NCBI RefSeq assembly: GCF_004683905.1
Contig: NZ_CP038438.1
Coordinates: forward strand, 2,232,001-2,296,000
Direction: 5' to 3'
DNA length: 64,000 nt
DNA from: Pseudomonas fluorescens
GTDB taxonomy: Bacteria; Pseudomonadota; Gammaproteobacteria; Pseudomonadales; Pseudomonadaceae
Under the pieces are notes generated by a model, which saw nothing but the letters and a program-made list of their open reading frames with translations, had not been told where the DNA came from and did not search any database. This document shows, piece after piece, positions 1 through 64,000 of the stretch. Every line of letters begins with the position of its first letter. The first letter of the stretch is position 1. Position numbers and translations under genes: made by a program.

Positions 1-304
1 GGCGATCGGAACGGTTGATGGTGTGCGCCAGTTGTTGCGTGGTGCGCGGCGACTCTTCCACCAGCAAGGCTTCGAAGCCGCTGCTGGCGATGCGCGCCAG
101 CGAGCCCGGATACTGGCTGGCGTGTTCGGCAGCGGTGAGCAGATCCGGCGCGCCCCAGAAGGCTTTGCTGAACTGTTTGTTCTGGGCTTTCTGGCGCAGG
201 TATTGCGCCGACTTGACCAGCAGGATCGCCCAGCTGACCACGGAAAACAGCACCAGGCCCCAGAGCACACCGGGGACAATCATCGAAGACAGTGAATTGT
301 TCAT
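1..304 (-). CDS. exbB: ExbB/MotA/TolQ proton channel protein, partial
   Basis: Inner-membrane proton channel subunit that would energise TonB. The 5' end lies at 304 and the frame runs off the left edge, so only about the first 100 residues are visible. The protein opens with MNNSLSSMIVPGVLWGLVLF, a hydrophobic first membrane segment at about residues 8-30, followed by the charged cytoplasmic stretch (KSAQYLRQKAQ) typical of ExbB. It starts 51 bp after the tonB stop on the same strand, so tonB-exbB form an operon, and exbD is expected beyond the edge. TolQ or MotA homologs share the fold, but the tonB neighbour favours ExbB. Confidence 0.8.
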   Translation of the reverse strand, partial: MNNSLSSMIVPGVLWGLVLFSVVSWAILLVKSAQYLRQKAQNKQFSKAFWGAPDLLTAAEHASQYPGSLARIASSGFEALLVEESPRTTQQLAHTINRSDR

Positions 305-355
305 CGCTACACCTCGCTTGCATTAAGTCGGTTGTGAGTTCGTCGGGTTGTGCCG

Positions 356-1174
356 TTATTGCGGCAATTTGAAATCGATGGTCTGGGTGGCGAAGCCGTC
401 AATCGGCGTGTCACCGCGTTTGGCCGGAATGAACTTCCAGTTCTTTACCGCCGCGACGGCGGCGTCATCCAGTTGCGGCTTGCCGCTGGACTTGGTCACT
501 GTCACCGAGCCGGCGCGACCGTTGGCCAGCACCTGAATGCGCAGCACCACGCTGCCTTCCCAATTGCGCCGCAGCGCCAGCGACGGGTATTCCGGCGGCG
601 GGTTGCCAAGGCTGGCGAGACCGGAAATCGCTGCCGATTCCTTGACCGGGGCAGGCGCTGCGGCCGGGGCCGGTGGCGCGCTCGGTGTCGCCGGCGCAGC
701 GGGAGCGGCCGGTTGTGCCGGGGCGGGCGGAGCTTTCGGCGGCTCGACTTTCTTCACCGGTTTGGGCTTCTCGACCGGTTTCGGTTTTTCGATCGGCTTG
801 GGTTTCTCTACCGGTTTTGGCGGTGGCTTGACCGCGTCTTCGTCTTCCACCGGTTGTTCAGGTTCCGGAGGGGGCGGCGGTGGGGGTGGCGGTTCCGGTG
901 TGGGCGGTGCCGGCGGCGTCGGGCTGCTCAGCTCGACGGTCATTTCCGGAATCTGCGGCGGAGTCGGCAGTGGCTCGGGCCGGGTCTGCTGGAAAAACCA
1001 CCAGGCGCCGCCGTGTATCAGCGCCGATACCGCCACCAGCAACAGCATTTGCTGTTTGTTCAACCCGCCGGGTTGCGAGGTATTGGCCGTGAAGGCTGGC
1101 CTGTCCGGTGACAGCGGGATTGGCGCTTCCCGTAACGACCCCGGCAGGGTTCTGTGCTTTACCGCATCGTTCAT
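356..1174 (-). CDS. tonB: energy transducer TonB
   Basis: Periplasm-spanning protein that passes proton-motive energy from ExbB/ExbD to outer-membrane TonB-dependent receptors. The 272-aa product has an N-terminal cytoplasmic extension of about 40 residues, as in Pseudomonas TonB1, then one membrane segment (about 43-60). A long Pro/Lys/Glu-rich linker follows (polyproline run, then repeated EKPKP units), and the C-terminal TonB domain contains PPEYPSLALRRNWEG and VTKSSGKPQLD. The frame is open to 1261, but ATG at 1174 has an SD (gagggagc) 5-6 bases upstream and is preferred. It is first in an operon with exbB. Iron (Fur) control is usual for the family, but I could not identify a clear Fur box. 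Confidence 0.92.
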   Translation of the reverse strand: MNDAVKHRTLPGSLREAPIPLSPDRPAFTANTSQPGGLNKQQMLLLVAVSALIHGGAWWFFQQTRPEPLPTPPQIPEMTVELSSPTPPAPPTPEPPPPPPPPPEPEQPVEDEDAVKPPPKPVEKPKPIEKPKPVEKPKPVKKVEPPKAPPAPAQPAAPAAPATPSAPPAPAAAPAPVKESAAISGLASLGNPPPEYPSLALRRNWEGSVVLRIQVLANGRAGSVTVTKSSGKPQLDDAAVAAVKNWKFIPAKRGDTPIDGFATQTIDFKLPQ

Positions 1175-1923
1175 TAAAGCTCCCTCGGGTTGATGAAGGG
1201 CAATAAGGTGCCGTCCGAACATAGGGGTGATGTTCGAGTGGGTGGGTGTAACTTTCTTCAAGGTGTACGCAGGCCGATAGTTGAACTATCTATAGAACAG
1301 GGCTTGCTTACAGTTACTGGCTTAGAGCCATCGACTTCGAGTGTTCATTGGCCATTCCCTGGTTGTTCTTCTATCGCTTGAGATCAGTGTTGTTGTCTCA
1401 TGCTTGTGCTTTTTGCATGTAGCAACCGCTGTGCCAGATGTTGCCGAAATGTATAGGTCTTATTTCATCAGTGTTACCCATGTCGCATTTATATAAGTTT
1501 TGCCTTGGTCGTGTATTTCTCCGGCCAAGAGTTTCCCGAAACTCCATTGAGTGGAGTTTTTTCAGAGGCGAGTCAGGCTCTACGCGGTATCACGCTGATC
1601 GGCGGGATAGAGCGGCGGCTTGGCTAACGGCCCGGGCACTTGCTGGTGCGCGGCGGACTGATTTGGTGCGGGTCTGTGTTTTAGCGGGTCACGGCGTATG
1701 TTCCTTGTTCTTGTTTAAATGAAATCAATGTTTCCAGTGCTGAATAATCCAACTCACTGGAGCCGTTTTGGTGCACTTGCAAAGTCGCTGAAAGTTATTG
1801 TCCGACAATCCCGCCTGCGTTCATTTAATACGGCGCAGGTGCAGGAATTTTTGCAGTTGTATTTAAAAAATAAATAACACGCCGTTGTCGGCGAAGCGTC
1901 ATCGCCAATCACGGTGTGTGGTC
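1175..1923. other. gene-poor intergenic region
   Basis: About 750 bp, visibly more AT-rich than its surroundings, between the divergent tonB start and the next rightward frame. Open frames here (for example 1438-1722) lack an SD and protein-like composition. The only clear structure is a terminator-like hairpin at 1540-1562. The tonB promoter must lie in the left part. Confidence 0.5.
1540..1562 (+). terminator. orphan intrinsic terminator
   Basis: AACTCCA-ttgag-TGGAGTT stem followed by a run of T (gttttttt). No rightward gene lies upstream, so it may end an unannotated small RNA. Confidence 0.55.
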
Positions 1924-2112
1924 ATGGAGTCAGGTAATAAAGTAGAGGCACTGGCCGCCGGGACTGTTCGAATGAACTCGGCGTTGTTGATAAACAAGCA
2001 AGCAGAGGCTGATGCGGCAGAGCGTTTGAAGATTCACGCGGTGAACTCCTTGTTGCCAGCTCGGATACGCGAACTTTTGGTTCGGTATCGCACCTTACAA
2101 GAACGCGGATAG
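1924..2112 (+). CDS. possible small hypothetical protein
   Basis: Open frame of 62 codons from ATG 1924 (MESGNKVEALAAGTVRMNS...), rich in Ala, Leu, Arg and Glu and predicted helical towards its end (AERLKIHAVNSLLPARIREL). The SD is weak (ggtgtg). It is followed after about 155 bp by a glutathione transferase gene on the same strand. I recognise no family. Composition is compatible with a real micro-protein, but a chance frame is not excluded. Confidence 0.3.
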   Translation: MESGNKVEALAAGTVRMNSALLINKQAEADAAERLKIHAVNSLLPARIRELLVRYRTLQERG

Positions 2113-2267
2113 CGTTCGATGATTGCTCTTGGTGCGGGATGGGCACCGCCAGCGCTGTTTTGCGAGGTTTGAATTCGCAAGTCGCCAATGCATGGGAAAA
2201 ACGTGCCCAAGCGGATACACCCGCTATAAATAGGGCTACACAGATCTGTCGAGATCGAGGAGGGGGC

Positions 2268-2891
2268 ATGTATCAACTGTACGGACATCGCAATTCAGGT
2301 GCCGCAGCCATCGAGGCAGCGCTGGAGTTATGCCAGATCGCCTATCGCTTTATCGATATCGAAGCCTCAAGCGAAGCCGCCGAGGCACTGGCGCGCCTCA
2401 ATCCACTGAAGCAGGTGCCGACCCTGCAATTGCCCGATGGCAGTGCGATCACCGAGAGTGTAGCGATTCTGATTCATCTGGGCCTGAGTTTTCCCGAGTC
2501 CGGTCTGTTGCCGGCCAAGGCGGCTGATCGTGATCAGGCGATTCGCGGCATGGTCTACATCGCCAGCAATTGCTATGCAGCCATCGGCGTCATCGATTAC
2601 CCCGAGCGCTGGCTGGTGATGCCCGACGAAGCCTCACGGCAGAACCTGATGGCCGGCGCACGTGAGCGCCTGCACTGGAGCTGGGAAGTGTTTGCCGATC
2701 AGTTTTCCGCCGAGTTGTACCTGGACGACGAAACGCCCGGCGCGCTGGACGTGCTGGCGGCCGTGGTGACGCGTTGGGCGGGGAGCCGCGAGCACTTGCG
2801 CCAGACACGTCCGGGGTTTTATGCGTGGTTGCAGCGTATTGACAGGCATCCGGTGCTGGCGCCGGTGTTTGCCCGGCATTGGCCGTCCTGA
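2268..2891 (+). CDS. glutathione S-transferase family protein
   Basis: Predicted cytosolic glutathione transferase, 207 aa, conjugating glutathione to unknown electrophiles. The N-terminal thioredoxin-like domain (about 1-78) has the cis-Pro motif KQVPTL and the glutathione-binding ITESVAIL. The C-terminal half is the all-helical GST domain. The frame is open from 2139, but ATG 2268 follows a strong SD (gaggaggggg) and gives the usual family length and the usual N terminus (MYQLYGH). It stands alone, followed by a repeat pair. Substrate unknown. Confidence 0.85.
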   Translation: MYQLYGHRNSGAAAIEAALELCQIAYRFIDIEASSEAAEALARLNPLKQVPTLQLPDGSAITESVAILIHLGLSFPESGLLPAKAADRDQAIRGMVYIASNCYAAIGVIDYPERWLVMPDEASRQNLMAGARERLHWSWEVFADQFSAELYLDDETPGALDVLAAVVTRWAGSREHLRQTRPGFYAWLQRIDRHPVLAPVFARHWPS

Positions 2892-2908
2892 ACACCCTGT
2901 TAACCAAT

Positions 2909-2996
2909 GTGGGAGCGGGCTTGCTCGCGAATGCGGTGTGTCAGTCGAAATATCTCTGATTGACACACCGCATTCGCGAGCAAGCCCGCTCCCACA
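2909..2996. repeat. REP-type inverted repeat pair
   Basis: Two opposed copies of TGTGGGAGCGGGCTTGCTCGCGA about 40 bp apart, able to form one long hairpin. This is the common extragenic palindrome family of P. fluorescens. It lies between convergent genes and may also act as a bidirectional terminator. Confidence 0.9.
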
Positions 2997-3024
2997 GGGG
3001 GGGTAGTGCCTGGACGAGAGTAGA

Positions 3025-3465
3025 TCACTCCCCGCGAATGTACTGCTCCAGCTGCTTGATCAGTTCCGCCTGCTCGGCAATCGCCTCTTTCACCAGGTCG
3101 CCGATCGACAGCAAACCGATCAACTTGCCGTTCTCCACCACCGGCAAGTGGCGCAGGCGTTTGTCGGACATGATGCCCAGGCAGGTGTCGACGGTCTGGT
3201 GGGTGTCCACGGTGATGACGTCCTTGACCATGATGTCGCGCACCGGTGTTCCCACTGACGAGCGCCCGTGCAGTACCAGTTTGCGTGCGTAATCACGCTC
3301 ACTGATGATGCCGACCACTTTGTCATCTTCCATCACCACCAAGGCCCCGACGTTTTTCTCGGCCATTTTCATCAGCGCTTCGAGCACCATGTGACCGGGA
3401 TCGATATGGTGCACTTCCTGATTTTTCTGATCTTTGAGCTTGAGCAGTTGTGCGACGGTCTTCAT
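3025..3465 (-). CDS. tandem CBS domain protein
   Basis: Small cytosolic protein of 146 aa made almost entirely of two CBS modules (about 15-65 and 78-130). Each ends with the expected strand-turn motif (GIISERD at 52-58, GLLSIGD at 117-123). Such stand-alone pairs bind adenine nucleotides (AMP, ATP, SAM or NAD) and act as energy or ligand sensors; the partner here is unknown. The C-terminal tail (AEQAELIKQLEQYIRG) is a short amphipathic helix. It sits alone between two repeat elements. Confidence 0.88.
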   Translation of the reverse strand: MKTVAQLLKLKDQKNQEVHHIDPGHMVLEALMKMAEKNVGALVVMEDDKVVGIISERDYARKLVLHGRSSVGTPVRDIMVKDVITVDTHQTVDTCLGIMSDKRLRHLPVVENGKLIGLLSIGDLVKEAIAEQAELIKQLEQYIRGE

Positions 3466-3592
3466 GGCGGTTACTCAGGTGTTGTCGTTGTTACTCAAGC
3501 ATCGTAGACCCTTGCGCGCAGGGCAAGGTGGCAAAGCGGCAGATAGCACGCAAAAAACGTCATTTGCCGGTTTTTCCGGCTCACCTCTAACC

Positions 3593-3727
3593 CTGTGGCG
3601 AGGGAGCTTGCTCCCGCTGGACTGCGTAGCAGGCCCAAACCCTGAGAATTCGGTTTGCCTGATGCACCGCATTGCCTGGTTTTACGACTGCTGCGCAGGC
3701 GAGCGGGAGCAAGCTCCCTCGCCACAG
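3593..3727. repeat. inverted repeat pair (CTGTGGCGAGGGAGCTTGCTCCCGC family)
   Basis: Opposed arms CTGTGGCGAGGGAGCTTGCTCCCGCT and its complement near 3700-3727, about 85 bp apart. Same family as the element at 39356-39459. It fills most of the 3466-3791 gap; nothing else is visible there apart from the polB start region. Confidence 0.85.
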
Positions 3728-3791
3728 GGAATGGGGTTATCCCTTGAAGGGCAGCGTAGAATGCCCCTCTGATTCAATTCCTGAGGTTGCA

Positions 3792-6155
3792 GTGGTGGAT
3801 TTACAGCAGGGCTTCGTCCTGACCCGGCATTGGCGCGATACCCCGGCCGGCACCGAAGTCGAGTTCTGGCTGGCGACCGACGCCGGGCCGCGCCGTGTGC
3901 GTCTGGCGCCGCAGACGTCAGTGGCGTTTATCCCCGCTGCACAACGCGAAGCGGCCGAACGTCTGCTGCACGATGAAAAGAATGTCGAGCTGCGCCCGCT
4001 GGCCCTGCAGGATTTCGAGCATCGCCCGGTGCTCGGACTGTATTGCCAGCAACATGGCCAGTTGATGCGCCTGGAAACCGCGCTGTCCCGCGCCGGTGTC
4101 GATGTCTTCGAAGCCGACGTGCGTCCGCCCGAGCGCTACCTGATGGAGCGCTTCATCACCGCACCAGTGCTGTTCGGCGGTAGCGCCGACGCTGACGGCG
4201 TATTGCTCAACGCTCAACTCAAACCTGATCCGAAATACCGACCGCAACTACGGCTGGTCTCGCTGGATATCGAAACCACCGAAACCGGCGAGCTGTATTC
4301 CATCGCCCTCGAAGGTTGCGGCCAGCGTCAGGTGTACATGCTCGGCGCGCCCAACGGTGACGCGAGCATCATCGACTTCGATCTGGAATATTGCGACTCG
4401 CGCACCGTGATCCTGAAGAAGCTCAACGACTGGTTCGCCCTCCACGACCCCGACGCGATCATCGGCTGGAACGTCGTGCAGTTCGACCTGCGCATCCTTC
4501 ACGAACACGCGCGACGCCTCGGTGTGCCGCTGAAAATCGGCCGTGGCGGTGAGGAGATGCAGTGGCGCGAACACGGTAGCCGCACGCACTACTTTGCCTC
4601 GGCAGCGGGGCGCTTGATCATCGACGGCATCGAATCGCTGCGCTCGGCGACCTGGAGTTTTCCCTCGTTCAGCCTGGAGAATGTCGCGCAGACCCTGCTC
4701 GGCGAGGGCAAGGCGATCGACAACCCGTACCAGCGCATGGACGAAATCAACCGCATGTTCGCCGAGGACAAACCGGCGCTGGCCAAGTACAACCTCAAGG
4801 ACTGCGAACTGGTCACGCGGATCTTCGCCAAGACCGAACTGCTGACGTTTCTCCTCGAACGCGCCAGCGTTACCGGCCTGCCTGCGGATCGCAGCGGCGG
4901 CTCGGTGGCGGCGTTCACCCATTTGTACATGCCGTTGATGCACCGTCAGGGTTTCGTTGCGCCGAACCTGGGCACCAATCCGCCACAGGCCAGCCCCGGC
5001 GGCTTCGTCATGGATTCGCAGCCGGGGCTGTACGAGTCGGTGCTGGTGCTGGATTACAAGAGCCTGTACCCGTCGATCATCCGCACCTTTCTGATCGACC
5101 CGGTGGGCCTGATCGAAGGCTTACAACACCCGGACGACGCCGATTCGGTGCCGGGGTTTCGCGGTGCACGTTTCTCGCGCACCCGGCATTGCCTGCCGTC
5201 GATTGTCGCGCGGGTCGCCGAGGGCCGCGAGACCGCCAAGCGCGAGCACAACGCACCGCTGTCGCAAGCGCTGAAAATCATCATGAACGCCTTCTACGGC
5301 GTGCTCGGCTCCAGTGGTTGCCGATTTTTCGATACGCGTCTGGCATCGTCGATTACCTTGCGCGGCCACGAGATCATGCTGCGCACCCGTCAGCTGATCG
5401 AAGCGCAGGGCCACGCGGTGATCTACGGCGACACCGATTCGACCTTCGTCTGGCTGCGTCGCGCGCACGGTCAGGAGGAAGCGGCACAGATCGGTCAGGC
5501 GCTGGTCAAGCACGTCAACGACTGGTGGCGCGAGCATGTGCGTGAGGAATACGGCCTGCAAAGTGCTCTCGAATTGCAGTACGAAACCCACTACAAACGT
5601 TTTCTGATGCCGACCATTCGCGGTGCCGAGGAGGGCAGCAAAAAGCGCTACGCCGGACTGGTGACGCGCGCCGATGGCAGTGACGAAATGGTCTACAAGG
5701 GCCTGGAAACCGTGCGCACCGACTGGTCGCTGCTGGCTCGGCAGTTCCAGCAGGAACTCTACGAGCGGATCTTCCAGCGCAAGCCGTATCAGGATTACGT
5801 GCGCGATTACGTACGCAAGACCCTGGCCGGCGAATTCGATGAACGACTGGTCTACCGCAAACGCCTGCGCCGCACCCTCGATGACTACGAACGCAACGTG
5901 CCGCCGCATGTGCGTGCAGCGCGGCTGGCCGACGATTACAACGCGCAGCAGGGTCGCCCGCGGCAGTACCAGAACGGCGGCTGGATCAGTTACGTGATCA
6001 CCCTGGCCGGGCCGGAACCGCTGGAAGTACGCCGCGCCGCGATCGACTACGACCACTACATCACCCGCCAGCTGCAACCGGTGGCGGACGCGATTCTGCC
6101 GTTTGTCGACGACGATTTCTCAACCCTGATCGGGGGGCAACTGGGCCTTTTTTGA
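3792..6155 (+). CDS. polB: DNA polymerase II (family B)
   Basis: Family-B polymerase for SOS-linked translesion synthesis and replication restart; the 787-aa product resembles E. coli PolB (783 aa) along its whole length. The 3'-5' exonuclease motif SLDIETTE is at about 157-164. Polymerase motifs are DYKSLYPSI (about 421), KIIMNAFYG (about 495) and the metal-binding YGDTDS (about 544). The open frame begins at 3672, but homology starts at [16 protein letters not shown] at 3792 or 3795, preceded by tgaggt, is the likely start. The last 36 bp overlap the 3' end of the convergent DUF1810 gene. No clear LexA box was recognised upstream. Confidence 0.95.
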
Positions 6156-6590
6156 GTCCAGCAGTTGCAGGGTCCATTCATCGAGGATGCCGTGGAAGTA
6201 GCGCTCCAGCGCCTGAGCGAACGGGCAATCTTCGGCGCTGAACTGCGCAAACAGCGTCATTGAGGAGTGAAACTTCAGGTCATCGGGGTGGCCGAAAATC
6301 TCGGCAATCGAGCGCTGGCGGATGTTCAGTACCAACTGCGTGCAGATGCGCAGCCGCGCACCGAGCAGGTCGTGGGTCAGATAGGCCCGCGCTTCTTCGG
6401 CGGATTGAATGGCGTAACGCCGGGACATCTCGCTGCCGCCCAGCCCGGCGAACTGCGGGAACACAAACCACATCCAGTGGCTGCGCTTGCGCCCCTCACC
6501 GAGTTCACGCTGAACCCGTTCGAACACCGGGTCCTGCGCCTGGACGAAACGCTGCAGGTTGAACGGGTCATGCTGATCAGTGCTTCTCAT
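6120..6590 (-). CDS. DUF1810 family protein
   Basis: Protein of 156 aa belonging to the DUF1810 family of unknown function (sometimes labelled calpastatin). Typical features are the opening [12 protein letters not shown], the [13 protein letters not shown] block and [19 protein letters not shown] 6590 is used because family homology starts there; the frame upstream to 6761 is unlike the family. It is convergent with polB and the two coding regions overlap by 36 bp, so its last dozen residues are encoded opposite the polB C terminus. Confidence 0.85.
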
Positions 6591-6618
6591 GACGAAGCCC
6601 TCGCCAGCGCCCAGCGAC

Positions 6619-7440
6619 TCAGACCATCGCCAGCCGCTGCTTGCGTTGTGGCGCTTTGAATACTTGGTCCAGCGCCGCCAGATCCCCGGCATCCAGTTGC
6701 AACTGCGCCGCTTGTGCATTGAGTTGCACATGTTCCGGTCGCACAGCCTTGGGAATCGCAATTACCCCATCCTGACGCAGAATCCACGCCAGCGAAACCT
6801 GCGCCGGGGTCACGTTGTGACGAGCGGCAATCTGCTGTAGCGCTGGTTCGGCGAGCATCGCGCCGCCCTGGCCGATCGGGCAGTACGCCATCAACGGCAT
6901 GCGCTGTTGCTGGCACCAGGGCAGCAAGTCGAATTCGACGCCGCGCTCTTCCAGGTTGTACAGCACCTGATTGGTCGCGCAGGCCGGATTGGCCAGTTCT
7001 TCGAGATCATCGACGTCGAAATTCGACACGCCCCAACGGCCGATCTTGCCGTCCTCGCGCAGGCGTTCGAAGGCTTCGACGGTTTCTTCCAGCGGATACT
7101 GGCCGCGCCAATGCAGCAGATAGAGGTCGATGTAATCGGTGTCGAGCCGGCGCAGACTGCGCTCGCAGGCTTGCGGGATGCCTGTGCGGCTGGCGTTGTG
7201 CGGGTAGACCTTGCTCACCAGAAACACTTGGTCGCGCAGACCGGCGATGGCTTCGCCGACCACGCTTTCGGCACCGCCCTCGGCGTACATTTCTGCGGTG
7301 TCGATAAGGGACATGCCCAACTCGATACCTTGTCGCAGCGCGGACACTTCACGCTTGTGCGCCGAGCGATCTTCGCCCATGCGCCAGGTGCCCTGGCCGA
7401 TCACTGGAACCTGCACGCCTGCCAGTTCAAGGGTACGCAT
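6619..7440 (-). CDS. aldo/keto reductase
   Basis: NADPH-dependent cytosolic oxidoreductase, 273 aa, TIM-barrel fold. The catalytic tetrad is visible: Asp47 and Tyr52 in DTAEMYAEG, Lys77 in LVSKVYP, His110 in LYLLHW. The C-terminal cofactor segment reads VIAIPKAVRPEHVQ. It lies 28 bp upstream of the DUF1810 start on the same strand, so the two may be co-transcribed. The substrate cannot be deduced. Confidence 0.9.
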   Translation of the reverse strand: MRTLELAGVQVPVIGQGTWRMGEDRSAHKREVSALRQGIELGMSLIDTAEMYAEGGAESVVGEAIAGLRDQVFLVSKVYPHNASRTGIPQACERSLRRLDTDYIDLYLLHWRGQYPLEETVEAFERLREDGKIGRWGVSNFDVDDLEELANPACATNQVLYNLEERGVEFDLLPWCQQQRMPLMAYCPIGQGGAMLAEPALQQIAARHNVTPAQVSLAWILRQDGVIAIPKAVRPEHVQLNAQAAQLQLDAGDLAALDQVFKAPQRKQRLAMV

Positions 7441-7515
7441 TCAAACCTCCTGTGCTGATGGTCATACCTTAGTGGGCAGCAGGATAGCGCAGGGGTTCCA
7501 ATGGAGGTCGATGAA

Positions 7516-7612
7516 CCTGTGGCGAGGGGATTTATCCCCGATGGGCACGCAGCGCCCCCAAGAAGCAGGGTTGCTGCGCAACCCATCGGGGATAAATCCC
7601 CTCACCACAAGG
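7516..7612. repeat. inverted repeat pair (GGCGAGGGGATTTATCCCC family)
   Basis: Opposed arms CTGTGGCGAGGGGATTTATCCCC and GGGGATAAATCCCCTCACCACA with a GC-rich middle. Same family as 62827-62921. It lies between the reductase promoter region and the epimerase stop. Confidence 0.85.
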
Positions 7613-7618
7613 CAAGTG

Positions 7619-8767
7619 TTATTTCGCAGAGAACTTCAACAACACGCTGTGGCTGTAAGTCTGCCCCGGATCGAGACGCGTGCTCGGGAAGTCCGGCTGA
7701 TTCGGCGCATCCGGATAGTGCTGCGTTTCCAGGGTAAACGCACCCCAGTGCGGATAGACCTTGCCACCCTTGCCCTTGACCGTGCCGTCGAGGAAGTTAC
7801 TGGTATAGAACTGCACACCCGGCTCGCTGGTGAACAGCTGCAAATGCCGCCCTGACTGCGGATCGCTGACCTCGGCGGCGACTTTGTTCACATCACCTTT
7901 GCTATCCAGCACCCAGTTGAAATCGAAGCCACCCTGTTTCGGCTCGGCGAATTTCAGCTGTGGGTGATCGGCCTTGATGTGCGTACCAATGGCGGTGGGT
8001 TTGGTGAAGTCCATTGGTGTGCCGGCCACTGGCGCCAGTTCGCCGGTCGGGATCAGTTTGCCGGTGACCGGGGTGTAATGGCTGGCGTGCAAGGTGGCCA
8101 CCTGCTTGAGAATGTCGCCATTGCCGGCGCCGGCGAGGTTGAAGTAGCTGTGGTTGGTCAGGTTGAGCACCGTCGGTTTATCGGTGCTGGCCTTATAGTC
8201 GATGCGCAACTCGTTGCTGTCGGTCAGGCGATAGGTCACTTGCGTGGTGAGATTGCCGGGGAAACCCATTTCACCGTCTGCCGACAGATAGGTGAGGGTC
8301 ACGCCGACGGAATCCTTGTCCTTGGTTTCCTGCGCTTTCCAGACCTTCTTGTCGAAACCCTGAGTACCGCCATGCAAGGCGTTGGACTTGTCGTTCTGCG
8401 GCACCTGATAGCGCTTGCCGTCGAGTTCGAACGCGCCGTCCGCGAGGCGATTGCCGAAACGGCCGATGGTCGCACCGAAATACGCCGTGCCTTTCTGGTA
8501 GCCCTGGACATCGTCGAAACCCAGCACCACGTCAGCGGCTTTGCCGTGTTTGTCCGGCACCAGCAGTGATTGCAGGGTGGCGCCGTAGGTGATGACGGTC
8601 GCCTGCATGCCGTGGCTGTTGCGCAGGATGTATTGCTCGACAGGCGTGCCGTCATTGGTTTTGCCAAAGGCTTTGTGCTCGGCGCTGAGGCCGGCCGCGT
8701 TGGCGGAGAGGGTGGCGATCATCAGGGACAGTCCGAGGCCGGAGAGCAGGTGACGTGATTGAAGCAT
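7619..8767 (-). CDS. galM: periplasmic aldose 1-epimerase (mutarotase)
   Basis: Interconverts alpha and beta anomers of aldoses. It carries a Sec signal peptide (about 1-24, ending SANAA), so it probably acts in the periplasm, unlike cytosolic E. coli GalM. The 382-aa product keeps the family blocks: GRFGNRLADG, NALHGG (His132), TNHSYFNL (His206) and the catalytic base in TLETQHYPD (Glu347). The extra length against E. coli GalM (346 aa) is mainly the signal peptide. The gene stands alone, with a 230-bp AT-rich upstream region probably holding its promoter. Confidence 0.92.
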   Translation of the reverse strand: MLQSRHLLSGLGLSLMIATLSANAAGLSAEHKAFGKTNDGTPVEQYILRNSHGMQATVITYGATLQSLLVPDKHGKAADVVLGFDDVQGYQKGTAYFGATIGRFGNRLADGAFELDGKRYQVPQNDKSNALHGGTQGFDKKVWKAQETKDKDSVGVTLTYLSADGEMGFPGNLTTQVTYRLTDSNELRIDYKASTDKPTVLNLTNHSYFNLAGAGNGDILKQVATLHASHYTPVTGKLIPTGELAPVAGTPMDFTKPTAIGTHIKADHPQLKFAEPKQGGFDFNWVLDSKGDVNKVAAEVSDPQSGRHLQLFTSEPGVQFYTSNFLDGTVKGKGGKVYPHWGAFTLETQHYPDAPNQPDFPSTRLDPGQTYSHSVLLKFSAK

Positions 8768-9001
8768 GGTTGACCTTCCTTTTTGTTGTTGTTTTCAAAA
8801 CAGGGTAATAGTCATGCTAATTGTGGGTTGAGTCAGAATTTATAGCCGGTTAAAGGTTTAGTGCAAATATAAAGTCATACTAAATAGTTGCCGAAGGTCG
8901 GGAAATCGTGCCAGCGCTGCACTTTTCCGGATTCGGCGGCTCTATCCATGGCCAGGATGCGGCGACGCCCGCCGCACAGGAATGTGCCCGTTCGAGAATT
9001 C

Positions 9002-9751
9002 ATGCCGAGAGTTTTTCACCCGATCGCCCGATTTTTTCGCCGCCCGTGCCTGTTGCTGGCCTGTCTGTCATCGCTGTTTGTCAGCGGTTGCACGCACCAG
9101 ACGGGCAACGGTTTCATCGCTCAGATGCGTGACGGTCAACCGCAGGAATTCCTGCAGACCAGCGTCGACCGTATGGCCACGTTGGCGATGCGCGACAACC
9201 TCAACAGTCTTTATCGGTTGATGGGCAAGCTGTATTTGCGCAACCCGGAAGAGCTGCGCAAATCGGGATTCCTCGACATCAACACCGCGGTGAAACAGGT
9301 GCGCCTGGCCGTCGAGCAGCAGCAACCGTTACCGGTGTTGGGCGGGCGCAAAGATCTGGCGGCGCTCAGCTATGCGATGAGTCCGGAGTTTCTCGGGGAT
9401 CGGGTCGGCGCCTTCATCTATGCCATCGGCAGCATGCTGGTCACCGCCCACGGCAATCGCATCGAGTTCTACATGACCGATGCAATCAACCCGACCTTCG
9501 TCCACAACGCCGCGCGCAATATCGAGAAAGCCACGTGGATTCTGGCCCAGCGCCAGAACAAGGAAGGCCAGCCGCTGCTGTTCTCCAATGAAATCTCGGA
9601 GGAGGGCAGCAACCTGAGTTTCGCCACCGAGTTCGGCAAGATCGTCGCGCGGCTCGACCTGCTGGCGCAGATGCTTGATGAGCGCTACCGGCGCATCGGC
9701 CTGAACTACGCGCAGAGCCTGCTGTTCCTGAATTTCCTTCCGGTGCAGTAA
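9002..9751 (+). CDS. hypothetical lipoprotein
   Basis: A 249-aa protein with a lipoprotein signal: Arg-rich start, hydrophobic core LLLACLSSLF and lipobox VSGC (Cys about residue 29). It is therefore likely anchored in the outer membrane facing the periplasm. The rest is a helical soluble domain of no family I recognise. ATG 9002 gives a normal-length signal peptide; the frame is open from 8888 and an ATG at 8957 is possible. It stands alone before a repeat pair. Confidence 0.75.
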   Translation: MPRVFHPIARFFRRPCLLLACLSSLFVSGCTHQTGNGFIAQMRDGQPQEFLQTSVDRMATLAMRDNLNSLYRLMGKLYLRNPEELRKSGFLDINTAVKQVRLAVEQQQPLPVLGGRKDLAALSYAMSPEFLGDRVGAFIYAIGSMLVTAHGNRIEFYMTDAINPTFVHNAARNIEKATWILAQRQNKEGQPLLFSNEISEEGSNLSFATEFGKIVARLDLLAQMLDERYRRIGLNYAQSLLFLNFLPVQ

Positions 9752-9763
9752 GTGCGGAGATCC

Positions 9764-9856
9764 AATGTGGGAGCGAGCCTGCTCGCGAAAGCGATCTACC
9801 AGGCGCTGAATCTCTGATAGATCCACCGCATTCGCGAGCAGGCTCGCTCCCACATT
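9764..9856. repeat. REP-type inverted repeat pair
   Basis: Opposed copies of AATGTGGGAGCGAGCCTGCTCGCGAA separated by about 40 bp. Confidence 0.9.
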
Positions 9857-9927
9857 GATCAAATTGTGCGTGGGATTTTTGTATACAATCCATCGCTACT
9901 ATTGATCCAAAGGGAGCTGCACCTGTC

Positions 9928-11145
9928 ATGACCGACTCCGCAAGCACCGACTTCAACCGTATCGACCGCGCTACCCGCACAGAAAAACTGCCCTATGCCG
10001 CGTTACTGGCGTTCGCCATGACCGGCTTCATCGCCATCCTCACCGAGACCCTGCCGGCCGGGCTGCTGCCGCAGATCGGCGCCGGGCTTGGGGTCAGCGA
10101 AGTGCTCGCCGGGCAACTGGTGACGCTGTATGCGCTGGGCTCGATTGTCGCGGCGATTCCGCTGACCGTCGCCACCCGGGGCTGGCCACGGCGGCGGGTA
10201 CTGCTGATGACGGTCGGTGGCTTCCTGGTGTTCAACACCGTGACTACGTTTTCCAGCCATTACGGCTTGACCTTGGCGTCGCGGTTCCTGGCCGGGATGG
10301 CGGCAGGCCTGTCGTGGGGAATCATGGCCGGCTACGCCCGTGGCATCGTGCCGGTGCACCAGCAGGGACGGGCGTTGGCAATCGCCATGCTCGGCACCCC
10401 GGTGGCGCTGTCGCTGGGCACCCCGGCGGGAACCTGGCTGGGCAACCTGATCGGTTGGCGCGCTTCGTTCGGGATCATGTCGGCGCTGGCGTTGGTGCTG
10501 GCGGCGTGGATTGTGCTGGCGGTGCCGGACCGTCCGGGCCAGGCCAGCGCCGAACGCCTGCCGTTGCTGCAATCGCTGCGTCTGCCGGGCGTACGGCCGG
10601 TGCTGTTCGTGGTGCTGACCTGGATGCTTGGGCACAACATTCTCTACACCTACATCGCGCCATTCCTGATGCAGGCCGGGCTGGCCGAGCGCGTCGATCT
10701 GGTGCTGCTGGTGTTCGGCCTGTGTTCGCTGATCGGGATCTGGATCATCGGCCTGCTGGTGGACCGCTGGTTGCGCTGGCTGACGCTGATCAGCCTCGTG
10801 CTGTTTGCCGTGACCGCACTGGTGCTGGCGCTGATATCCCCGTCGCCGTGGCTGATCTACACCTGCATGGCCGTGTGGGGCCTGTCGTTTGGTGGCTCGG
10901 CGACGTTGCTGCTGACCGCTGCGGCGGATTCGGCCGGCGAGCATGTGGACGTGGTGCAAGCGATGCTCACCACCTCCTGGAATGTGGCGATTGCCGGCGG
11001 CGGCCTGTTTGGCGGGTTGCTGCTGGATCGGGCGGGGGCGATGTCGTTTCCATGGGCATTGTTGATCCTGTCGCTGATCGCGCTGGCGACGGTGTGGATC
11101 AACCGGCATCACAGTTTCAAACCGGGCCGGCGCGTCACCGCATGA
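9928..11145 (+). CDS. MFS transporter, sugar-efflux (AraJ/SotB) type
   Basis: Inner-membrane proton-coupled exporter of 405 aa with 12 predicted membrane segments. The opening block (TGFIAILTETLPAGLLPQIG) and LVTLYALGSI match the DHA1 AraJ/NepI/SotB group, which exports sugars, nucleosides or drugs. ATG 9928 follows agggagc at good spacing. It is clearly paralogous to the transporter at 53666-54859, sharing the TLPAGLLPQ/MPAGLLPQ, GQLVTLYA, GTPAGTWLG/GIPAGTLLG and HNLLYTYIAPFL-type blocks. Unlike that gene it has no adjacent regulator. Substrate unknown. Confidence 0.88.
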   Translation: MTDSASTDFNRIDRATRTEKLPYAALLAFAMTGFIAILTETLPAGLLPQIGAGLGVSEVLAGQLVTLYALGSIVAAIPLTVATRGWPRRRVLLMTVGGFLVFNTVTTFSSHYGLTLASRFLAGMAAGLSWGIMAGYARGIVPVHQQGRALAIAMLGTPVALSLGTPAGTWLGNLIGWRASFGIMSALALVLAAWIVLAVPDRPGQASAERLPLLQSLRLPGVRPVLFVVLTWMLGHNILYTYIAPFLMQAGLAERVDLVLLVFGLCSLIGIWIIGLLVDRWLRWLTLISLVLFAVTALVLALISPSPWLIYTCMAVWGLSFGGSATLLLTAAADSAGEHVDVVQAMLTTSWNVAIAGGGLFGGLLLDRAGAMSFPWALLILSLIALATVWINRHHSFKPGRRVTA

Positions 11146-11148
11146 CTT

Positions 11149-11237
11149 TGTAGGAGTGAGCCTGCTCGCGATAGCGTTTTATCAGACACGAATGATTTGT
11201 CTGCGGAGGCGCTATCGCGAGCAGGCTCACTCCTACA
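11149..11237. repeat. REP-type inverted repeat pair (TAGGAGTGAGCCTGCTCGCGA variant)
   Basis: Opposed copies of TGTAGGAGTGAGCCTGCTCGCGATAG flanking about 40 bp, immediately after the MFS stop. Confidence 0.9.
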
Positions 11238-11356
11238 GTAGAGATGATGTGGATTTGAACAAAGGCATAACGATAGACCGCATCGATATATGTGGTTATA
11301 TGAAAAATCGCTATGCTGCGGGCCAGATTTTTCCTGTCGTTTTTCTGGACGTCTTA

Positions 11357-12142
11357 ATGGAATTGGCAAATTTCGGCCTGGTGATTGCCGGGCTGGTGGT
11401 GGGTTTTATTGTCGGCATGACCGGTGTCGGCGGCGGTTCGTTGATGACGCCGATCCTGCTGTGGTTCGGCATCAACCCGGCAACAGCGGTGGGCACCGAC
11501 CTGTTGTACGCGGCCATTACCAAATCCAGTGGCGTGCTGGTGCACAAGAAGAACAACAACATCGACTGGGCGATCACTGGCTGGCTGACTCTCGGCAGCG
11601 TGCCGGCAGTCGCCATGACCCTGTGGTTTCTCAGCACCCTGCACACCGCGCCCGAGGCGATGAACGCGATCATCAAACAGGCCTTGGGCTTCGTGCTGTT
11701 CGCCACGGCGCTGGCGATTCTGTTCAAGAAGCGCCTGCTCGAATTCGCCCACAAACGCGCGGGCGGCAACTACAACCCGAGCGGCGCGCGCCTGAATGTG
11801 ATGACAGTGATCACCGGGCTGATCCTCGGCACCATGGTCGCCCTGACCTCGATCGGCGCCGGCGCCCTCGGCACGGTCGCGTTGTTCATCCTCTATCCGC
11901 TGCTGCCGACCCGGCGTCTGGTCGGCACCGAAATCGCCCACGCCGTGCCGCTGACCCTGGTTGCCGGTCTGGGCCACGCGAGCATGGGCAACATGGACTG
12001 GGGCGTGCTGGGCTTTCTGCTGATGGGTTCGTTGCCAGGCATCTGGCTCGGCAGCCACCTGACCGGGCGCATTTCCGATGAATTGCTGCGCCCGTGCCTG
12101 GCGACCATGCTGCTGCTGATTGGCTACAAACTGGCGTTCTGA
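11357..12142 (+). CDS. TauE/SafE family sulfite or anion exporter
   Basis: Inner-membrane permease of 261 aa with about eight predicted membrane segments, belonging to the TauE/SafE (DUF81) family that exports sulfite, sulfoacetate or other organic anions. Family signatures are GFIVGMTGVGGGSLMTP near the N terminus and LTSIGAGALGTVALF in the second half, the two pseudo-symmetric repeats. ATG 11357 gives the normal start (MELANFGLVIAG). The frame is open much further upstream and ATG 11300 is an alternative; neither has a strong SD. Confidence 0.85.
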   Translation: MELANFGLVIAGLVVGFIVGMTGVGGGSLMTPILLWFGINPATAVGTDLLYAAITKSSGVLVHKKNNNIDWAITGWLTLGSVPAVAMTLWFLSTLHTAPEAMNAIIKQALGFVLFATALAILFKKRLLEFAHKRAGGNYNPSGARLNVMTVITGLILGTMVALTSIGAGALGTVALFILYPLLPTRRLVGTEIAHAVPLTLVAGLGHASMGNMDWGVLGFLLMGSLPGIWLGSHLTGRISDELLRPCLATMLLLIGYKLAF

Positions 12143-12143
12143 T

Positions 12144-12226
12144 GTAGGAGCTGCCGCAGGCTGCGATCTTTTGATCTTCGTTTTTACAATCAAGATCAAA
12201 AGATCGCAGCCTGCGGCAGCTCCTAC
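12144..12226. repeat. inverted repeat, GTAGGAGCTGCCGCAGGCTGCGATC family
   Basis: Near-perfect long hairpin: GTAGGAGCTGCCGCAGGCTGCGATCTTTTGATC, a short AT-rich loop, then its complement. A second, distinct extragenic repeat family, also at 24877-24964. Its last bases supply the stop codon of the GNAT gene. Confidence 0.9.
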
Positions 12227-12696
12227 GCTGCGGTATGAAGGATGTTGAATTTCATGACGGTCACCGGCAAATCCTCGTAGACCAGATCCTCGACCACCTC
12301 CCAACCCAACCCCGCATACAGCGATTGCGCAGCGTCGGTGTACAGATACAACTCAGTCACTCCCAGCGTCGCCGCCTCGGCGACGATCCTGTTGACCAGT
12401 TGCGAAGCAATTCCGCGTCCGCGTTCTTCGGCTTTCACGTAGACGCCCGCCAGCCACGGCGTCAGTTGCGGGCGGATCTTCATGTCGCTGTCGATCAGCA
12501 GCGCGCCACCGAGCAATCTGTCGTCTTCAATGGCCACCACCACGCTGGGAACCGCACCCTTGCCGCAGGCCGCGCGCATCCGCTCGGTGCGGGCTTCAAG
12601 GGTATCGCCGTCACGGAATTCGCCCCATTCCTTGAAATTGAGTTCGGCGAGTTCCTCAATCAAATGCGGGTGATCGCACAGGTAGTCGATGTGCAT
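12223..12696 (-). CDS. GNAT family N-acetyltransferase
   Basis: Acetyl-CoA-dependent acyltransferase, 157 aa, acceptor unknown. The acetyl-CoA-binding motif A is VYVKAEERGRGIASQL (RGRGIA at about 92-97), followed by YLYTDAAQSLYAGLGWE, the usual C-terminal beta-bulge region. ATG 12696 has a ggag SD nine bases upstream; the frame extends to 12744 without support. The TAG stop lies within the terminal bases of the adjacent palindromic repeat, so insertion of that element may have set the present C terminus. Confidence 0.85.
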   Translation of the reverse strand: MHIDYLCDHPHLIEELAELNFKEWGEFRDGDTLEARTERMRAACGKGAVPSVVVAIEDDRLLGGALLIDSDMKIRPQLTPWLAGVYVKAEERGRGIASQLVNRIVAEAATLGVTELYLYTDAAQSLYAGLGWEVVEDLVYEDLPVTVMKFNILHTAA

Positions 12697-12905
12697 GGGT
12701 TGAACTCCATTTCGTGGGCAGAATGACCACCCTAATGCGCTCACAAAAGGTAATCAAATCCGCGTTACGATTACGCCGATGCAGTTGCGCAATGACGCGG
12801 CTGACCTAAGCTTCTGACAAGGCGAAACATATTTGCCGGGCACGACCCCGGAACAATCGCCGCGATGCGCAATCATTAGAGCGTGGATATCAAAAGGAGA
12901 TGCGC

Positions 12906-13478
12906 ATGCTCATCAGGTCACTGACCCTGACACTCTTGCTGGCGATTGCCGGCCCCTTGTTCGCCGCTGACAATGACTCGCCCATAGCCGGGGATATGGG
13001 ACGGGCCCGACCGTTGATCGTGATCGCCCAAAGCACCGTCGACCCGGTGTGGGTGGGGTTGAAAAAGTCGCTGGAAGATCCGGCGAACAAGAAGGGCGTC
13101 ACCGACCGCAACATCAAGGTCTACACCATCCTCAATATGGCCGGACAACTCGATGGCAAGGATCTCGGCCAGCAAGACACCATGGCTTTGCTGCGGTCGC
13201 TGAAACTCGGTGCCGGCGCGTATCCTAAAGTGTTCCTGCTGGGCAAGGACGGCGAGACCAAACTGTCGGCCTCGGGCGATGAAGCGAAATCGGTGGACCT
13301 GAAGAAAATCTTCGACACGGTTGACGCGCTGCCGGCGAGCGAGAAAGAAATCAGCGCACCAACGGTCGCCGAAACCAAGGCCACCGCCGCCGAACCGGCA
13401 GCCAAGAAAGGCGAGAAGGGCGCCAAGGCGAGCAAACCGGCGAAACCGAGCAAGCCACCGGAAATGCCGGATGATTGA
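12906..13478 (+). CDS. secreted DUF4174 domain protein
   Basis: Exported protein of 190 aa: signal peptide 1-20 (ending PLFA-AD), then a thioredoxin-like DUF4174 domain (about 35-140) with RPLIVIAQ and PKVFLLGKDGETKL. A low-complexity Lys/Ala/Pro tail (AKKGEKGAKASKPAKPSKPP) follows. Function of the domain is unknown. Two in-frame ATGs occur; the aaggag SD touches the first (12900) and is well spaced for the second (12906), which is chosen. A good terminator follows. Confidence 0.8.
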   Translation: MLIRSLTLTLLLAIAGPLFAADNDSPIAGDMGRARPLIVIAQSTVDPVWVGLKKSLEDPANKKGVTDRNIKVYTILNMAGQLDGKDLGQQDTMALLRSLKLGAGAYPKVFLLGKDGETKLSASGDEAKSVDLKKIFDTVDALPASEKEISAPTVAETKATAAEPAAKKGEKGAKASKPAKPSKPPEMPDD

Positions 13479-13494
13479 TTGAGGCAGGCTCTGA

Positions 13495-13535
13495 ATAAAA
13501 AATGGCGAACGTCTTAAACGATCGCCATTTTTTTG
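13495..13535 (+). terminator. intrinsic terminator after DUF4174 gene
   Basis: AAAAATGGCGA...TCGCCATTTTTTT stem-loop with a long T run. The symmetric A run means it could also serve the leftward HNH gene. Confidence 0.85.
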
Positions 13536-13565
13536 TCCGCGGGAATGGCCACGATACTTTGAACA

Positions 13566-14186
13566 TCAGGGCAGGAGCTGACGGATGACATTGACCAGAA
13601 TCGGAGAAAAAGCCGCAAGCTGGCCATTCTTGGAAGTCAGCATGTCATCAAGGAGAATGCCCAGAAGCTCTTCATCTTCAAGGTCACCGGGTTGCATGCC
13701 TCCTGTAAAGATCAACTGATCAACCAGTTGTTTCCGTGCCCCTATGAGTCCGCGATTGCTTTCTTCGGTATGACCGAGATTCAAAATTTCCAGAGCCGAA
13801 TTTGCGCGTTCAGTTTTGCCGGTCACTCTACCGGACAGATAAAACTTCAATTCCGACTCGCATTCCTCCATCAAGGGCGTCAGATCTAGTGGGCGCGTGC
13901 CTCGATGATGTCCACATTGATTCTGGCGCTGGCAACTGGCGACGATGTTGGTGAACTCCAAGGTGCGATTGGGAGCTTTATCCTGGGCCTCAACGTGCTC
14001 GTTATGTGAGTTGTCGCCTGCAATGGACTGGCAGCAATAGGCGCAAAGGCTGAACTGTTCCGCTATACAGGCCGTGCGCACGCTCACGCGTTCTTCGCCG
14101 GGCAGGTCCCGGTAACGTAATGTTGTGTTGGCGCGTTTCCATCTGATGAGTTGTTCCGGCTCGGCTCCCTTGGTGATCTTACGCAC
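13566..14186 (-). CDS. ptuB: HNH endonuclease, PtuB-like (Septu defence)
   Basis: Predicted nuclease effector, 206 aa, of the TIGR02646-type HNH family used by Septu and retron-Ec78 systems. Features: N-terminal RKITKGAEPEQL typical of the family, zinc-finger cysteines CAYC (48-51), the HNH centre HNEH (61-64), Asn80 in LEFTNIVASC and further cysteines at 85 and 91. The GTG at 14186 lies inside the ATPase 3' end (8-bp overlap) and has a ggag SD, implying translational coupling; the longer frame to 14297 is unsupported. With the ATPase it forms a complete two-gene Septu-like operon without reverse transcriptase. Confidence 0.8.
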   Translation of the reverse strand: MRKITKGAEPEQLIRWKRANTTLRYRDLPGEERVSVRTACIAEQFSLCAYCCQSIAGDNSHNEHVEAQDKAPNRTLEFTNIVASCQRQNQCGHHRGTRPLDLTPLMEECESELKFYLSGRVTGKTERANSALEILNLGHTEESNRGLIGARKQLVDQLIFTGGMQPGDLEDEELLGILLDDMLTSKNGQLAAFSPILVNVIRQLLP

Positions 14187-15546
14187 GGCGCAACTCCAGT
14201 TTGCGCAGCAACAGCGCGGCTTTCGCCAGTTCGATATGACCGTCCGGAAGTTCTTCTGCCAGTTCGGCGAATAGCTTCTGGGCAGTTTCCAGATCACCGT
14301 CCTGCAGGCGTTCGAGCAGCGCGTTCAAGCGTTTTTGAACGTCACTGTTGCGGATATCGGTGTCCATGACTTCCAGCAGCACCTGATTGGCATCAAGTCC
14401 GTACAGGCCGTTGTGTTCGTGGAGTTCACCGTCATTGAGCACGTAAACCAGCACATCCTTGGCGTCGCTGATGACCAGTGGCGAGTGGGTGGTCAGTACG
14501 AACTGGCAGTTGGGAAAGGTTTCGCTCAGTTGGCGGATCAGACTGCGTTGCCATTTCGGGTGCAGGTGCAGATCCACTTCGTCGATCAGCACGATGCCGT
14601 CCCCGTGGAGCGGGTTGTCCAGCGACTGGTTCATCATTGCCAGGCGGCGGGCGATATCACCGACCAGCGCCATCATCGACTTCTCGCCTTGCGAGAGTTG
14701 GGCGACGTTGAGGGTGACGCCGTCCTTGTCGATAGCCATGTGTAGACGCGGCTTGCGTTGCACGCGCAGGTTGGTGAAGCCGGGCATGAAAGCGGCGATG
14801 GCGGAGCGGACGGCGGTCAGTTGGCGGTCGCGGGAAGAAGCTTTCAGTTTGGATAGAGTTTTCCAAACGTCGCTGTCAGTACCGAACTTTTTGGAGATTT
14901 CCAACAATGCGCTTGTGGATACTCCAGTCTCGTTTTCACTATCTTCACGTTCACGAAACCATTCGAAAAAGCGCCGGAAGTCGACGCCTCGATTCAAAGA
15001 GTTGTCGTACCCATCCAACTGATCAAAGGTGTGTTTGGTTTTTATTTTAAGTGGTATTTCCAAAACCGAACGCTCGACGGGGTAGTAAGCGATCAGTGGA
15101 AGAGACGCCTTATCATTGGCAGTCAGTTGATTGCGATAGTGGTCTGCCAAGCGAGTTGCATCCGCTAACGTGCTGTGCATGGAGTGTTTTCTACCCTGCC
15201 TCCCGCGGCCAATACCCCAAACAAAAAGGCTATTGTCACCATCGGAGTCCGAAGGGAGGGGCGTTGTAGACGATTCGTCAATTACAGAGACCAACACTAA
15301 TGCTGCGTTAGCTCCATTCTGAATGTCTTCCTCAGCCAGATGATTGCCATTGCCTTTCTCGTTACGAACTCTTGCGACCAGCCAACTCAGCGAGTTTGCT
15401 AAGGATTTAAGAAGAGTGGTTTTCCCGGCGCCATTGTTCCCAACCAGTACGGTTACGTTAGAAGGGTGTTCTTGGGTAGGCGCCAGTCGAACGTTAACAT
15501 CGGCGAACCGACCGACATTCGTGAGCCTCAATCTGTAGATTTCCAT
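14179..15546 (-). CDS. ptuA: AAA family ATPase, PtuA-like (Septu defence)
   Basis: SMC/OLD-type ATPase of 455 aa, the likely sensor and regulator of the downstream HNH nuclease. Motifs in order: Walker A GNNGAGKT (36-43), ABC-like signature LSQGEKS (284-290), Walker B IVLIDEVD (318-325, Glu323) and the H-loop LTTHSPLVIS (His354). The middle is helical and charged. The C-terminal LQDGDLETAQKLFAEL region is a short helical extension seen in PtuA-like proteins. SD aaggg precedes ATG 15546. The assignment rests on the fixed pairing with a TIGR02646-like HNH gene; RloC or OLD relatives would have a different partner or domain. Confidence 0.8.
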   Translation of the reverse strand: MEIYRLRLTNVGRFADVNVRLAPTQEHPSNVTVLVGNNGAGKTTLLKSLANSLSWLVARVRNEKGNGNHLAEEDIQNGANAALVLVSVIDESSTTPLPSDSDGDNSLFVWGIGRGRQGRKHSMHSTLADATRLADHYRNQLTANDKASLPLIAYYPVERSVLEIPLKIKTKHTFDQLDGYDNSLNRGVDFRRFFEWFREREDSENETGVSTSALLEISKKFGTDSDVWKTLSKLKASSRDRQLTAVRSAIAAFMPGFTNLRVQRKPRLHMAIDKDGVTLNVAQLSQGEKSMMALVGDIARRLAMMNQSLDNPLHGDGIVLIDEVDLHLHPKWQRSLIRQLSETFPNCQFVLTTHSPLVISDAKDVLVYVLNDGELHEHNGLYGLDANQVLLEVMDTDIRNSDVQKRLNALLERLQDGDLETAQKLFAELAEELPDGHIELAKAALLLRKLELRRA

Positions 15547-15622
15547 TACAACGCCCTTCGAGGGTCAGTCGGTTAAAAAGCTTTGGCGCGCATTATGTCA
15601 TCCCCGGCCACGGATTGATTCG

Positions 15623-15642
15623 ATGGAGTGTAGATACTCCAT
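15623..15642. promoter_or_regulatory. inverted repeat upstream of the Septu-like operon
   Basis: ATGGAGT-gtagat-ACTCCAT, a perfect 7-bp dyad about 80 bp upstream of the ATPase start, within its probable promoter region (a CATAAT -10-like hexamer lies closer to the gene on the minus strand). It could bind a regulator. Confidence 0.3.
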
Positions 15643-15643
15643 T

Positions 15644-15838
15644 TCACCCGGTCACCCATGAAAATAGTTGCCGCATATTCCCACCAGAATGAGCTGCGCA
15701 ACACCCTTCAAATTCCTCGGATATTTCCTTCAACGCGCGGCGGCGTTGGTGAACTGGTGGCTTGGGTCGAACGCCGATAACCTCTTCGGGCCGCTGCAAA
15801 ATCAGCGGCCGGATGTGGAAGTCCGTTTGCAGACTCAT
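15644..15838 (-). CDS. possible small hypothetical protein
   Basis: Frame of 64 codons starting at ATG 15838 with a cggag SD eight bases upstream. The product is basic with no signal or membrane segment. I recognise no family. It would lie upstream of the Septu-like operon on the same strand, about 100 bp away. Kept at low confidence because only the SD supports it. Confidence 0.3.
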   Translation of the reverse strand: MSLQTDFHIRPLILQRPEEVIGVRPKPPVHQRRRALKEISEEFEGCCAAHSGGNMRQLFSWVTG

Positions 15839-16034
15839 TCACCAAGCTCCGTTATGCGCATGGCGACATCTTTTATGTCAACATCGCGACCTTACGGTGG
15901 CTGTACGCGGGAGCGCTTTTGAGTGCGCCGGGTTAGGGTGATTGGCTCGGTCTTCCACACCTGCGTGCAGCTGCCACCCTCATGTGGAAGTGAGATGGGT
16001 AGCGTTTTCAGCAATCCCCATTGGAGTTTCACCC

Positions 16035-16343
16035 ATGAAGAAAACGGATGTCGAATCACCTGAAATTTCCACCAGTTCAAGCAAACCCCGCTATATCCCC
16101 ATCACCGGCATCGACTGCCCGATCCCCTGTCTCCTGATCGACCGCGAAGCCCCGGTAGACGTACTCCACGGCACCGCCGCCTACCGATTACGAAGCGTGA
16201 CTCAACTGCTGGAAACCCTCTCGCTCGGCGACGGCATCGGCCACGATGCCTTGTTGCTGCAGGATTTCGCCCGGGTGCTGGCAATCCCTCTGCGCGACAG
16301 CTGCGACCTGATGGATGTATTGGGCTGGAAGCTACAGGCGTAG
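16035..16343 (+). CDS. DUF3077 domain protein
   Basis: A 102-aa protein of the DUF3077 family, common in multiple copies in fluorescent pseudomonads; function unknown. The recognisable core is LRSVTQLLETLSL...LLLQDFARVLAIPLRDSCDLMDVLGW, an all-helical segment covering about 57-99. ATG 16035 has a ggag SD nine bases upstream; the frame opens earlier at 15942. The leader (about 15900-16030) has a GC-rich, possibly structured sequence that I recall preceding other DUF3077 genes. Confidence 0.8.
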   Translation: MKKTDVESPEISTSSSKPRYIPITGIDCPIPCLLIDREAPVDVLHGTAAYRLRSVTQLLETLSLGDGIGHDALLLQDFARVLAIPLRDSCDLMDVLGWKLQA

Positions 16344-16361
16344 TTTTCAATCCCCTCAAAT

Positions 16362-16395
16362 AAAAATGGGCGACCTTCACAGGTCGCCCATTTTT
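16362..16395. terminator. bidirectional terminator
   Basis: AAAAATGGGCGACC-ttcaca-GGTCGCCCATTTTT between the convergent DUF3077 and ampC genes. A and T runs on both sides allow use in both directions. Confidence 0.9.
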
Positions 16396-16405
16396 CATGG
16401 TCCGA

Positions 16406-17732
<1,327 letters not shown>

Positions 17733-18605
17733 ATGATTCGACCTCTACTGCCGCTCAATGCACTGCGCGCGTTCGAAGCCTCGGCGCGTCATCTGAGCTT
17801 TACCCGTGCCGCCGTGGAGTTATGCGTGACTCAGGCGGCGGTGAGCCATCAGGTGAAAAGCCTCGAAGCGCAACTCAACGTCACCCTGTTCAAACGCCTG
17901 CCCCGCGGGCTGATGCTGACCAGTGAAGGCGAGACCCTGTTGCCGGTTTTGACCACGTCGTTCGATCATATCGCGCAGATGCTCGAGCGGCTGGCCGGCG
18001 GTCAGTATCGGGAAATGTTGACCGTGGGTGCCGTCGGAACCTTTGCGGTCGGTTGGTTGCTGCCACGGCTGCCAGACTTCCAGGCGAAACATCCGCTCAT
18101 AGATTTGCGGCTGTCGACTCACAACAACCGGGTCGACGTCGCCGCCGAGGGGCTGGATTACGCGATTCGTTTTGGCGCCGGAGCGTGGCACGGCATCGAG
18201 GCAACGCGTCTGCTGGATGCGCCACTGTCGGTGTTGTGCGTGCCGGAAATTGCCCGGCAGTTGCATACCCCGGGCGATCTGCTGCAACAGCGCTTGCTGC
18301 GTTCCTATCGCACCGATGAATGGCCGGAGTGGTTTCACGCCGCCGGCCTGGCGACCCACGCGGCGCCGCCGCAAAGCATTGTGTTCGATTCGTCTCTGGC
18401 GATGATGGAAGCGGCGCTGCAGGGCAGCGGGGTGGCCTTGGCGCCACCGCTGATGTTCGCCCGGCAACTGGCGGCGGACGTGATTCGTCAGCCGTTTGCG
18501 ATTGAAATCACCACCGGCAGTTATTGGCTGACGCGCTTGCAGTCAAGGCCGGAGACGGCGGCGATGACGGCGTTCAAGCAGTGGCTGGTACAAAACTCTG
18601 CCTGA
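17733..18605 (+). CDS. ampR: LysR-family regulator of ampC
   Basis: DNA-binding regulator of 291 aa that, in the family, switches ampC on when anhydro-muropeptides replace UDP-MurNAc-pentapeptide. It is similar to enterobacterial AmpR throughout: PLNALRAFEASARHLSFTRAA (helix-turn-helix region, about 5-65), RLSTHNNRVDVAAEGLDY, LRSYRTDEWPEW, VFDSSLAMMEAA and SYWLTRLQSRPET. ATG 17733 gives the AmpR N terminus. Divergent from ampC with a 160-bp shared control region. Confidence 0.93.
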   Translation: MIRPLLPLNALRAFEASARHLSFTRAAVELCVTQAAVSHQVKSLEAQLNVTLFKRLPRGLMLTSEGETLLPVLTTSFDHIAQMLERLAGGQYREMLTVGAVGTFAVGWLLPRLPDFQAKHPLIDLRLSTHNNRVDVAAEGLDYAIRFGAGAWHGIEATRLLDAPLSVLCVPEIARQLHTPGDLLQQRLLRSYRTDEWPEWFHAAGLATHAAPPQSIVFDSSLAMMEAALQGSGVALAPPLMFARQLAADVIRQPFAIEITTGSYWLTRLQSRPETAAMTAFKQWLVQNSA

Positions 18606-18617
18606 CACAAATCCCCT

Positions 18618-18711
18618 CCTGTGGGAGCGGGCTTGCTCGCGAAGGCGGTGTGTCAGTCAACTCAAATATTGACTGATGCACCGCCTTCGCGAGCAAGCCC
18701 GCTCCCACAGG
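18618..18711. repeat. REP-type inverted repeat pair
   Basis: Opposed copies of CCTGTGGGAGCGGGCTTGCTCGCGAAGG about 40 bp apart between the convergent ampR and gudD ends. Confidence 0.9.
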
Positions 18712-18737
18712 GACGGCAGTGGACTGCAGATCAGAAT

Positions 18738-20081
18738 TCAGCGCACCAGACACGGCCGCTTGTTATCGAACGTCCACCCCGGTATCAAAAACTGCATCGC
18801 CACGCTGTCATCCCGCGCGCCGAGACCCATGCCTTTGTACAGTTCGTGGGCCTTGGCCAGCTGATCCATGTCCAGCTCCACCCCCAGCCCAGGTTTCTGC
18901 GGCACTTGCACGCAACCGTCGACAATTTGCAGCGGTGCCTTGGTCAGGCGCTGGCCGTCCTGCCAGATCCAGTGCGTGTCGATGGCGGTGATGTCGCCCG
19001 GTGCCGCCGCCGCGACATGGGTGAACATCGCCAGCGAGATATCGAAGTGATTGTTGGAGTGTGAGCCCCAGGTCAGGCCCCACTCATGGCACAACTGCGC
19101 GACACGTACCGAGCCTTGCATGGTCCAGAAGTGCGGGTCGGCCAACGGAATGTCCACCGACTGCAGCTGAATGGCGTGGCCCATCTCGCGCCAGTCGGTG
19201 GCGATCATGTTGGTCGCCGTCTTCAGTCCGGTTGCGCGGCGGAACTCGGCCATGACTTCGCGCCCCGAGTAACCGTTTTCCGCACCGCACGGGTCTTCGG
19301 CGTAAGCCAGCACCTTATGTTGATCGCGGCACAGGCGGATCGCTTCTTTCAGTGACCAGGCGCCGTTCGGATCAAGCGTGATACGCGCCTCGGGAAAGCG
19401 TTCGGCCAGTGCCGTCACGGCTTCGATTTCCGCGTCGCCGCTAAGCACGCCGCCTTTGAGTTTGAAGTCCTGGAAACCGTATTTCGCCTGGGCCGCTTCA
19501 GCCAGGCGCACCACCGCTTCGGCGCTCATGGCCTTCTCGTGACGCACGCGGAACCAGTCGTTATCGGCGTCCGGTTCGCTGCGGTAGGCGAGGTTGGTCT
19601 CGCGTTGATCGCCGACATAAAACAGATAACCGAGCATCTTCACTTGATCGCGTTGCTGGCCTTCGCCGAGCAGCGCCGCGACCGGTACGTCGAGGTGTTG
19701 CCCGAGCAAGTCGAGGAGGGCAGCTTCGAGTCCGGTGACCGCGTGGATGGTGATGCGCAGGTCGAACGTCTGCAGGCCACGGCCGCCGGCATCACGCTCG
19801 GCGAAGGTCTGGCGCACCTGATTGAGGATCTTCTGATAGTTGCCGATTGTGCTGCCGAGCACCAGGCTGCGGGCGTCCTCCAGCGTCTGCCGGATGCGCT
19901 CGCCACCGGGCACTTCACCGACGCCAGTGTGGCCGGCGTTGTCCTTGAGAATGACGATATTGCGGGTGAAAAACGGCCCGTGGGCGCCGCTCAGGTTGAG
20001 CAGCATGCCGTCGTGGCCGGCCACGGGAATCACCTGCATGTCAGTGATGATTGGCGCTTTGGCAGTGTCGTGTGCGGTCAT
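18738..20081 (-). CDS. gudD: glucarate dehydratase
   Basis: Enolase-superfamily enzyme, 447 aa, converting D-glucarate (and often L-idarate) to 5-dehydro-4-deoxyglucarate in the cytosol. Catalytic and metal residues line up with E. coli GudD: KLKGG with Lys207 and Lys209, DPNGAW (Asp237, Asn239), AEDPCG (Glu262), TATNMI (Asn291) and SHSNNHFD (His341). ATG 20081 with an aaggat SD gives the family length; the frame extends to 20228 without support. It follows the MFS gene by 34 bp in one operon. Confidence 0.95.
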
Positions 20082-20115
20082 GTTTTTATCCTTGTCAGCA
20101 TCTTTAAAAAGGAAG

Positions 20116-21477
20116 TCATGCGTGCTTTGGCGCGGCCTCGGCCACGGCGAGGTCAGCAGCGGGTTTCGGGGTGGTACGTGCAGCGAAGACGATGATCGCG
20201 GCGATGATCGAAGTCGCGGCCAGGCCATAGAGGCCGCCCTGAATCGAACCAGTGTGTTCTTCGAGCAGGCCGAAGGTGGTCGGCGCGACGAAGCCGCCGA
20301 GGTTGCCCACCGAGTTGATCAGTGCGATCACTGCCGCGGCGATCCGTGCATCCAGATAGGCCTGCGGAATCGGCCAAAACAACGATGAGGCGGACTTGAA
20401 GCCCAGCGCGGCAAAACAGATCGCGACAAAGGCGAAGATCGGCCCGCCGGTGGTGGACATGAACATCCCCGCCGCGGCGATCAACAACGCGGTGGCGACC
20501 CAGGCCTGCTGGTGCTTCCACTTGGCCGAGAAGGCGGCGAAGGCGTACATGCCGACGATCGACAGCAACCATGGAATCGAGTTGAACAGCCCGACCTGGA
20601 AGTCACTCATCTCGCCCATTTTCTTGATGATGCTCGGCAGCCAGAACGTCGCGGCGTAGATCGTCAGCTGGATAAAAAAGTAGATCAGGCAAAACAGGAT
20701 GATCTGCCGGTCCTTGAGCAGTTTGCCCATCGACGGGCGGATCGGCGTCGCGGCTTCGCGGGCCTTCTGTTCATCATCGATGGCGCTGACCAGTGCGTCC
20801 TGTTCGGCGCGGGTCAGCCATTTTGCGTCGTGGGGTTTGGCGTCGAGCCAGAACCACACGAACACACACAGCCCCACGGAAAACATCCCCTCGATGAAGT
20901 ACATCCATTGCCAGCCGTGCAGGCCCAGGCCATTGATCTGCAAAAGCAGGCCGGACAACGGGCCGGAGATCAGCGAGGCGACCGCTGAGCCGCTGAGGAA
21001 AATCGCGATTGCCTTGCCGCGTTCGGCGCCGGGTAGCCAGCGCGTGAAGTAGTAGATCACCCCGGGAAAGAACCCGGCTTCGGCCACGCCGAGCAGAAAG
21101 CGCAGGATGTAAAAGTGCGTTTCGTTCTGGATGAACGCCATGCCGGCGGCGACCAGGCCCCAGGTGAGCATGATGCGGGTGAGCCAGATACGCGCGCCGA
21201 CTTTCTGCAAAAGCATGTTGGATGGCACTTCGAACAGCGCGTAACCGATGAAGAACAGCCCGGCGCCGAAGCCGTAGGCGGCAGCCCCGATGCCCAGATC
21301 CTGTTCCATGTGAGTGCGGACGAAACCGATGTTCACCCGGTCAATGTAATTGACAATGAACATGATCACGAAGAGCGGCAGGACGTGGCGTTTCACTTTC
21401 GAGATGGCGGACGCGAGTGTCGAATCGACGCCCTCGTTCATCCCGGAGACGGAGGTTTTCACTTGGTTTTCTCCCAC
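20116..21477 (-). CDS. MFS transporter, glucarate/galactarate type
   Basis: Inner-membrane symporter of 453 aa, anion:cation symporter family (GudP/GarP-like), with 12 predicted membrane segments. Typical blocks are [10 protein letters not shown] at about 43-52, [16 protein letters not shown] and [22 protein letters not shown]. Position directly upstream of gudD makes D-glucarate uptake the best guess. The related phthalate and tartrate carriers have similar sequences, so substrate is inferred from context. Confidence 0.88.
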
Positions 21478-21524
21478 TGATTATTTTTATGCGGGGTAGG
21501 GCTGGATGCTGCGTTGTTGATAGA

Positions 21525-21559
21525 CATCATACAACTGGGATTTTTTGTCCTACAAGTGG
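21525..21559. promoter_or_regulatory. candidate operators for the glucarate operon
   Basis: Two direct copies of the motif TC(A/C)TACAA(C/G)TGG, at 21527-21538 (TCATACAACTGG) and 21548-21559 (TCCTACAAGTGG), about 50-80 bp upstream of the MFS start. They match the GntR/FadR-type half-site pattern and a third copy near the regulator. Confidence 0.5.
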
Positions 21560-21732
21560 GGTGGAGCGATTAAATTTGTCTGGTGAACAGATTTTTTATT
21601 TCTTTTTGGGATTTGTCCCCGTTTTCATTGGTTCAAATCGCACCCATCAGACGTGCATTTCGGTTCGCGATCCAAATTTTCAAACAGGGCGTAGGGCTTG
21701 GTTGTTGCGGTTTTTTTCGTTTTATTGAATGT

Positions 21733-21746
21733 TGTCATACAAGTTG
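21733..21746. promoter_or_regulatory. candidate operator near the FadR-type regulator
   Basis: TGTCATACAAGTTG, third copy of the motif found twice near the divergent transporter promoter. TTGTCATACAAG is close to palindromic (TTGTnnnACAA), as expected for a GntR-family dimer. Confidence 0.5.
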
Positions 21747-21828
21747 CTGGCTGTTTCAGCGCTAAAATCGATCTCGTCAGCCACCGCGCAGTGCTACGAT
21801 CGACAAGCCCCGATGACCGGAACCGATC

Positions 21829-22542
21829 ATGCAAGAAGACCTCGACGCCCCTGCGCCCAAACGTGCACACAACCTCGCACACGATCTGGTGGAGAAACTC
21901 ACCCAGAGCATCCTGCTTGGCCAGTTGTCGCCCGGCGACAAGCTGCCGTCGGAGAACGCCATCGTTCAGGAGCACGGCGTCAGTCGCACGGTGGTGCGCG
22001 AAGCGATTTCCAAGTTGCAGGCCTCGGGCCTGGTCGAGACGCGGCACGGCATCGGCAGTTTTGTCATCGAGCGCGCTGCCGAGCAGGGCTTGCGCCTGAA
22101 TGTCGACACCGCTCTCGGGGTGCGCAGCATTCTGGAATTGCGCATGGGCCTGGAGACGCAGGCTGCGGCGTTGGCCGCGTCACGTCGCAGCGAGCAGCAA
22201 TTGCTGCAAATGCGTCAGGCGCTGGATGACTATCAGCGTTTGCTGGACAGCAATGACAGTTGTGTCGAGGCTGATCGACGTTTTCATCTGCTTATTGCCG
22301 AAGCCACCGGCAACGTCTGCTTCAGCGAAATCATGCAGCACCTGGGCAGCGCGATGATTCCACGTCAGCGGCTCAATGCCGCCGAGCGTGGCGCGGCGGA
22401 TCTGAGCAAGCTGGGGCAGTTGGCCCATCTGGAGCACGAAGCGATCCTGAATGCGATCAAGCGGCAGGATCCGGACGCGGCGCGCGCGGCCATGTGGCTG
22501 CACCTGACCAACAGCCGCGACCGTTTCAGTTCTCAAGGCTGA
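21829..22542 (+). CDS. FadR/GntR-family (FCD) transcriptional regulator
   Basis: 237-aa regulator with an N-terminal winged helix (about 12-78; GDKLPSENAIVQEHGVSRTVVREAISKLQ is the helix-turn-helix) and a C-terminal all-helical FCD ligand domain. The latter has metal-site residues in ADRRFHLLI and HLEHEAIL...HL. It is divergent from the glucarate transporter/dehydratase operon and probably represses it until glucarate or a product binds. The 350-bp intergenic region carries three copies of a shared motif. It is FadR-type by domain but not the fatty-acid FadR. Confidence 0.87.
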   Translation: MQEDLDAPAPKRAHNLAHDLVEKLTQSILLGQLSPGDKLPSENAIVQEHGVSRTVVREAISKLQASGLVETRHGIGSFVIERAAEQGLRLNVDTALGVRSILELRMGLETQAAALAASRRSEQQLLQMRQALDDYQRLLDSNDSCVEADRRFHLLIAEATGNVCFSEIMQHLGSAMIPRQRLNAAERGAADLSKLGQLAHLEHEAILNAIKRQDPDAARAAMWLHLTNSRDRFSSQG

Positions 22543-22634
22543 TTGCCGTTGGTCTGCTCGATAGCACCGCCTGCAGATGCACGCTTCCAAGCTGTATGGC
22601 CCGGGTTCTCCGGACCTCCTTGGTGAGGTGTGTC

Positions 22635-22865
22635 ATGGCTAATGATTTGCTGTTTCAGGGTGGTGTGCTGCCGACCGATCCAACCCGTCCGGTGCCCGGC
22701 ACGGATGAGCCGACACTGGCCGATCACGATGCGCCGCCGGGCATGAGCCCGGGACGTGATCCGTTGAGTGATGCTGATCGGCCGGAAGACTGGAAGGACC
22801 CGGCGGCTGACGATGATGTGCCGCCAGCGGATGAGCCGACGCCGTTGTCGGATGACAGGCGCTGA
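22635..22865 (+). CDS. small acidic Asp/Pro-rich protein
   Basis: 76-aa protein, very rich in Asp, Pro and Glu (for example GTDEPTLADHDAPPG, PAADDDVPPADEPTP), with no signal or membrane segment; probably disordered. ATG 22635 has a gagg SD seven bases upstream. Its composition resembles two other small proteins in this window (38910-39116, 39129-39323). No function known. Confidence 0.6.
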   Translation: MANDLLFQGGVLPTDPTRPVPGTDEPTLADHDAPPGMSPGRDPLSDADRPEDWKDPAADDDVPPADEPTPLSDDRR

Positions 22866-22906
22866 GGCTAACCCGGCACGAGATATTTATAGTCTGCGCC
22901 GGCCCG

Positions 22907-22973
22907 TTCGCGAGCAAGCTCGCTCCCACAGGTAGAACGCATCCCCCTGTAGGAGTGAGCCTGCTCGCGATGG
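22907..22973. repeat. two REP-type elements of different subfamilies
   Basis: TTCGCGAGCAAGCTCGCTCCCACAGG (22907-22932) then CTGTAGGAGTGAGCCTGCTCGCGATGG (22947-22973). The arms belong to two variants, so this is a mosaic pair. Confidence 0.8.
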
Positions 22974-23000
22974 GGTCATCAGCCTCAGTAAAAACCTCGA

Positions 23001-23894
23001 TCAGACCTCAATCGGTCGACCCTCCACCCGCCGCTCCAGATTCAACGCCAGCACACTGATCAGCACCACCGCCGACCCCACCAGCACCATCAGCGTCGGT
23101 CGCTCGCCCAATCCCAGTGAAGCAATCCCCATCGCCGTCGGTGGTATCAGGTACAACGTCATCGTCGCCCGGCTCAAGTCCACATGCTTGAGCACAAAGC
23201 CCCAGGCCAGATAGGCCAGTGCACTGGGAAACACCCCCAACGCCAGAACTGCCCACTGCACTTGCAGCGGCGCTTTCACCACCGCCGCACCCAGCCCCGG
23301 CAGATAAATCAGCAACAGCAGTGTCCCCGACCACACCGCGTAACAAGCCAGACTGAAGCCGTCATAACGCCGGGCGTGATGTTTTTGCAGGGCGAAGTAA
23401 ATGCTCCATGACAGCGCTGCCAGCAGGATCAGCAAGCCATGCGCGTCGATCTGCCCCAGGCCCCGATCGGCGCTGACCACGATCACCACGCCGACCAGTC
23501 CCAGCAAGACGCAGCCCCATCGCCAGACACTGACCTGATCCTTGAACACGTAACGCGCCAGCAGCGTACTGAACAGCGGGCTCGACTGCGCCAGTACGCT
23601 GGAGGCGCCGGCACTGACGCTTTGCTGGCCGATGTTCAGCGCCACGTGATGCAGGCTGACGGCAAAAAATCCCAGGGCGAACAACAGCGGCACATCGCGC
23701 GGTTGCGGCAGGCGAATGCCCTTGAACGCCGCGATCACGGCCATGAACAACGACGCCAGCAGAAACCGCAGCAACGCCAGATGCCCGGGGTCGTAGGCTT
23801 GCAGGCCGATGTGAATGCCGGTCGGCGAATAGGCCCAGCAACCGACCACGAAGGCCGTGGCCAGAATGATTTTCAAGGGAGAAGGAGACGGCAT
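23001..23894 (-). CDS. EamA/DMT family transporter
   Basis: Inner-membrane permease of 297 aa with ten predicted membrane segments in two EamA repeats (about 5-140 and 150-285), as in drug/metabolite exporters such as RhaT-like and YdcZ-like proteins. Repeat ends show LALLRFLLASLFMA and FPSALAYLAWGFVLKHV. ATG 23894 begins at the natural start (MPSPSPLKI); the open frame continues to 23981. It is divergent from the LysR gene at 23990, about 95 bp apart, which probably controls it. Substrate unknown. Confidence 0.85.
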   Translation of the reverse strand: MPSPSPLKIILATAFVVGCWAYSPTGIHIGLQAYDPGHLALLRFLLASLFMAVIAAFKGIRLPQPRDVPLLFALGFFAVSLHHVALNIGQQSVSAGASSVLAQSSPLFSTLLARYVFKDQVSVWRWGCVLLGLVGVVIVVSADRGLGQIDAHGLLILLAALSWSIYFALQKHHARRYDGFSLACYAVWSGTLLLLIYLPGLGAAVVKAPLQVQWAVLALGVFPSALAYLAWGFVLKHVDLSRATMTLYLIPPTAMGIASLGLGERPTLMVLVGSAVVLISVLALNLERRVEGRPIEV

Positions 23895-23989
23895 GATCGG
23901 CGCACCGCAAGGGTTGATGCGCCGAGTATCCGGGCGGCGAACAAGTCTCCACAACTGACTTATACTGCGCTGAATGTTCACTTTGAGTG

Positions 23990-24859
23990 ATGAGTATGGA
24001 GCTGGCGCAGGTCCGCATGTTCAAGACCGTGGCTGACGAGGGCAGCATTGCCCGGGCCGCTGAAAAGCTGTTTTGTGTACCGTCGAACATCACCGCACGG
24101 ATCAAGGCGTTGGAAGCGGAACTCGGTGTGGCGCTGTTTCTGCGCGAGGGGCGCGGGCTGCGGATCAGCCCGGCGGGGCAGACGTTCCTGGCGTATGCCG
24201 AGCGGATTCTGGCGCTGACCGCCGAAGCCAAGCGCGCGGTGGATCCCGCCGCCGAACCGTCCGGCCCGCTGCGTATCGGCGCGATCGAGTCCTCGGCCAC
24301 CGGGCGTTTGCCCCGACTGTTGGCCAAGTTTCACCAGCGCTATCCGCAGGTGGCGCTGGAGTTGACCACTGGCACCTGGGGTCAGTTGCTCGACGACACC
24401 GTCAGCCATCGCCTCGACGGTGCGATCGTCGCGGTGGACGTCGAGCGCTCGCAACTGAAACGCACGCCGATGTACCGCGAAGAATTGCTACTGATTGCCT
24501 CGACGTCATTCGGCCCCGTGCGCGACATCCACGATCTGCAGGACAAAACCGTGTTCATGTGGCCGCAGGGTTGCCCGTATCGGGCGGCGCTGGAGCATTG
24601 GCTGTTGCGTCAGGGGCAGGCGCTGCCGATTGTCAGTCTGGCGAGTTACGGGGCGATTGTCGGTTGCGTGAGTGCTGGCGCCGGGGTGGCATTAGTACCT
24701 AAAGGCGTGTTCGAGCAATACGCCAAGGGCGCTGGATGCGTGGGGTATGAGTTTCCCGAGCTGACGGCGATCGACAACCTGTTTTACTGGCACGAAAACG
24801 CCGGCGTGCACCCGGCGCGTGAGGCGTTCGTGGCGATGTTGCGTGAAGAATTCCTCTGA
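23990..24859 (+). CDS. LysR-family transcriptional regulator
   Basis: About 289 aa. The N-terminal helix-turn-helix (ELAQVRMFKTVADEGSIARAAEKLFCVPSNITARIKALEAELG) is followed by a type-2 periplasmic-binding-like effector domain (about 90-288). GTG 23987, ATG 23990 and ATG 23996 are all possible starts; no SD separates them clearly. Divergent from the EamA transporter, which is its likely target. Effector unknown. Confidence 0.85.
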   Translation: MSMELAQVRMFKTVADEGSIARAAEKLFCVPSNITARIKALEAELGVALFLREGRGLRISPAGQTFLAYAERILALTAEAKRAVDPAAEPSGPLRIGAIESSATGRLPRLLAKFHQRYPQVALELTTGTWGQLLDDTVSHRLDGAIVAVDVERSQLKRTPMYREELLLIASTSFGPVRDIHDLQDKTVFMWPQGCPYRAALEHWLLRQGQALPIVSLASYGAIVGCVSAGAGVALVPKGVFEQYAKGAGCVGYEFPELTAIDNLFYWHENAGVHPAREAFVAMLREEFL

Positions 24860-24876
24860 TCACATCCAACGCGCAC

Positions 24877-24964
24877 CTGTAGGAGCTGCCGCAGGCTGCG
24901 ATCTTTTGATCTGGTTTTTCAAAAATAAAGTCAAAAGATCGCAGCCTGCGGCAGCTCCTACAGG
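24877..24964. repeat. inverted repeat, GTAGGAGCTGCCGCAGGCTGCGATC family
   Basis: Second copy of the hairpin family at 12144-12226, between the convergent LysR and trhP genes. Confidence 0.9.
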
Positions 24965-24980
24965 GGAGGAATTCAGGGGG

Positions 24981-26315
24981 TCAAGGAGTCAGGTCGCGCA
25001 TCAGCAGGCCAAAGCGCAAGTCCACCGCATCCGGAATCGGCAGGTACACCGTGTGCCCATCCCCCGGCGCAACCTCGATCGCCTCACCCTTGGCACTCTG
25101 CAACTGGTGCAGATCGAAGTGGAAATTGCCCTTGGGCGTCATCAATTCCAGATGATCGCCCAAGGCAAAACGGTTCTTCACTTTAACCTCGGCCAACCGG
25201 TCGCGGCGCTCGCCGGTCAGTTCGCCGACGAACTGCTGACGCTCTGACACCGAGCTGCCGTTCTGATAATTCTGGTATTCGTCGTGCACATGGCGGCGCA
25301 GGAAACCTTCGGTGTAGCCGCGCTGGGCCAGTGATTCCAGATCGGTCATCAGACTGCGGTCGAACTCGCGCCCGGCCATCGCATCGTCGATTGCCCGGCG
25401 ATAGACCTGAGTGGTGCGCGCGCAATAGAAGTGCGATTTGGTCCGGCCCTCGATCTTCAACGAATGCACGCCCATGCGCGTCAGGCGTTCGACGTGTTGC
25501 ACCGCGCGCAGATCCTTGGCGTTCATGATGTAGGTGCCGTGCTCGTCTTCAAAAGCGGGCATCAACTCCTCGGGGCGATTGGCTTCCTGCAGCAGAAACA
25601 CCTGATCGGTCGGCGCGCCGATGCCCAGGGTCGGCTCCGGCTGGAAGGTCTGCACGATCTCGCCGAGCTGGTTTTCCGTGGCTTGCTGCGCCGAATACTT
25701 CCAGCGGCAGGCGTTGGTGCAGGTGCCCTGATTCGCGTCGCGCTTGTTCATGTAGCCCGACAGCAGGCAGCGCCCGGAGTAGGCCATGCACAGTGCGCCA
25801 TGGACGAACACTTCCAGTTCCATGCCTGGTACCTGTTCACGGATTTCACCGATTTCTTCCAGCGACAGCTCCCGCGACAGGATGATCCGGCTCAGGCCTT
25901 GTTGCTGCCAGAATTCGACGCTCGCCCAGTTCACCGTGTTGGCCTGCACCGAAAGGTGGATCGGCATCTGCGGGAAATGCCGGCGCACCAGCATGATCAG
26001 GCCCGGGTCGGACATGATCAGCGCGTCCGGCGCCATCTCGATCACTGGCGCCAGATCCTTGAGGAAGGTCTTCAGTTTGGCGTTGTGCGGGGCGATGTTG
26101 ACCACCACGTAGAAGCGCTTGCCCTGTGCCTGCGCTTCGCGAATGCCGAGGGCGAGGTTGGCGTGGTCGAACTCGTTATTGCGCACCCGCAGGCTGTAAC
26201 GCGGCTGGCCGGCGTAGACCGCATCGGCACCGTAGGCGAAGGCATAGCGCATGTTCTTCAGGGTGCCGGCAGGGGCGAGCAATTCCGGGGCGGTGAGGGG
26301 GAGGTCTGGCTTCAT
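24981..26315 (-). CDS. trhP: tRNA 5-hydroxyuridine synthesis protein, peptidase U32 family
   Basis: Homolog of E. coli TrhP (YegQ), 444 aa, needed for prephenate-dependent 5-hydroxylation of U34 in tRNAs. N-terminal U32 TIM-barrel region: ELLAPAGTLKNMRYAFAYGADAVYAG. The iron-sulfur-type cysteines are in CMAYSGRCLLSGYMNKRDANQGTCTNACRW, followed by MNAKDLRAVQH and SLKIEGRTKSHFYCA. The C-terminal domain (about 350-440) is a beta-barrel. Older databases call it a protease or collagenase, which is probably wrong for this group. Monocistronic. Confidence 0.9.
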   Translation of the reverse strand: MKPDLPLTAPELLAPAGTLKNMRYAFAYGADAVYAGQPRYSLRVRNNEFDHANLALGIREAQAQGKRFYVVVNIAPHNAKLKTFLKDLAPVIEMAPDALIMSDPGLIMLVRRHFPQMPIHLSVQANTVNWASVEFWQQQGLSRIILSRELSLEEIGEIREQVPGMELEVFVHGALCMAYSGRCLLSGYMNKRDANQGTCTNACRWKYSAQQATENQLGEIVQTFQPEPTLGIGAPTDQVFLLQEANRPEELMPAFEDEHGTYIMNAKDLRAVQHVERLTRMGVHSLKIEGRTKSHFYCARTTQVYRRAIDDAMAGREFDRSLMTDLESLAQRGYTEGFLRRHVHDEYQNYQNGSSVSERQQFVGELTGERRDRLAEVKVKNRFALGDHLELMTPKGNFHFDLHQLQSAKGEAIEVAPGDGHTVYLPIPDAVDLRFGLLMRDLTP

Positions 26316-26403
26316 GGCGGCATCGGTCGCAAAAGCGCGGCAGGGTAGTGCAGTGGCAAGTGCGGTTTATTGATCTGGATCTACGTTTGAGTGCGTGGAC
26401 TTT

Positions 26404-26426
26404 ATCTGTGCAGAAAGGGCACAGAT
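26404..26426. promoter_or_regulatory. inverted repeat upstream of the isochorismatase-like gene
   Basis: ATCTGTGC-agaaagg-GCACAGAT, a perfect 8-bp dyad about 80 bp upstream of the start. Candidate operator; no adjacent regulator gene. Confidence 0.4.
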
Positions 26427-26507
26427 CATGTGTCGGTTTCACTGTGTTCGGTTTGACGTTGGCTTCGTAACCTTGGCGCATCCACTCAACCGCAAGAGAA
26501 ACTTCCC

Positions 26508-27194
26508 ATGCAGAACTTTACTCGTCGTTTTCTCACCGCTTGTGCATTTTCCGGTGTAATGGCCAGCAGCGCAGCGATGGCCGACAACCACCCGACCATT
26601 CGGGCAATGTCCGGCGCGACACCGGCTGATCATTTGCCAGCGGGCAAATCCGCACTGGTGGTGATCGATTTCCAGAATGAATATTTCAGCGGCCGGATGC
26701 CGATCCCGGACGGTGCCGCTGCCCTGGCGAAAACCCGTGAGCTGATCACCTTTGCCGACAGTCACAAGATCCCGGTGTATCACGTGCAGCACGTTGCCCC
26801 GGCCGCCTCGCCAGTGTTTGCCATCGATGGCCAGACCGTCAAATTTCACCCGGACATGCAGCCGCGCCCGCAAGACGTGGTGCTGCAAAAGAGCACCGTC
26901 AGCGTGTTCGCCAGCACCGACCTTGACCAGCAATTGAAAAAGGCCGGCATCCAGACCCTGATCATTTCCGGCCTGATGACCCACGCCTGCGTGGCGGGTG
27001 CCGCACGGGACGCCGCGCCTTTGGGCTACAACGTGATTGTCGCGTCCGATGCCTCAGCGACCCGCGCCATCACCCGCGCCAACGGCGTGTCTATCGACAA
27101 GGATTCGCTGCACAAGGCCGCGCTGGCGGAAGTCGAAGACACCTTCGGCGATGTGTTGAGCACTGCGCAGATCGTTAAACTGCCGGTGCGCTGA
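26508..27194 (+). CDS. periplasmic isochorismatase-family cysteine hydrolase
   Basis: 228-aa hydrolase with a Sec signal peptide (1-25, AMA-DN). The Asp-Lys-Cys triad of the family is intact: Asp54 in VVIDFQNEYF, Lys128 in VVLQKSTVSVF, Cys161 in LMTHACVAGAARDA. These enzymes hydrolyse isochorismate, nicotinamide or other amides. The signal peptide points to an exported enzyme with an unidentified substrate, unlike cytosolic EntB or PncA. Preceded by a perfect 8-bp dyad. Confidence 0.87.
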   Translation: MQNFTRRFLTACAFSGVMASSAAMADNHPTIRAMSGATPADHLPAGKSALVVIDFQNEYFSGRMPIPDGAAALAKTRELITFADSHKIPVYHVQHVAPAASPVFAIDGQTVKFHPDMQPRPQDVVLQKSTVSVFASTDLDQQLKKAGIQTLIISGLMTHACVAGAARDAAPLGYNVIVASDASATRAITRANGVSIDKDSLHKAALAEVEDTFGDVLSTAQIVKLPVR

Positions 27195-27311
27195 TTAGCC
27201 GGGCTGCATCGTCCAGGCAATCTATGCTCCATGAACAAAGATGGCACTCGCGCGCGCCCCGGCTGACTAAGGTTCGGGGCGTGCGAGACGCCTGACTGAC
27301 ATGGATCGGAC

Positions 27312-28373
27312 ATGAACGAAAAAACCCTGCAATTCAAATCCCTCACCGTGCTGTTGCTGTTGGTGACGGTCGCTTTCATCTGGATTCTGCTGCCGTTCTA
27401 CGGCGCGGTGTTCTGGGCGGTGATTCTCGGCATTCTGTTTGCGCCGATGCAGCGCAAGTTACAGCTCAAATTCGGCTGGCGGCGCAACCTGACAGCGCTT
27501 TGTACTCTGGGCATCTGCCTGGTGATCGCGATCTTGCCGGTGATCATCCTCAGCATCCTGTTGGTCCAGGAAGGCGCGACGGTTTACAACAGCATCGAAA
27601 GCGGCCAACTGGACATCGGTGCCTATCTGGCGCAGTTCAAACACAGTTTGCCCCCGTATTTTCAGCATTTGCTCGATCGCTTCGGCATGGGCGAGTTGAA
27701 CGGTTTGCGCGAGAAAATCGTCAAGGCGTCGATGCAGGGCAGTCAGGTGCTGGCCAGTCAGGCGTTCAGTTTCGGTCAAGGCACATTCGAGTTCGTGGTC
27801 AGCTTCGGCATCATGCTGTACCTGCTGTTTTTCTTTCTGCGCGATGGCGCCGAGCTGGTGCGCAAGGTACGAACCGCGGTGCCGTTGGAAGAGAGCCACA
27901 AACGCCGTTTGCAGTTGAAGTTCAATCGGGTGGTACGCGCGACGGTCAAGGGCAACCTGGTGGTGGCGGTCACTCAAGGGGCATTGGGTGGGGCGATTTT
28001 CTGGTTTCTCGACATTCCCAGCGCGTTGCTGTGGGCGGTGCTGATGGGCTTTCTGTCGCTGTTGCCGGCGGTGGGTGCGGGGATCGTCTGGGCGCCGGTG
28101 GCGGTGTACTTCCTGCTCAGCGGGATGATCTGGCAGGGCGTGGTGCTGGGGCTGTTCGGGGTGTTTGTGATTGGCTTGGTGGACAACGTGCTGCGCCCGA
28201 TCCTGGTCGGCAAGGACACGCGCATGCCCGATTACATGATCCTCATCTCGACCCTCGGCGGCCTCGCGGTGTTTGGCCTCAACGGTTTCGTGATCGGGCC
28301 GCTGATCGCAGCGCTGTTCATGTCCAGTTGGGCGCTGTTCATCGAGACCAAACCGAAAGTCCAGTTGCCTTAA
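27312..28373 (+). CDS. AI-2E family transporter (YdiK/PerM type)
   Basis: Inner-membrane protein of 353 aa with about seven or eight membrane segments. Family marks include LPFYGAVFWAVILGILFAP at the N terminus, SFGIMLYLLFFFLRDG mid-protein and VDNVLRPILVGKDTRMPDYMILISTLGG near the end. Members export small molecules or ions; the AI-2 role of TqsA is not general. The stop codon shares its TTAA with the stop of the convergent micro-protein gene. Confidence 0.87.
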   Translation: MNEKTLQFKSLTVLLLLVTVAFIWILLPFYGAVFWAVILGILFAPMQRKLQLKFGWRRNLTALCTLGICLVIAILPVIILSILLVQEGATVYNSIESGQLDIGAYLAQFKHSLPPYFQHLLDRFGMGELNGLREKIVKASMQGSQVLASQAFSFGQGTFEFVVSFGIMLYLLFFFLRDGAELVRKVRTAVPLEESHKRRLQLKFNRVVRATVKGNLVVAVTQGALGGAIFWFLDIPSALLWAVLMGFLSLLPAVGAGIVWAPVAVYFLLSGMIWQGVVLGLFGVFVIGLVDNVLRPILVGKDTRMPDYMILISTLGGLAVFGLNGFVIGPLIAALFMSSWALFIETKPKVQLP

Positions 28374-28552
28374 GCGTGGAATGGGCCGCTGACGATTTTC
28401 TGTGACAGGGCCTGCGCCGCGGGCAGCGAAGTGAGCGGGCCGCTGATCGGCTCGCCATCGCGCACCAGATACCAGCAGGCGAGCAATCCCGACGCTCTGA
28501 GCGATGCGGGAACAGCGCTGCCGATTACCGACATGATTTGAACCTGAGCCAT
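28370..28552 (-). CDS. small hypothetical protein
   Basis: 60-aa protein starting at ATG 28552 after a strong SD (atggaggt, eight bases away). Sequence MAQVQIMSVIGSAVPASLRAS..., ending in a segment with paired SGPLTSLPAAQALSQ; no signal peptide or known domain. Convergent with the AI-2E transporter gene, overlapping its stop by 4 bp. Unknown function. Confidence 0.6.
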   Translation of the reverse strand: MAQVQIMSVIGSAVPASLRASGLLACWYLVRDGEPISGPLTSLPAAQALSQKIVSGPFHA

Positions 28553-28654
28553 GACAAGTACCTCCATCAATCTGTGGAGCTACCTTAGGGATTCGCTGCG
28601 CTCAGGGACAATCAACGCTTTCGATAGTGGTCATTGATAACAGTGAGGGCTGTT

Positions 28655-28849
28655 TCAATCGACAACCTGGTCGAGCATGTGCACCACTTCGCGCTCATTG
28701 AGCAGGCCCTTGTGCACGAGATTCTCCGCCAGCAGCGAAAGAAACTTGGCGCAGCGGTGGCCTTCCAGGTGTTTCAGTTCAGTCAGCGCGCTGTACACCT
28801 TGCTTGAAGTGCACAGGCCGACGATGCGGTGCGGATTTTGAGTAGGCAT
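28655..28849 (-). CDS. small hypothetical protein
   Basis: 64-aa soluble protein (MPTQNPHRIVGLCTSSKVYSA...) with an aaggacg SD five bases upstream of ATG 28849. It is predicted to be mostly helical (LKHLEGHRCAKFLSLLAENLVHKGLLNEREVVHMLDQ). No family recognised. Same strand as the preceding 60-aa gene but 100 bp away. Confidence 0.55.
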   Translation of the reverse strand: MPTQNPHRIVGLCTSSKVYSALTELKHLEGHRCAKFLSLLAENLVHKGLLNEREVVHMLDQVVD

Positions 28850-29039
28850 GGGTCGTCCTTGTTTTTATCAACCTGTTGTTTACGGACGGATTCAGATTGC
28901 GGTTCCGTCATGACAAATAGATGACCGTTCTGTGTTTTGCCCCCGACGGTCAAGTCCATCATGCCGACTTTAGCTGCCGGGACTGTCCTCACAGCGACCT
29001 TGGCGAGATTTTTTCAGACTTGGCCCGACCGACGGTCAT

Positions 29040-29069
29040 AAAAAAGCCCCGCTATAAAGCGGGGCTTGT
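29040..29069 (-). terminator. intrinsic terminator of the Tyr/Pro-rich protein gene
   Basis: AAGCCCCGCTTTATAGCGGGGCTTTTTTAT read on the minus strand, directly after the stop at 29079. Confidence 0.9.
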
Positions 29070-29078
29070 TGGTTGCGA

Positions 29079-29429
29079 TTACCAGCGCGGGCCACCGTAG
29101 TAGCCGTGTGGCCGGCCGTAATAGCCGCGTGGTGGGCCGTAGTAGACCGGGCCAGGCACGTAGACCGGTTGTTGCACATAGACCGGGGCCGGCTGGTAGT
29201 AGACCGGTGGCGGCGGCTGTTGCACATAAACCGGTGCCGGTTGAGCGTAAACAGGCTGTTGCACGTAGACCGGCCGGTCCTGGTTGATCAAGGCGGAGCC
29301 GATGATGGCCGAGCCGACGATCGCACCAAACACTGCCGGACCCTGCCAGCCACCGCCGTGGGCTTCTGCCTGACCTGTGATAGCGAATGCACCAATCAAC
29401 AAGGCCACGATGGGGAGTTTACGAATCAT
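29079..29429 (-). CDS. secreted Tyr/Pro-rich repeat protein
   Basis: 116-aa exported protein: signal peptide about 1-23 (ending AEAHGG), a small Gly/Ala/Ile segment (AVFGAIVGSAIIGSALI, glycine-zipper-like), then tandem units of the type PVYVQQP and PVYYQPAP, ending in Gly-Tyr-rich GYYGRPHGYYGG. Such proteins are usually annotated as hypothetical in Pseudomonas; an envelope or surface role is inferred from the signal and composition only. Flanked by a strong terminator. Confidence 0.75.
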   Translation of the reverse strand: MIRKLPIVALLIGAFAITGQAEAHGGGWQGPAVFGAIVGSAIIGSALINQDRPVYVQQPVYAQPAPVYVQQPPPPVYYQPAPVYVQQPVYVPGPVYYGPPRGYYGRPHGYYGGPRW

Positions 29430-29686
29430 GATAATTCCTCGGTTCTTCGACCCGGCGTCCGGGCCTGCACCAGGCCCAAAGTTGTCGCGGGGATACTTCT
29501 ATGACAGCGAAATTCTGAAAATCAGCACAGCCGCTGGGTAAATTTTGTGTAAGGTCTGTACCGGCTTCTTTACCGGTCGGTCAAAGGGGCTCGCAGCCCG
29601 TTGCAGACAGGCGCCTATGATCGTCCAGAACCCGATGGAATGGCTAACTCCGTCCATCCGAAAGTCCGTTTTCAAGGAGAAGTTTC

Positions 29687-30505
29687 ATGCAGATGAATCC
29701 CAACAAAGACACCCAGCTGTGCATGTCCCTGTCAGGGCGCCCCGGGAACTTCGGTCTGCGGTTTCATAACCATTTGTATGAGCAGTTGGGCCTGAACTTC
29801 TATTACAAGGCGTTCAGCAGTCAGGACCTGCCGGGGGCCGTCGGCGGCATTCGTGCGCTGGGGATTCGTGGTTGCGGGGTGTCGATGCCGTTCAAGGAAG
29901 CCTGCATCGCGCTGGTCGATGAGCTGGATGCGTCGGCAGCGGCGATCCAGTCGATCAACACCATCGTCAACACCCACGGCCATCTCAAGGCTTACAACAC
30001 CGATTACATCGCCATCGCGCAATTGCTGGAAACCCACGCGGTACCGCAAGACACGACGTTCGCCCTGCGCGGCAGCGGCGGCATGGCCAAAGCGGTGGCC
30101 AGTGCCTTGCGCGATGGTGGCTACAAGAATGGCTTGATCGTTGCGCGTAACGAGCGCGCCGGACGGGCACTGGCGGACTCGCTGGGCTATCGCTGGCAGG
30201 CGGATTTGGGCGAAGAGCGGCCGCAGATGCTGATCAACGTCACCCCGGTGGGCATGGACGGCGGGCCGGAGGCCGGGCAACTGGCGTTCGAGCCTGAAGT
30301 GATCCAGGCCGCCGACACGGTATTCGATGTGGTAGCGATTCCGTCCGAGACGCCGCTGATCGTGCGTGGGCGGGCTGAGGGCAAGAAGGTGATTACCGGG
30401 CTGGAAGTGATTGCGATCCAGGCGCTGGAGCAGTTTGTGCTGTACACCGGGGTGCGGCCGAGTGAGGAGCAGTTTGCGGCGGCGGTGGCATTTGCTCGCA
30501 GCTGA
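29687..30505 (+). CDS. shikimate 5-dehydrogenase-like protein
   Basis: 272-aa NADP-type dehydrogenase of the AroE superfamily, closest in pattern to the SDH-L (HI0607-like) subgroup. The substrate domain holds CMSLSGRPGNFGLRFHN and GCGVSMPFKE (catalytic Lys); NTIVNTHGHLKAYNTDY (catalytic Asp) follows; the Rossmann glycine motif is LRGSGGMAKAV. SDH-L proteins are poor shikimate oxidisers, so the physiological substrate is uncertain and this is probably not the biosynthetic aroE. ATG 29687 follows an aaggaga SD. Confidence 0.85.
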   Translation: MQMNPNKDTQLCMSLSGRPGNFGLRFHNHLYEQLGLNFYYKAFSSQDLPGAVGGIRALGIRGCGVSMPFKEACIALVDELDASAAAIQSINTIVNTHGHLKAYNTDYIAIAQLLETHAVPQDTTFALRGSGGMAKAVASALRDGGYKNGLIVARNERAGRALADSLGYRWQADLGEERPQMLINVTPVGMDGGPEAGQLAFEPEVIQAADTVFDVVAIPSETPLIVRGRAEGKKVITGLEVIAIQALEQFVLYTGVRPSEEQFAAAVAFARS

Positions 30506-30537
30506 TCATTGAGTTTTGCGCTGATCCATCGGGCCTC

Positions 30538-30630
30538 TTCGCGAGCAAGCCCGCTCCCACAGGTATCAGGTTGCAACACAACCAGGTGAGCAACCACAAA
30601 TCCTGTGGGAGCGGGCTTGCTCGCGAAGGC
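30538..30630. repeat. REP-type inverted repeat pair
   Basis: TTCGCGAGCAAGCCCGCTCCCACAGG (30538-30563) and TCCTGTGGGAGCGGGCTTGCTCGCGAAGG (from 30601). The arms are in tail-to-tail orientation, opposite to most pairs here. Confidence 0.85.
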
Positions 30631-30717
30631 CGCGACTCGGTTGTTAGTCGGTTGCCTATACTGCGGCCTCAGCAAGCCCAGACTTGCCCCTCATAAAAAA
30701 CCTGATCGAGGCTCCCC

Positions 30718-31236
30718 ATGCATCCGCCCATCCTCAACCTGCACCAGGTCGAACTCGAATCCCTGCCCGAAGCCCTTGCTCCGGAGGGCGAAACCGCTGG
30801 TCGCTATCAACAACGCATGGCGCGCATCGGCCAGCAGCTCGGCGCGCAGAAACTCGGCTATCGGTTGTACGCCTTGCCGCCAGGCATGCGCGGCAGTCCG
30901 TTTCACAGCCATCGGGTCAATGAAGAGATGTTCTATGTGGTGGCCGGGAAGGGCGAAGTGCGGCTGGGGGCCGAACGCTTTCCGATTCGCGCGGGCGACG
31001 TGATCGCCTGCCCGCCGGGCGGCCCGGAAACGGCGCATCAGATCATCAACACCAGCGACGCGGAACTGCGTTACCTGGCGGTCAGCACCCAGCAGCAACC
31101 GGATATCTGTGAATACCCGGACTCCAACAAATACGCGGTGATGGACAACTTCAAAGTCGATGACCAAGGCAATGCGTCAGGCTTCGTTGCCGTGGCGCGG
31201 CAGGCGGATGGTGTGGATTACTGGGATGGTGAATAA
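30718..31236 (+). CDS. cupin domain protein
   Basis: 172-aa single-domain cupin. Metal-site motif 1 is GSPFHSHRVNEEMFYVVAGKGEV (His-x-His, Glu) and motif 2 is GDVIACPPGGPETAHQIIN (His). The fold is compatible with a metal-dependent isomerase, dioxygenase or a sensor. Nothing in the neighbourhood fixes a substrate. The 40-residue N-terminal helical part resembles proteins annotated only as cupin. Confidence 0.82.
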   Translation: MHPPILNLHQVELESLPEALAPEGETAGRYQQRMARIGQQLGAQKLGYRLYALPPGMRGSPFHSHRVNEEMFYVVAGKGEVRLGAERFPIRAGDVIACPPGGPETAHQIINTSDAELRYLAVSTQQQPDICEYPDSNKYAVMDNFKVDDQGNASGFVAVARQADGVDYWDGE

Positions 31237-31249
31237 CCCGTAGATCTCA

Positions 31250-31338
31250 TGTAGGAGTGAGCCTGCTCGCGATGGCGGTCTGTCAGGCAATGAAATTCTG
31301 AATGAACCAGCGCAATCGCGAGCAGGCTCACTCCTACA
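31250..31338. repeat. REP-type inverted repeat pair (TAGGAGTGAGCC variant)
   Basis: Opposed copies of TGTAGGAGTGAGCCTGCTCGCGAT around a short centre, between convergent cupin and yceH genes. Confidence 0.9.
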
Positions 31339-31352
31339 AGGTATTGTGGTGA

Positions 31353-31997
31353 TTATTCGAGACGCGCCAGGCGCTCTTCCAGTGCGGCAATCCGTGCTTC
31401 CAGCTCTTCGATTCTCTCCACGGAAACGCCGCTGGTCGCGCGTTCCCCAGGATTCTGCCGCGCCGCCAGGATCGCCTCGATATCTACCGGATCGCCCAGC
31501 GCATGGGTGTAGCGGTCTTCGCGCTGACCGGCCTGACGCGGAATCAACACCGCCAGTCCGCGCGCGATCAGGCGCTCGAGCTGATGCAACACTTGCTCGG
31601 CATCTTCGAAATCGTGCATCCGGCCGCTGCGGGTCAGCAGCTCATTCACTGTCTGCGGGCCACGCAGGAACATCAAGCCAGTGAGAATCACTTGGGCCGG
31701 CACCAGCTCCAGCGCCTTGTCGAGCTTGTGCTCCCAGCGATCGGCGCGACTGCCCATGACCAGTTTGGCGTAACCGTGGCTTTCCAGCGCACGCAGGCTC
31801 TGGCCGACCTGGCCCTGGGTCAGGTTCATCACCGGCTCGCGGCTGGTTTTCTGGTTGCAGGCCAGCACCAGTGCGTTGAGCGTCAGCGGGTAGGTTTCCG
31901 GGCTAGTGGCCTGTTTCTCGATCAAAGAACCCAGAATGCGGATTTCCGTGGCGTTGAGCCGTGGTTCGTCGGTGATGCTTTCAAGTTCGGTGGTCAT
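31353..31997 (-). CDS. YceH family (DUF480/UPF0502) protein
   Basis: 214-aa protein of the conserved YceH family: tandem winged-helix folds with signatures [38 protein letters not shown] and [13 protein letters not shown], a second wHTH around [22 protein letters not shown], and a C-terminal coiled coil ([19 protein letters not shown]). Molecular function is unknown, although the fold suggests DNA binding. Confidence 0.9.
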
Positions 31998-32122
31998 CGC
32001 GCGTTCCCTCTGCAGTCGAAGGCGCCTAGCCTAATCCTTGGCTAACAAAAGGCAAGCCGTGTGGTCATCAACCATGGCTATAATCGCCTCCACGTTCCAC
32101 CCAGCCACTACACGAGACTGCC

Positions 32123-32632
32123 ATGACCATTTCCCTGTACGCCGCATCCGTCCCGGTTTTTCAACAAATGCTCAACGCCCTGAGCGATGTCCTGAAAAAG
32201 GCTGAAGCCCACGCCACCGAGAAAAACATCGACCCGAACGCCTTCCTGCAAGCGCGCCTGTACCCGGACATGTTCCCGCTGGTGCGTCAGGTGCAGATCG
32301 CCGTCGACTTCGCCAAGGGCGTTTCCTCGCGTCTGGCCGAAGTCGAAATCCCGAAATATGACGACACCGAAACCACCTTCGCCGAGCTGCAGGCGCTGAT
32401 CGCCAAGGTTCTGGCCTACATCGGCGAGATCAAGCCGGAGCAGATCAACGGCAAGGAAGGCATCGAGATCGTGACCCGTCCGGGCACGCCGAAGGAGAAG
32501 CGCTTCAGCGGCCAGGCTTACCTGCTGAGCTACGGTCTGCCGCAGTTCTTCTTCCACGTCACCACCACCTACGCGCTGCTGCGCCACAACGGTGTTGAAG
32601 TGGGTAAACGCGATTACATGGGCGCGTACTAA
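32123..32632 (+). CDS. DUF1993 domain protein
   Basis: 169-aa protein covering the DUF1993 family (DinB-like four-helix bundle). Recognisable blocks are SLYAASVPVFQQMLNALSDVLKKAEAHA, LYPDMFPLVRQVQIAVDFAKG, and the C-terminal LPQFFFHVTTTYALLRHNGVEVGKRDYMGAY with conserved His residues. Function unknown; often annotated as PIN/TRAPP-like. Divergent from yceH. Confidence 0.87.
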   Translation: MTISLYAASVPVFQQMLNALSDVLKKAEAHATEKNIDPNAFLQARLYPDMFPLVRQVQIAVDFAKGVSSRLAEVEIPKYDDTETTFAELQALIAKVLAYIGEIKPEQINGKEGIEIVTRPGTPKEKRFSGQAYLLSYGLPQFFFHVTTTYALLRHNGVEVGKRDYMGAY

Positions 32633-32642
32633 ATCGTTAGAA

Positions 32643-32806
32643 GCCCTCACCCTAGCCCTCTCCCAGTGGGAGAGGGGACTGATCGCGTTGTTTGTTCGAG
32701 ATACGCCGACTTGATCTATCGAGTCGAACTCAAGACTTGAATCCGACAAAGATCGGCTCCCTTTCCCCCTCACCCCTTGGGGGGAGAGGGTTGGGGTGAG
32801 GGGGGA
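32643..32806. repeat. inverted repeat of CCCTCACCCTAGCCCTCTCCC type
   Basis: Arm GCCCTCACCCTAGCCCTCTCCC at 32643 and opposed arm CCCTCACCCC...GAGAGGGTTGGGGTGAGGG at 32768-32806, a dispersed element common in Pseudomonas and other gammaproteobacteria. Confidence 0.8.
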
Positions 32807-32818
32807 AAGATCTCGGCC

Positions 32819-32860
32819 ACAAAAAAGCCCGCCTGGGTTCACACCTTGGCGGGCTTTTCA
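32819..32860. terminator. bidirectional terminator
   Basis: AAAAAAGCCCGCC...GGCGGGCTTTT stem-loop between the repeat and the sstT stop. A and T runs on both sides. Confidence 0.85.
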
Positions 32861-32872
32861 TTGCAGCAATTG

Positions 32873-34105
32873 TTACGCAGTGCGCTGGGCTTTCGCCTCT
32901 TCACCCAGGCACGCCGCGGCGGTAAACAGCACATCGGTGGACGAATTCAACGCCGTCTCCGCCGAGTCCTGCAACACCCCAATGATGAAACCGACTGCCA
33001 CCACCTGCATGGCAATCTCGCTCGGGATACCGAACAGGCTGCACGCCAGCGGAATCAGCAGCAGCGAGCCGCCGGCCACGCCCGAGGCGCCACAGGCGCA
33101 GATCGCCGCGACGACGCTGAGCAGAATCGCGGTTGGAATGTCCACGGCAATCCCCAGCGTGTGCACCGCGGCCAGGGTCAATACGGTGATGGTGATCGCC
33201 GCGCCGGCCATGTTGATGGTTGCCCCCAGCGGGATCGATACCGAGTAGGTGTCTTCGTGCAGGCCCAGGCGCTTGCTCAGTTCCAGGTTGACCGGAATGT
33301 TCGCCGCCGAGCTGCGGGTGAAGAACGCGGTGATGCCGCTTTCGCGCAGGCACTTGAGGGTCAGCGGGTACGGGTTGCGACGGAGTTTCCCGAACACGAT
33401 CAGCGGGTTCATCACCAGCGCGACGAACAGCATGCAGCCCAGCAGCACGCCCAGTAGATGCGCGTAACCGATCAGTGCGCCGAAGCCCGAGGTCGCGAGC
33501 GTCGAGGCCACCAGACCGAAAATGCCCAGGGGGGCGAAACGAATCACCACGCGCACGATCAGCGTCACGCCGTTGGACAGATCGCCGAGCACTTCGCGGG
33601 TGGTGTCACCGGCGTGGCGAATGGCAACGCCCATGCCGATCGCCCAGGCGAGAATGCCGATGAAGTTGGCGTTCATCAGGGCGCTGACCGGATTATCGAC
33701 CACGCTCAACAGCAGACTTTGCAGCACCTCGGCGATGCCGCCTGGCGCGGTGACTGACACGTTGTCGGTGGATAACACCAGATGCGAGGGAAACGCCATG
33801 CTGGCGACAACCGCCACCACCGCCGCAGCGAATGTGCCGAGCAGATAAAGAAACAGGATCGGCCGGATATGGGTTTCCTGACCGTGCTTGTGGTTGGCGA
33901 TCGACGCCATCACCAGCACGAACACCAGAATCGGGGCCACGGCTTTCAGTGCCGAGACGAACACTTTGCCGATGAACGCCGAGCCTTTCGCCGCTTCCGG
34001 GGCGAACAGCGCCAGAGCGATACCGGCAATCAGGCCGATCAGGATCTGCGTGACCAGGCTGAGGTTTTTCAGGCGTTGCAATAGAGAAGGGGATGAAGCG
34101 GTCAT
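32873..34105 (-). CDS. sstT: sodium-dependent serine/threonine symporter
   Basis: Inner-membrane DAACS-family transporter of 410 aa for serine and threonine uptake with Na+. Family features: hairpin 1 region [24 protein letters not shown] with the serine-rich motif, TM7 [16 protein letters not shown] and hairpin 2 [26 protein letters not shown]. Length and sequence agree with SstT rather than glutamate carriers. Preceded by a long leader (34106-34442) with a dyad. Confidence 0.93.
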
Positions 34106-34148
34106 AACGGCATCTCTGATTTTTTATAGGGTGCAAGGTTGCGTGAAA

Positions 34149-34178
34149 CCGGTGATACATCGGGGGGCAGGTCACCGG
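34149..34178 (-). promoter_or_regulatory. stem-loop in the sstT upstream region
   Basis: CCGGTGA...TCACCGG, a perfect 7-bp dyad with a 16-base G-rich loop, 45-75 bp upstream of sstT. Operator or leader hairpin; unknown. The rest of the 34106-34442 gap shows nothing further except the start region of the MFS gene. Confidence 0.3.
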
Positions 34179-34442
34179 CACGAACCGAAAGGGCTGACGC
34201 GCCATCAACGCTGTTAAACAGGCCGCTGAATAGGGTGTACGTTTTTCAGGGCGCGGACTTTATCACAGCGTAGGCGTTATCCTTCAGGCCTGTGACGATC
34301 TGCCACCGGATTGATCGGCAAGTCGGCAGGTTTGTGCAAGTCAGCCCGGAAACACTCTGTTAAGATTCGCCATCCTCATTTTCATAGTCTGCCAGCGGGC
34401 CTCTTGGTCATCGCTGGTGTCGTCGTTTTGCTGGAGTTGCTC

Positions 34443-35606
34443 ATGCTGTTGCCCATTCTTCTGTTGTCCGCCGCCGGATTCACGGTGCTGACCACGGAAT
34501 TCGTCATCGTCGGCCTGTTGCCGGCCATTGCCCGCGACCTGGCGGTAACCATTCCGCAGGCCGGTTTGCTGGTGACTCTATTCGCTTTCACGGTGGCGAT
34601 GTTCGGTCCATTTTTGACCGCGTATTTCGCCCGGTTCGAGCGGCGCAAGTTGTTCATCACGATTTTGATCATGTTCGGCCTGGCCAACACCGTTGCGGCG
34701 CTGGCGCCGAACATCTGGGTCATGGCCATCGCCCGGTTGATCCCGGCGCTCGGCCTGCCGGTGTTCTGGGCCTTGGCCAGTGAGACGGCGGTGGACATCG
34801 TCGGCCCGGATCATGCCGGCCGCGCGATTGCCAAGATCGGCTTCGGCATTGTTTGCGCGACGGTGTTCGGCATTCCGGTGGGCACGTTGATTTCCGATGC
34901 GTTCGGCTGGCGCAGTGCGTTTGCGATTCTGGCGGTGATCGCTTTCGCCAAGGCCTTGCTGCTGTTTGTTTACCTGCCGAAAACCAGTCTGCACCAGCAT
35001 CAGGTCAGCTTCGCCTCGCAGTTCAAGATCCTGCGCAACCCGCTGATGATCGGCCATGTGCTGTTGTCGATTCTGGTATTCAGCGGCATGTTCACCGCTT
35101 ATACCTATCTGGCCGACATTCTTGAGCGTCTGGCCGGGTTCAACGGCACGGTGGTTGGCTGGTGCCTGATGGGCTTCGGTGCGGTCGGGCTGATCGGCAA
35201 CTCACTGGGCGGTCGCGCGGTGGATCGTCATCCACTGGGCGCCTCGGTGTTGTTCTGCGCGTTCATGATTGCCGGCATGGTCTCGCTGGTGCCGAACATT
35301 CACTCGACGGTGGGTCTGGCGGTAGCCATGGGCATCTGGGGCATCACCCAGGCTGCGTTGTTCCTGGTCAGCCATGTACGCCTGATGAAGGCCGCACCGG
35401 AAGCGCCAGCCTTTGCCGCCTCGCTGAATATCGCCGGGGCCAACCTCGGGATCGGCCTCGGAGCGATGATCGGCGGGCGGGTGATCGACAGTGCCGGCCT
35501 GGGTTTTCTGGGGTTCGCCGCTGCCGGGTTCATTCTGTTGTCGGTGTTCCTCGCCATGGTGCTGATGACGCTCAAACCGCGCGAAGCGTGCGCCCAGGCG
35601 TCATAA
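34443..35606 (+). CDS. MFS transporter (DHA1/YdhP type)
   Basis: Inner-membrane exporter of 387 aa with 12 predicted segments. TTEFVIVGLLPAIARDL at the N terminus and GPFLTAYFARFERRK after TM2 match the arabinose-efflux/YdhP-like permeases. ATG 34443 (MLLPILLLSAAGFT) has a ggag SD seven bases upstream; the frame upstream to 34311 is open but not protein-like. Its 3' end overlaps the convergent LysR gene by 6 bp. Substrate unknown. Confidence 0.85.
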   Translation: MLLPILLLSAAGFTVLTTEFVIVGLLPAIARDLAVTIPQAGLLVTLFAFTVAMFGPFLTAYFARFERRKLFITILIMFGLANTVAALAPNIWVMAIARLIPALGLPVFWALASETAVDIVGPDHAGRAIAKIGFGIVCATVFGIPVGTLISDAFGWRSAFAILAVIAFAKALLLFVYLPKTSLHQHQVSFASQFKILRNPLMIGHVLLSILVFSGMFTAYTYLADILERLAGFNGTVVGWCLMGFGAVGLIGNSLGGRAVDRHPLGASVLFCAFMIAGMVSLVPNIHSTVGLAVAMGIWGITQAALFLVSHVRLMKAAPEAPAFAASLNIAGANLGIGLGAMIGGRVIDSAGLGFLGFAAAGFILLSVFLAMVLMTLKPREACAQAS

Positions 35607-36500
35607 CGCGGTAAACAGCTCGCGTCGGGCACCTTCGGTAATCGCAACGATGCCGGGGTGCTTGACCTTGCGCTCCACCGAAATGGCATAGAACGACTCG
35701 GTCACCGCATCGGTCTGGCCAATCACTTCGACGCCGTACTGGCGTTTGACTTCATCGGCAATCACGCTCGGACCGATGAAGATCCCGCTGCCCGATTGGC
35801 CGAAGGCCTGCATCAGGGCGCTGTCATCGAACTCCCCGACGATTCGCGGCTGGATCTGTTGCTCGGCAAACCAGCGCTGCAAACGGCTGCGCACCACGGT
35901 TTCCGCGCCGGGGATCAACAGCGGTGCGCCGTTGAGGCTGCGCGGGAAATCCTGCCCGTATTGCGCTGCCAACTTCGTGGTGGCGAAGAAACTGATCCCG
36001 CATTCGCCAAGCTTCTGGCTATAGCCCTTGATGTCGAGGTGCGACGGCATCGGGCTGTCGGAAATCACCAGGTCCAGGCGCTGGATCGCCAGATCCGCCA
36101 GCAGGCGTTCGAGTTTGTCTTCGCGGCAGGTGATGCGTAGCGGCTCGTGCAACTCCATGGTCGGCGCAATCAGGCGATAGACGATGGACTTGGGCACCAC
36201 GTCCGCCACGCCGACGCGGAACAGTATCTGCTGCTCGTTGGGCTGGGCGCGCAGCATCAGCTCCAGTTCGCCGCCTAACTGAAACATCTGCTCGGCGTAG
36301 GGCAGGGCCTGACGTCCAGCTTCGGTCAGCTCCAGCTGACGGCCGACCCGTTGAAACAGTTCGATGCCGTATGTTTGTTCGAGCAGCGAAATCTGCCCGC
36401 TGATGGTTTGTGGCGTGAGGTTCAGCTGTTCGCAGGCACGCACGATGCTGCCGGTCTTGGCGACCACCCAGAAGTAATGCAGTTGTCGGTAGTTGAGCAT
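35601..36500 (-). CDS. nhaR: NhaR-like LysR regulator
   Basis: 299-aa LysR regulator. The N-terminal MLNYRQLHYFWVVAKTGSIVRACEQLNLTPQTISGQISLLEQ is characteristic of NhaR, the Na+-responsive activator of nhaA in E. coli; similarity continues in FRVGVADVVPKSIVYRL and ISDSPMPSH. No Na+/H+ antiporter is adjacent in the window, so the target is uncertain. Convergent with the MFS gene. Confidence 0.8.
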   Translation of the reverse strand: MLNYRQLHYFWVVAKTGSIVRACEQLNLTPQTISGQISLLEQTYGIELFQRVGRQLELTEAGRQALPYAEQMFQLGGELELMLRAQPNEQQILFRVGVADVVPKSIVYRLIAPTMELHEPLRITCREDKLERLLADLAIQRLDLVISDSPMPSHLDIKGYSQKLGECGISFFATTKLAAQYGQDFPRSLNGAPLLIPGAETVVRSRLQRWFAEQQIQPRIVGEFDDSALMQAFGQSGSGIFIGPSVIADEVKRQYGVEVIGQTDAVTESFYAISVERKVKHPGIVAITEGARRELFTAL

Positions 36501-36653
36501 CGAGCAATGGCCTCTGACTGGATTGCGCAGTGTTCGTTAAAACCGAAGTATAGCCGCTAAAAATACGAATTTTCCTGAAGTGTTTGTCTCCTTAGAATGC
36601 CCAGCCATCGACGGGCGGTCTGAGACCCTGTCTGTTCATTCGAAGGAAGTCCC

Positions 36654-36896
36654 ATGAAATACACAATTCCAGCGTTGATGTTTACGTCTTTACTGCTTAT
36701 GGCCGGTTGCGATCAGGCCGAGAAAAGCGCCCAGCAGTTGATGGGCAAGGCCGCCGAAAGCGCCAAACAGGCGATCGACGACACGCACAAGGCTGCTGAA
36801 CAAGCACTCAGCGACGCCACCGGCGGCCTGATCGAGAAAAAAGAAACACCGGAAAAAGACGCGGAAAAATCCGAATCTTCCTCCAAGACCATCTAA
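36654..36896 (+). CDS. small helical lipoprotein
   Basis: 80-aa lipoprotein: signal and lipobox LLMAGC (Cys19), then an Ala/Lys/Glu-rich amphipathic helix (SAQQLMGKAAESAKQAIDDTHKAAEQAL) and a charged tail. SD gaaggaag before ATG 36654. It lies 29 bp upstream of the TerC gene and is probably co-transcribed. Function unknown; a role at the outer membrane is inferred from lipidation only. Confidence 0.75.
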   Translation: MKYTIPALMFTSLLLMAGCDQAEKSAQQLMGKAAESAKQAIDDTHKAAEQALSDATGGLIEKKETPEKDAEKSESSSKTI

Positions 36897-36925
36897 ACCG
36901 TCTTACACAGAGTCAGGACTGACCC

Positions 36926-37675
36926 ATGGAATATCTGTTAGAACTCGCCGCCAGCCCCGCCGCCTGGGTTGCTTTGGCCACACTGGTGGTGATGGAGATC
37001 GTACTCGGCATCGATAACCTGATCTTTATTTCGATCCTGACCAACAAACTGCCCGTGCAGCATCGTCAGAAGGCGCGTCGAATCGGTATCGGCATGGCGC
37101 TGATTCTGCGTCTGGCTCTGTTGAGCACCATCGCCTTCATCGTGCAGTTGACTGCCCCTGTGATCGAAATCATGGGCCAGGCGTTCTCTTGGAAGGACAT
37201 GATCCTGATTGCCGGTGGTCTGTTCCTGGTGTGGAAAGCCACAACCGAGATCCATCACAGCATGGACCCGGCGCCGGAAGACCCGAAAAGCGCAACATCG
37301 ACCGTGACCCTGGGCTTCGCTGCCGCGATCGGTCAGATCCTGATGCTGGACATGGTGTTCTCCATCGACAGCATCATTACTGCGGTGGGCATGACTGAGC
37401 ACTTGCCGATCATGGTGATCGCAGTGGTGGTCTCGGTAATGGTGATGCTGTTTGCGGCTGAACCGCTGGCCAAGTTCATCAACGACAACCCGACGGTGGT
37501 GATGCTGGCGCTGGGCTTCCTGATCATGATCGGCATGACGCTGATCGCCGAAGGCTTCGGCGCCCACGTACCGAAAGGTTATGTGTACGCGGCCATGGCG
37601 TTCTCGGCAGCGATTGAGGTGCTGAACATGATGTCGCGTCGGGCTAAGCAGAAGAAGCTGGCTCAGCAGGCGTAA
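36926..37675 (+). CDS. TerC family membrane protein
   Basis: Inner-membrane protein of 249 aa with seven predicted segments, TerC/YgdQ type. The acidic motifs in the membrane, [15 protein letters not shown] (about 24-38) and [17 protein letters not shown] (about 139-155), mark the two repeats of a metal-transport fold (Mn2+ export in relatives). No yybP-ykoY riboswitch pattern was found upstream. Followed by a strong terminator. Confidence 0.88.
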
Positions 37676-37688
37676 GCGCTGACCAGCC

Positions 37689-37728
37689 AAAAGCCCCCTG
37701 AGCGCCAAGCGTTCAGGGGGCTTTTTTA
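37689..37728 (+). terminator. intrinsic terminator after terC
   Basis: AAAAGCCCCCTGA-gcgccaagcg-TTCAGGGGGCTTTTTT. Confidence 0.92.
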
Positions 37729-37748
37729 TGGGCGGAACGTTTACAGAA

Positions 37749-37916
37749 TCAATGTGCGGTCGCGTGCCGTGCGTTGTGCTTTTGCGGTTTTTCGACCGCC
37801 ACAGGTGGCTGCAGGTGATGGTGGCGCCGCGAAATCCGCAGCACGCCCCACAACATGGCAGTGGCCACGGCCAGCCAGCCGGCGATCAGCATTACGATAG
37901 TCATGGTCAGGCTCAT
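37749..37916 (-). CDS. small membrane protein
   Basis: 55-aa protein starting at ATG 37916, six bases after a very strong SD (gaggaggc). One membrane segment (about 4-27: TMTIVMLIAGWLAVATAMLWGVL), then a basic His-rich cytoplasmic tail (RISRRHHHLQPP) ending in His-Ala-Thr-Ala-His. The SD and single hydrophobic helix argue that it is real. It resembles small single-pass proteins common in Pseudomonas; function unknown. Confidence 0.65.
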   Translation of the reverse strand: MSLTMTIVMLIAGWLAVATAMLWGVLRISRRHHHLQPPVAVEKPQKHNARHATAH

Positions 37917-38145
37917 CAGTGCCTCCTCTTTGCCCTGCGTCGGGCACTCACTTTTTCAATTCGCTCTGTTTCAGTGACAGTCTAGACAATGGGGTGTTTC
38001 AGACTATTGACCAAAGGTCGGTAATGACCAATCAGTTCGCTCTATGCAAACGATCAGTCTGCGGTTTAAGGCTATACCGCAGGCGTGCGTCGCCCTATGA
38101 TCGCAGGCGTTGCCGGAACACGATGACCGGCGTCTGACGAGAGTG

Positions 38146-38820
38146 ATGATGGTGCAGGTATTTTCTCGATTGCGAGGGGCGTTGCTGGTGGCCGGTTGCG
38201 CGGCGGCGTTGGCAGGGTGTGCGGGCAGTGTCGCGCCGCAGGTCAAGCGTCTGCCGGAACGGGTCGAACTCAGCGGCACGTTCTATCGCGGCGAAGCCAA
38301 TCAAAGTGGTCCGCAAGTGCTGGCCAGCCTGTTGTCGCAGCAGGGCATCATGATCACCCCGGGCCTGCTGGAAAAACCGTTGCATCTGCCGGGGGCACAG
38401 GATCAGTTGCAGCAGAATCTGCAGAACCTGGCCCGTGATTACGGCATGGTGGTCTACCCGCTGGACAAGAACCTGCCTGCCTTGTTGACTCAGGTGGCGG
38501 CCGGTTATCCGGTGATGGTGCGCTTTAGTGAAGGCTCGGCGTTCTGGGCTGAACCGCGTTACGCGATCCTTTCCGGTTATGACCGGCTGAAACAGAAGGT
38601 GCTGTTGCGCGCCGGGATGAATCGCCGCGAACTGATGAGTTTCAGTTCCTTTGAATCCGCCTTCGAAAAATCCGGCGGCTGGGCAGTACTGATCCAGAAA
38701 CCGTCGCAGATTCCTGCCGAAGTCGACCGCCAGCGCTGGCTCAAGGCCGCGGACGAGCTGGCGCAGGCCGGCCAGGAACGTGAAGCGGCGCAAGCCAGAA
38801 AGGCCTTGGCCGCACATTAA
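38146..38820 (+). CDS. C39-peptidase-like lipoprotein lacking catalytic residues
   Basis: About 225-aa lipoprotein: signal with lipobox LAGC (Cys about 25), then a papain-like C39 domain (about 40-190). In active C39 proteins the nucleophile sits in QCGP; here it reads QSGPQVLASLL, Cys replaced by Ser. The usual His before the VVVGYD-like strand is also missing (AEPRYAILSGYD). It is thus probably a non-peptidase binding protein. A short TPR-like helical tail (RWLKAADELAQAGQEREAAQA) follows. ATG 38146 or 38149 are equivalent starts. Outer-membrane anchored by inference. Confidence 0.7.
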   Translation: MMVQVFSRLRGALLVAGCAAALAGCAGSVAPQVKRLPERVELSGTFYRGEANQSGPQVLASLLSQQGIMITPGLLEKPLHLPGAQDQLQQNLQNLARDYGMVVYPLDKNLPALLTQVAAGYPVMVRFSEGSAFWAEPRYAILSGYDRLKQKVLLRAGMNRRELMSFSSFESAFEKSGGWAVLIQKPSQIPAEVDRQRWLKAADELAQAGQEREAAQARKALAAH

Positions 38821-38909
38821 GGCTCCGTTCGTCATTTGCCGGGCACCCTCACGCCCGGCAGGCCTCTCACTGATAGAGCCCGAATGTGCGGGTGAATCAG
38901 GAGGCGAGC

Positions 38910-39116
38910 ATGGCAGATTCCCCATCCCCGAAAGGCCCACACTCAAGCGAGCATTCTTCCGGTCATGATCTGGGTTTCGATCCGGATTCGCCGGATCTCG
39001 ACGATCCGCAGGTTGATCCGGTCGGCCCCGCCAAGGCGCCGCGAGACGTGCAACCCGACGACGACAGCCAGCGACCGGCCAAGCCCTATGATCCGTTGGC
39101 CGATCTGAAACCATGA
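38910..39116 (+). CDS. small acidic Asp/Pro-rich protein
   Basis: 68-aa protein with a strong SD (caggaggcg) before ATG 38910. Extremely rich in Asp, Pro and Ser (DPDSPDLDDPQVDPVGP), no signal; likely disordered. It lies 12 bp before a second gene of the same kind, so the pair is an operon and possibly a tandem duplication. No known function. Confidence 0.6.
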   Translation: MADSPSPKGPHSSEHSSGHDLGFDPDSPDLDDPQVDPVGPAKAPRDVQPDDDSQRPAKPYDPLADLKP

Positions 39117-39128
39117 AGTGAGGTGCGT

Positions 39129-39323
39129 ATGAGTACCGATTCCAGCTTCGACGATAAAAAACCGGACAGCGTGCCGACCACGCCTGAGGACGACGTGGAT
39201 CCTGTGCTGGATCCGGACAGCCCGCTGCGCGATCCGCTGGCGCGACCTAATGTGCTGACGCCAGATCCGAGCGCTGGTGACGGCATTCCGGACGACGACA
39301 AAATGCCGTTACCCAATGATTGA
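39129..39323 (+). CDS. small acidic Asp/Pro-rich protein
   Basis: 64-aa protein, ATG 39129 with gagg SD. Asp/Pro-rich (DPVLDPDSPLRDPLARP) and ending PDDDKMPLPND. Similar in composition and phrase structure to its upstream neighbour and to 22635-22865. Likely an unstructured cytosolic micro-protein; no known function. Confidence 0.6.
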   Translation: MSTDSSFDDKKPDSVPTTPEDDVDPVLDPDSPLRDPLARPNVLTPDPSAGDGIPDDDKMPLPND

Positions 39324-39355
39324 ATAACGGGTATTTAACCGCTGGCTGAATACCT

Positions 39356-39459
39356 CTGTGGCGAGGGAGCTTGCTCCCGCTGGACTGCGCAGCAGGCCTT
39401 TTCTGTTAAAAAAGAAGGTCCTCTACGTGCCCCAGCGGGAGCAAGCTCCCTCGCCACAG
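39356..39459. repeat. inverted repeat pair (CTGTGGCGAGGGAGCTTGCTCCCGC family)
   Basis: CTGTGGCGAGGGAGCTTGCTCCCGCT and its complement, about 50 bp apart; second copy of the 3593-3727 family. Confidence 0.88.
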
Positions 39460-39473
39460 TTGGATATTTCTAA

Positions 39474-40412
39474 TTACTTGGAGGCTTCGACCACGCCGCT
39501 CTGGCGCGACTTGAGGTTTTTCTCGGCCTTGTATTGCTGCGCAACTGCCGGGACGCTGGCGCTACGACCGGTTTCCATCCAGCTGCGGATACGGCTGGCA
39601 TCGGCAAAATGCGTGTACTTGCCGAACGCATCGAGAATCACCAGGGCAACCGGGCGGTTGCTCATTCGCGTCACCAGCACCAGGCAATGACCCGCCGGGT
39701 TGGTGAAGCCGGTTTTGGTGATCTTGATGTCCCAGTCAGCCTTGTTCACCAGGTGATCGGTGTTGCGGAAACCCAGGGTGTAATTGGGCTTGCGGAACGC
39801 TACGGTTTTTTCCTTGGTGGTGGTCAGCTCGCTGAGGATCGGATGCTTGCTCGCGGCGACCAGCAGTTTGCTCAGGTCGCGGGCGGTGGACACGTTGCGT
39901 TCCGACAACCCGGTCGGCTCGACATAGTGCGTATTGGTCATTCCCAGCGCTTTGGCCTTGGCGTTCATTGCGGCGATGAACGCGGCGTAACCGCCTGGAT
40001 AGTGATGCGCGAGGCTGGCGGCAGCACGGTTCTCCGAGGACATCAGGGCAATCAGCAGCATCTCGCGACGCGGCAGTTCGCTCTTCAGTTTGACTCGGGA
40101 GAACACGCCTTTCATTTCCGGCGTATGGCTGATGTCGACGTCGATCCATTCGTCCATGTTCTGGTGCGCTTCAACCACCACCAGTCCGGTCATCAGTTTG
40201 CTCACCGAAGCGATCGGCACGATCACATCCGGGTTGCTCGAATAGATGACTTTATTGGTCTGCAAATCCATAAGCAGGGCGCTGCCGGAGGCGATCTTCA
40301 GTTGTGAAGCGTCGCGTGGCGCGGCGGTGGTTTCTGCGGCGTTGACCGTTGGCGTGACGAATGTGCCTGAAAAAGCAAAAACCAGGCTCAGGATCGAAAG
40401 ACGAATTTTCAC
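39474..40412 (-). CDS. pbpG: D-alanyl-D-alanine endopeptidase (PBP7)
   Basis: Periplasmic low-molecular-mass penicillin-binding protein, 312 aa, cleaving D-Ala-DAP cross-links in murein. Signal peptide about 1-25 (ending VNAAE). Active-site motifs: SVSK with Ser69 and Lys72, SEN at 126-128, and KTG in [11 protein letters not shown]. Length matches PbpG rather than the carboxypeptidase DacA, which has an extra C-terminal anchor. The start is a GTG at 40412 with a weak SD. Confidence 0.92.
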
Positions 40413-40594
40413 GCGGGCGAACTCATAAAGGTTGGATATTCCGTTAGTTTGTAACGGGTTATTTCTTCAAAGCGTCGCATTCTAGGAGTATGGCTGAAGA
40501 TCTGTCGATGGTTGTTTGAATGACCTGAAAATCTCGTGAAAAGGCCTGTAAAAAGAGGGGTTTCCGGCGAACGGTTAGTGTTTTTTCTCAGATA

Positions 40595-40745
40595 CGAAAA
40601 ACCCCGCACAAGGCGGGGTTCTTTTACTGCGCAAAAACGTCTCAGGCGTGCAGGGTTTCTGCCGCGTAGAGGGTGTTTTCCAGCAGGCAGGCACGGGTCA
40701 TCGGGCCAACGCCGCCGGGGACCGTGATCCAGCCGGTGCGGGGCA
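40595..40745 (-). pseudogene. folD: duplicated folD 3' end with its terminator
   Basis: On the minus strand, bases 40745-40642 encode the FolD C terminus (...[24 protein letters not shown], stop). They match folD 42682-42576 except for two substitutions and a 3-base deletion. Further left, 40595-40622 repeats the folD terminator (AACCCCGCACAAGGCGGGGTT). The stop-to-terminator spacer has diverged. Together with the intact folD it brackets the two-gene island, like the displaced 3' fragment left by site-specific integration into a gene end. No start and only 34 codons, so not functional. Confidence 0.85.
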
Positions 40746-40822
40746 AAAGATCCAGTGTGATCGTTTGATGTTGGTATGTTAGACGCGAATCCAGTCCATT
40801 TTTGCATGAAGAAGGCAGGCAG

Positions 40823-40841
40823 GCCCGGCGCTAGGCCGGGC
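40823..40841 (-). terminator. hairpin after the island operon
   Basis: GCCCGGC-gctag-GCCGGGC, perfect 7-bp stem just downstream of the 40854 stop, but with a poor T run on the minus strand. Confidence 0.4.
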
Positions 40842-40853
40842 TTGTATCCAGGC

Positions 40854-41756
40854 TTAAGTCCAAGGTAGCGCTTTGAGCATGTACCTAGGATTGCTCGAGC
40901 CTATTCTTCTCGCGGTAACCTGGATGGTCACTTGAGTATAGAGATGCCCATTTATGTCATTGGGGCTGGCTATTTCGCTAGCAATTCTCCCGTAAATCAC
41001 TTCGCCTCCAACAGTTTTGAATTCGAAAACCCTTTTATCGGGCAGTACTCCTACGAATGTACCAGTAAAGGTTTCATCATCCTCTTTAATGTTGTCCCGG
41101 CTTAGACGCGCCTTACTGCGGCGAACCTGTTCAACGTCAGAGAATTGGAACCTGCGTGTGTTCGTTGTCAGTGCGCAAGACGCATCATTCTCCGAAAGCT
41201 CACTGAGGAAATCTGAAACGGCGGCTATCGCTCTATCGGCCAAACGAGAGACTGGCTCAGACAGTTCTTCATCGCTTTTTGTTGTGGCCTCAAGCAGTTC
41301 GGTAAGAATATCGATTGCTTGTGATACAGGCGTAGTGCCCTCTATATCAAGCTGTTTATCAGCAGGTATTTCTTCAAGCTCAAACCCGAAGGAACCCCGG
41401 GCTGGTCCAGTAATCAAGAGCTGGTTGCTTAGCCGGTTAGGTATAGGCCCTTTGTCCGCGAGTGATCCTGAAACCGAAGCTGCGATCGCTGTTATCGCGA
41501 CGCTGAAAGCTTTAGTCGCTGTGGCGCCGAACTCAGCGAGCACGCCATGCGTGCCCCAAACAGGGACGCCACGATAGGTTAATCGGACCTTCGCTGGTCG
41601 ATAAGCATGCTTGCCGTTGTCCTCAAGAAAGGCTCGAGCCTGTTCGATTCTTGCTTGTATCGACATAAGGGTAAGCTTACTTATGCCTGGCGCTGTCGCT
41701 TGCTTTTCAAGGAAGTCGAGTTCCGCGGCCTTGTGGGTGTATTCAGATCTGTTCAT
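40854..41756 (-). CDS. hypothetical protein, partner of DUF6932 gene
   Basis: 300-aa soluble protein of no family I recognise. N-terminal helical part (AAELDFLEKQATAPGISKLTLMSIQARIEQARAFLE) resembles a short coiled coil. The middle (about 60-130) has VRLTYRGVPVWGTHGVLAEFG and a GPARGSFGFELEEI strand segment. The C terminus (about 225-295) is beta-rich (FTGTFVGVLPDKRVFEFKT...VIYGRI), like a small barrel. ATG 41756 has an aggag SD seven bases upstream and overlaps the end of the DUF6932 gene by 14 bp, so the two are coupled. It is probably the second component of a two-gene system. Confidence 0.75.
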   Translation of the reverse strand: MNRSEYTHKAAELDFLEKQATAPGISKLTLMSIQARIEQARAFLEDNGKHAYRPAKVRLTYRGVPVWGTHGVLAEFGATATKAFSVAITAIAASVSGSLADKGPIPNRLSNQLLITGPARGSFGFELEEIPADKQLDIEGTTPVSQAIDILTELLEATTKSDEELSEPVSRLADRAIAAVSDFLSELSENDASCALTTNTRRFQFSDVEQVRRSKARLSRDNIKEDDETFTGTFVGVLPDKRVFEFKTVGGEVIYGRIASEIASPNDINGHLYTQVTIQVTARRIGSSNPRYMLKALPWT

Positions 41757-42318
41757 GTTCAAGCTCCTGCCGACGTACCGCTAGCAAGCTTTCTGCATCT
41801 ATATCCTGAGCAGGAGAAAGGTCAACTTTCAAAAACCCTTTCCACTGTCCGGTACGTCTGTGAGACCACATGCTGTACCAATAGGTGGTCATGGCTACCA
41901 ACGACTCGGCTGGATCAGCCAGTGATTGGATATAGAAGTCGATCTTGAACTCTTGCTTTAGATTAGCCCGGTCGCCACCAAGAAGGTTGATATCGTAATC
42001 TCCAAGCGAATCGAAAAACGCATCGCTAACCGGTGCGAAGGTCACGACGTCAATATCTCGCGGAGGGCGATGTTCCAACATCTCAATGTCTTCAGTAAAG
42101 CTGCCATCCAGCCACTGAAAGCCGCTATGTATGCCCATCCTATGCAACTCTGCTCGATGAGCGAGATATCCAGCCAAAATATCACACCGTTCCGGACTGG
42201 TAGCGAACCTATCGACCACCTGCCCAAGGCTCACCTCGTAAGGTGCTCGGTCAAACCCTGTTGGGTCATCCTCGTTAATGGGAGGTAACACCCCCTCAGC
42301 GTTCCATTCTGGTATCAA
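41743..42318 (-). CDS. DUF6932-type nucleotidyltransferase-fold protein
   Basis: 191-aa protein with the minimal polymerase-beta-type nucleotidyltransferase signature. Gly72-Ser73 (WLDGSFTEDIE) is followed by Asp88-x-Asp90 (PRDIDVVTF) and a third acidic residue Asp127 (FKIDFYIQ), a complete metal-binding triad. The N-terminal IPEWNAEGVLPPI...DDPTGFDRAPYEVSL is characteristic of DUF6932. TTG 42318 is preferred: it has a ggagg SD five bases upstream and gives the family N terminus; the frame extends to 42411 with no SD. Such folds occur in toxins (MenT, AbiEii) and defence proteins; activity here is inferred. Confidence 0.75.
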   Translation of the reverse strand: MIPEWNAEGVLPPINEDDPTGFDRAPYEVSLGQVVDRFATSPERCDILAGYLAHRAELHRMGIHSGFQWLDGSFTEDIEMLEHRPPRDIDVVTFAPVSDAFFDSLGDYDINLLGGDRANLKQEFKIDFYIQSLADPAESLVAMTTYWYSMWSHRRTGQWKGFLKVDLSPAQDIDAESLLAVRRQELEHEQI

Positions 42319-42530
42319 TCCAGCCTCCGTGCATTTCGTAGGTCCAGTAAGCCATCTCGCAATGAAAAAACCTGACACGCCACGATACGCCCAATTGCTA
42401 TGTTCTCGCATTGCAGAAGTGCTTCAGCACATTAAATCCAGCGCGACGATGCCGCTTTTTCAGTCATCGAGGTAGCAATTAGGTAGCAGACCTTTGATGT
42501 AAAAAGAAGCGTAGCGATTTGAAGTATTAA

Positions 42531-42558
42531 AAAACCCCGCACAAGGCGGGGTTTTTTT
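42531..42558 (-). terminator. folD terminator
   Basis: CCCCGC-acaag-GCGGGG stem with T and A runs on either side (aaaaaacccc...ggggttttttt), so it may act in both directions. Copied at the left edge of the island. Confidence 0.9.
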
Positions 42559-42575
42559 CTTGCTGAAATTACGCC

Positions 42576-43430
42576 TCAGGCGTGCAGGGTTTCTGCCGCG
42601 TAGAGGGTGTTTTCCAGCAGGCAGGCACGGGTCATCGGGCCAACGCCGCCGGGAACCGGAGTGATCCAGCCGGCGCGGGGCAGGGCGGTTTCATACACCA
42701 CGTCACCGACCAGCTTGCCGTCGTCCTGACGGTTGATGCCGACGTCGATCACGATCGCGCCTTCCTTGATCCACTCACCCTTGACCAGTCCCGGCTTGCC
42801 GGCGGCGACCACCACCAGGTCAGCGCGACCGACGTGGCCGGCCAGGTCCTTGGTGAAGCGGTGGGTGACGGTCACGGTGCAACCGGCCAGCAGCAGTTCC
42901 ATCGCCATCGGACGACCGACGATGTTCGACGCACCCACCACCACCGCATCCAGACCATAAAGGTCCACGCCGGTGCTTTCCAGCAAGGTCATGATGCCTT
43001 TTGGGGTGCACGGACGCAGCAACGGAATGCGCTGGGCCAGGCGACCGACGTTATAAGGATGGAAGCCATCGACGTCTTTGTCCGGGCGAATGCGCTCCAG
43101 CAGTTTGGAGGCGTCCAGGTGCTCGGGCAGCGGCAGTTGCAGCAGCACGCCGTCGATGGCCGGGTCGTCGTTGAGGCGATCGATCAGATCGGTCAGCGCT
43201 TCTTGAGTGGTTTCGGAAGGCAGGTCGTAGGCTTGAGAGAGGAAGCCGACCTCTTCACAGTCTTTACGCTTGTGCGAGACATAAACCTGAGAGGCAGGAT
43301 CGCTGCCGACCAGGATCACCGCGAGGCCGGGAGTGCGCAGGCCTTGCTGGCGACGCTCGGCAACTCGTTGGGCGATCTGCTGGCGCAGGCTGGCGGCGAT
43401 CGATTTGCCGTCGATTAGTTGTGCAGTCAT
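42576..43430 (-). CDS. folD: methylenetetrahydrofolate dehydrogenase/cyclohydrolase
   Basis: Bifunctional cytosolic one-carbon enzyme, 284 aa, converting 5,10-methylene-THF to 10-formyl-THF. Signatures: [13 protein letters not shown] (about 50-62) with the catalytic Lys, [32 protein letters not shown], the NADP-site [14 protein letters not shown] and the C-terminal [14 protein letters not shown]. The gene is intact; its last 35 codons and terminator are duplicated 1.9 kb downstream, so the 3' end may have been exchanged when the island entered. Confidence 0.95.
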
Positions 43431-43561
43431 TGCGCGTGATTAACCATCGAGAGGGGAAAAAAAGAGAACGCATTCTCGCATGTCAGGCGGTGAGGGCAAA
43501 GGCGCTTGGTCAGCAAATTCCCCTAACTCCTTTAATTAAATGAATTTTTTTCAAAAAGGAT

Positions 43562-43590
43562 TTGACGACCTTGGGAGCGCTCTATACTAT
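43562..43590 (+). promoter_or_regulatory. sigma70 promoter of the tRNA cluster
   Basis: TTGACG (-35), then TACTAT at 17-bp spacing (overlapping TATACT), about 115 bp before tRNA-Arg. Confidence 0.6.
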
Positions 43591-43705
43591 TCGTCGCACT
43601 TGTCGGGCACAGCCTAGCACTGGTTAAGAAGGTTGAGCGGAATTAGCGTTCTGCGAAGCTGGAAAGCATTTAGTTTGTAGTCCTCCAAGAGTACAGATTA
43701 ATAAG

Positions 43706-43782
43706 GCGCCCGTAGCTCAGCTGGATAGAGCATCCGCCTTCTAAGCGGATGGTCGCAGGTTCGAGTCCTGCCGGGTGCGCCA
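43706..43782 (+). tRNA. tRNA-Arg (TCT)
   Basis: 77-nt cloverleaf with acceptor GCGCCCG/CGGGTGC, anticodon loop CTTCTAA (anticodon TCT), T arm CAGGTTCGAGTCCTG and encoded CCA. First of four co-directional tRNAs. Confidence 0.97.
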
Positions 43783-43814
43783 TTAGGCAGCTTTGGCACA
43801 AGTAGCGCGATATG

Positions 43815-43890
43815 GTGGGCGTAGCTCAGTTGGTAGAGCACGGGATTGTGACTCCCGTTGTCGTGGGTTCGATCCCCATCGTCCACCCCA
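43815..43890 (+). tRNA. tRNA-His (GTG)
   Basis: Acceptor GTGGGCG/CGTCCAC with G(-1) encoded at 43814, anticodon loop ATTGTGA (GTG), encoded CCA. Identical to the second copy at 44110-44185. Confidence 0.97.
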
Positions 43891-43896
43891 TATTTC

Positions 43897-43930
43897 GAAA
43901 GGCGTCAGATGTAACAGTCTGGCGCCTTTG
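43897..43930 (+). terminator. hairpin after the first tRNA-His
   Basis: AAAGGCGTCAGA...TCTGGCGCCTTTGCTTT, imperfect stem. A near copy follows the second tRNA-His; probably a processing hairpin or leaky terminator. Confidence 0.55.
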
Positions 43931-43948
43931 CTTTAAAAAGCTTCATCT

Positions 43949-44033
43949 GCGGATGTGGTGGAATTGGTAGACACACTGGATTTAGGTTCCAGCGCCGCGA
44001 GGCGTAAGAGTTCGAGTCTCTTCATCCGCACCA
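43949..44033 (+). tRNA. tRNA-Leu (TAG)
   Basis: 85-nt class II tRNA with long variable arm (GCGCCGCGAGGCGT), acceptor GCGGATG/CATCCGC, anticodon loop ATTTAGG (TAG) and encoded CCA. Confidence 0.97.
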
Positions 44034-44109
44034 ATTAAAGCTTCATTCATGCCGCAGGTCTGATGAAGTTCAGCAAAGAAGTTGAATGGCTTTTTTGTGA
44101 CGCAATATG

Positions 44110-44185
44110 GTGGGCGTAGCTCAGTTGGTAGAGCACGGGATTGTGACTCCCGTTGTCGTGGGTTCGATCCCCATCGTCCACCCCA
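44110..44185 (+). tRNA. tRNA-His (GTG), second copy
   Basis: Identical in sequence to 43815-43890, including short flanks (ATATG before, ATATTTCGAAAGGCG after), so a recent or gene-converted duplication. Confidence 0.97.
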
Positions 44186-44583
44186 TATTTCGAAAGGCGC
44201 CAGATTTAACAGTCTGGCGCCTTTTTTGTTTTACGGCTGGTGGTTTGTCGCGCAGCGTTTCGGGTCGAAGGGCAGGGCGTTTCGTCGTGTTCAGGGGCTT
44301 GCTGTCAGTGTGCCGACCGCCGGCCATGTTCGCGGGATCAGCCGTCAGGGAGATGGCTCGCAGTCTCTTCTATATATAGAAGCGGTTGAAGCAGAGCCTT
44401 GGCGTGATGGTCTTTATTCGTCTTCGAGGTGGAGTGCATTGCTGCATTCACACCTATAAATGGCCTGCTGTTTTTTTACCCGTTTTCAGTAGGGTGACTT
44501 CTTGAGTTTGACCCACTAGAATGCATGCCCTTGATTCTGGGGTCGGAAACGGCCGGCTAACGTCTGTGCAACGAGGAATATCC
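44186..44583. other. intergenic region between tRNA cluster and tig
   Basis: About 400 bp. It holds the tRNA terminator, a perfect 16-bp palindrome CTTCTATATATAGAAG (44367-44382) and a tig promoter candidate near 44490-44520 (GTGACT, 17 bp, TAGAAT). Frames spanning the tRNA genes here are not credible proteins. Confidence 0.6.
44196..44228 (+). terminator. terminator of the tRNA cluster
   Basis: GGCGCCAGA-tttaacag-TCTGGCGCC followed by TTTTTT. Confidence 0.9.
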
Positions 44584-45894
44584 ATGCAAGTTTCTGTTGA
44601 AAATACTACTGCTCTTGAGCGCCGCATGAGCGTCACCGTGCCGGCTGAGCGCATTGAGAGCCAGGTCAACAAGCGTCTGCAGCAGACTGCCCAAAAGGCC
44701 AAGATTGCTGGCTTCCGTCCAGGCAAAGTGCCAATGAGCGAAATCAAGCGCCGTTTCGGTGCTGACGCTCGTCAGGAAGCTGTTGGTGATGTCATCCAGT
44801 CCTCCTTCTACGAAGCCGTGGTTGAGCAGAAGCTGAACCCTGCCGGTTCGCCTTCGATCGAGCCGAAGTCGCTGGAAGCTGGCAAAGACCTGGAATACGT
44901 TGCCGTATTCGAAGTGTTCCCTGAGTTCACCGTTGCCGGTTTCGACGGCATCACTGTCGAGCGCCTGAGCGCTGAAGTGGCTGACGCCGATCTGGACAAG
45001 ATGCTGGACATCCTGCGCAAGCAGAACACCCGTTTTGAAGTGGCCGATCGTGCCGCTCAGAACGAAGACCAGCTGAACATTGATTTCGTTGGCAAGGTTG
45101 ACGGCGAAGCCTTCGCTGGCGGCTCGGCCAAAGGCACTCAACTGGTGCTGGGTTCCGGTCGCATGATCCCGGGCTTCGAAGAAGGCCTGGTGGGCGCTAA
45201 AGCGGGCGAAGAGCGCGTTCTGAACCTGACCTTCCCTGAGGACTATCAGAACCTGGACCTGGCCGGCAAAACCGCCGAGTTCACCGTGACTGTAAACACC
45301 GTGTCCGAGCCGAAGCTGCCAGAGCTGAACGAAGAGTTCTTCGCTCAATTCGGCATCAAGGAAAGCGGCATCGACGGTTTCCGCACCGAAGTTCGCAAGA
45401 ACATGGAGCGTGAGCTGCGTCAGGCCATCAAGTCCAAGGTAAAAAATCAGGTAATGGACGGTCTGCTGGCCACCAACCCGATCGAAGTGCCGAAGGCTCT
45501 GCTGTCCAACGAAGTTGACCGTCTGCGTGTGCAGGCTGTTCAGCAGTTCGGTGGCAACATCAAGCCTGACCAACTGCCGGCCGAGCTGTTCGAAGAGCAA
45601 GCCAAGCGCCGTGTAGTGCTGGGTCTGATCGTGGCCGAAGTGGTCAAGCAATTCGACCTGAAGCCTGACGAAGCCCGCGTTCGCGAAATGATTCAGGAAA
45701 TGGCTTCGGCTTACCAGGAACCTGAGCAGGTCGTGTCCTGGTACTACAAGAACGAGCAGCAACTGAACGAAGTTCGTTCGGTTGTGCTGGAAGAACAAGT
45801 TGTGGATACTGTTCTGCAGAAAGCTAGCGTGACCGACAAATCGGTCTCTTACGAAGAAGCGGTCAAGCCGGTAGAAGCTCCAAAAGCCGACTGA
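44584..45894 (+). CDS. tig: trigger factor
   Basis: Ribosome-associated chaperone and peptidyl-prolyl isomerase, 436 aa. The N-terminal ribosome-binding domain carries the signature [16 protein letters not shown] (about 43-58). The central FKBP domain (about 150-245) includes [18 protein letters not shown] and [13 protein letters not shown]. The C-terminal helical chaperone domain follows. ATG 44584 has gagga at good spacing; the frame upstream is not part of the protein. First of the tig-clpP-clpX-lon block. Confidence 0.97.
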
Positions 45895-45920
45895 TTGTTT
45901 TTGCGTTAAGAAGTACACAC

Positions 45921-45946
45921 ATAAGCCAGCCTTCGAGCTGGCTTAT
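45921..45946 (+). terminator. stem-loop between tig and clpP
   Basis: ATAAGCCAGC-cttcga-GCTGGCTTAT, perfect 10-bp stem without a T tract. More likely an RNA-stability or attenuating hairpin than a full terminator. Confidence 0.55.
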
Positions 45947-45986
45947 GCGTATTCAAGACATAACTATTTGGGAGTGACTGCAGAGC

Positions 45987-46622
45987 ATGTTCCGTAATTC
46001 GTATATTCAGCAGAACTCTGATATCCAGGCCGCTGGCGGCCTGGTCCCGATGGTTGTCGAGCAATCTGCTCGTGGCGAGCGCGCCTATGACATCTACTCG
46101 CGCCTTCTGAAGGAGCGCGTCATTTTTCTGGTGGGTCCTGTAGAGGACTACATGGCCAACCTGATCTGTGCGCAATTGCTGTTCCTTGAAGCGGAAAACC
46201 CGGACAAGGACATCCATCTCTATATCAACTCCCCGGGCGGTTCGGTGACAGCGGGCATGTCGATCTACGACACCATGCAGTTCATCAAGCCAAACGTCTC
46301 GACGACGTGCATTGGTCAGGCGTGCAGCATGGGTGCATTCCTGCTGACGGCCGGTGCTCCTGGCAAGCGTTTCTGCCTGCCGAACTCGCGTGTGATGATT
46401 CACCAGCCACTGGGCGGTTTCCAGGGCCAGGCCTCGGATATCGAAATCCATGCCAAGGAAATCCTCTTCATTCGCGAGCGTCTGAACACGCTGATGGCCA
46501 AGCACAGCGGTCGTACGCTTGAAGAAATCGAGCGTGACACCAACCGCGACAACTTCATGAGTGCAGAAGCTGCGAAGGAATACGGCCTGATCGACGAAGT
46601 CATCAACCAGCGTCCTGCGTAA
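45987..46622 (+). CDS. clpP: ATP-dependent Clp protease proteolytic subunit
   Basis: Serine protease, 211 aa, forming the tetradecameric chamber that works with ClpX and ClpA. Catalytic triad intact: Ser114 ([10 protein letters not shown]), His139 (MIHQPLGG) and Asp188 (DTNRDNFMS). [16 protein letters not shown] and the N-terminal propeptide region ([25 protein letters not shown]) match the family. Followed after 110 bp by clpX. Confidence 0.97.
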
Positions 46623-46666
46623 AATAAGCAGCTCAAAATAAGGTGGGTCGGCAGGTCCGACCACCA

Positions 46667-46686
46667 GCGGGCTTGAAAAAGCCCGC
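46667..46686 (+). terminator. stem-loop between clpP and clpX
   Basis: GCGGGCTT-gaaa-AAGCCCGC, 8-bp stem without a T run; a possible mRNA-processing or partial terminator hairpin. Confidence 0.5.
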
Positions 46687-46734
46687 AATAGCCTTCATCT
46701 TGTGTTGCAAGCCTATCGGATTTGGATCGAACGA

Positions 46735-48018
46735 ATGACTGACACCCGCAACGGCGAGGACAACGGCAAGCTGCTCTATTGCTCCTTCTGTGGCAAAAGC
46801 CAGCATGAAGTGCGCAAATTGATTGCCGGCCCCTCGGTCTTTATCTGCGACGAGTGCGTCGACCTGTGCAATGACATCATCCGCGAGGAGGTGCAGGAAG
46901 CACAGGCCGAAAGCAGCGCGCATAAATTGCCTTCGCCTAAAGAAATCAGCGGCATCCTTGACCAGTATGTAATCGGTCAGGAGCGTGCGAAAAAGGTTCT
47001 GGCCGTAGCGGTGTACAACCACTACAAGCGCCTGAACCAGCGTGACAAGAAGGCTGACGACGTCGAACTCGGCAAGAGCAACATCCTGCTGATCGGCCCG
47101 ACAGGCTCCGGTAAAACCCTGCTGGCCGAAACACTGGCCCGCCTGCTGAACGTTCCGTTCACCATCGCTGACGCAACCACCCTCACCGAGGCCGGTTACG
47201 TAGGTGAAGATGTCGAGAACATCATTCAGAAATTGCTGCAAAAGTGCGATTACGACGTGGAAAAGGCCCAGATGGGCATTGTCTATATCGACGAAATCGA
47301 CAAGATTTCCCGCAAGTCCGACAACCCGTCGATCACCCGCGATGTTTCCGGTGAAGGCGTGCAGCAGGCCTTGCTCAAGTTGATCGAAGGCACGGTCGCT
47401 TCCGTTCCACCGCAAGGTGGTCGCAAGCATCCGCAGCAGGAATTCCTGCAGGTCGACACCCGTAACATCCTGTTCATCTGCGGTGGTGCGTTCTCTGGTC
47501 TGGAAAAGGTTATCCAAAACCGTTCCACCAAAGGCGGCATCGGTTTCAACGCAGAAGTGCGCAGCAAGGAAGAAGGCAAGAAAGTCGGTGAATCCCTGCG
47601 TGAAGTCGAGCCTGACGATCTGGTCAAGTTCGGTCTGATCCCGGAATTTGTCGGTCGTCTGCCGGTTCTTGCGACGCTGGACGAGCTCGACGAGGCTGCG
47701 TTGATGCAGATCCTCACCGAGCCGAAAAATGCTCTGACCAAACAGTATGCCAAGCTGTTCGAGATGGAAGGCGTGGATCTGGAGTTCCGGACCGACGCAC
47801 TGAAATCGGTCGCCAAACGTGCTCTGGAACGTAAAACCGGTGCCCGTGGCCTGCGTTCGATTCTCGAAGGTGTGCTGCTCGACACGATGTACGAAATCCC
47901 TTCGCAGTCCGAGGTGAGCAAAGTCGTCATCGATGAAAGCGTGATTGAAGGCAAGTCCAAGCCACTGTATATCTACGAAAACAGTGAGCCGACGGCCAAG
48001 GCAGCGCCGGACGCGTAA
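46735..48018 (+). CDS. clpX: ATP-dependent Clp protease ATP-binding subunit
   Basis: AAA+ unfoldase of 427 aa delivering substrates to ClpP. The N-terminal zinc-binding domain has Cys16, Cys19, Cys38 and Cys41 (CSFC...CDEC). Walker A GPTGSGKT is at 121-128 and Walker B VYIDEID at 183-189. The pore loop GYVGEDV and ClpP-binding loop region (PEFVGRLP) are present, plus sensor 2 in [13 protein letters not shown] 46735 is the family start. A strong terminator follows, so lon has its own promoter. Confidence 0.97.
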
Positions 48019-48041
48019 GCGTCCACACTGCCGGAACAAAG

Positions 48042-48068
48042 AAGGGGCCTTCGGGCCTCTTTTTTTTT
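48042..48068 (+). terminator. clpX terminator
   Basis: AAGGGGCC-ttc-GGGCCTCT stem followed by TTTTTTTT. Confidence 0.9.
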
Positions 48069-48094
48069 ATGTCGTTTTTTACATCCGCTTTGCG

Positions 48095-48123
48095 CTTGTT
48101 TTTTTTCAAGGCAGCCCCCATCT
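48095..48123 (+). promoter_or_regulatory. sigma32-type heat-shock promoter of lon
   Basis: CTTGTTT at 48095, 14-bp spacer, then CCCCATCT at 48116. The -10 part fits the sigma32 (RpoH) consensus CCCCATnT exactly and the -35 keeps CTTG. It lies about 60 bp before the lon start. Confidence 0.6.
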
Positions 48124-48181
48124 TGGTTTCAAGTTTAATTCCATCTGATTACGGCCATATGGCCGCCGTAGAGGCGAAATC

Positions 48182-50578
48182 ATGAAGACAACCATCGAAT
48201 TGCCTCTCCTGCCATTGCGTGATGTCGTGGTTTATCCGCACATGGTTATCCCGCTGTTCGTGGGGCGCGAGAAATCCATCGAAGCCCTCGAGGCCGCGAT
48301 GACGGGCGACAAGCAGATCCTGCTGCTGGCCCAGAGAAACCCGGCTGACGATGATCCCGGTGAAGACGCTCTCTATCGCGTAGGTACTATCGCCACTGTG
48401 TTGCAGCTGCTGAAGCTGCCGGACGGCACCGTCAAGGTTCTGGTCGAAGGTGAGCAGCGCGGTGCTGTAGAGCGCTTCAGCGAAGTCGACGGGCATTGCC
48501 GCGCCGAAGTCTCGCTGATCGACGAAGTCGACGCCGCCGAGCGCGAATCCGAAGTGTTCGTGCGCAGCCTGCTGTCGCAGTTCGAACAATACGTGCAGTT
48601 GGGCAAGAAGGTCCCGGCTGAGGTCCTGTCGTCGCTCAACAGCATTGATGAGCCTGGTCGCCTGGTTGACACCATGGCCGCGCACATGGCGCTGAAGATC
48701 GAGCAGAAGCAGGAAATCCTCGAAATCATCGATCTGTCGGCCCGGGTCGAGCACGTGCTCGCCTTGCTGGATGCCGAAATCGATCTGCTGCAAGTTGAAA
48801 AACGCATTCGCGGCCGCGTCAAAAAGCAAATGGAGCGCAGCCAGCGCGAGTACTACTTGAATGAGCAGATGAAGGCCATTCAGAAAGAGCTGGGCGACGG
48901 TGACGAAGGTCACAATGAAATCGAAGAGCTGAAAAAGCGCATCGATGCTGCCGGCCTGCCGAAAGATGCCTTGGCCAAAGCCACCGCCGAGCTGAACAAG
49001 CTCAAGCAAATGTCGCCGATGTCCGCTGAAGCCACCGTGGTGCGCTCCTACATCGACTGGCTGGTGCAGGTGCCGTGGAAGGCGCAAAGCAAGGTACGCC
49101 TCGACCTGGCGCGTGCTGAAGACATTCTCGACGCCGATCACTACGGTCTCGAAGAGGTCAAGGAGCGCATCCTTGAATACCTCGCCGTGCAGAAGCGCGT
49201 GAAGAAGATCCGTGGTCCGGTGTTGTGCCTGGTAGGTCCGCCTGGCGTGGGTAAGACCTCGCTGGCAGAGTCGATTGCCCACGCCACCAACCGTAAATTT
49301 GTGCGTATGGCCCTCGGTGGCGTGCGTGATGAAGCGGAAATTCGTGGTCATCGTCGGACTTACATTGGTTCGATGCCAGGAAGATTGATTCAAAAGATGA
49401 CAAAGGTGGGCGTACGCAACCCGCTGTTCCTGCTCGATGAAATCGACAAAATGGGCAGCGACATGCGTGGCGACCCGGCGTCGGCGTTGCTGGAAGTGCT
49501 CGATCCGGAGCAGAACCACAACTTCAACGATCACTATCTGGAAGTCGATTACGACCTGTCCGATGTGATGTTCCTGTGCACCTCGAACTCGATGAACATC
49601 CCGCCGGCATTGCTGGACCGGATGGAAGTCATTCGTCTGCCGGGCTACACCGAAGACGAAAAGATCAACATCGCCGTAAAGTACCTGTCGCCCAAGCAGA
49701 TTGCCGCTAATGGTCTGAAGAAGGGTGAGCTGGAATTCGACGAGGAAGCGATCCGCGACATCATCCGTTACTACACCCGTGAAGCCGGTGTGCGTGGCCT
49801 CGAACGTCAGATCGCCAAAGTCTGCCGCAAGGCCGTGAAAGAACATGCGCTGGAAAAACGTTTCTCGGTAAAAGTGACAGCTGACCTGCTGGAGCATTTC
49901 CTCGGCGTGCGTAAATTCCGCTACGGTCTGGCAGAGCAACAGGATCAGATCGGTCAGGTGACTGGCTTGGCGTGGACGCAGGTGGGCGGTGAATTGCTGA
50001 CCATCGAAGCGGCTGTGGTGCCGGGTAAAGGTCAGCTGATCAAGACCGGTTCGCTGGGCGATGTAATGGTCGAATCGATCACTGCGGCGCTGACCGTTGT
50101 GCGCAGCCGTGCCAAAAGCCTGGGCATTCCGCTGGACTTCCATGAGAAGCGCGACACGCACATTCACATGCCGGAGGGGGCGACCCCGAAGGACGGTCCT
50201 AGCGCGGGTGTGGGCATGTGCACGGCACTGGTGTCAGCCTTGACCGGGATTCCGGTGCGCGCCGATGTCGCCATGACCGGCGAAATTACCCTGCGTGGCC
50301 AAGTGTTGGCGATTGGTGGTCTGAAGGAAAAACTGCTCGCGGCTCACCGTGGCGGAATCAAGATTGTGATTATTCCGGAAGAGAACGTGCGCGATCTGAA
50401 GGAGATTCCTGACAATATCAAGCAGGATCTGCAGATTAAACCGGTTAAATGGATTGACGAGGTCCTGCAAATTGCGCTGCAATACGCGCCGGAGCCCTTG
50501 CCGGATGTGGCTCCGGAGATAGTTTCCAAGGACGAAAAACGTGAGTCTGATTCAAAGGAAAGAATTAGCACGCATTAA
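48182..50578 (+). CDS. lon: ATP-dependent protease Lon
   Basis: AAA+ serine protease, 798 aa, degrading misfolded and regulatory proteins. N-terminal substrate domain (LPLLPLRDVVVYPHMVIPLFVGR), helical middle, then the AAA module with Walker A GPPGVGKTS at about 352-360 and Walker B LFLLDEIDKMG. The C-terminal protease domain carries the Ser674-Lys717 dyad (PKDGPSAGVGM, GGLKEKLLAAHRGG). Length and sequence match LonA. A sigma32-like promoter lies upstream; hupB follows with its own promoter. Confidence 0.97.
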   Translation: MKTTIELPLLPLRDVVVYPHMVIPLFVGREKSIEALEAAMTGDKQILLLAQRNPADDDPGEDALYRVGTIATVLQLLKLPDGTVKVLVEGEQRGAVERFSEVDGHCRAEVSLIDEVDAAERESEVFVRSLLSQFEQYVQLGKKVPAEVLSSLNSIDEPGRLVDTMAAHMALKIEQKQEILEIIDLSARVEHVLALLDAEIDLLQVEKRIRGRVKKQMERSQREYYLNEQMKAIQKELGDGDEGHNEIEELKKRIDAAGLPKDALAKATAELNKLKQMSPMSAEATVVRSYIDWLVQVPWKAQSKVRLDLARAEDILDADHYGLEEVKERILEYLAVQKRVKKIRGPVLCLVGPPGVGKTSLAESIAHATNRKFVRMALGGVRDEAEIRGHRRTYIGSMPGRLIQKMTKVGVRNPLFLLDEIDKMGSDMRGDPASALLEVLDPEQNHNFNDHYLEVDYDLSDVMFLCTSNSMNIPPALLDRMEVIRLPGYTEDEKINIAVKYLSPKQIAANGLKKGELEFDEEAIRDIIRYYTREAGVRGLERQIAKVCRKAVKEHALEKRFSVKVTADLLEHFLGVRKFRYGLAEQQDQIGQVTGLAWTQVGGELLTIEAAVVPGKGQLIKTGSLGDVMVESITAALTVVRSRAKSLGIPLDFHEKRDTHIHMPEGATPKDGPSAGVGMCTALVSALTGIPVRADVAMTGEITLRGQVLAIGGLKEKLLAAHRGGIKIVIIPEENVRDLKEIPDNIKQDLQIKPVKWIDEVLQIALQYAPEPLPDVAPEIVSKDEKRESDSKERISTH

Positions 50579-50602
50579 TACGTTTTTGCCTGGGGGGCTT
50601 CC

Positions 50603-50632
50603 TTGACAGCTTTTTAGAGCCCTTGTTATAAA
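50603..50632 (+). promoter_or_regulatory. sigma70 promoter of hupB
   Basis: TTGACA at 50603-50608 and TATAAA at 50627-50632, 18-bp spacing. An AGAGCC/GGCTCT dyad spans the -10 region. Confidence 0.7.
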
Positions 50633-50726
50633 GCGGCTCTTAAGTGTCTGTAGGCCATTCAGCACTCGTTTTTGCTTTCACCAAAAAACTTAGAATCATC
50701 TCAAAATAGATATAAGGGGACTTAGA

Positions 50727-50999
50727 GTGAACAAGTCGGAACTGATTGATGCTATCGCTGCATCCGCTGATATCCCGAAAGCTGCTGCTGGCCGTGCGCT
50801 GGACGCTGTAATCGAATCCGTCACTGGCGCTCTCAAGGCTGGCGACTCCGTTGTTCTGGTTGGTTTCGGCACTTTCTCCGTGACTGATCGTCCAGCTCGC
50901 GTTGGTCGTAACCCACAGACCGGCAAGACGCTGCAAATCGCTGCTGCTAAAAAGCCAGGTTTCAAAGCCGGTAAAGCACTGAAAGAAGCTGTTAACTAA
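50727..50999 (+). CDS. hupB: DNA-binding protein HU-beta
   Basis: Nucleoid-associated protein of 90 aa that bends DNA as a dimer. Typical HU sequence: [53 protein letters not shown] (the beta arm, about 44-70) and [11 protein letters not shown] at the end. GTG start at 50727 with an aagggga SD. Follows lon as in other gammaproteobacteria. Confidence 0.97.
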
Positions 51000-51056
51000 G
51001 TTAGTTTGTTTCAGGTTTTTACCCATCCGGGTCGGGGTCATGCCTGACTTGGCAGC

Positions 51057-51132
51057 GGAGCGGTAGAGCAGGTCGCTGGAACAGCCGCCTGTAACGCCGG
51101 GATCGAGGGTTCGAGCCCTGTCCGCTCCGCCA
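51057..51132 (+). pseudogene. degenerate tRNA-Asp-like sequence
   Basis: 76-nt tRNA-like sequence with a perfect acceptor stem GGAGCGG/CCGCTCC and encoded CCA, clearly derived from Pseudomonas tRNA-Asp. The D arm has lost its normal GTTCAG...GAAT pattern. The anticodon stem has two mismatches (GCCGC against GCCGG), and the T stem has an A-G mismatch. The anticodon position reads GTA instead of GTC. A good terminator follows at 51141. It is probably a decaying tRNA-Asp gene; a functional unusual tRNA is unlikely but not excluded. Confidence 0.6.
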
Positions 51133-51140
51133 GTTACGAG

Positions 51141-51168
51141 AAGGCGCATCCTCGGATGCGCCTTTCTT
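51141..51168 (+). terminator. terminator after the tRNA-like sequence
   Basis: AAGGCGCATCC-tc-GGATGCGCCTT followed by a T-rich run. Confidence 0.9.
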
Positions 51169-51235
51169 CTATCCGGATTCTACCCACGCTCCACGGTTGC
51201 CTAATTTTTGAAGTTCAACCGTTTCTGGGGGACGC

Positions 51236-53107
51236 ATGCTGCAGAATATCAGGGACAATTCACAAGGCTGGATTGCCAAGACCATTATCGGGGTCATCGT
51301 TGCACTGATGGCTCTGACCGGTTTCGATGCCATTTTCAAGGCCACGACGCACACCAACGATGCGGCCAAGGTCAATGGTGAAGAAATCAGCCAGAACGAG
51401 CTGAGCCAGGCCGTTGACATGCAACGCCGTCAGCTGATGCAACAACTGGGCAAGGACTTCGATGCTTCCTTGCTTGACGAAAAAATGCTCCGCGAATCGG
51501 CCCTCAAGGGCCTGATCGATCGCAAGCTGCTGCTGCAAGGCGCAGAACAATCGAAATTCGCTTTCTCCGAAGGTGCACTGGATCAGGTGATCCTGCAGAC
51601 CCCTGAATTCCAGGTGGACGGCAAGTTCAGCTCCGAGCGCTTCGACCAGGTGATTCGTCAACTGGGCTACACCCGCATGCAATTCCGCCAGATGCTGGCT
51701 CAGGAAATGCTGATCGGTCAGTTGCGCGCCGGTGTTGCCGGTAGCGGCTTCGTCACCGACGCCGAAGTGCTGGCATTTGCCCGTCTGGAAAAACAGACCC
51801 GCGATTTTGCTTCGCTGAACGTCAAGGCCGACCCGGCCGCGGTCAAGCTGACCGACGATGAGGTCAAGGCTTACTACGACGAGCACGCCAAGGAGTTCAT
51901 GACCCCTGAGCAAGTGGTCGTCGATTATGTCGAGCTGAAGAAGTCTTCGTTCTTCGACCAGGTTGCGGTCAAGGATGAAGACCTGCAGGCGGCGTATCAG
52001 AAAGAGATCGCCAACCTGTCGGAACAGCGTCGTGCGGCGCACATCCTGATCGAAGTCAACGACAAGACCACCGACGCTCAGGCCAAGGCGAAGATCGAAG
52101 AAGTCCAGGCGCGTCTGGCCAAGGGCGAGAAATTCGAAGCGCTGGCCAAGGAGTTCTCGCAGGATCCGGGCTCGGCCAACAATGGCGGTGACCTCGGTTT
52201 TGCCGGTCCTGGCGTCTATGATCCAGCTTTCGAAAAAGCCCTGTACTCGCTGAACAAGGACCAGGTGTCCGAGCCGGTGCGTACCGACTTCGGTTACCAC
52301 CTGATCAAGCTGCTGGGTGTTGAAGCGCCGGAAGTTCCGACCCTGGCCAGCCTGAAAGACAAGTTGACCCGCGAGCTGAAGACTCAACAGGTCGAGCAGC
52401 GTTTTGTCGAGGCGACCAAGCAACTGGAAGACTCGGCGTTCGAAGCGTCTGACCTGGCCCAGCCTGCGGCAGATCTGAAACTGACTGTGCACACCTCCAA
52501 GCCGTTCGGCCGTGAAGGTGGCGAAGGCATCGCCGCCAACCGCGCGGTGGTGACGGCTGCGTTCAGTCAGGAAGTGCTGGAAGAAAACGCCAACAGCACC
52601 GGTATCGAGCTGGACCCGGAAACCGTGGTCGTGCTGCGCGCCAAGGAACATCTGAAGCCTGAGCAGTTGCCACTCGAAGCGGTGAACACGGCGATCCGTG
52701 CCCAACTGACCAAAGAGCACGCCAGCGCTGCGGCCAAGACCAAGGCTGACCAGTTGATTGCTGGTCTGCGCGATGGCAAGACTGCACTGGACAAGGCGGT
52801 TGACGGCCAGAACTGGAAGGTTGTGACGGCGGCGACCCGTGCTCAGGAAGGGGTTGACCCGACTGTGCTGCAGGCGTTGTTCCGCATGCCGAAACCGGCA
52901 GCCAAGGGCAAGCCGACGTTCAGCAGCGTGACCTTGCAGGACGGTAGTCTGATGATTGTGCGTCTGGACGGTGTGAATGAAGCAGTAGCGCCGACTGATG
53001 AAGAGAAGGCGCAGTACCGTCGTTTCCTGGCTTCGCGTGAAGGTCAGCAGGATTTTGCGGCGTTCCGTAAGCAGTTGGAGAGTCAGGCGGACATCAAGCG
53101 GTATTGA
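51236..53107 (+). CDS. ppiD: periplasmic folding chaperone / peptidyl-prolyl isomerase PpiD
   Basis: Inner-membrane-anchored periplasmic chaperone, 623 aa, helping proteins leaving the Sec translocon. N-terminal anchor at about 13-30 (WIAKTIIGVIVALMALTGF), SurA-like chaperone region (about 40-230), and a parvulin domain (about 265-360: RRAAHILIEVNDKT, FSQDPGSANNGGDLGF, FGYHLIKLLG). A C-terminal second module follows. ATG 51236 matches the family N terminus (MLQNIRDNSQGW). A strong terminator follows. Confidence 0.95.
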   Translation: MLQNIRDNSQGWIAKTIIGVIVALMALTGFDAIFKATTHTNDAAKVNGEEISQNELSQAVDMQRRQLMQQLGKDFDASLLDEKMLRESALKGLIDRKLLLQGAEQSKFAFSEGALDQVILQTPEFQVDGKFSSERFDQVIRQLGYTRMQFRQMLAQEMLIGQLRAGVAGSGFVTDAEVLAFARLEKQTRDFASLNVKADPAAVKLTDDEVKAYYDEHAKEFMTPEQVVVDYVELKKSSFFDQVAVKDEDLQAAYQKEIANLSEQRRAAHILIEVNDKTTDAQAKAKIEEVQARLAKGEKFEALAKEFSQDPGSANNGGDLGFAGPGVYDPAFEKALYSLNKDQVSEPVRTDFGYHLIKLLGVEAPEVPTLASLKDKLTRELKTQQVEQRFVEATKQLEDSAFEASDLAQPAADLKLTVHTSKPFGREGGEGIAANRAVVTAAFSQEVLEENANSTGIELDPETVVVLRAKEHLKPEQLPLEAVNTAIRAQLTKEHASAAAKTKADQLIAGLRDGKTALDKAVDGQNWKVVTAATRAQEGVDPTVLQALFRMPKPAAKGKPTFSSVTLQDGSLMIVRLDGVNEAVAPTDEEKAQYRRFLASREGQQDFAAFRKQLESQADIKRY

Positions 53108-53129
53108 TGGTTGACTGAGTGGTAACAGG

Positions 53130-53160
53130 AAAGCCCCGATCTTATGGTCGGGGCTTTTTT
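53130..53160 (+). terminator. ppiD terminator
   Basis: AAAGCCCCGA-tcttatgg-TCGGGGCTTTTTT. Confidence 0.92.
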
Positions 53161-53189
53161 ATGGTTGAGATTTGGGTGTATATCCGTTG

Positions 53190-53480
53190 CTTCGGGTGCT
53201 GCCGCTGGCGGTTTCGCTCTTACAGCGAGTCACCTTTTCCAGACGCCGAAAAGGTAACCCAAAAGGCTTGGCCCCGGCGTTCGGCCCTCGCCGTGGCTCG
53301 GGTTCCTTCGTTACGGGATTCATCCGGGGGCATCGCCTCCGGTTTGCTTCGCTGCACCTCCTCTCGATGTGTTTGGCTTCGCCAAACGTCGCTGCGCTCC
53401 TTCCCCCGGATAAACCCCTTCACTCAGCCTGCCGATGGGGCCGGCACGGCAAGATCAAGAGCTTTCGGCGAGCTGACACT
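53190..53480. repeat. dispersed Pseudomonas intergenic repeat
   Basis: About 290 bp containing GGTTTCGCTCTTACAGCGAG, AAAAGGTAACCCAAAAGGC and the CTTCGCTGC/GCTTCGCC phrases of a repeat I recognise from many Pseudomonas genomes. It has several overlapping open frames, none with an SD. It occupies most of the 53161-53665 gene-free gap. Confidence 0.6.
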
Positions 53481-53524
53481 CCGCCATTTGAGTGGTGAAG
53501 AGCATGCGTTCGGCTTTTGCGCTA

Positions 53525-53620
53525 CTGTGGGAGCTGGCCTGCCGGCGATGGCGGCCTACGAGCCGGCCTGTCTCTAACTGACTATCCGCAGATCAATTGT
53601 GGGAGCTGGCTTGCCAGCGA
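53525..53620. repeat. two direct REP-like half elements
   Basis: CTGTGGGAGCTGGCCTGCCGGCGATGGCGG and TTGTGGGAGCTGGCTTGCCAGCGAAGACGG in the same orientation; a further subfamily (GGGAGCTGGCTTGCCAGCGA). Confidence 0.75.
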
Positions 53621-53665
53621 AGACGGCCGACTAGCCGCCCGGCCCCTCACAGACAAACATCCCAA

Positions 53666-54859
53666 TCACACAAACCCATAGCCCCTCGCCCTCAGCACCG
53701 CACTCAAGGTCAAAACCAGCAACCCCACAACAATCCACGGAAAACCCCCAACCCCCAGACTCCCCAGCAGCAAACCACCCGCCAAACCACCCCCGGCAAT
53801 TCCGACATTCCACAGGGTCACCAGCATCGATTGCGCCGTATCGGCAGCCTCTCCAGCGGTTTTCGCCGAGGCAGTCTGCAGCAGCGAAGGCATCGCACCA
53901 AACGCCAGTCCCCACACGGCGACGGCGAGGTAGACCACGGTCGCCGATTCTCGCCACAGGCCCAAGGCGATGGCGGAGAGCATGAACAGCAGCGTGCTGA
54001 TCAGCATCAGTTCGCGCAGCCAGTGATCGATCAGGCTGCCGACGATCCACAGGCTCAGCACTGAGGCCAGGCCGAACACCAGCAGCACCCGGTCGATATC
54101 GCTGGCCAGTCCCGACGGTTGCAGGAATGGCGCGATGTAGGTGTACAGCAGGTTGTGGGCGATCACGTAGGTCAAGGTCACGAACAACACCGAGCGTACG
54201 CCGGGCAGGGTGAAGACCTGATGTAGGGGCAGGCGTTTTCCTGCGTGTTCTCCGGCAAAGTCCGGCACTTGCCAGCGCACCCAGATCACCAGCAACAGCG
54301 TCAGCGCAGTCATGATGGCGAAGCTCAGGCGCCAGCCGACCAGCGTGCCGAGCAGTGTTCCCGCCGGGATGCCCAGCGAGAGTGCCAGTGGCGCGCCAAG
54401 CATGGCGACGGTGATTGCCCGGCCTTGCAGGTGTGGGGCAACCATGCGGCTGGCGTAGCCTGCCAGCAACGCCCACAGCAGCCCGGCAAATATCCCGGCG
54501 AGCAAGCGTGCGGTCAAAGTCAGCCAGTACCATTCCGACAGGGCGGTGATGCTGTTGGCGATGGCGAAGCCGCCGATGGCTGACAGCAGCAATGGCCGAC
54601 GACGCCAGCTGCGGGTGACGATGGTCAGCGGGATGGCGGCGAGCATCGAGCCAATCGCGTACAGGGTGACCAGTTGCCCGATCAGTGCCTGGGAGACATT
54701 CAGCCCCGCGCTCATTTGTGGCAGCAGGCCGGCGGGCATGGCTTCGGTCAGCACCGTGATGAAGCCGGCGGTAGCCAGCGCCAGCAGGGCGCCGAGGGGT
54801 AATCGGTCGCGGGTGTCGACTGGCTGGGTGAGGACCGAGGTCAGTTGTGCGTCGTTCAT
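53666..54859 (-). CDS. MFS transporter, sugar-efflux (AraJ/SotB) type
   Basis: Inner-membrane exporter of 397 aa with 12 predicted segments, same subfamily as 9928-11145 (TGFITVLTEAMPAGLLPQ type opening, GQLVTLYAIGSMLAAIPLT, HNLLYTYIAPFLQPSGL). Divergent from the LysR gene at 54980, which is its likely regulator, with a dyad operator candidate between. Substrate unknown; the paralog pair may differ in specificity. Confidence 0.88.
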   Translation of the reverse strand: MNDAQLTSVLTQPVDTRDRLPLGALLALATAGFITVLTEAMPAGLLPQMSAGLNVSQALIGQLVTLYAIGSMLAAIPLTIVTRSWRRRPLLLSAIGGFAIANSITALSEWYWLTLTARLLAGIFAGLLWALLAGYASRMVAPHLQGRAITVAMLGAPLALSLGIPAGTLLGTLVGWRLSFAIMTALTLLLVIWVRWQVPDFAGEHAGKRLPLHQVFTLPGVRSVLFVTLTYVIAHNLLYTYIAPFLQPSGLASDIDRVLLVFGLASVLSLWIVGSLIDHWLRELMLISTLLFMLSAIALGLWRESATVVYLAVAVWGLAFGAMPSLLQTASAKTAGEAADTAQSMLVTLWNVGIAGGGLAGGLLLGSLGVGGFPWIVVGLLVLTLSAVLRARGYGFV

Positions 54860-54936
54860 GAGTCAGCGTCCATGTGCCGAAGTGGGTGAAGGCCATAGGC
54901 TAGGGCGCTGCGCATTGGAAAAAAATGGGTTACGGT

Positions 54937-54951
54937 TCCGAACATATCGGA
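54937..54951. promoter_or_regulatory. LysR-type operator candidate
   Basis: TCCGA-acata-TCGGA, a perfect 5-5-5 dyad in the 120-bp region between the divergent MFS and LysR genes. Confidence 0.5.
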
Positions 54952-54979
54952 CATGGATGTCGTGAATCGGAGGTGTGGA

Positions 54980-55879
54980 ATGGACAGTCTGGGCAGTATT
55001 TCGGTGTTTGTTCAAGTCGCCGAGACCCGCAGTTTTACCGAGGCTGGGCGGCTGCAGGGCGTGTCGTCTTCAGCGGTGGGCAAAAGTATCGCCCGGCTGG
55101 AGGCGCGATTGGGCGTGCGGCTGTTTCATCGCACTACCCGCAGCATCACCCTGACCAGCGAGGGCGCGCTGTTCCTCGCACGCTGTCGCAAAATTCTTGC
55201 CGAGGTGGAAGCCGCCGAGTTCGAACTTTGCGATTCCGCCTCCCAGCCCCATGGCAAACTGCGCATCAGCCTGCCGCAGGTGCACGGCCTGGTAATGCCG
55301 GTGATGAATGAGTTCATGGCGCTGTACCCGCAGATCGAGCTGGATCTGGACCTGACTGATCGCATGGTCGACGTGGTTGAGGAGGGCTTTGATGCGGTGA
55401 TTCGTACCGGTCAACCACGTGATTCACGGCTGATGGCGCGGCCCTTGGGCGAGTTTCACATGGTGCTGGTGGCGAGCCCGTTGTATCTGCGGGAGCACGG
55501 CGTGCCGCAAATTCCCGCCGATCTGGCGGAGCACGCCTGCTTGCGGCACACCTTTCATGCCACTGGCAAGCTGGAGCCATGGCCATTGATTGGCGAGGAG
55601 GGCGCGCCGGAGCCGAGCTTGCCGACGCGGCTGGTCACTACCTCCATCGAAGCCGTCCATCATGCGGCGCTGGCAGGGATGGGTATCGCCTGCCTGCCGG
55701 ATTTCATGACCCATGAGGATGTGGCGCAGGGGCGCTTGCAGCGAGTGCTGGATGCCTATATGCAGCACACCGGTCAGTTCTGGGTATTGTGGCCCTCCAG
55801 TCGCCATGCCACCGCCAAATTGCGCGTCTTCATCGATCACTTGTCGCTGCGACTTTTTCCGGCAATCAAGGGTCAATAG
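54980..55879 (+). CDS. LysR-family transcriptional regulator
   Basis: 299-aa regulator of the CrgA/AaeR-like group: helix-turn-helix DSLGSISVFVQVAETRSFTEAGRLQGVSSSAVGKSIARLEARLGVRLFHRTTRS (1-60) and substrate-binding-like domain with LRISLPQVHG and DLDLTDRMVDVVEEGFDAVIRTG. ATG 54980 has a cggaggtg SD; the frame is open from 54953. Divergent from the sugar-efflux MFS gene. Confidence 0.87.
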   Translation: MDSLGSISVFVQVAETRSFTEAGRLQGVSSSAVGKSIARLEARLGVRLFHRTTRSITLTSEGALFLARCRKILAEVEAAEFELCDSASQPHGKLRISLPQVHGLVMPVMNEFMALYPQIELDLDLTDRMVDVVEEGFDAVIRTGQPRDSRLMARPLGEFHMVLVASPLYLREHGVPQIPADLAEHACLRHTFHATGKLEPWPLIGEEGAPEPSLPTRLVTTSIEAVHHAALAGMGIACLPDFMTHEDVAQGRLQRVLDAYMQHTGQFWVLWPSSRHATAKLRVFIDHLSLRLFPAIKGQ

Positions 55880-55970
55880 GGTTGTAACGGCTTTAAGACA
55901 CAATCCATGCGCCGCAGGGCCACGTTCTGTTGCACAATACGCCCCGGACTGTTTTTCCTCAGGATGTTCA

Positions 55971-56858
55971 ATGTTGATTTCAACTCCCATGCGTGTCGTT
56001 GGGTTGGCGCTGTTGTTGACCGCTGTTGCTGGCTGTTCGAAGGACAAGCCGATCTATGAGCATGAGAACTTCGATGATTCCGGCACGTTCTCGCGCAATT
56101 ATCCGGTGGCCGACACCGCGAGTTGCGAGGCGGCCCGTCGTGCGTTGCTCAGCCAGGGCTACATCATCACCAGCAGTGACCCGAAACTGATCAGTGGCCA
56201 CAAAAGCTTCCAGCAAACCGGTGAAACCCACATGGAGATCAGCTTCAATGTGGTGTGTACCGAAGATGGCAGCTCCAAGCACCATGCCACGGTGTTCGCC
56301 AATGCCCTGCAGGATCGCTATGCGCTGAAGAAGACCAACAACTCCGCCAGTCTCGGGGTTGGCGTATTGGGTTCGGTGTCGATGCCGATCGGCTCATCCG
56401 ACGATTCGATGGTCAAGGTGGCCAGTGAGACCGTGACCTCGCAGAAGTTCTACGAGCGGTTCTTCACGCTGGTTGAGTTGTTCCTGCCAGCCGATGCGAA
56501 GAAAGCCGCGCACATCGAAGAAAAACCCAAGACCGATCTCGGTGTGCCTGAGCCCAAGCCTGCCGCTGTAGCGCCGGTTACACCTGCACCGGCGGTAGAG
56601 GCAACGCCTGCACCGCCGCCAGCCGGGATTGTCGAGCCTGCCCAAAACATGACGCCGGCAGCCCCGGCAGCGACCCCGGCCCCCGCTCCGGTTGCGCCGA
56701 CGCCAACGGGTTCTGAGCCAGTGGTGCCGCCGGCCGAGTCAGCGCCGATCACCCCGGCACCGAGTGCAGAGCCTGCACCGGCTACCGAAACGATCACGCC
56801 GCCGGCCAACCCGACCAATATCCCGCCGCCATCGGAGCCGATTCCGGCGATGCAGTAA
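55971..56858 (+). CDS. DUF2242 lipoprotein with Pro/Ala-rich tail
   Basis: 295-aa lipoprotein: signal with lipobox VAGC (Cys about 22), then a DUF2242 domain (about 30-185; SCEAARRALLSQGYIITSSDPKLISGHKSFQ, ATVFANALQDRYALKK, TVTSQKFYERFFTLVE). A 105-residue Pro/Ala/Thr/Val-rich C-terminal tail follows, likely extended across the periplasm. ATG 55971 (MLISTPMRVV) has an agga SD; the open frame from 55713 covers the end of the LysR gene in another phase. Function unknown. Confidence 0.82.
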   Translation: MLISTPMRVVGLALLLTAVAGCSKDKPIYEHENFDDSGTFSRNYPVADTASCEAARRALLSQGYIITSSDPKLISGHKSFQQTGETHMEISFNVVCTEDGSSKHHATVFANALQDRYALKKTNNSASLGVGVLGSVSMPIGSSDDSMVKVASETVTSQKFYERFFTLVELFLPADAKKAAHIEEKPKTDLGVPEPKPAAVAPVTPAPAVEATPAPPPAGIVEPAQNMTPAAPAATPAPAPVAPTPTGSEPVVPPAESAPITPAPSAEPAPATETITPPANPTNIPPPSEPIPAMQ

Positions 56859-56872
56859 CACACACACATCCC

Positions 56873-56964
56873 ATGTGGGAGCGGGCTTGCTCGCGAAAGC
56901 GGAGTATCAGTCAATGTATATGTTGATTGACACTGCGCTTTCGCGAGCAAGCCCGCTCCCACAT
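56873..56964. repeat. REP-type inverted repeat pair
   Basis: ATGTGGGAGCGGGCTTGCTCGCGAAAGCG and its complement about 35 bp apart. Confidence 0.9.
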
Positions 56965-57151
56965 TTGTTTTGTGGTGTACTCAAATCTCGTTACATTCCC
57001 CCGACAAAAATCCTGCGATAAATTCCTGACCACCTGCTACGTTTTATTCATGAAGGCGGGATGTCACTTTTCCTTCATACGGGCACGATAGGCTCGAGGC
57101 ACTGGTCAGTTGATCGGGCTATTTTCAAACGGGCAGCAGGGGGATCACACG

Positions 57152-57238
57152 ATGGACGACTATCAAGAAGAACTGCTCGAATACCAGGCGTATGAACTGG
57201 ATCAGCCAGAGCCGGCCGAAGACGCCACCGAGTTGTAA
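57152..57238 (+). CDS. 28-aa acidic micro-protein
   Basis: Short frame MDDYQEELLEYQAYELDQPE... with eleven Asp/Glu residues and an excellent SD (aggggga) seven bases before ATG 57152. It lies 4 bp from the convergent AraC gene. Such short acidic proteins are often unannotated; function unknown. Confidence 0.5.
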   Translation: MDDYQEELLEYQAYELDQPEPAEDATEL

Positions 57239-57242
57239 GGTG

Positions 57243-58283
57243 TCAGGCGGTTTTGCGGTGACTGCGGCGAAACTCGCCGGGGGTCTGGCCGCTCCAGCGC
57301 TTGAAGGCGCGTTGAAACGCCTCGGCTGAAGCAAAGCCCAGCAGGTAGGCGATCTCGCCGAACGCCAGTTCGGTGTCGCGGATGTAGGTCATCGCCAGAT
57401 CACGGCGGGTGTCATTGAGGATCGCGCGAAACTGCGTGCCTTCCTCGGCCAGTTTGCGCCGCAAGGTCCAGGTCGGCAGCTTCAGGCGCGCCGCCACTTC
57501 TTCCAGGTCGGGTTCCCGGCCACCATTGAGCAACGGCCCCAGCAGTTGAGTGATGCGTTCACGCAGGCTGCGGGTGCGGGTCAATTGCTCCAGTTCCCGT
57601 TCACACAATTGCAGCAGATGCCGCCAGGTACTCGGACAGTGCTCGGGATTACGCTGTGCGAGGCTGTTCAGGTTCAGGCGCAATTGATTGCGCTCAGCGC
57701 CGAACTGGATCGGGCAGTCGCCCAGCGCGTTGTAGGCGTCGCGGTAGTCCGGCGCGTCAAATTCGATCTCGATGCGCTCGGCGCGCAGTGGCTCGCGACC
57801 GACGCTGGACAGTTGATGCAACCAGCCGGCGATAATCGAATCCACTACAAAACGGTTATAGGCGTTGTACGGGCTGATCGAATAGAAGCGCAGCCACGCG
57901 CCATGAGCGTCTTCGTGAAAACTCGACTGCCCGCGATAGTTGGAGCCGTACAGCGGCTCGAAGCGGATCAGACAACGGGCGGCCTCGCGCACGGTCGGCG
58001 CCTGCGCGGCAGTGACCCCGGCGAGTCCGGCCTGACTCAAGCGGCTGAGCTGACCCATGCGCAAGCCCAGTGCCGGATCGCCGGTCAACTGAATCGCGCT
58101 GTGCCCCAGACGCATGTAGCGCGGAATCGACAACCGCGCGCCGGCCTCGGCCAGTCGCGCAGCATCCAGCCCATATTGTTCGAGCAGCGGTTGCGGATCG
58201 GCACCTTGGCTGCGCACGGCATCAGCGAGGCTGTGCACGAAACCTACCGACAGATCCCCCAGACGCATCGGCAGCGGCTTCAT
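57243..58283 (-). CDS. AraC-family regulator with Arabinose_bd-type sensor domain
   Basis: 346-aa regulator. The N-terminal sensor domain (about 20-205) is the type called Arabinose-binding HTH_18-associated (YSISPYNAYNRFVVDSIIAGW), as in OruR and ArgR-like proteins. The C-terminal AraC DNA-binding domain (about 240-340) includes EEVAARLKLPTWTLRRKLAEEGTQF and FGEIAYLLGFASAEAFQRAFKRWSGQTPGEFR. It lies 3 bp downstream of the nitrilase-like gene on the same strand, so the two form an operon. Ligand unknown. Confidence 0.87.
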   Translation of the reverse strand: MKPLPMRLGDLSVGFVHSLADAVRSQGADPQPLLEQYGLDAARLAEAGARLSIPRYMRLGHSAIQLTGDPALGLRMGQLSRLSQAGLAGVTAAQAPTVREAARCLIRFEPLYGSNYRGQSSFHEDAHGAWLRFYSISPYNAYNRFVVDSIIAGWLHQLSSVGREPLRAERIEIEFDAPDYRDAYNALGDCPIQFGAERNQLRLNLNSLAQRNPEHCPSTWRHLLQLCERELEQLTRTRSLRERITQLLGPLLNGGREPDLEEVAARLKLPTWTLRRKLAEEGTQFRAILNDTRRDLAMTYIRDTELAFGEIAYLLGFASAEAFQRAFKRWSGQTPGEFRRSHRKTA

Positions 58284-58286
58284 GGC

Positions 58287-59417
58287 TTACAACCAGATGT
58301 TCAGCAGACGCGCGCCACGGGCTTCGCCATCGGCGAATTGCTGGCCGTTGCTGCTGAGGAAGCTTTGCCCCGAACCGGGCTTGTCCCAGAACTGGCCGCG
58401 CAGGAACACGCTCATGCCGGCGATCGCACGGCTGCTCGGTGGCTGTGCGGTCAGTGTCAGGCGATGCCAGGCCTGACCTTCACTGATTTCTCCGGGCTTG
58501 AGGCTGACCGACCCCGGTGTACTCGAACCCTTATAGCCGGCCCACGGCTGATTCCAGGCGTCGTGGCCGACGACGAAGGCCGGCACCGCCACCAGTTGCG
58601 CGCCTTGCTCGTCGAGTCGGCGATAGTTGTCGGGGTACCAGCTGTCGCTGCCGATCAGCACACCCAGACGCCCGGCCGGGGTCTCGATCACGTTGATTGC
58701 ATGCTCGTCTTCGCTATTGATCACGTCGCGCTGTTCGAAGATCGGGTGCATCTGCCGCTGGGGCTGGCCCAACGGCACACCATCACGGCCGAACACCACG
58801 CTGCTGTTGAACAGCGCGCCGCTGCCGGGCTTGAGCTGGCCGTCGCGGATGCTCGGTTCGGGCAGGACGATGGAACCGGCCACCAGTGTGACGTGGAATT
58901 CCTTGGCCAGACCACCGAATAACGTCTGGTAATCCTTGGCCATGGCTTTGGACTTCATGCGCAGGTGCGCGTCGTCGAGGCGATTTTCGCCCTTGGCAGT
59001 GAGCCAGGCGCGGGCGAACAGCAACGGATTGCTCGCCGCCAGCCAGTTCATCGCTTCGACGAGGGTCGGCGCCTGGTAGAGCTCGTCTTTCTCGCCGCTG
59101 ATCATCAGCCAGGTGCCGACATGCTCGGGCAGTACCACCACGGTTTTTTCGTTGAGCAGCCCCTGATCCTGTGCCTGCTGCAGATAGGCCGCGAGTTTGC
59201 GGTGCAGGCGCTCGGGGCTTTGGTAGTCGGTGGGAAACAGTTCCGGCTGGATGCCCAGCAGATTGCCACGGTCGGCGGGCGTGCCCTGATCGACCGCCAG
59301 TTTGATGCGCAGGTCCGACAGGTAATGCCCCGCCGGCCGGTCCGCCGCCCACATGGCGTAGGTGGTCAGGGCGGCAACGATGGCCATGGAGAAAAACAGA
59401 TACAGAAGTTTGCGCAT
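58287..59417 (-). CDS. membrane-anchored nitrilase-superfamily protein lacking catalytic Lys and Cys
   Basis: 376-aa protein with an N-terminal hydrophobic anchor (about 3-24) and an alpha-beta-beta-alpha carbon-nitrogen hydrolase fold. Glu98 (VVLPEHVG) is kept. The catalytic Lys position reads QRQMHP (Gln222) instead of R-K-x-H. The nucleophile motif that should read ICxD is VLIGSDSWYP (Gly256-Ser257). Two of three triad residues are thus missing, so it is probably a pseudo-enzyme. ATG 59417 fits the anchor; no strong SD is seen. The gene is directly followed by the AraC regulator. Confidence 0.7.
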   Translation of the reverse strand: MRKLLYLFFSMAIVAALTTYAMWAADRPAGHYLSDLRIKLAVDQGTPADRGNLLGIQPELFPTDYQSPERLHRKLAAYLQQAQDQGLLNEKTVVVLPEHVGTWLMISGEKDELYQAPTLVEAMNWLAASNPLLFARAWLTAKGENRLDDAHLRMKSKAMAKDYQTLFGGLAKEFHVTLVAGSIVLPEPSIRDGQLKPGSGALFNSSVVFGRDGVPLGQPQRQMHPIFEQRDVINSEDEHAINVIETPAGRLGVLIGSDSWYPDNYRRLDEQGAQLVAVPAFVVGHDAWNQPWAGYKGSSTPGSVSLKPGEISEGQAWHRLTLTAQPPSSRAIAGMSVFLRGQFWDKPGSGQSFLSSNGQQFADGEARGARLLNIWL

Positions 59418-59602
59418 GAAAACCAACAACAGCCGGGTACAGGGTGTGGCGACTAGGGTAGGGCGCATACCTGCGCTTGCCAAGGGGCGCTGCGCATTTG
59501 GATCAATAAGTTGTCAGTTTCGGTCATTGAGTGACAGCAGTGCGACTCTTAGTCTGTCGAACATGACTGACGGGGGACGCAGAGCTCCCGCAATTTCCGT
59601 GA

Positions 59603-61663
<2,061 letters not shown>

Positions 61664-61680
61664 GCCCCACAAATCTCCAA

Positions 61681-61770
61681 TGTGGGAGCGGGCTTGCTCG
61701 CGAAGGCGTCGTGTCAGTTGACCTATGCAATGACTGACAGACCGCATTCGCGAGCAAGCCCGCTCCCACA
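61681..61770. repeat. REP-type inverted repeat pair
   Basis: TGTGGGAGCGGGCTTGCTCGCGAAGGCG and its complement about 40 bp apart. Confidence 0.9.
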
Positions 61771-61812
61771 GTAGATTTGTGGTGTTCGCAGAATTTATGC
61801 ATGCCGCGGATC

Positions 61813-61842
61813 CTGTAGGAGTGAGCCTGCTCGCGATGGCGT
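61813..61842. repeat. single REP half element
   Basis: CTGTAGGAGTGAGCCTGCTCGCGATGGCG, one unpaired arm of the TAGGAGTGAGCC variant. Confidence 0.8.
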
Positions 61843-61890
61843 CCTGTGAGCGACTAGAATGCCGGCTCTGCCTCGAATGATCAGTCGCCC

Positions 61891-62814
61891 ATGCTTCTTC
61901 CTCCCGCCAACTGGCTACCCCAAGCCCCCCTCGAATTGCTTCAACTCGACTGGCTCACCAACGCCGGAATCGAGGTCGCCATCCTGCGTCTGGACCAGAT
62001 CGACCCGCTGATCAGTGGCAACAAGTGGTTCAAACTCGTTGAGCACCTCAAGGCCGCCGATCGCGCCGGGGCGCGAGGCATCATCAGCCTTGGTGGCGCG
62101 CATTCCAATCATCTGCATGCGCTGGCGGCGGCTGGCAAGCGTCTGGGTTTCGAAACCGTTGGGCTGTTGCGTGGCCATCCACAGCAGACGCCCACGGTTG
62201 AGGACCTGCAGGCGTTCGGCATGCAACTGCACTGGCTCGGTTACGGTGGCTATCGGGCGCGGCATGAGCCCGGATTCTGGGAGCCTTGGCAGGCGCAGTT
62301 CCCGAATCTGCACGCAGTGCCAGAGGGTGGCGGCGGATTGGCCGGTGCCTTGGGCTGCAAAGCGCTCAAGGAGCAGGTGATCACGCAACTGAACAATCTG
62401 GGCTGGAGCGATTTCCACGGCTGGTGGCTGGCCTGCGGCACCGGGACGACCCTGGCAGGGCTGGTGCTCGCCGAGGCGGGTGCACATCCGGTGTACGGTG
62501 CGCTGGCGGTGCCGGAGGATCATGGCGTGGCACCGCAGGTTGAGGCGATTGTTCGGGAGTCGGGGCTTGCTGTGGCGGACTACGCGTTGTTCGACGCGAG
62601 CCGCGGTGGGTTCGCCAAGGTCGATCCGGTGTTGCTTGAGTTCATCGAGAGCACTGAGCGCAGTAGCGGCGTTCCGCTGGAGCCGCTGTACACCGGCAAG
62701 GCGTTATTGGCGCTGAAGCAGCAGGTTGAAGCGGGCAGGTTCGAGCACGGCACGCGGCTGATCTTCTTGCATACCGGAGGCTTGCAGGGGCGCCGCGGAT
62801 TCACCAGGATTTAG
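61891..62814 (+). CDS. PLP-dependent ACC deaminase / D-cysteine desulfhydrase family protein
   Basis: 307-aa PLP enzyme of fold type II. The PLP Lys is Lys45 in ISGNKWFKL, followed by the phosphate-handling GGAHSNHLHALAAAGKRLG and WLACGTGTTLAGLVLAE. Family members deaminate 1-aminocyclopropane-1-carboxylate or desulfurise D-cysteine. The residues that separate the two functions could not be judged here, and sequence context gives no clue. Somewhat shorter than AcdS (about 338 aa). Confidence 0.85.
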   Translation: MLLPPANWLPQAPLELLQLDWLTNAGIEVAILRLDQIDPLISGNKWFKLVEHLKAADRAGARGIISLGGAHSNHLHALAAAGKRLGFETVGLLRGHPQQTPTVEDLQAFGMQLHWLGYGGYRARHEPGFWEPWQAQFPNLHAVPEGGGGLAGALGCKALKEQVITQLNNLGWSDFHGWWLACGTGTTLAGLVLAEAGAHPVYGALAVPEDHGVAPQVEAIVRESGLAVADYALFDASRGGFAKVDPVLLEFIESTERSSGVPLEPLYTGKALLALKQQVEAGRFEHGTRLIFLHTGGLQGRRGFTRI

Positions 62815-62826
62815 CGTGAATGGTTT

Positions 62827-62921
62827 TGTAGCGAGGGGATTCATCCCCGATGGGCGGCGCAGCAGCCCTTTCTTTCAGGGCCGCTACGCGCCCCATCGGG
62901 GATGAATCCCCTCACCACAAG
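62827..62921. repeat. inverted repeat pair (GCGAGGGGATTCATCCCC family)
   Basis: GTAGCGAGGGGATTCATCCCCGATGGG and its complement CCCATCGGGGATGAATCCCCTCAC; second copy of the 7516-7612 family. Confidence 0.88.
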
Positions 62922-62940
62922 GCATGGACAAAACTGGGCC

Positions 62941-63495
62941 TCAGCGTTCCGCGCGCTTGGGCATCATCCGCAGCAAGGTGTTATCGCCCACCACATAATG
63001 GTGATAAAGCCCCGCCAGCGCATGCAGGCCGATCAGCCAGTAGCCGATATTGCCGATCAACACGTGCCAGTGCTCAACCTGCTTGGCGAAGGCCTTGTCT
63101 TCATGAACCAGCAATGGCAGATCGAAACCGTAGAACATCACCTGATGCCCCTCGGCGCTGGTAATCAGCCAGCCAAGAATCGGCATGCTGATCATGAACA
63201 GGTACAACAACCAGTGCATCACCCGCGCCAGCAGGGTTTGCCACTGCGGCGAGGCCGGGAAGATTTTCGGTGCCGGGCCGATGCTGCGCGCTACGAGGCG
63301 AAACCACACCAGCACGAACACGGTCAGGCCGAGCATGTAGTGCACTTCGCGGATCAGCGTGCGACCGCCACTGCCTTTGGGAAAGATCCCGCGTAGCTCC
63401 ATGCTGGCGTATACCAGCACCAACAGGACCAGCATCAGCCAGTGCAACAGCACGGACACGGTGCTGTAGCGGGATTCGGAACTTGTCCACGGCAT
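62941..63495 (-). CDS. cytochrome b561
   Basis: Inner-membrane di-heme cytochrome of 184 aa with four predicted helices, CybB/YodB type. Heme-ligand histidines lie in VSVLLHWLMLV, REVHYMLGLTVF, ARVMHWLLYLF and IGLHALAGLYHHYV. ATG 63495 has a gaggaaa SD; the frame opens at 63510. Probable role: membrane electron transfer (superoxide-quinone type chemistry in E. coli CybB). Confidence 0.88.
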   Translation of the reverse strand: MPWTSSESRYSTVSVLLHWLMLVLLVLVYASMELRGIFPKGSGGRTLIREVHYMLGLTVFVLVWFRLVARSIGPAPKIFPASPQWQTLLARVMHWLLYLFMISMPILGWLITSAEGHQVMFYGFDLPLLVHEDKAFAKQVEHWHVLIGNIGYWLIGLHALAGLYHHYVVGDNTLLRMMPKRAER

Positions 63496-63629
63496 ACGGT
63501 GTTTCCTCACAGATCAGGGTCGCCACGTGCCGTTCTTGTGCGACGGCATGCTTTAACTGTAATCCGCTTTGGCGGATTTGCCTGAGGCTGATCGGAGTTT
63601 CACTGCGCTGACTCAAGGCTTCAGCCATA

Positions 63630-63667
63630 AAAAAAACGCCAGCGTCGCGAAGACCCTGGCGTTTTTT
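63630..63667. terminator. intrinsic terminator hairpin upstream of the phnX 3' end
   Basis: AAAACGCCAG...CTGGCGTTTTTT between cytochrome b561 and the phnX stop, so it ends phnX leftward (minus strand); A and T runs on both sides. Confidence 0.85.
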
Positions 63668-63689
63668 GTTGTTTTGACAAAAGAAGCAA

Positions 63690-64000
63690 TCAGCTCGATT
63701 GCGGCATCTCACCGTTGGCCAGACGCTTGTTGATGTCGGCAATCACTTCCGGCAGGTCGCTGATGGTGTCGATCATGTAATGCGGGCGCGAATCGGCGAA
63801 CAGCGCGTGGATGCGTTTACGTTCGCTGGCCAGTTCGTCGCTGCCCAGCGCCCGGTAGCCGGCGTAATCCAGGCCCAGCGCGTTGCCCGAGCAGATCAGC
63901 GCCACGGTCCACATCCCGGCGCGACGGCCTTCGAGGATGCCCGGCACGGTGTCGTCGATCTTCACGCAGGCCGCGACATCATCGATGCCCAACGCAATCA
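63690..64000 (-). CDS. phnX: phosphonoacetaldehyde hydrolase, partial
   Basis: C-terminal about 103 residues of a HAD-superfamily enzyme that splits phosphonoacetaldehyde to acetaldehyde and phosphate in 2-aminoethylphosphonate degradation. Recognisable: [23 protein letters not shown] (HAD motif 3 with the acidic pair) and AHYVIDT-like [21 protein letters not shown]. The frame is open through the right edge; the start lies outside the window. Confidence 0.85.

What the first reader, a model, noticed from the sequence alone, without database searches (positions are those of the whole stretch)
58287..59417. Membrane-anchored pseudo-nitrilase coupled to an AraC regulator
Seen: nitrilase fold with Glu kept, but Lys replaced by Gln (QRQMH) and the Cys motif reading GSD. 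It has an N-terminal anchor and lies 3 bp from an AraC gene. Inference: a periplasm-facing binding or sensing protein rather than an amidase, perhaps supplying the signal for the regulator.
Basis: partly seen in the sequence, partly recalled or inferred. Interest (0 to 1): 0.5.

Follow-up and report, generated by a model that had tools for sequence, protein, structure and literature searches.

The report
Catalytically dead membrane nitrilase in Pseudomonas
In many Pseudomonas bacteria a membrane-anchored protein of the nitrilase enzyme family has lost its catalytic residues, several times independently, yet evolution still preserves it, so it probably does a non-enzymatic job such as binding something.

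Summary
The window protein has a nitrilase fold and an N-terminal membrane helix; it keeps the catalytic Glu (E98), has Gln for Lys (Q222) and Gly for Cys (G256), and contains no cysteine. Orthologs at the same locus keep a full Glu-Lys-Glu-Cys site in 42 of 187 rows, so the loss is derived. The tree needs at least five changes at the Cys, and no row keeps Cys without Lys. The dead form is under purifying selection (median dN/dS 0.10).

It is not required to supply the AraC regulator's signal: nine genomes lack it but keep araC beside fadH. It does lie next to araC in all 163 loci measured, so a facultative link stays open. A conserved direct repeat (21-bp period) in the fadH/nit gap looks like an AraC-type operator, but it follows fadH: where the two lie apart it was found before fadH in 27 of 30 loci and before nit in 0 of 34.

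Most likely it is a non-catalytic, periplasm-facing binding protein, made together with a regulator of fadH, whose functional core is the N-terminal half. Ligand and partner are unknown.

The parts
58287..59417 (-). pseudo-nitrilase CDS, 376 aa (P0001)
59343..59408 (-). predicted N-terminal membrane helix, residues 4-25
   Evidence: hydropathy; helix 2-25 in the model
59124..59126 (-). Glu98 codon, retained catalytic Glu in PEHVGTWL
   Evidence: E in 42 of 42 EKC, 10 of 10 full-length EKG, 117 of 117 full-length EQG and 17 of 18 shorter rows
58953..59069 (-). 39-residue insert, residues 117-155, filled in fewer than half of 19 ordinary nitrilases; predicted helices
58752..58754 (-). Gln222 codon in place of catalytic Lys
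58731..58733 (-). Gln229 codon where EKC orthologs have the second Glu
58650..58652 (-). Gly256 codon (GGC) in place of catalytic Cys (TGC in 23 of 23 EKC rows)
57243..58283 (-). AraC-family regulator, 346 aa (P0002), 3 bp downstream
   Evidence: Arabinose_bd 1e-42, HTH_18 3.3e-16
59624..61663 (+). divergent fadH, 2,4-dienoyl-CoA reductase, 679 aa (P0003)
   Evidence: 1ps9, E 2.9e-276
59500..59533 (.). conserved direct repeat, 21-bp period; proposed AraC-type operator of fadH
   Evidence: 126 of 140 intergenic regions, Markov shuffles mean 0.02; travels with fadH; one site in the genome at up to 3 mismatches, reversed control also one
59455..59483 (-). proposed nit-araC promoter TTGGCA-N17-TACCCT
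   Evidence: 96 of 140 regions, none in 50 shuffle rounds
59527..59555 (+). proposed fadH promoter, -35 TTGAGT in the second half-site, N17, -10 TAGTCT
   Evidence: 130 of 140 regions; downstream-shuffled mean 0.68

Best explanation
The gene encodes a membrane-anchored nitrilase-fold pseudoenzyme. Its ancestor was an intact Glu-Lys-Cys protein at the same chromosomal place. The nucleophile went first (Cys to Gly), then Lys (mostly to Gln) and the second Glu, while the N-terminal half (anchor, PEH(I/V)GTWL, family-specific helical insert) stayed under selection. Shown by sequence: residue loss, its order, repeated loss, constraint, strict pairing with araC, an operator-like repeat that belongs to fadH. 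Inferred: it cannot act as a Cys-dependent amidase; it faces the periplasm; it works by binding an amide, acyl or carboxylate ligand in the old pocket, or a partner through the N-terminal half; the AraC protein activates fadH through the repeat. The regulator does not need the pseudo-nitrilase; a modulating role in species that keep it is possible.
For: Residues (187 rows): 42 EKC with E98, K222, E229, C256 in 42 of 42; 117 full-length EQG with Q222 and G256 in 117 of 117, E229 in 38; K without C 15 rows, C without K 0. Their stray Cys lie at 6-18, 273 or 370, none at 256-257. Repeated loss: 5 changes, and an AU test rejects one clade of non-Cys rows, p 6.8e-11. Selection: median dN/dS 0.101, maximum 0.22, 230 pairs of full-length EQG. 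N-half dN below C-half dN in 30 of 30 pairs of shortened or EKG forms. araC adjacent in 163 of 163 loci measured. Gene absent with araC and fadH kept. Fold.
Against: No ligand, partner, localisation or phenotype is known. dN/dS values are pairwise Nei-Gojobori on non-independent pairs; relative to AraC the dead and intact forms evolve alike (dN ratio 1.67 and 1.72). E98, D258 and mostly H99 remain, so other chemistry is not excluded. Two shorter EKG rows (L037, L060) keep Lys and second Glu and have a Cys one residue on, at 257: possibly a shifted nucleophile, not a loss. Erosion and absence in several lineages show dispensability. The repeat is absent upstream of nit where fadH lies elsewhere (0 of 34), so shared control of fadH and nit is not shown; nor is binding of this AraC protein.
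Confidence: 0.6

Rival explanations
1. One reading: a periplasmic binding protein that modulates the adjacent AraC regulator, for example by capturing or delivering its ligand.
For: Strict pairing with araC (163 of 163 loci measured), stricter than with fadH, which lay within 500 bp in 130 loci besides the window; short gaps; conservation without catalysis.
Against: araC persists without it in nine genomes. The AraC protein has its own Arabinose_bd domain. Only a few residues precede the single membrane helix, so no cytoplasmic signalling part is visible.
Confidence: 0.18
2. Slow decay: the enzyme lost its substrate and the gene is a fading relic, kept only as leader of araC.
For: A series from intact through dead and shortened to absent; one split copy (G080, L091); dN/dS up to 1.01 among eroded pairs.
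Against: dN/dS 0.10 and invariant replacement residues in the window type; N-half of shortened proteins still constrained, e.g. L083/L084 dN 0.041, dS 0.437; present in 141 of 149 genus genomes, one of them split.
Confidence: 0.12
3. Still an enzyme with changed chemistry, using E98, H99 or D258, or Ser257 as nucleophile.
For: E98 and D258 in 117 of 117, H99 in 111 of 117 and S257 in 105 of 117 full-length EQG rows.
Against: Position 257 is not Ser in 12 of 117; E98, H99 and D258 are shared with EKC rows, where Cys is the expected nucleophile; Lys is gone and the second Glu drifts.
Confidence: 0.1

Closest known systems
Nitrilase superfamily / carbon-nitrogen hydrolases (PF00795)
   Same: fold, catalytic Glu, Asp after the Cys position
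   Different: Lys, Cys and second Glu replaced; N-terminal anchor; 39-residue insert after the Glu motif
EKC orthologs at the same locus (P. nitroreducens, P. citronellolis, P. delhiensis, P. alcaligenes MRY13-0052, P. fluvialis and others)
   Same: araC and fadH in the same held stretch, anchor, insert, PEH(I/V)GTWL
   Different: intact Glu-Lys-Glu-Cys site; no description found in the searches made
Apolipoprotein N-acyltransferase (Lnt)
   Same: a nitrilase-type domain outside the membrane (start of abstracts, and recalled)
   Different: one predicted helix here, a multi-helix membrane domain in Lnt (recalled); lnt model only 11.9 bits
Cys-to-Ala nitrilase mutants with bound ligand (6ypa, 5ny7, 4izs; titles)
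   Same: nitrilase fold without nucleophile that still holds an amide
   Different: laboratory mutants; here the loss is natural and the Lys is gone as well

Membership tests
Nitrilase superfamily (fold) | CN_hydrolase profile match and fold | tested here: met
Nitrilase superfamily (enzyme) | catalytic Glu | tested here: met
   E98
Nitrilase superfamily (enzyme) | catalytic Lys | tested here: not met
   Q222
Nitrilase superfamily (enzyme) | catalytic Cys | tested here: not met
   G256, no Cys in the protein
Nitrilase superfamily (enzyme) | second active-site Glu (role recalled) | tested here: not met
   Q229 in the window; E in 42 of 42 EKC rows
Apolipoprotein N-acyltransferase | match to the lnt model above its cut-off | tested here: not met
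   11.9 bits against 132.9
Apolipoprotein N-acyltransferase | multi-helix membrane domain (recalled) | tested here: not met
   single hydrophobic segment
Pseudoenzyme | enzyme-family homolog without catalytic residues, retained under purifying selection | tested here: met
Pseudoenzyme | no residual catalysis; a non-catalytic function | not testable with these tools
   needs biochemistry
AraC/XylS regulators (P0002) | Arabinose_bd plus AraC-type HTH | tested here: met
AraC/XylS regulators (P0002) | binds the direct repeat upstream of fadH | not testable with these tools
   repeat known by conservation only

The most novel reading that the evidence does not exclude
The membrane-anchored N-terminal half already had a second, non-enzymatic role (ligand or partner binding) in the intact enzyme. 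That role allowed at least five separate conversions to a pseudoenzyme through the same Cys-to-Gly change, and tolerated erosion of the catalytic half. The family would be a natural replicate experiment in how an enzyme turns into a binding protein, paired with a regulator of unsaturated fatty acid breakdown (fadH).
Probability: 0.35. Interest if true: 0.66.

Novelty: new variant of a known kind. Interest (0 to 1): 0.5.

Why it matters
Pseudoenzymes are well known among kinases and proteases (recalled). No nitrilase-fold pseudoenzyme showed up in four searches of an open-access library (0 papers; 119 papers, 15 listed; 1 listed, not opened; 3 listed), all seen as listings. Here intact, partly dead, dead, shortened and absent states coexist at one locus in one family, so the steps of losing catalysis can be ordered and tested. 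It warns against annotating these genes as amidases, and gives a mapped candidate operator of fadH.

Tried and rejected
Alternative alignment with intact Cys and Lys: rejected, no Cys in the protein. Ser257 as nucleophile: not invariant. A single odd genome or sequencing error: rejected, 117 full-length rows share Q222 and G256. One single loss of Cys: rejected by the AU test, which formally asks for a group named before the tree was seen. Shared operator for fadH and nit-araC, my first reading: given up; I then lowered the best explanation from 0.66 to 0.60 and raised the modulator rival from 0.10 to 0.18. A wide regulon: the operator pattern has one genome match with up to 3 mismatches, but the reversed control also has one, so weaker sites are not excluded. 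Members outside Pseudomonadaceae: of 244 genomes of the order only G373 outside the family matched below 1e-60; of 369 of the class, 2 at 1e-25, both in the family. G373 shows no AraC or FadH match in 4 kb; nine ORFs of its 14-kb stretch include M19 peptidase, Mut7-C and amine oxidase genes; its fadH homolog lies about 115 kb away. Viral structure library: one match at E 0.001 or better, a phage CN hydrolase. Literature: the PA3093/PA3094 search gave one paper, holding PA3094 only (PMC13086498, seen in passages). Searches on fadH1 and the gene trio were seen as listings; none of those papers was opened. The AraC tree gave 10 changes of intact/lost/absent and was not analysed further.

Rows dropped: L001 and L038 (same places as the window and L217), seven repeated loci (L119, L122, L126, L127, L129, L133, L134) and the split copy L091. 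Of 80 named loci, 18 were added to the 165-row set (17 EKC and P. jinjuensis); 58 EQG and 4 EKC (L218, L227, L228, L234) were not. The 187-row set adds 22 of the 25 sister-genus genomes, the other three being in already. L092 and L079 were left out of the 185-row tree. The sets hold same-species pairs (L231 and L319 are identical). In one search the AraC start nearest to the nit stop was chosen, so gap lengths lean towards short.

Full report
What is there. ORF 58287-59417 (-) gives 376 residues with a CN_hydrolase match (3.1e-11). Weak matches to solved nitrilases (best E 6.7e-5) align the Lys region with QRQMH and the Cys region with IGSDSWYP. AlphaFold2 models of the window protein (pLDDT 89.9) and of an intact ortholog, L032 (90.1), are confident. 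The window model matches nitrilase-superfamily structures with Z up to 25.4, the intact one by Foldseek (best E 7.9e-13). Residues 2-25 form one helix. In 173 of 187 rows the N-terminal stretch reaches hydropathy 1.6, and 185 of 187 have K or R in the first five residues. Periplasmic orientation follows from the positive-inside rule and is inferred.

The active site. Against orthologs and 19 ordinary nitrilases, Glu is kept, Lys is Gln and Cys is Gly. In 187 rows: 42 are EKC, all with E98, K222, E229, C256 and A257, and 40 have that Cys alone; 10 full-length EKG rows keep K222 and E229 in 10 of 10 but have Gly for Cys; 117 full-length EQG rows, window included, have Q222 and G256 in all and E229 in 38, and 83 have no Cys; 18 rows are shorter. 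Cys elsewhere in EQG rows lies at 6-18 (32), 273 (2) or 370 (1). Lys without Cys occurs in 15 rows, Cys without Lys in 0 of 187, so Cys goes first. Codons are TGC in 23 of 23 EKC rows and mostly GGC in EKG and EQG, one base apart. Exceptions: four shortened rows have Glu at the aligned position, and L037 and L060 have Gly256 followed by Cys257 with Lys and second Glu kept, so their nucleophile may be shifted rather than lost.

How often it was lost. With catalytic columns left out, a careful tree of 51 rows needs 5 changes at the Cys (bootstrap range 5-6), and holding the non-Cys rows together is rejected (p-AU 6.8e-11). Losses-only counts on quick trees of 165 and 185 rows give 4 and 5 for Cys and 9 for Lys; allowing regain, Lys needs 3. 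EKG rows L106, L109, L186 and L187 nest in the EQG clade, so Lys was lost repeatedly or regained. That a strained nucleophile turn tolerates Gly best is my guess for the parallel change.

Distribution. In the window's genus group 141 of 149 genomes hold an ortholog (one split) and 8 show only distant nitrilases. In a sister genus 25 of 25 do: 22 EKC, 2 EKG, 1 EQG (L032-L034). Of 80 named loci, the best of 561 in a capped search, 21 are EKC, 1 EKG (P. jinjuensis) and 58 EQG; AraC matched in 79 and FadH in 77 of the 80 stretches.

Selection. For pairs with AraC dS 0.1-0.6: full-length EQG 0.101 (230 pairs, maximum 0.22; AraC 0.070), EKC 0.299 (67 pairs, maximum 0.66; AraC 0.191), full-length EKG 0.151 (7 pairs), eroded 0.324 (12 pairs, maximum 1.01). 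The nit/AraC dN ratio is 1.67 for EQG, 1.72 for EKC and 2.79 for eroded rows, so relative to AraC dead and intact forms are held alike and eroded ones less. A wider filter gave 0.227 for EQG and 0.403 for EKC. In 30 of 30 pairs of shortened or EKG forms N-half dN is below C-half dN. E98, G101, T102, L104 and E109 stay in at least 17 of 18 shorter rows. Residues 117-155 are an insert relative to ordinary nitrilases.

The locus. fadH is a 2,4-dienoyl-CoA reductase (1ps9, E 2.9e-276). AraC was found beside nit in 163 loci, with gaps from -10 to +7 bp in 162 and one not determined (the nearest start was chosen). Nine genomes (G001, G014, G075, G109, G123, G138, G147, G148 of the 149, and G375) lack nit but have araC next to fadH, 248-379 bp between reference points against a median of 1400 in 134 loci with nit; in 29 loci with nit no fadH start lay in the stretch held.

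The operator. The fadH/nit gap holds a direct repeat with 21-bp period at 59500-59533. The pattern, derived from these regions, fits 126 of 140 gaps under 500 bp, including 9 of 9 without nit, against a mean of 0.02 in shuffles; 11 more have one mismatch and 3 two. A TTGGCA-N16-18-TACCCT promoter towards nit-araC occurs in 96 of 140, in 5 of 9 without nit, and in none of 50 shuffle rounds. A -10 element at the right distance from the second half-site occurs in 130 of 140, against 0.68 when only the downstream part is shuffled. Where fadH is not within 500 bp of nit, the repeat (at most one mismatch) is upstream of nit in 0 of 34 loci and upstream of fadH in 27 of 30 examined, the other 3 having two mismatches (33 of 34 genomes have fadH, loci were returned for 30). 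The repeat therefore belongs to fadH. That the AraC protein beside nit binds it is inferred from its AraC-like form and frequent neighbourhood; the nit-araC operon needs no copy of it.

Reading. The protein is a non-catalytic nitrilase-fold protein kept by selection. The regulator persists without it, so it is not an obligate signal source; strict pairing with araC leaves a facultative link open. Cys-to-Ala nitrilases can hold amides (titles of 6ypa, 5ny7 and 4izs), so a binding role for the old pocket is reasonable. Acyl or fatty-acid-derived ligands, from the fadH link, are conjecture. PA3094 of P. aeruginosa, by recalled gene order the AraC counterpart, binds DNA in EMSA and positively regulates lecA (passages of PMC13086498); that orthology was not checked.

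Limits. No function is demonstrated. Literature searches cover one open-access library.

Noticed in passing
window 57152-57238 (+): 28-residue acidic ORF MDDYQEELLEYQAYELDQPEPAEDATEL converging on the araC gene (in frame); a loose pattern for such peptides matched 244 of 326 loci held. Perhaps a conserved small protein.
   Followed up: partly
L091 (G080) and L117 (G076): In G080 the nit, araC and fadH matches are all split between frames, and in L117 fadH is split: frameshifts or assembly errors.
   Followed up: no
L302 (G678): A genome grouped in the EKC-rich sister genus carries an EQG form: transfer or a misplaced genome.
   Followed up: no
L106, L109, L186, L187: Lys present with Gly for Cys inside the EQG clade: possible reversion of Gln to Lys in an already dead protein.
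   Followed up: no
L037 and L060: Shorter orthologs with Lys, second Glu and a Cys one residue after the usual place (257), plus a second Cys at 289: a possible shifted active site.
   Followed up: no
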